NCBI GenBank assembly: GCA_002727535.1
Contig: PBXH01000036.1
Span: 3,869-14,424 of the forward strand
From: Gammaproteobacteria bacterium
Lineage (GTDB): Bacteria; Pseudomonadota; Gammaproteobacteria; Magnimaribacterales; TMED112
DNA: 10,556 nucleotides
Direction of reading: 5' to 3'
Shown: positions 1 through 10,556 of the stretch, in pieces
Layout: each line of letters starts with the position of its first letter
How positions within the stretch are numbered: the first letter of the stretch is position 1
The notes under the pieces: generated by a model
What the model was told of the DNA's origin: nothing
The model's input: only the letters and a program-made list of their open reading frames with translations
The model's database searches: none
Program-made: the position numbers and the translations under genes

Positions 1-104
1 GCAGCAAATGCACCTTCGTCCAGATCAAAAATTCCTAAAAATAAAAATGGAATAAAGCAGATGAAGAGAGTAAATAAAGCAATATTTCTTAGAGATCCTG
101 TCAT
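1..104 (-). CDS. Probable family-39 glycosyltransferase (ArnT/PMT-like), N-terminal fragment
   Basis: The gene runs off the left edge of the window; about 34 N-terminal residues are visible. The start ATG (104-102) directly follows the TAA stop of the upstream minus-strand gene (107-105), giving a TAAATG junction, so the two are almost certainly co-transcribed and translationally coupled. The visible protein begins with a short basic stretch (MTGSLRN) and a hydrophobic helix of about 20 residues, then reads FDLDEGAFAA. A first transmembrane helix followed by an Asp-Glu motif in the first periplasmic loop is typical of ArnT and dolichyl-phosphate-mannose mannosyltransferase-like GT-C enzymes, which transfer sugars from polyprenyl carriers. 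With so little sequence this is a family-level guess; another polytopic membrane protein is possible. Confidence 0.5.
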   Translation of the reverse strand, partial: MTGSLRNIALFTLFICFIPFLFLGIFDLDEGAFA

Positions 105-533
105 TTAAGTTGAAATAAACTTTTCAATTAAATAATACAAAGAAATGAATGATGTTGCTGTAAATATAGCAACACTTATGCCATGAATAATTTTAAAAAA
201 TACGCCGTTTGTGTCTACTTTTACGTTGTTGAGCATCAAGCCAATAATCAAATTAAAAAGATTAAATCCTAGAAGAACAAGCATCACAAGATTCTTCGTA
301 CTTGACCAAATTAATTCGTATCCACCTAATTGAAAGAAATAAATAATGCTTAAATATGCAAGCAACATTAGAGCAATGAATAAATGAAATCTAAAGAAGA
401 AAGATCTTAAAAAGAATCTTAAAGACTCATCATCTAAACTAGCTCGAGCGGCTGGACTTACTACCAAAGGAGTAAGCCAAATTCCACCCACTATTGCTGC
501 GAGTATTGTCTGTAAAGCTATATCAACAAACAT
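105..533 (-). CDS. Small four-helix integral membrane protein, possibly DUF4149/TMEM205-like
   Basis: The 142-residue protein has four predicted transmembrane segments, at about residues 5-25, 48-68, 80-100 and 113-135. The first helix ends in GGIWLTPLVVSP and is followed by a polar stretch and an Arg/Phe-rich segment (RFFLRSFFFRFH). A helix-1 Gly/Pro pattern followed by an amphipathic FxR region resembles DUF4149/TMEM205-type proteins, but I am not certain of the family and the function is unknown. The start codon lies only 11 bases after the encoded CCA of tRNA-Asp on the same strand, with no good Shine-Dalgarno sequence, so the mRNA is probably made as a tRNA-mRNA precursor and released by tRNA 3' processing. 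Its stop codon abuts the start of the downstream glycosyltransferase-like gene. Confidence 0.7.
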   Translation of the reverse strand: MFVDIALQTILAAIVGGIWLTPLVVSPAARASLDDESLRFFLRSFFFRFHLFIALMLLAYLSIIYFFQLGGYELIWSSTKNLVMLVLLGFNLFNLIIGLMLNNVKVDTNGVFFKIIHGISVAIFTATSFISLYYLIEKFIST

Positions 534-544
534 CTTTTCAAAGT

Positions 545-622
545 TGGCGATCCGGAAGGGACTCGAACCCTCGACCTCCTGCGTGACAGGCAGGCATTCT
601 AACCAAACTGAACTACCGGACC
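545..622 (-). tRNA. tRNA-Asp(GTC), CCA encoded
   Basis: The minus strand folds as a complete cloverleaf. The acceptor stem GGTCCGG (622-616) pairs with CCGGATC (555-549), with one G-U wobble at the second pair. The anticodon arm CCTGC / CTGTCAC / GCAGG carries anticodon GTC (587-585), and the T arm contains GGTTCGAGTCC. The discriminator is G and CCA is encoded (547-545). The gene is 78 nt including CCA, one base longer than the E. coli tRNA-Asp because of an extra base in the D loop. It lies 11 nt upstream of a membrane-protein gene on the same strand. The bases just before its 5' end (623-633) match the 3' end of tRNA-Val at the other end of the window. Confidence 0.97.
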
Positions 623-633
623 GCGAGTTGTAG
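623..633 (+). repeat. Direct repeat, left copy: tRNA-Val 3'-end remnant (candidate attachment half-site)
   Basis: GCGAGTTGTAG at this position is identical, in the same orientation, to 10464-10474, which is the acceptor and T-stem 3' part of tRNA-Val. If one base is skipped the match extends by three more (ATT), giving 14 of 15. This copy abuts the first base of tRNA-Asp. A GC-rich 11-mer is unlikely to recur by chance exactly at a tRNA boundary in such AT-rich intergenic DNA. Duplicated tRNA 3' ends are the classic mark left by site-specific integration at a tRNA gene. The remnant lacks the discriminator A and CCA of tRNA-Val, and no integrase is nearby, so it may instead be a relic of tRNA-cluster rearrangement. 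Confidence 0.6.
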
Positions 634-662
634 ATTTTGGTACAAATGTTGAATTAATACAA
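634..662 (-). promoter_or_regulatory. Candidate promoter of tRNA-Asp
   Basis: On the minus strand a -35 like TTGTAT (662-657) and a -10 like CAAAAT (639-634) are separated by exactly 17 bases. This would start transcription near 627, about five bases before mature tRNA-Asp. Both hexamers lie inside the bracketed block, beyond the tRNA-Val-like repeat. If that block is an insertion, it supplied tRNA-Asp with a new promoter. The hexamers each match consensus at four positions, so this is only a moderate call. Confidence 0.4.
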
Positions 663-681
663 CTATTTTCTTTTTATTTGT

Positions 682-696
682 TGAGAATCATTCTCA
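682..696. promoter_or_regulatory. Fur box upstream of proteorhodopsin
   Basis: TGAGAATCATTCTCA is a perfect 7-1-7 inverted repeat. It differs at only two symmetric positions from the Fur core TGATAATnATTATCA, and the GAGAAT...ATTCTC variant is a familiar one in gammaproteobacterial Fur sites. It sits 8 bases upstream of the -35 of the proteorhodopsin promoter, centred near -52 from the inferred transcription start. Fur normally represses when loaded with iron. A site upstream of the -35 could still repress, or could mediate another response. It is also about 20 bases from the -35 of the divergent tRNA-Asp promoter, though iron control of a tRNA is the less likely reading. Confidence 0.75.
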
Positions 697-704
697 TTTA
701 AAAG

Positions 705-733
705 TTGAATTTTGGGCTTTTGGGCAATAAAAT
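705..733 (+). promoter_or_regulatory. Sigma-70-type promoter of proteorhodopsin
   Basis: TTGAAT (705-710) and TAAAAT (728-733) are spaced by 17 bases, close to the consensus in sequence and spacing. Transcription would start near 740, giving a leader of roughly 35 bases that is AT-rich (a run of ATTA repeats) and ends in the ribosome binding site AGGAG (765-769), five bases before the ATG. Confidence 0.7.
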
Positions 734-774
734 ATGCCTAATCTAATTAATTAATTAAATAGAGAGGAGAAATA

Positions 775-1473
775 ATGGAAATTACATTAGCAAATGATTT
801 CACTGCCTTTTCTTTTTGGGTCGCTACAGCAGTAATGTTTATGGGCGCCGCTTTTTTCTTTATGGAAAGAAGCACTGTTAATAAAGAATGGCAGACTTCG
901 CTTACAGTCGCGTGTCTTGTATGTTTAGTTGCTTTTTGGCACTACCTATACATGAGAACGGGATACATGGCCAGTGGTGAATCACCAACTGAGCTTAGAT
1001 ATGTAGATTGGCTTATAACAGTCCCTCTACAGATTGTAGAATTTTACTTAATATGCGCAGCAGTATCTGCTGTAAGTTTAAGTGTATTTTGGAAGTTACT
1101 AGCAGGTTCGCTTGTTATGCTCGTCGGAGGATACATGGGTGAAGCAGGTCATTTAGACGCAACTGTTGGTTTTGTTATAGGTATGGTTGGATGGGCTTAT
1201 GTCATCTGGCTGATCTGGGCAGGTGATGCAGCGCAAGCAGCAGACGGTGCTAAGAACGAAAACCTATCAATGGCTTTCAATGGTATTAAATGGATTGTAA
1301 CTGTTGGTTGGATAATCTATCCAATAGGTTACTTCATGGGTTACATGATGGATGGAGTAGACGTAAGTGGTCTAAACTCCCTATATAACCTTGCTGATGT
1401 TGTTAACAAATTCTTATTTGGATTGGTTATCTGGCATGCAGCTATGAGAGACTCTGGTGTAGCTAAAGGCTAA
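775..1473 (+). CDS. Blue-type proteorhodopsin, light-driven proton pump
   Basis: This is a 232-residue, seven-helix microbial rhodopsin of the inner membrane that exports protons when lit. Numbered against green proteorhodopsin (offset 19), the key residues are all present: His56 (H75), proton acceptor Asp78 (D97, in RYVDW), proton donor Glu89 (E108, in VEFYLI) and retinal-binding Lys212 (K231, in NLADVVNKFLFG). Gln86 occupies the spectral-tuning site (position 105), predicting blue absorption as in open-ocean variants. Unlike many proteorhodopsins it has no cleavable signal peptide: the ATG has a good AGGAG and an in-frame TAG (760-762) lies just upstream, so the start is secure. It is a single-gene unit with its own promoter, a Fur box and a strong terminator. 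No carotenoid or retinal synthesis genes are in the window, so chromophore must come from elsewhere in the genome or from outside. Confidence 0.97.
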   Translation: MEITLANDFTAFSFWVATAVMFMGAAFFFMERSTVNKEWQTSLTVACLVCLVAFWHYLYMRTGYMASGESPTELRYVDWLITVPLQIVEFYLICAAVSAVSLSVFWKLLAGSLVMLVGGYMGEAGHLDATVGFVIGMVGWAYVIWLIWAGDAAQAADGAKNENLSMAFNGIKWIVTVGWIIYPIGYFMGYMMDGVDVSGLNSLYNLADVVNKFLFGLVIWHAAMRDSGVAKG

Positions 1474-1489
1474 ACCAATTTCTTGAATT

Positions 1490-1519
1490 AAAAAGCCCGC
1501 ATTAGCGGGCTTTTTTTTT
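1490..1519 (+). terminator. Rho-independent terminator of proteorhodopsin
   Basis: A GCCCGC / GCGGGC stem (1495-1500 with 1505-1510) with loop ATTA is preceded by five A and followed by nine T. It begins 17 bases after the proteorhodopsin stop codon. It is strong and compact and should isolate the proteorhodopsin transcript from the next gene. Confidence 0.93.
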
Positions 1520-1527
1520 GCTAAAAT
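1519..1527 (+). promoter_or_regulatory. Candidate extended -10 promoter giving a near-leaderless transcript
   Basis: TGCTAAAAT fits the extended -10 pattern TGnTAnAAT-like. It starts in the last T of the upstream terminator tract and lies 7 bases before the ATG at 1535. No plausible -35 exists, because that region is the terminator hairpin. Transcription from it would begin at or next to the start codon, which fits the lack of any Shine-Dalgarno sequence for the following gene. Read-through of the terminator is the alternative. Confidence 0.4.
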
Positions 1528-1534
1528 TTATTTA

Positions 1535-1918
1535 ATGAATAAAGAATCATTTTTCTTAATATTTGTTGCTTTTGGAGTATTTCCTGTTTCACTAATTTAT
1601 GGTGGCCACCCTGCTATTAGCATGCCTTATTTTTATGGTATTGAGGTCAATACCATAAATCTATCAAATATACTTAGAGCAATTATGGGTTTATATATTG
1701 CTCTATGTGTTTTTTGGGTAATTGGTGCTCGTTACGAAAAATTACGTTTAGCAGCTCTTTGGAGTTTGGTAATTTTTATGATTGGAATAGCTTCAGGAAG
1801 AATATTAAGCCTTGTCCTTGATGGAATGCCTTCATCTCTTTTTATATTTTATACATTTGTTGAGATTATGGCTGCAATAGTTGGTATTAAACTAATAAAC
1901 GACAAACAAAAGGGTTGA
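1535..1918 (+). CDS. DUF4345-like small membrane protein
   Basis: The 127-residue protein has four hydrophobic helices, at about residues 5-22, 46-64, 72-92 and 100-121. The layout NILRAIMGLYIALCVFWVIG, then RLAALWSLVIFMIGIASGR and LDGMPSSLF, matches the pattern I associate with DUF4345: an N-terminal helix, an LRA-G-LY second helix, then a GR-x-LSL-x-LDG-x-PS segment leading into the last helix. The family's role is unknown to me. It begins 15 bases after the proteorhodopsin terminator, with no ribosome binding site, and may be leaderless or read through from proteorhodopsin. It converges on a thioesterase gene 28 bases beyond its stop. No link to rhodopsin function is evident beyond proximity. 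Confidence 0.7.
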   Translation: MNKESFFLIFVAFGVFPVSLIYGGHPAISMPYFYGIEVNTINLSNILRAIMGLYIALCVFWVIGARYEKLRLAALWSLVIFMIGIASGRILSLVLDGMPSSLFIFYTFVEIMAAIVGIKLINDKQKG

Positions 1919-1939
1919 AATGGCCTATGATCTCAAAAC

Positions 1940-1970
1940 AGGTTAATTAAGATTTATCTTTGTTAAACCT
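1940..1970. terminator. Possible hairpin between convergent genes
   Basis: AGGTTAA (1940-1946) pairs with TTAAACCT (1963-1970) with one bulged base, and inside it AAGA pairs with TCTT around a TTTA loop. The structure overlaps the stop codon of the minus-strand thioesterase and lies just past the DUF4345-like gene, so it could end transcription in both directions. It is AT-rich and lacks a clear T tract, so it is weak. Confidence 0.3.
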
Positions 1971-2384
1971 TTCTGTTCTGTTGAAAATAAAAATTGTATG
2001 CATCAGAGTTGCAGCTAATTTATCGTCTTTATCAAATATACTCCCCTGAACAGTGGCAATTGTTTTTCCCTTTTTTATTAGATTTGCTGTGGCAGTGACT
2101 GTGCTCTTAAAAAGAGGTCTATGGTGATGCGAATGCAAATTTACTGAACTTGGGTATATTGTTCCTTTTGATTCTATCACTAGAAGTAAGGCGGTTACGT
2201 CATCTAACATTGATGTCATCATTCCACCCTGAACTGATCCATCAGGATTTAGGGTTTCATCAGGAAATTGTGCTTCAAGTTTTAGAAACCCATCTTTATA
2301 TTCTAAAAGTTTAAATTGGAATATTTTTCCGGTACCACTTTTTTCTTTATGAAAGGCTAAAGCTTTTTCTATGTGTTCTTTCAT
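1947..2384 (-). CDS. PaaI/4HBT-type hotdog-fold thioesterase
   Basis: The 145-residue protein has the length and motif order of PaaI-like acyl-CoA thioesterases, soluble cytosolic enzymes that release acyl or aryl groups from coenzyme A. The core motif NPDGSVQGGMMTSMLDD (residues 46-62) corresponds to the family's N-x-x-G-x-x-HGG-x6-LAD segment, with Asp61 exactly seven residues after the second Gly, as expected for the catalytic Asp. The His of HGG is Gln52 here, a substitution that occurs in the superfamily. The later VNLHSHHHRP strand and the GSIFDKDDKLAATL strand complete the hotdog sheet. The substrate cannot be inferred. It is a lone minus-strand gene that shares an 81-bp divergent spacer with the glucokinase unit; no strong ribosome binding site is seen. 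Confidence 0.8.
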   Translation of the reverse strand: MKEHIEKALAFHKEKSGTGKIFQFKLLEYKDGFLKLEAQFPDETLNPDGSVQGGMMTSMLDDVTALLLVIESKGTIYPSSVNLHSHHHRPLFKSTVTATANLIKKGKTIATVQGSIFDKDDKLAATLMHTIFIFNRTERFNKDKS

Positions 2385-2434
2385 AGCGATTAATAAAATT
2401 AAATCTTATTTTAGAGTAAATCAAACTTTTTAGT

Positions 2435-2440
2435 TATACT
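2435..2440 (+). promoter_or_regulatory. Candidate -10 of the glucokinase-symporter-glucosidase unit
   Basis: TATACT is a near-perfect -10, placing the start about 20 bases before the glucokinase ATG. No good -35 is found at 16 to 18 bases upstream (best TTAGAG, 2411-2416). A GAGTA (2414-2418) and TACTC (2437-2441) pair flanks this stretch and could be a weak operator. The poor -35 would suit activator dependence. Confidence 0.4.
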
Positions 2441-2465
2441 CATCTCTCTTTAAAATTTAATTCTC

Positions 2466-3386
2466 ATGAAAACACTATTACTTGATCTTGGCGGCACACA
2501 TCTTCGAGCAGGATTTGCAAAAGATCATGAAAAAGAAATTTTAGATATGAAGAAAATTAAAATTAATGAGATTGGATCCATAGAGTCATCAATAGAAGAT
2601 CTTGTTAGCCAAATAGAGCCCCAAGAAATAATTTTTTCTGCTGCTGGACCAAGAAAAGAAAATACAATAAAAATGACTAACAGAAATTTTAATATTGATG
2701 GTGATGAGCTTTCAAAAAAATTTGGGATCCAATGCCATCTTCTAAATGATTGGGAATCAATAGGGTACTGTATACCTACTTTAGCAAGTCACGAAATTAT
2801 TGAGATTAAAGAAGATTTAAATAAAAAGAATGAGTCTTTAATGGCTATAGGTCCAGGCACAGGTTTGGGGTGTGTGCAAATAAAGTATAAAAAAGATATC
2901 CCTAATATATTTTCAACTGAAGTTGGAAATACAAGACAATATAATTCTTTTCTAAATGAGCATTTCAAGTTATCAGATACAGACGAATTTCATTATCTTG
3001 AACATTACATCTCTGGCTCTGGTCTAAAAAAAATATATTTTATTAAAACTCAAAAAGATATTAGTCCTGAAGAAATATTAGATAGATATGGCAATGATGA
3101 AGCTTGCACTAATGTTGTTGATGATTTTATAGAAGCTTTTTATAAAATCTTGAGTGACCTAGCATTAACATTCTTGATCAAGGGAAAAATTTATTTAGTG
3201 GGAGGATTGATGAGAAGTTTATGTAATTTAAAATCGATGAAAGAAAAAACTGAAAATTTTATAAATCATCCTTCAGATGAGCATAATAAAATCTTAAAAA
3301 ATTGTGGAATTTACCTAGTAAAAAAAGAACATACACCTTTGTATGGAAACTTAAACTATGCAAGAATAAGGACCATTAATGAATAG
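2466..3386 (+). CDS. glk: Glucokinase-family sugar kinase
   Basis: The 306-residue cytosolic kinase would phosphorylate glucose with ATP to glucose-6-phosphate. The order of motifs follows E. coli-type Glk: N-terminal phosphate loop DLGGTHLRAG (7-16), sugar-binding and catalytic-base segment LLNDWESIGY (Asn94, catalytic Asp95), second nucleotide motif GPGTGLG (129-135), a Glu152 segment, EHYISGSGLKKIY (179-191, with Glu179 matching E. coli Glu187) and a C-terminal VGGLMRSL adenosine motif. The EGGH motif is altered to EVGN, so Asn155 replaces a sugar-contacting His, which may shift affinity or substrate. It is first in a tight unit: its last codons overlap the symporter start by eight bases. 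No Shine-Dalgarno is visible. With the downstream transporter and GH3 enzyme, glucose from beta-glucosides is the natural substrate. Confidence 0.85.
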   Translation: MKTLLLDLGGTHLRAGFAKDHEKEILDMKKIKINEIGSIESSIEDLVSQIEPQEIIFSAAGPRKENTIKMTNRNFNIDGDELSKKFGIQCHLLNDWESIGYCIPTLASHEIIEIKEDLNKKNESLMAIGPGTGLGCVQIKYKKDIPNIFSTEVGNTRQYNSFLNEHFKLSDTDEFHYLEHYISGSGLKKIYFIKTQKDISPEEILDRYGNDEACTNVVDDFIEAFYKILSDLALTFLIKGKIYLVGGLMRSLCNLKSMKEKTENFINHPSDEHNKILKNCGIYLVKKEHTPLYGNLNYARIRTINE

Positions 3387-4980
3387 CTTAGATTTTATCA
3401 TTGTAGGCATTTATGCAATTGTATTAATTTTAATTGCAACCTTTATATCTAGATCTAAAGATGGCAAGAAAAAAACCGCTGAAGATTATTTCTTAGCTGG
3501 AAGGTCTCTTCCTTGGTGGGCTATAGGTACTTCACTTATTGCAGCAAATATTGCGGCTGATCAAATAATTGGCATGAATGGAGATGGTTATGCGATGGGG
3601 ATAGCAATTGCCACTTATGAATGGACTGCTGCAATTGCTCTTATAGTAATTGCAAAATTTTTATTACCAGTCTATTTGAAACAAAAGGTCTTCACTATGC
3701 CTCAACTTCTTTCACAGAGATATAACAATAGAGTGAGTATGCTTTTAGCTGTCTTGATGCTAATCATGTATGTGATGGTGATAATGCCAACTATTCTTTG
3801 GTTAGGTTCTAAAGCCATCAATAATCTTACTGATCTTGATCTAATTTTAGGCATGATCTTACTGGGAGCTTTATCTCTCGCATATTCATTGTATGGAGGT
3901 CTTAAAGCAGTAGCTTTTACTGATGTAATACAAGTTGCTCTTTTAATATTTGCAGGGTTATATGTTTCTTATGTAGGTTTAAATATAATTTCCGATGGGC
4001 AAGGTGTTATTGCAGGTTTCTCGCAAATGCTTGTTGATTACCCAGAAAAATTTGATGCCCTTCTGTCTTATGTTCCTTCTCAAGAAGATCCAGTTGCTTA
4101 CGATAATTATGTAAAGCTGCCTGGAATTTGGGTGCTGTTTGGAGGTATGTGGGTCGCACATTTTTACTACTGGGGAACTAATCAATACATCACACAAAGA
4201 GCATTAGGCGGTAGAAGTTTAGATGATGCTCAAAACGGGCTTATGTTTGCTGGATTTCTAAAACTATTAATGCCTGTAGTTGTGGTTTTGCCAGGTCTAA
4301 TTGCAGTATCAATTGCACCAAATTTAAGTGATAGAGCAGATGCATACCCTACAATGCTACAGTTACTCCCTAATGGTATTTTAGGCTTAACCTTTGCGGC
4401 ATTAGTTGCAGCTATTGTTTCTTCATTAGCATCCTTAACAAATAGCATGAGTACTATTTTTACAATGGATGTATATAAAAATATTAAAGGTGAGGTTCAG
4501 GATTCAAAATTAGTAAATATTGGAAGAATTGCAGGAGTCGTTGGATTAATAATTTCGATCATTGTTGCTCCAATATTTTTGGGGAGCCTAAAATCAGCCT
4601 TTCAATATGTTCAAGAATACATGGGATTATTTAGTCCTGTAATATTGTTTGTTTTTCTGTCGGCAATATTTGTGCCTAAATCAAATTCAACTTCAGTATT
4701 GTGGGGTTCTTTCGTAGCGCTTATTTTAGGTGTTCTAATGAAAATATATGTAGCAAATACTACTGAATCTATTATTGAACCATTTATGCATCAAATGCTA
4801 ATTTCATTTATTGCTGCATTTTTAGTTAGTGGTCTTTTATCCTCCAACACTAAGGATAAGAAAGTGTTTGCAATTAAAAGTAAAGATTTTGAAACATCAA
4901 AAATTTTTAATGTTGGATCTTCATTTATCGTAGTTGCAATTATTGCAATTTATCTGTTCTTTGATGGTAGTTTTGTCTAA
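3379..4980 (+). CDS. SGLT-type sodium/sugar symporter (SSS family)
   Basis: The 533-residue, about 14-helix inner-membrane protein would import glucose or galactose with sodium. TM1 reads SLPWWAIGTSLIAANIAADQ; Ala55, Asn57, Ile58, Asp61 and Gln62 line up with Vibrio vSGLT Ala62, Asn64, Ile65, Glu68 and Gln69 (sodium site and sugar-pocket residues). In TM8, Ala345, Ser348 and Ser349 reproduce the spacing of vSGLT Ala361, Ser364, Ser365, the Na2 site, within VSSLASLTNSMSTIFTMDVY. This strongly favours a sugar carrier over proline or acetate members of the family. The start is set by TAAGGA (3367-3372) six bases before ATG inside the end of the kinase gene. Only three bases separate its stop from the GH3 start, so all three genes should be one transcript. 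Confidence 0.93.
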   Translation: MNSLDFIIVGIYAIVLILIATFISRSKDGKKKTAEDYFLAGRSLPWWAIGTSLIAANIAADQIIGMNGDGYAMGIAIATYEWTAAIALIVIAKFLLPVYLKQKVFTMPQLLSQRYNNRVSMLLAVLMLIMYVMVIMPTILWLGSKAINNLTDLDLILGMILLGALSLAYSLYGGLKAVAFTDVIQVALLIFAGLYVSYVGLNIISDGQGVIAGFSQMLVDYPEKFDALLSYVPSQEDPVAYDNYVKLPGIWVLFGGMWVAHFYYWGTNQYITQRALGGRSLDDAQNGLMFAGFLKLLMPVVVVLPGLIAVSIAPNLSDRADAYPTMLQLLPNGILGLTFAALVAAIVSSLASLTNSMSTIFTMDVYKNIKGEVQDSKLVNIGRIAGVVGLIISIIVAPIFLGSLKSAFQYVQEYMGLFSPVILFVFLSAIFVPKSNSTSVLWGSFVALILGVLMKIYVANTTESIIEPFMHQMLISFIAAFLVSGLLSSNTKDKKVFAIKSKDFETSKIFNVGSSFIVVAIIAIYLFFDGSFV

Positions 4981-4983
4981 AAG

Positions 4984-6828
4984 ATGAAAAAAGTTTTAAA
5001 TTTAGTTTTTCTTTCAATGTTCTGCTTTAGTGCTGACTGGAGTAGAGAGAATTCTTGCCCTGCTGGTAATGAACCTTTTGTACAATCAATTCTTTCTTCA
5101 ATGACCGTTGAAGAAAAAGTTGGTCAAGTAGTTATGGCTGATATAAGTACGATTTCTCCAAGTGATTTAAATCAATTCCCAATTGGAGGTATTTTAAATG
5201 GAGGGAATAGCTCGCCAAACAACAATCAAAAAGCTTCTCCAGATGAATGGAAAAAACTTGCTCAAGATTTTTACGATGCTTCTGTTTCAGTAGGTGGTGC
5301 CAATATACCAATTCTATGGGGGACGGATGCTGTTCATGGACATTCAAATGTTTTCGGAGCAACAATTTTTCCACATAACATAGGACTTGGCGCAACAAAC
5401 AACCCTAAACTATTAGAAAAAATTGGTGAAGTCGTAGCTAAAGAAGTTTTAGCTACTGGTATCTATTGGACTTTTGCTCCAACAATTGCAGTGCCCCAAG
5501 ACTATAAATGGGGAAGAACTTATGAAGGATTTTCTCAAGATCCAGAAATAGTCGGCTCATTAGGTAAAGCATTTATTGAAGGTCTTCAAGGAACAGGAAG
5601 CAATTTTTTAGACAACACAAAAATCCTAGGAACAGCAAAACATTTCTTAGGAGATGGAGGCACACATATGGGTGTTGATCAAGGCGATACGAGAATTGAT
5701 GAAGAATCTTTTAAGAATATTCATGGAAAACCTTATTTTGATGCACTAGATGCATGCATTCAAACTGTCATGGCTAGTTATAACTCATGGAATGGTTTAG
5801 AAGTTCACGGACATAAATATTTATTAAGTGATGTTTTAAAAGGTCAAATGCAATTTGATGGATTTGTTGTTGGTGACTGGAATGGGCATGATGAAGTTGA
5901 AAACTGCACGACCGAAAGTTGTGCTGCTGCATTAAATGCTGGTGTAGATATGTTTATGGCGCCTGAAACATGGAAAGAGATTTATCAAAACACTCTTGCA
6001 CAAGTTAATTCAGGAGAAATTTCTATGCAAAGACTTGATGATGCAGTAAGAAGAATCCTGATAGTAAAAGAAAGATTAGGCTTGTTTTCAAATACCCAAC
6101 CAAAAAACTCTGCATTTAACCAAGTTGGTACAGCTGACCATAAGGCTGTTGCAAGAAAGGCTGTTAGAGAGTCTATGGTTCTCTTAAAAAATGAGAATGT
6201 TTTACCATTGGATAGTAATCTAAAAGTTTTAGTTGTTGGTCATGCTGCTGATTCATTAAAAATTCAAACAGGTGGATGGACTCTAAATTGGCAAGGAACA
6301 GAAAATACTAATGAAGACTTTCCTAAATCAATAAGCCTCTATGAAGCAATAAAAGAAATAGTTGGGAGCAATAATGTTAGACACGTTCAAGATATAATTT
6401 TTGATACCACGACATATGATGAAGAAGTTAAACCAAATTATGCTGACTATGACGTAGCTCTGGTGGTTTTTGGTGAAGAGCCATATGCAGAATGGCAGGG
6501 TGACAGAGGTTCTCTTGGTTTCACTCAGTCAAAACAAATTAGACAATTAGAGCTTCTTAAAAAAGCTGATATTCCAACTGTTTCAATATTCTTTTCAGGA
6601 AGACCAATGTGGGTCTCGAAAGAAATTGAATTATCTGATGCATTTGTTGTGGCTTGGTTACCTGGAACAGAATCTAGAGGGATGACAGATGTTATTTTTG
6701 CTAAAGAAGATGGAAATATAAACTTTAATTTTAAAGGGAAGCTGCCCTATTATTGGCCTAACGATCCTTTTGATGAAATCACTAAAGATAATGCAAAGTA
6801 TCAGCTAGGTTTTGGTCTAGTTTATTAG
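4984..6828 (+). CDS. Secreted GH3 beta-glucosidase / exo-glucanase
   Basis: The 614-residue protein starts with a signal peptide (MKK, hydrophobic 5-15, likely cleavage after FSA at about 17), so it acts in the periplasm or at the surface. It shows the two-domain plan of barley ExoI and bacterial ExoP enzymes: a TIM barrel with WGTDAVHG (substrate-binding Asp115), RTYEGFSQDP (178-187), KHFLGDGG (Lys219, His220) and the nucleophile in GFVVGDW (Asp298), then an alpha/beta sandwich holding the acid/base loop GEEPYAEWQGDRG (Glu503). Both catalytic residues are present and the length is full. Likely activity is stepwise removal of glucose from beta-1,3/1,4-gluco-oligosaccharides; linkage cannot be told by eye. 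It is last in the kinase-symporter unit, has no Shine-Dalgarno and is probably translationally coupled. Its TAG overlaps the stop of the convergent RraA-family gene by four bases. Confidence 0.93.
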   Translation: MKKVLNLVFLSMFCFSADWSRENSCPAGNEPFVQSILSSMTVEEKVGQVVMADISTISPSDLNQFPIGGILNGGNSSPNNNQKASPDEWKKLAQDFYDASVSVGGANIPILWGTDAVHGHSNVFGATIFPHNIGLGATNNPKLLEKIGEVVAKEVLATGIYWTFAPTIAVPQDYKWGRTYEGFSQDPEIVGSLGKAFIEGLQGTGSNFLDNTKILGTAKHFLGDGGTHMGVDQGDTRIDEESFKNIHGKPYFDALDACIQTVMASYNSWNGLEVHGHKYLLSDVLKGQMQFDGFVVGDWNGHDEVENCTTESCAAALNAGVDMFMAPETWKEIYQNTLAQVNSGEISMQRLDDAVRRILIVKERLGLFSNTQPKNSAFNQVGTADHKAVARKAVRESMVLLKNENVLPLDSNLKVLVVGHAADSLKIQTGGWTLNWQGTENTNEDFPKSISLYEAIKEIVGSNNVRHVQDIIFDTTTYDEEVKPNYADYDVALVVFGEEPYAEWQGDRGSLGFTQSKQIRQLELLKKADIPTVSIFFSGRPMWVSKEIELSDAFVVAWLPGTESRGMTDVIFAKEDGNINFNFKGKLPYYWPNDPFDEITKDNAKYQLGFGLVY

Positions 6829-7316
6829 CTTCCTTCTAGATCTAGTCTTTTTTCTGAAATCAGAATTCCTGTAAGGTCTCCATAAGCCCAAAATCCTGAC
6901 TTAATTTGAACTTCTCCAATCCTAAAACAAACATTGTAAGAACCTTGATTATTTTTACCACTTTTTTTTGGGCATGAACCTAATGCAAATACAGGAAATT
7001 CAATTGAACTCAGTTCTTCAACATCCCTTACTCTGCCATTAACAATAATAGCGCCCCAAGAATTTGTTTTAGCAATTGAAACAAGATTGTCCCCTATAAG
7101 ACCAACATTATCTGAAGCATTGCCCTCAATAAATAAAACTCTACCGAGTCCATCCTTTTGTAAAATGCTTTTGGCTAATGAATTATCATCTGGACATTCC
7201 ACGGTAATTATTTCTCCACAAAAATAATTTTTAGCGCCAAAAGATCTGAAATCTAATAAAAAGGGTGTTTCTGGGAACTTGTCAGAAATATCTGCGGTAT
7301 TAACCAAATAAGACAT
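6825..7316 (-). CDS. rraA: RraA-family protein (RNase E regulator or RraA-like aldolase)
   Basis: The 163-residue protein aligns along its whole length with E. coli RraA (161 residues): FGAKNYFCGEIITVECPDDNSL, GRVLFIEG and the C-terminal YGDLTGILISEKRLDLE all have close counterparts. E. coli RraA binds RNase E and inhibits mRNA decay. The fold is shared with class II HMG/CHA aldolases and oxaloacetate decarboxylases, whose metal and pyruvate site is a D-x20-R-D motif. Here Asp76, then exactly 20 residues, then Arg97-Asp98 are present, while E. coli RraA has Gln after the Arg, so catalytic activity is conceivable. The gene sits alone on the minus strand between GH3 and the receptor, overlapping GH3's stop. 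There is no clear ribosome binding site. Function, RNase regulation or aldolase, is undecided. Confidence 0.85.
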   Translation of the reverse strand: MSYLVNTADISDKFPETPFLLDFRSFGAKNYFCGEIITVECPDDNSLAKSILQKDGLGRVLFIEGNASDNVGLIGDNLVSIAKTNSWGAIIVNGRVRDVEELSSIEFPVFALGSCPKKSGKNNQGSYNVCFRIGEVQIKSGFWAYGDLTGILISEKRLDLEGS

Positions 7317-7369
7317 ATTTTAATTCTTACATAAAATTAAGTAATTGGAATCAAAAAAAATTAATAATT

Positions 7370-7399
7370 AATTAATGTGACAAATCTGTAACATTAATT
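7370..7399. promoter_or_regulatory. 30-bp palindromic operator upstream of the TonB-dependent receptor
   Basis: Arms AATTAATGTGACA and TGTAACATTAATT are inverted repeats around a four-base centre (AATC), with 12 of 13 pairs matching; the only mismatch is G7379 against A7390. Each arm holds a TGTnACA box. It is centred near 7384.5, about -60 from the inferred receptor transcription start and about 10 bases before the -35 region. It does not fit the CRP pattern TGTGA-N6-TCACA, nor Fur. It probably binds a dimeric regulator of the receptor gene, identity unknown. It is also about 60 bases upstream of the divergent RraA-family gene. Confidence 0.65.
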
Positions 7400-7408
7400 T
7401 AATTAATA

Positions 7409-7429
7409 CTCTTTTCTTTATAAAAAGAG
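7409..7429. repeat. Inverted repeat over the -35 region of the receptor promoter
   Basis: CTCTTTT (7409-7415) and AAAAGAG (7423-7429) are perfect inverted arms around CTTTATA. The element covers the place where a -35 should lie and ends just before the -10. It may be a second regulator site, or simply reflect AT-rich composition. Confidence 0.3.
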
Positions 7430-7431
7430 AG

Positions 7432-7437
7432 TACAAT
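7432..7437 (+). promoter_or_regulatory. Candidate -10 of the TonB-dependent receptor gene
   Basis: TACAAT is a good -10 and would start transcription near 7444, a short leader before AGGAG (7451-7455) and the ATG at 7461. At 16 to 18 bases upstream only CT-rich sequence is found, not a -35. The strong palindrome further up suggests an activator compensates. Confidence 0.5.
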
Positions 7438-7460
7438 TTGGATACTCTTGAGGAGAGATT

Positions 7461-10406
7461 ATGAATTCTAAAAAAATATTTGCCCTAATCGGGTTTATTA
7501 CGTTAATTTCAAACTTTGCTTTTTCGCAAGAAGAAGTATCGATAAACGATGATGAAATTGAAGAAGTTGTTGTTGTTGGTATAAAGAAAAGTCTGCAAGA
7601 TGCTATTGATATCAAAAGAAGTAATGTTGGTGTTGTTGATGCAATTACAGCAGAAGATTTCGGAAAATTTCCTGATAATAACTTAGCTGAATCTTTAGCC
7701 AGAGTGGTTGGAATAGGTATCGATAGAAACAATGTAGAAGGTGAAAGAGTTGCTGTTAGAGGTTTCGGTCCTGAATTCAACTTAGTTACTCTTAATGGTA
7801 GACAAATGCCTACTGTTCCAGGCCAATATCAAGGTGGAAGATCTTTTAATTTCGGTGATATTTCTTCTCATGGAATTTCAGCTGTAGAAGTTTATAAATC
7901 TACAGATAGCTCACTACCTTCTGGTGGAATAGGTTCAACCATTAATATCGTTACTACAAAACCATTAGAAATGGATGGCAGAATGCTAAGTTACTCTGTC
8001 AATATGGTTGAAGATACAACCAGTACCGAAAGTCGAACTTTTGAGACAAATTTTGTATATGCTGAGAATTTTGGAAATCTAGGTTTTTCAATTTCTGCTT
8101 CTTGGCAAGACAGAAATAATAGAGAGGAAGGTACTCGTGAATCTAATTGGATTACATTGCCTTTAGATGATCCTAATAGAGTAGATTTCTCAAACCCTAA
8201 CATAACAAACAATAATCAAAGAGCAGATGGAAATACATTCTATCAAGAACCTACAGCATATCAGTTTAAGGATAATGATCGTTTTAGATTCAATCACCAA
8301 GCTACATTGCAATATGCATTTAGCGAAAAACTTGTTGCGACATTAGATTACACAGTTTCTGAAGTTGATTTCAGTTCAAATGGTCAAATGTTTGGTTCTT
8401 GGTTAGGTGGCTGGACTACATTATCAGGAACAATTAACAGTAATGGAGCTTTTACTGATGTAGTAGTCGGTGATAGAGCTTATGATCACCAATTCATTTG
8501 GGGTGACACTGAAAGTAGAAATGAGTCCACTGGTTTAAATTTTGCTTGGGATTTTTCTGAAGCATTATCATTTGAATTAGATATTCATGATTCAAGTGCT
8601 GAAAAAGATGGTACTGAGCTACCAAATGAAATGGGCTTTACGACTCCTCAAGGAACAGTTACACACACAAATGGTGGTCCTGATGGCATAAATTCATTTG
8701 TTTATGATTTTGACATAACTGCTAATGATTTTAGCCATACAGGTCTTTATTACAGAGATGCTTTTAAATCTAATATGATGGAGCAGATTCAGTTTAAAGG
8801 ATCATGGTCAAACCTTGGAGACGGCGCACTTAGATCTCTAGATTTTGGCATGTCACAAGCTGATTCAAAATTTACAGATGTTAGAGCTGAGCTGAATACA
8901 CCATTAGCACCAGCAGTAGCGGCAGATGCAGCACTGTTTACAAAAACATCTTTAGGTGGTTTTATGGATGGCTTCAATCTGAGTAATGCGGGGTATTACT
9001 TTGCAATTGACCCTACTCTGGCAAAACGCGCATGGGTTAACAATGTAGGAGCATTTAGTGCTGGCGATATTGATACACATGATAGAGTTGAAGAAGAACT
9101 TACTTCATATTTCATTCAAGGTAATTTTGAATTTACGGTTAACAACAATCCATTAAATGTTGTAGCAGGTATTAGAGTTGAAGAAACTCAAACAATATCA
9201 ACTTCACTAGAAGATACTCCAACAAATATCCGCTGGGATATGATTGAAGGCTTAACTTATATTACTGGTGGCATTGTTGATGCTCCTGTTGAAGCCAGCA
9301 ACGATGTTGTGCTTCCTCAAATAGCTGCAGCTTATGAATTTGAAGAAGACAAAGTCTTTAGAATGTCTTATGGCGAATCAATGGCAAGGCCATCCCTAAA
9401 AGATTTAAGATCTTCATTGCAATTTGGAAACAGAGATTTCTTTGTTCCTACTGCTACAGGTGGAAATCCAAACCTTGAGCCATTAATGTCAACAAACTTT
9501 GATATGGCTTATGAGTGGTATTATGCAGAAGGAAGCTATTTATCAGTAAATTATTTCAATAAGCAAATAGACGGCTTCATAAGTACCGAAATTACTGAAG
9601 GAGATCTTTATGGTCTTAGGAACCCAGCATTTGGAGAAATTGGTTTATATGCACAAGCTTGTGTAGCTGCATGGGATGCAGCTGGAAGGCCTGATCCTGG
9701 TTTTCCAGGTGATGCTGGAGCTACAGGACATTGTGTTTCACAACAAGCATTGTGGGCTCAGTCATGGATGAATCTATACCAACATATGGGATGGGTTGCT
9801 GTAGCAATGTCTAGAGGAATTGATGTATCTGCAGGTTTCCCATGGGGTGCATGTGATTATGATGGCTGGTGGAGATGTGACCCTGGTTACTTAGATGCAA
9901 CAGCAGATGATCCTTTGGCTATGTTTGAGATATCAAGACCTGGAAACCTAGAAAGTGGTGAAGTAGATGGTTTTGAATTTGTTCTTCAACATCTATTTGG
10001 AGATACAGGGTTCGGAGCCACCTTCAATGGGACATTAATTTCTGGAGGTGATGTCGATATTGACACTACAGTAATTGGAGAGCAATTTATTCTTCCAGGA
10101 TTAGGCGATAGTGCAAATGTTTCAGTTTTTTATGAAGATGAAAAATTTACTTCAAGGCTAGCACTTAATCATAGAGGCGATACTATTGTTGGTTTTGGTA
10201 ACTACGATCAACCGCTGTATGTCCAAGAAAGAAATCAATTAGATTTAACTTTAGCTTATAGACCAAGAGAAAATACTGAAATATTTTTCTATGGTCAAAA
10301 CATAAATGATGAAAATACTAGACTTTATGCACGCCATAAGGAAATGCTTTTCTTAGCACAAGACCATGGTCCAATTTATCGTCTAGGTGTTAGAGTAAAG
10401 TTCTAA
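7461..10406 (+). CDS. TonB-dependent outer-membrane receptor, probable oligosaccharide importer
   Basis: The 981-residue protein has a signal peptide (residues 1-22, cleavage after AFS), a TonB box IEEVVVVG (33-40), a plug domain (about 45-165, with FPDNNLAESLARVVGI and VAVRGFGPEFNLVTLNGRQ) and a 22-strand-type barrel ending YRLGVRVKF with terminal Phe. The plug wording and GGNPNLEPLMSTNFDMAYEWY fit the large proteobacterial receptor class often tied to carbohydrate uptake, rather than typical siderophore receptors. The barrel includes an unusual segment at about 734-810 with four Cys (734, 758, 798, 806) and many Trp, probably an extracellular loop. The start is supported by AGGAG five bases upstream. 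There is no SusD-like partner. It lies beyond the GH3-symporter-kinase genes and likely imports the glucan oligomers they process; the substrate is inferred from context. Confidence 0.93.
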   Translation: MNSKKIFALIGFITLISNFAFSQEEVSINDDEIEEVVVVGIKKSLQDAIDIKRSNVGVVDAITAEDFGKFPDNNLAESLARVVGIGIDRNNVEGERVAVRGFGPEFNLVTLNGRQMPTVPGQYQGGRSFNFGDISSHGISAVEVYKSTDSSLPSGGIGSTINIVTTKPLEMDGRMLSYSVNMVEDTTSTESRTFETNFVYAENFGNLGFSISASWQDRNNREEGTRESNWITLPLDDPNRVDFSNPNITNNNQRADGNTFYQEPTAYQFKDNDRFRFNHQATLQYAFSEKLVATLDYTVSEVDFSSNGQMFGSWLGGWTTLSGTINSNGAFTDVVVGDRAYDHQFIWGDTESRNESTGLNFAWDFSEALSFELDIHDSSAEKDGTELPNEMGFTTPQGTVTHTNGGPDGINSFVYDFDITANDFSHTGLYYRDAFKSNMMEQIQFKGSWSNLGDGALRSLDFGMSQADSKFTDVRAELNTPLAPAVAADAALFTKTSLGGFMDGFNLSNAGYYFAIDPTLAKRAWVNNVGAFSAGDIDTHDRVEEELTSYFIQGNFEFTVNNNPLNVVAGIRVEETQTISTSLEDTPTNIRWDMIEGLTYITGGIVDAPVEASNDVVLPQIAAAYEFEEDKVFRMSYGESMARPSLKDLRSSLQFGNRDFFVPTATGGNPNLEPLMSTNFDMAYEWYYAEGSYLSVNYFNKQIDGFISTEITEGDLYGLRNPAFGEIGLYAQACVAAWDAAGRPDPGFPGDAGATGHCVSQQALWAQSWMNLYQHMGWVAVAMSRGIDVSAGFPWGACDYDGWWRCDPGYLDATADDPLAMFEISRPGNLESGEVDGFEFVLQHLFGDTGFGATFNGTLISGGDVDIDTTVIGEQFILPGLGDSANVSVFYEDEKFTSRLALNHRGDTIVGFGNYDQPLYVQERNQLDLTLAYRPRENTEIFFYGQNINDENTRLYARHKEMLFLAQDHGPIYRLGVRVKF

Positions 10407-10419
10407 TTTATTTTTATTG

Positions 10420-10454
10420 AAAAAAAAGAGGGGGATTTTCCTCCTCTTTTTTTT
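10420..10454. terminator. Bidirectional rho-independent terminator (receptor and tRNA-Val)
   Basis: GAGGGGG pairs with CCTCCTC (one G-T wobble) around loop ATTTT, flanked by eight A on the left and eight T on the right. Because both flanks are homopolymeric it works in both directions: 13 bases after the receptor stop on the plus strand, and 5 bases beyond the CCA end of tRNA-Val on the minus strand. Confidence 0.9.
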
Positions 10455-10459
10455 GTGAA

Positions 10460-10536
10460 TGGTGCGAGTTGTAGGATTCGAACCTACGACCCCCTGCGTG
10501 TAAAGCAGGTGCTCTAACCAACTGAGCTAAACTCGC
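10460..10536 (-). tRNA. tRNA-Val(TAC), CCA encoded
   Basis: The minus strand folds as a full cloverleaf of 77 nt with CCA. The acceptor stem GCGAGTT (10536-10530) pairs perfectly with AACTCGC (10470-10464); the discriminator is A and CCA is encoded (10462-10460). The anticodon arm CCTGC / TTTACAC / GCAGG carries anticodon TAC (10502-10500), and the T arm contains GGTTCGAATCC. A bidirectional terminator follows at once. Its 3' end is the source of the direct repeat found beside tRNA-Asp. Confidence 0.97.
10464..10474 (+). repeat. Direct repeat, right copy: 3' end of tRNA-Val (candidate attachment site)
   Basis: GCGAGTTGTAG lies within tRNA-Val, covering the 3' acceptor strand and part of the T stem, and recurs exactly at 623-633 in the same orientation, 9841 bases away start to start. 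The 3' acceptor and T-stem part of a tRNA is the standard target of tyrosine integrases. Here the tRNA is intact and the partner copy is the remnant. Confidence 0.6.
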
Positions 10537-10545
10537 GAAGAGAAT

Positions 10546-10556
10546 AGAATATAATA
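10546..10556 (-). promoter_or_regulatory. Possible -10 region of tRNA-Val, at window edge
   Basis: On the minus strand the last bases read TATTATATTCT, containing TATTAT and TATATT, 10 to 15 bases before the mature tRNA start. The -35 would fall outside the window, so this is tentative. Confidence 0.3.

Follow-up and report, generated by a model that had tools for sequence, protein, structure and literature searches.

The window, a stretch of 10,556 nucleotides, comes from an uncultured marine bacterium belonging to SAR86, whose genome (G000; other G-numbers denote the compared genomes, of which G003 and G019 are sister species) is 76% complete and lies in 53 pieces. A tRNA-Asp and a tRNA-Val gene, both on the minus strand as an initial annotation of this DNA had reported, enclose a proteorhodopsin gene, sugar-use genes, an RraA-family gene, and a TonB-dependent receptor gene (Table 1). 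The genes named in that annotation were identified correctly, but a DUF4345 gene and a thioesterase-fold gene had been left out. The contig (C30) ends, like the window, 20 bp beyond tRNA-Val, and its last 99 bp are identical to the first 99 bp of an overlapping contig, C51. A Pfam scan gave no match for the 142-aa membrane protein encoded after tRNA-Asp; its gene was present in 17 of 21 genomes of the window's genus, and homologues adjoin tRNA-Asp in another SAR86 family.

Table 1. Features of the window (positions in nucleotides; a dot marks features without strand)
Feature	Position	Strand	Evidence or remark
Small membrane protein gene, 142 aa, conserved, after tRNA-Asp; outer marker of the proposed slot	105..533	-	
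tRNA-Asp(GTC), left wall of the proposed slot	545..622	-	ARAGORN, Rfam
11-mer, probable tRNA-Asp start/leader region	623..633	-	0 to 4 mismatches in genus
15-bp inverted repeat TGAGAAT-C-ATTCTCA, gap between tRNA-Asp and proteorhodopsin	682..696	.	Possible operator
Proteorhodopsin, Q at colour-tuning site	775..1473	+	PF01036
DUF4345 protein gene	1535..1918	+	PF14248
Thioesterase-fold gene, normally abutting tRNA-Val	1947..2384	-	PF03061
Species-specific insert, ~8.07 kb	2385..10457	.	Thioesterase gene to tRNA-Val CCA end
Glucokinase, first cassette gene	2466..3386	+	PF02685
Sodium:solute symporter	3379..4980	+	PF00474
GH3 glycosidase, 614 aa	4984..6828	+	PF00933, PF01915
RraA-family gene	6825..7316	-	PF03737
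TonB-dependent receptor	7461..10406	+	PF00593, PF07715
A-run, GC-rich hairpin, and T-run, gap between receptor and tRNA-Val	10420..10454	.	Read from sequence
tRNA-Val plus AA (AA also in empty site)	10458..10536	-	C51 starts with identical stretch
tRNA-Val(TAC), right wall of the proposed slot	10460..10536	-	ARAGORN, Rfam

Each of the 15 genus relatives that gave a rhodopsin match carries the proteorhodopsin gene between tRNA-Val and tRNA-Asp, a count that leaves aside five of the 21 genus genomes that gave no rhodopsin match (G001, G002, G004, G016, and G018); the contigs of G001 and G004 stop inside tRNA-Val. The thioesterase gene was present at 16 of 16 genus loci and is 95 to 96% identical in G003 and G019. 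The DUF4345 gene is a small addition, found only in the window, G003, and G019 (3/16 loci). Because proteorhodopsin and thioesterase sit there in the genus relatives, the 9.8 kb between the two tRNAs do not form one block, which rules out that the whole stretch is a single island.

Specific to the window's species is an insert flanked by the thioesterase gene on one side and the tRNA-Val CCA end on the other. In G003 and G019 this site is empty, and 8 bp separate the thioesterase start from the tRNA-Val CCA (CAT-GATCTAAA-TGG). The right border of the insert is 2 bp from the CCA, and the 3' end of the tRNA is abutted. The earlier proposal of a block inserted at the tRNA-Val 3' end was thus partly right: a species-specific block does abut the tRNA, but it does not measure 9.8 kb and the 11-mer described below is not its trace. 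The longest word common to the flanks of the two insert borders was a 10-mer, away from both borders, and the left border had no duplicated tRNA 3' end. None of the 13 C30 proteins, and none of the 14 C51 ORFs scanned out of 17 listed (the other three overlap larger ORFs), was an integrase or recombinase, in agreement with the initial annotation, in which no integrase was visible. The cassette showed no foreign base composition (29 to 37% GC).

The insert brings together GH3, sodium symporter, TonB receptor, and glucokinase genes, with glycosidase and dedicated uptake genes in one cluster as in a beta-glucan utilization locus, and the cassette of relatives has GH13-type and GH16 genes alongside; the cassette genes would serve beta-glucan use. 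The glucokinase shares 42 to 48% identity with the copies that other genus members carry at the usual site, and the symporter shares 75 to 78% with full-length copies from the cassettes of other species and 71% with those of G003 and G019. The GH3 protein lacks the C-terminal PF18559 domain, which was present in both genus copies scanned (G009 and G005), and the RraA gene is positioned and oriented with respect to GH3 as it is in the relatives' cassette. The receptor is unlike that of the genus cassette: at E <= 1e-60 it was found in 1 of 21 genus genomes, the window's own, and it shares 67% identity, across 992 aligned residues, with a receptor adjacent to GH3 in G112, which belongs to another SAR86 family. 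These comparisons suggest another SAR86 lineage as the source of the receptor at least. The hairpin between receptor and tRNA-Val is likely a two-way terminator. At the usual site of G000, the four-gene core Glk-SSF-GH3-RraA is missing: GH13 adjoins GH16, and exactly the core and the receptor are gone.

The 11-mer GCGAGTTGTAG, read by the initial annotation as a partial copy of tRNA-Val, was recovered exactly at 623 to 633 and 10464 to 10474, and so was the extended match of 14 of 15 bases with one skipped base. A check proposed with it bore out that the word is rare: the 714,531-bp assembly holds three copies, against an expectation of 0.15 for the two strands together, calculated from C30 and C51 base composition. 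Two of the three copies are one and the same tRNA-Val, in the overlap of these contigs. Considered simply as a repeat it does not stand out, the window containing 52 direct-orientation identical 11-mer pairs, four of which, including GCGAGTTGTAG, are more than 9 kb apart. The match of a tRNA-Asp leader to tRNA-Val is unusual: 121 of 200,000 base-shuffled 78-nt leaders contained any tRNA-Val 11-mer on either strand. The 11-mer abuts tRNA-Asp exactly in G003, G019, G009, and G011, none of which has cassette cargo there, and is off by one to four bases in the other 11 genus relatives (0 to 4 mismatches over 16 genus genomes); two conserved blocks lie upstream. In other families only 1 to 6 of the 11 bases match (twelve loci in three families, tandems included). 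The word includes neither the ACCA nor the spacer of Val-Asp tandems, and the insert's true left border is ~1.75 kb away from it. Being exact in relatives with no cassette at this place, drifting, and absent in other families, the 11-mer, as the relatives show, was ruled out as an attachment remnant or tRNA-Val copy.

We consider the 11-mer to be probably the start or leader region of tRNA-Asp, predating the insert. The two conserved upstream blocks are what suggests that the tRNA-Asp promoter may lie in this region; a sigma-70 scan did not list the 11-mer, and the one site that it listed, on the plus strand at 705 to 733, was no more than shuffles give. The inverted repeat in the same gap is a possible operator; it differs by one or two bases in G003 and G019, and no comparable repeat was found in the other 13 genus loci scanned.

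Val-Asp pairs 48 to 59 bp apart, followed by the membrane-protein gene as the initial annotation had suggested looking for, were found in three SAR86 genera (G034, G179, and G151), where the order is xseA, EamA, Val, Asp, membrane gene, and HSP90 gene. Its other suggestion, different cargo between the two tRNAs, also proved correct: one other family (G023, G026, and G032) carries a PhoD gene there. An exact-pattern search for tandems with a gap of at most 30 bp, run with no positive control, matched 0 of 199 SAR86 genomes, a pattern that was too strict since the tandems found have gaps of 48 to 59 bp. Rhodopsin was present in 37 genomes, seven of which had no fetched locus; among the 30 loci fetched outside the genus, 7 have both tRNAs around the gene, 19 lack a tRNA within roughly 1.5 kb, and the other 4 are close to tRNA-Gly. 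The interval is therefore one rhodopsin home of several. In the rhodopsin tree, the genes located between the tRNAs fall into three clades, and location needs five changes, at least four of them forced, with gains and losses not distinguished; orientation relative to the tRNAs is alike in the genus and the other family. This fixed, tRNA-bounded place is thus found with varied cargo: empty, PhoD, three rhodopsin clades, and rhodopsin plus cassette.

Two rhodopsin types occupy this place in genus g15. Among 13 loci, from genomes picked by membrane-gene match or best rhodopsin scores and hence not a random sample, nine hold a type 79 to 84% identical to the G043 rhodopsin and four a type 59 to 60% identical to it. 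The tuning residue is Q in the nine and L in the four, and the types split at 100/100; the Q-type would absorb blue and the L-type green light. Over the aligned part, the adjoining HSP90 gene shares 87 to 98% identity with its G049 counterpart, and the flanks are conserved while the rhodopsin type changes. Between G043 (genus g13) and G049 (g15), the rhodopsins are 84% and the HSP90 proteins 64% identical. In the g15 flank tree, in which 2 of 11 inner branches are well supported, the L-type loci are nested inside the Q-type, and one change was enough in 13% of bootstrap trees.

Taken together, we propose, with a probability of about two in three, that the Val-Asp interval is a reusable cargo slot of SAR86 and that the window's species later gained ~8 kb there. 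The interval has xseA beyond tRNA-Val and the membrane-protein gene beyond tRNA-Asp, and is today empty in some lineages, occupied by a PhoD-like phosphatase gene in one family and by proteorhodopsin in others. In the window's genus it would first have held proteorhodopsin and the thioesterase gene, to which the window's species would have added, between thioesterase and tRNA-Val CCA, the beta-glucan core of the genus with a different TonB receptor. Exchange may have proceeded by homologous recombination in the conserved flanks without a dedicated integrase.

The initial account, in which a single 9.8-kb island entered at the tRNA-Val 3' end and left a partial tRNA-Val copy beside tRNA-Asp, has in its favour the 11-mer at both places and the Val-Asp tandems of three genera. 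We regard it as highly improbable, given that rhodopsin and thioesterase occupy the interval genus-wide, that relatives without the cassette at this place carry the 11-mer in exact or drifted form, that this word lacks the ACCA and the tandem spacer and is not at the left border of the insert, and that the C30 and C51 proteins scanned include no integrase. That rhodopsin entered between the tRNAs just once, long ago, and that losses or relocations and ordinary divergence did the rest, with no exchange in place, would fit the shared gene orientation in the genus and the other family, and the location changes on the tree may all be losses. This too is unlikely, as g15 carries its two types between conserved flanks, where even one change amounts to a replacement, and as the rhodopsins of G043 and G049 are more alike than their HSP90 proteins, the reverse of what descent alone would lead one to expect. 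Returning to the reusable slot, we tentatively suggest, at a strength below that of the slot itself, that whole proteorhodopsin genes of blue and green types, and at times sugar cassettes, are swapped in place between SAR86 species by flank recombination, so that light colour and carbon diet could change without a mobile element of their own.

A further question, which concerns the origin of the cassette and not the slot reading, is whether the species relocated its own beta-glucan core from the usual site to tRNA-Val and swapped the receptor later, the enzyme genes undergoing no interspecies transfer. This is a serious contender, although we lean away from it. The core is gone from the usual site in G000 with its gene order kept, the composition is native, the GH3 protein groups with genus copies and not with eight copies of the other family (8 of 14 fetched loci used), and a symporter tree in which G000 descends vertically with G003 and G019 was not rejected (AU p 0.216). 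Against it, both sisters retain symporter and RraA (42 to 44% identical) at the usual site, and the window is closer to more distant species in the symporter and in RraA (46 to 56%) than to these sisters; the G000 GH3 falls outside the remaining 15 genus copies (SH-aLRT 94, in a quick tree with a long branch), and the receptor was seen in no other genus genome. That the cassette was wrongly joined at tRNA-Val during assembly or binning seems quite improbable: the contig end just past tRNA-Val and the fragmented genome speak for it, but a single contig spans both borders, with the thioesterase gene close to that of the sisters on the left and tRNA-Val plus 20 bp of the xseA side on the right, and the GH3 protein cluster represents seven contigs of up to 25 kb (their flanks lie outside this comparison). 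The break between C30 and C51 falls on the very base at which filled and empty sites part, which would be expected had an empty-site relative been in the same sample; the other branch of the fork was not found. From the sister species and this one contig fork, an empty site would also exist within the window's species.

Integrase-borne islands have their attachment sites in tRNA 3' ends. The insert resembles them in abutting the CCA end of a tRNA and in having an empty site in close relatives, but differs in that the scanned proteins include no integrase and the left border no duplicate of the tRNA end. Like tycheposons, it carries metabolic cargo and is bordered by a tRNA gene; unlike these elements, which the consulted part of the source describes with a tyrosine recombinase, no recombinase was found in the SAR86 proteins scanned (PMC10872708). 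The same portion describes replacement flexible genomic islands of Methylophilaceae, walled by tRNA-Ser and tRNA-Arg and with a role in phage defence (PMC10872708). As in these streamlined aquatic bacteria, for which transfer by recombination is named, cargo varies among relatives between two tRNA walls, whereas the SAR86 slot is small and holds mostly one proteorhodopsin gene (PMC10872708). The hypervariable region known from a SAR86 single cell is likewise variable in gene content, but it contains outer-membrane modification genes, and its description mentions neither a tRNA slot nor an exchange of rhodopsin (PMC3569297). Laminarin loci of marine Gammaproteobacteria, including one SAR86 genome, also combine glycosidase and transporter genes for an algal glucan; in the available part of that report they are mostly GH17 fused to MFS, unlike the GH3, sodium symporter, glucokinase, and RraA genes found here, with GH16 left at the other site (PMC10108472).

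In literature searched by title and abstract, with subscription journals (including the 2012 SAR86 genome paper) mostly outside the search, we found no description of a rhodopsin slot between tRNA-Val and tRNA-Asp. Frigaard 2006 reportedly concerns proteorhodopsin lateral transfer or colour tuning. To our knowledge, the route by which proteorhodopsin is exchanged in streamlined ocean bacteria without obvious mobile elements is not settled. In the parts of two reports consulted, proteorhodopsin is said to move laterally, absorption is blue with Q and green with L at a single residue, and tuning is lineage-restricted, with repeated mutation in SAR11 (PMC10807816, PMC1821060). Unlike SAR11 tuning as presented there, whole genes of two types occur at one fixed place in one SAR86 genus (PMC10807816, PMC1821060). 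In one species, a catabolic core is absent from its usual site and present beside the phototrophy gene. The conserved flanks and two rhodopsin types of this fixed place make it a concrete locus for study in long-read ocean data, with bearing on the frequency of type changes, the reach of recombination, and whether type is related to depth or water colour.

The window carries both tRNA genes and a duplicated 11-base sequence (11-mer) at the positions listed in the table, as the initial annotation had noted. That annotation took the 9.8 kb between the two genes for one inserted block and the 11-mer as its trace, a remnant of tRNA-Val. The claimed extent does not hold: rhodopsin lies between tRNA-Asp and tRNA-Val in all 15 rhodopsin-bearing relatives of the genus, in that order and with 1215 to 1815 bp separating the tRNAs, and the thioesterase gene is present at 16/16 genus loci (window counted), DUF4345 being found at 3 of these 16. 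Of the 21 genus genomes, 17 yielded the membrane gene, 18 xseA, and 16 rhodopsin. What is specific to the species of the window is smaller. In the sister species G003 and G019, eight bases lead from the thioesterase start codon to the CCA end of tRNA-Val, while in the window the same two anchors are 8.07 kb apart, separated by a cassette of sugar-use genes. We found no repeats of 11 bases or more joining the flanks of the insert borders, and no integrase among the 13 proteins scanned on the window's contig C30 or 14 of the 17 listed open reading frames of contig C51 (the remaining three overlap larger ones).

Coordinates of features in the window
Feature	Position	Strand
tRNA-Asp(GTC)	545-622	-
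11-mer, copy abutting tRNA-Asp	623-633	
Inverted repeat	682-696	
Interval from thioesterase start codon to tRNA-Val CCA end	2385-10457	
GH3 gene	4984-6828	
11-mer, copy within tRNA-Val	10464-10474	
tRNA-Val(TAC)	10460-10536	-

The 142-residue membrane protein had no Pfam match; the families that Pfam assigned in the window are proteorhodopsin, DUF4345, thioesterase fold, glucokinase, sodium:solute symporter, GH3, RraA, and TonB receptor.

The 11 bases abutting tRNA-Asp are exact in five of the 16 rhodopsin-bearing genus genomes, namely, G000 (the genome of the window) and G003, G019, G009, and G011, which lack the cassette at this place. The other 11 differ by one (two genomes), two (six), three (two), or four (one) bases. 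At the same position in 12 loci of three other families, tRNA tandems included, 1 to 6 of the 11 bases match, and every stretch of the 70 bases upstream of tRNA-Asp at these loci is at least four mismatches away from the 11-mer. Being retained across the genus and missing in the other families compared, the 11-mer is therefore probably part of the tRNA-Asp leader in this genus, and its reading as an insertion trace had to be abandoned. On these sequence comparisons, it is older than the cassette, whose border lies elsewhere. Comparison of the 16 genomes also delineated two conserved blocks upstream of tRNA-Asp, which look like its promoter; a simple sigma-70 scan listed no promoter there.

Between tRNA-Asp and proteorhodopsin lies a 15-bp perfect inverted repeat (TGAGAAT-C-ATTCTCA), with one or two bases changed in G003 and G019 and no comparable repeat in the 13 other genus loci scanned. 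It resembles what we take to be an iron-regulator (Fur) box and is a possible proteorhodopsin operator in this clade. The tRNA-Val of the genus begins with GCGAGTT, and its positional counterpart in other SAR86 families with GGGTGAT or GGGCGAT (L199, L200, L202, and L203); the gene thus seems to have been replaced or heavily remodelled in the genus.

The core of the cassette has a usual site elsewhere in the genomes of genus relatives. In the five relatives read (G013, G007, G008, G005, and G009), the order glucokinase, symporter, GH3, RraA is identical, flanked by a GH13 (alpha-amylase family) gene and, at the opposite end, by a receptor, beyond which GH16 follows in the four whose contig continues; the gene families were checked on copies from G009, G000, and G013. 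Where a single contig carries both GH3 and the membrane gene (six genomes), the two are 34 to 59 kb apart. At this site, GH16 directly follows GH13 in G000, and G003 and G019 kept the symporter and RraA but miss glucokinase, GH3, the receptor, and GH16. GH3 had no match anywhere in G003, G019, G011, or G020 (completeness, 74 to 83%). The neighboring GH13 of G003 is split into several fragments, one of which contains a stop (L197, about 6233 to 7592), and decay of the locus seems to be under way in this sister species. In G005, two glucokinase-symporter-GH3-RraA cassettes occur on two contigs (L118 and L119), possibly reflecting a mixed bin (contamination given as 4%).

The window GH3 has 614 residues, about 190 fewer than most listed relatives, and lacks the galactose-binding-like PF18559 present in both genus copies scanned. 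In a quick tree, its long branch falls outside the other 15 genus copies (support, 94). The xseA tree groups G000 with G003 and G019 (support, 99). Other contigs hold a GH3 of 90% identity (P0002) and a symporter of 88% identity (P0122). The window symporter is loosely placed, a grouping with G003 and G019 having an AU P value of 0.216; its closest named relatives (71 to 78% identity) are SAR86 cluster or Gammaproteobacteria bacteria, and other matches are at or below 40%, mostly to Saprospiraceae, except a 58% fragment that is itself SAR86. The genus is taken here to belong to SAR86. No receptor of the window type was detected at an E value of 1e-60 in the other genus genomes of the 21-genome set. 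Given this absence and a 67% relative in G112, of another family, beside GH3, glucokinase, and symporter genes, the receptor probably originated outside the genus. The remaining cassette genes could have come either by transfer or by relocation.

The G000 assembly (714,531 bp, 53 contigs, 76% complete) has a contig break beside tRNA-Val. The window covers bases 3869 to 14424 of C30. This contig ends 20 bp past tRNA-Val, and its final 99 bp recur as the start of C51, which runs on into xseA. Since G003 and G019 have the identical 20 bp upstream of tRNA-Val, with xseA adjoining, C30 and C51 are parts of one stretch. Their overlap begins with AATGG, preceded by G in C30 versus A in G003 and G019; the contigs thus part exactly where filled and empty sites differ. 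Such a split would be expected if the sample also contained a strain or sister species with an empty site, although the break may have other causes; no second branch of the fork turned up. Contigs likewise break inside tRNA-Val in G001 (C6 start, L029) and G004 (C28 end, L028), neither genome having a rhodopsin match, and the junction may be variable there too.

Elsewhere in SAR86, Val-Asp tandems with 48- to 59-bp spacing occur in one genome each from three genera (G034, G179, and G151); xseA and an EamA gene flank them on the one hand, the membrane and HSP90 genes on the other. The tandem may be ancestral. Rhodopsin is on a separate contig in G034 and G151 (G179 was outside that search). A fourth family, represented by three genomes, has no tRNA-Val within the 14 to 16 kb fetched around tRNA-Asp. 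Rhodopsin was found in 37 of the 42 genomes searched outside the genus, and the 30 loci fetched comprised 7 between both tRNAs, 4 near tRNA-Gly, and 19 without a tRNA in about 1.5 kb. In a tree of 46 rhodopsins, genes located between the two tRNAs fall into three clades, and location needs five changes, at least four of them forced. A single ancient rhodopsin insertion between the tRNAs, instead of exchange in place, seems unlikely to us, but because this count is blind to gains versus losses, we give it slightly more weight, and the exchange slot slightly less.

The genus g15 bears on exchange in place. Rhodopsin adjoins tRNA-Asp in 13 of its genomes, with tRNA-Val called opposite in 12; the G186 contig terminates in a damaged tRNA-Val match. 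Nine of these rhodopsins are 79 to 84% identical to that of G043 and four 59 to 60%, the types splitting at 100/100 support. The adjoining HSP90 gene is 87 to 98% identical to the G049 copy over the aligned part. The flank tree, rooted on G043, nests the four among the nine, and the branch concerned is supported, although just 2 of the 11 inner branches of this tree are well supported. The motif position that we take to be the tuning residue is Q in the nine, L in the four, and Q in all 16 rhodopsins of the window's genus, the window's own included. According to PMC10807816, Q and L accompany blue and green absorption, respectively.

Of the initial interpretation, the larger idea thus stands in part, through the Val-Asp tandems and the other cargo, and its mechanism and extent do not. 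We read the interval, with a probability of about two in three, as a tRNA-bounded exchange slot in which proteorhodopsin is a frequent cargo and to which this species added a sugar-use cassette. Recombination in the flanks would drive the exchange. The slot is comparable to the tRNA-flanked replacement islands of Methylophilaceae (PMC10872708). A third family, represented by three genomes, has a PhoD-like phosphatase between the tRNAs (L203, L204, and L207), where others have proteorhodopsin, and such cargo may link the slot to phosphorus use in that family.
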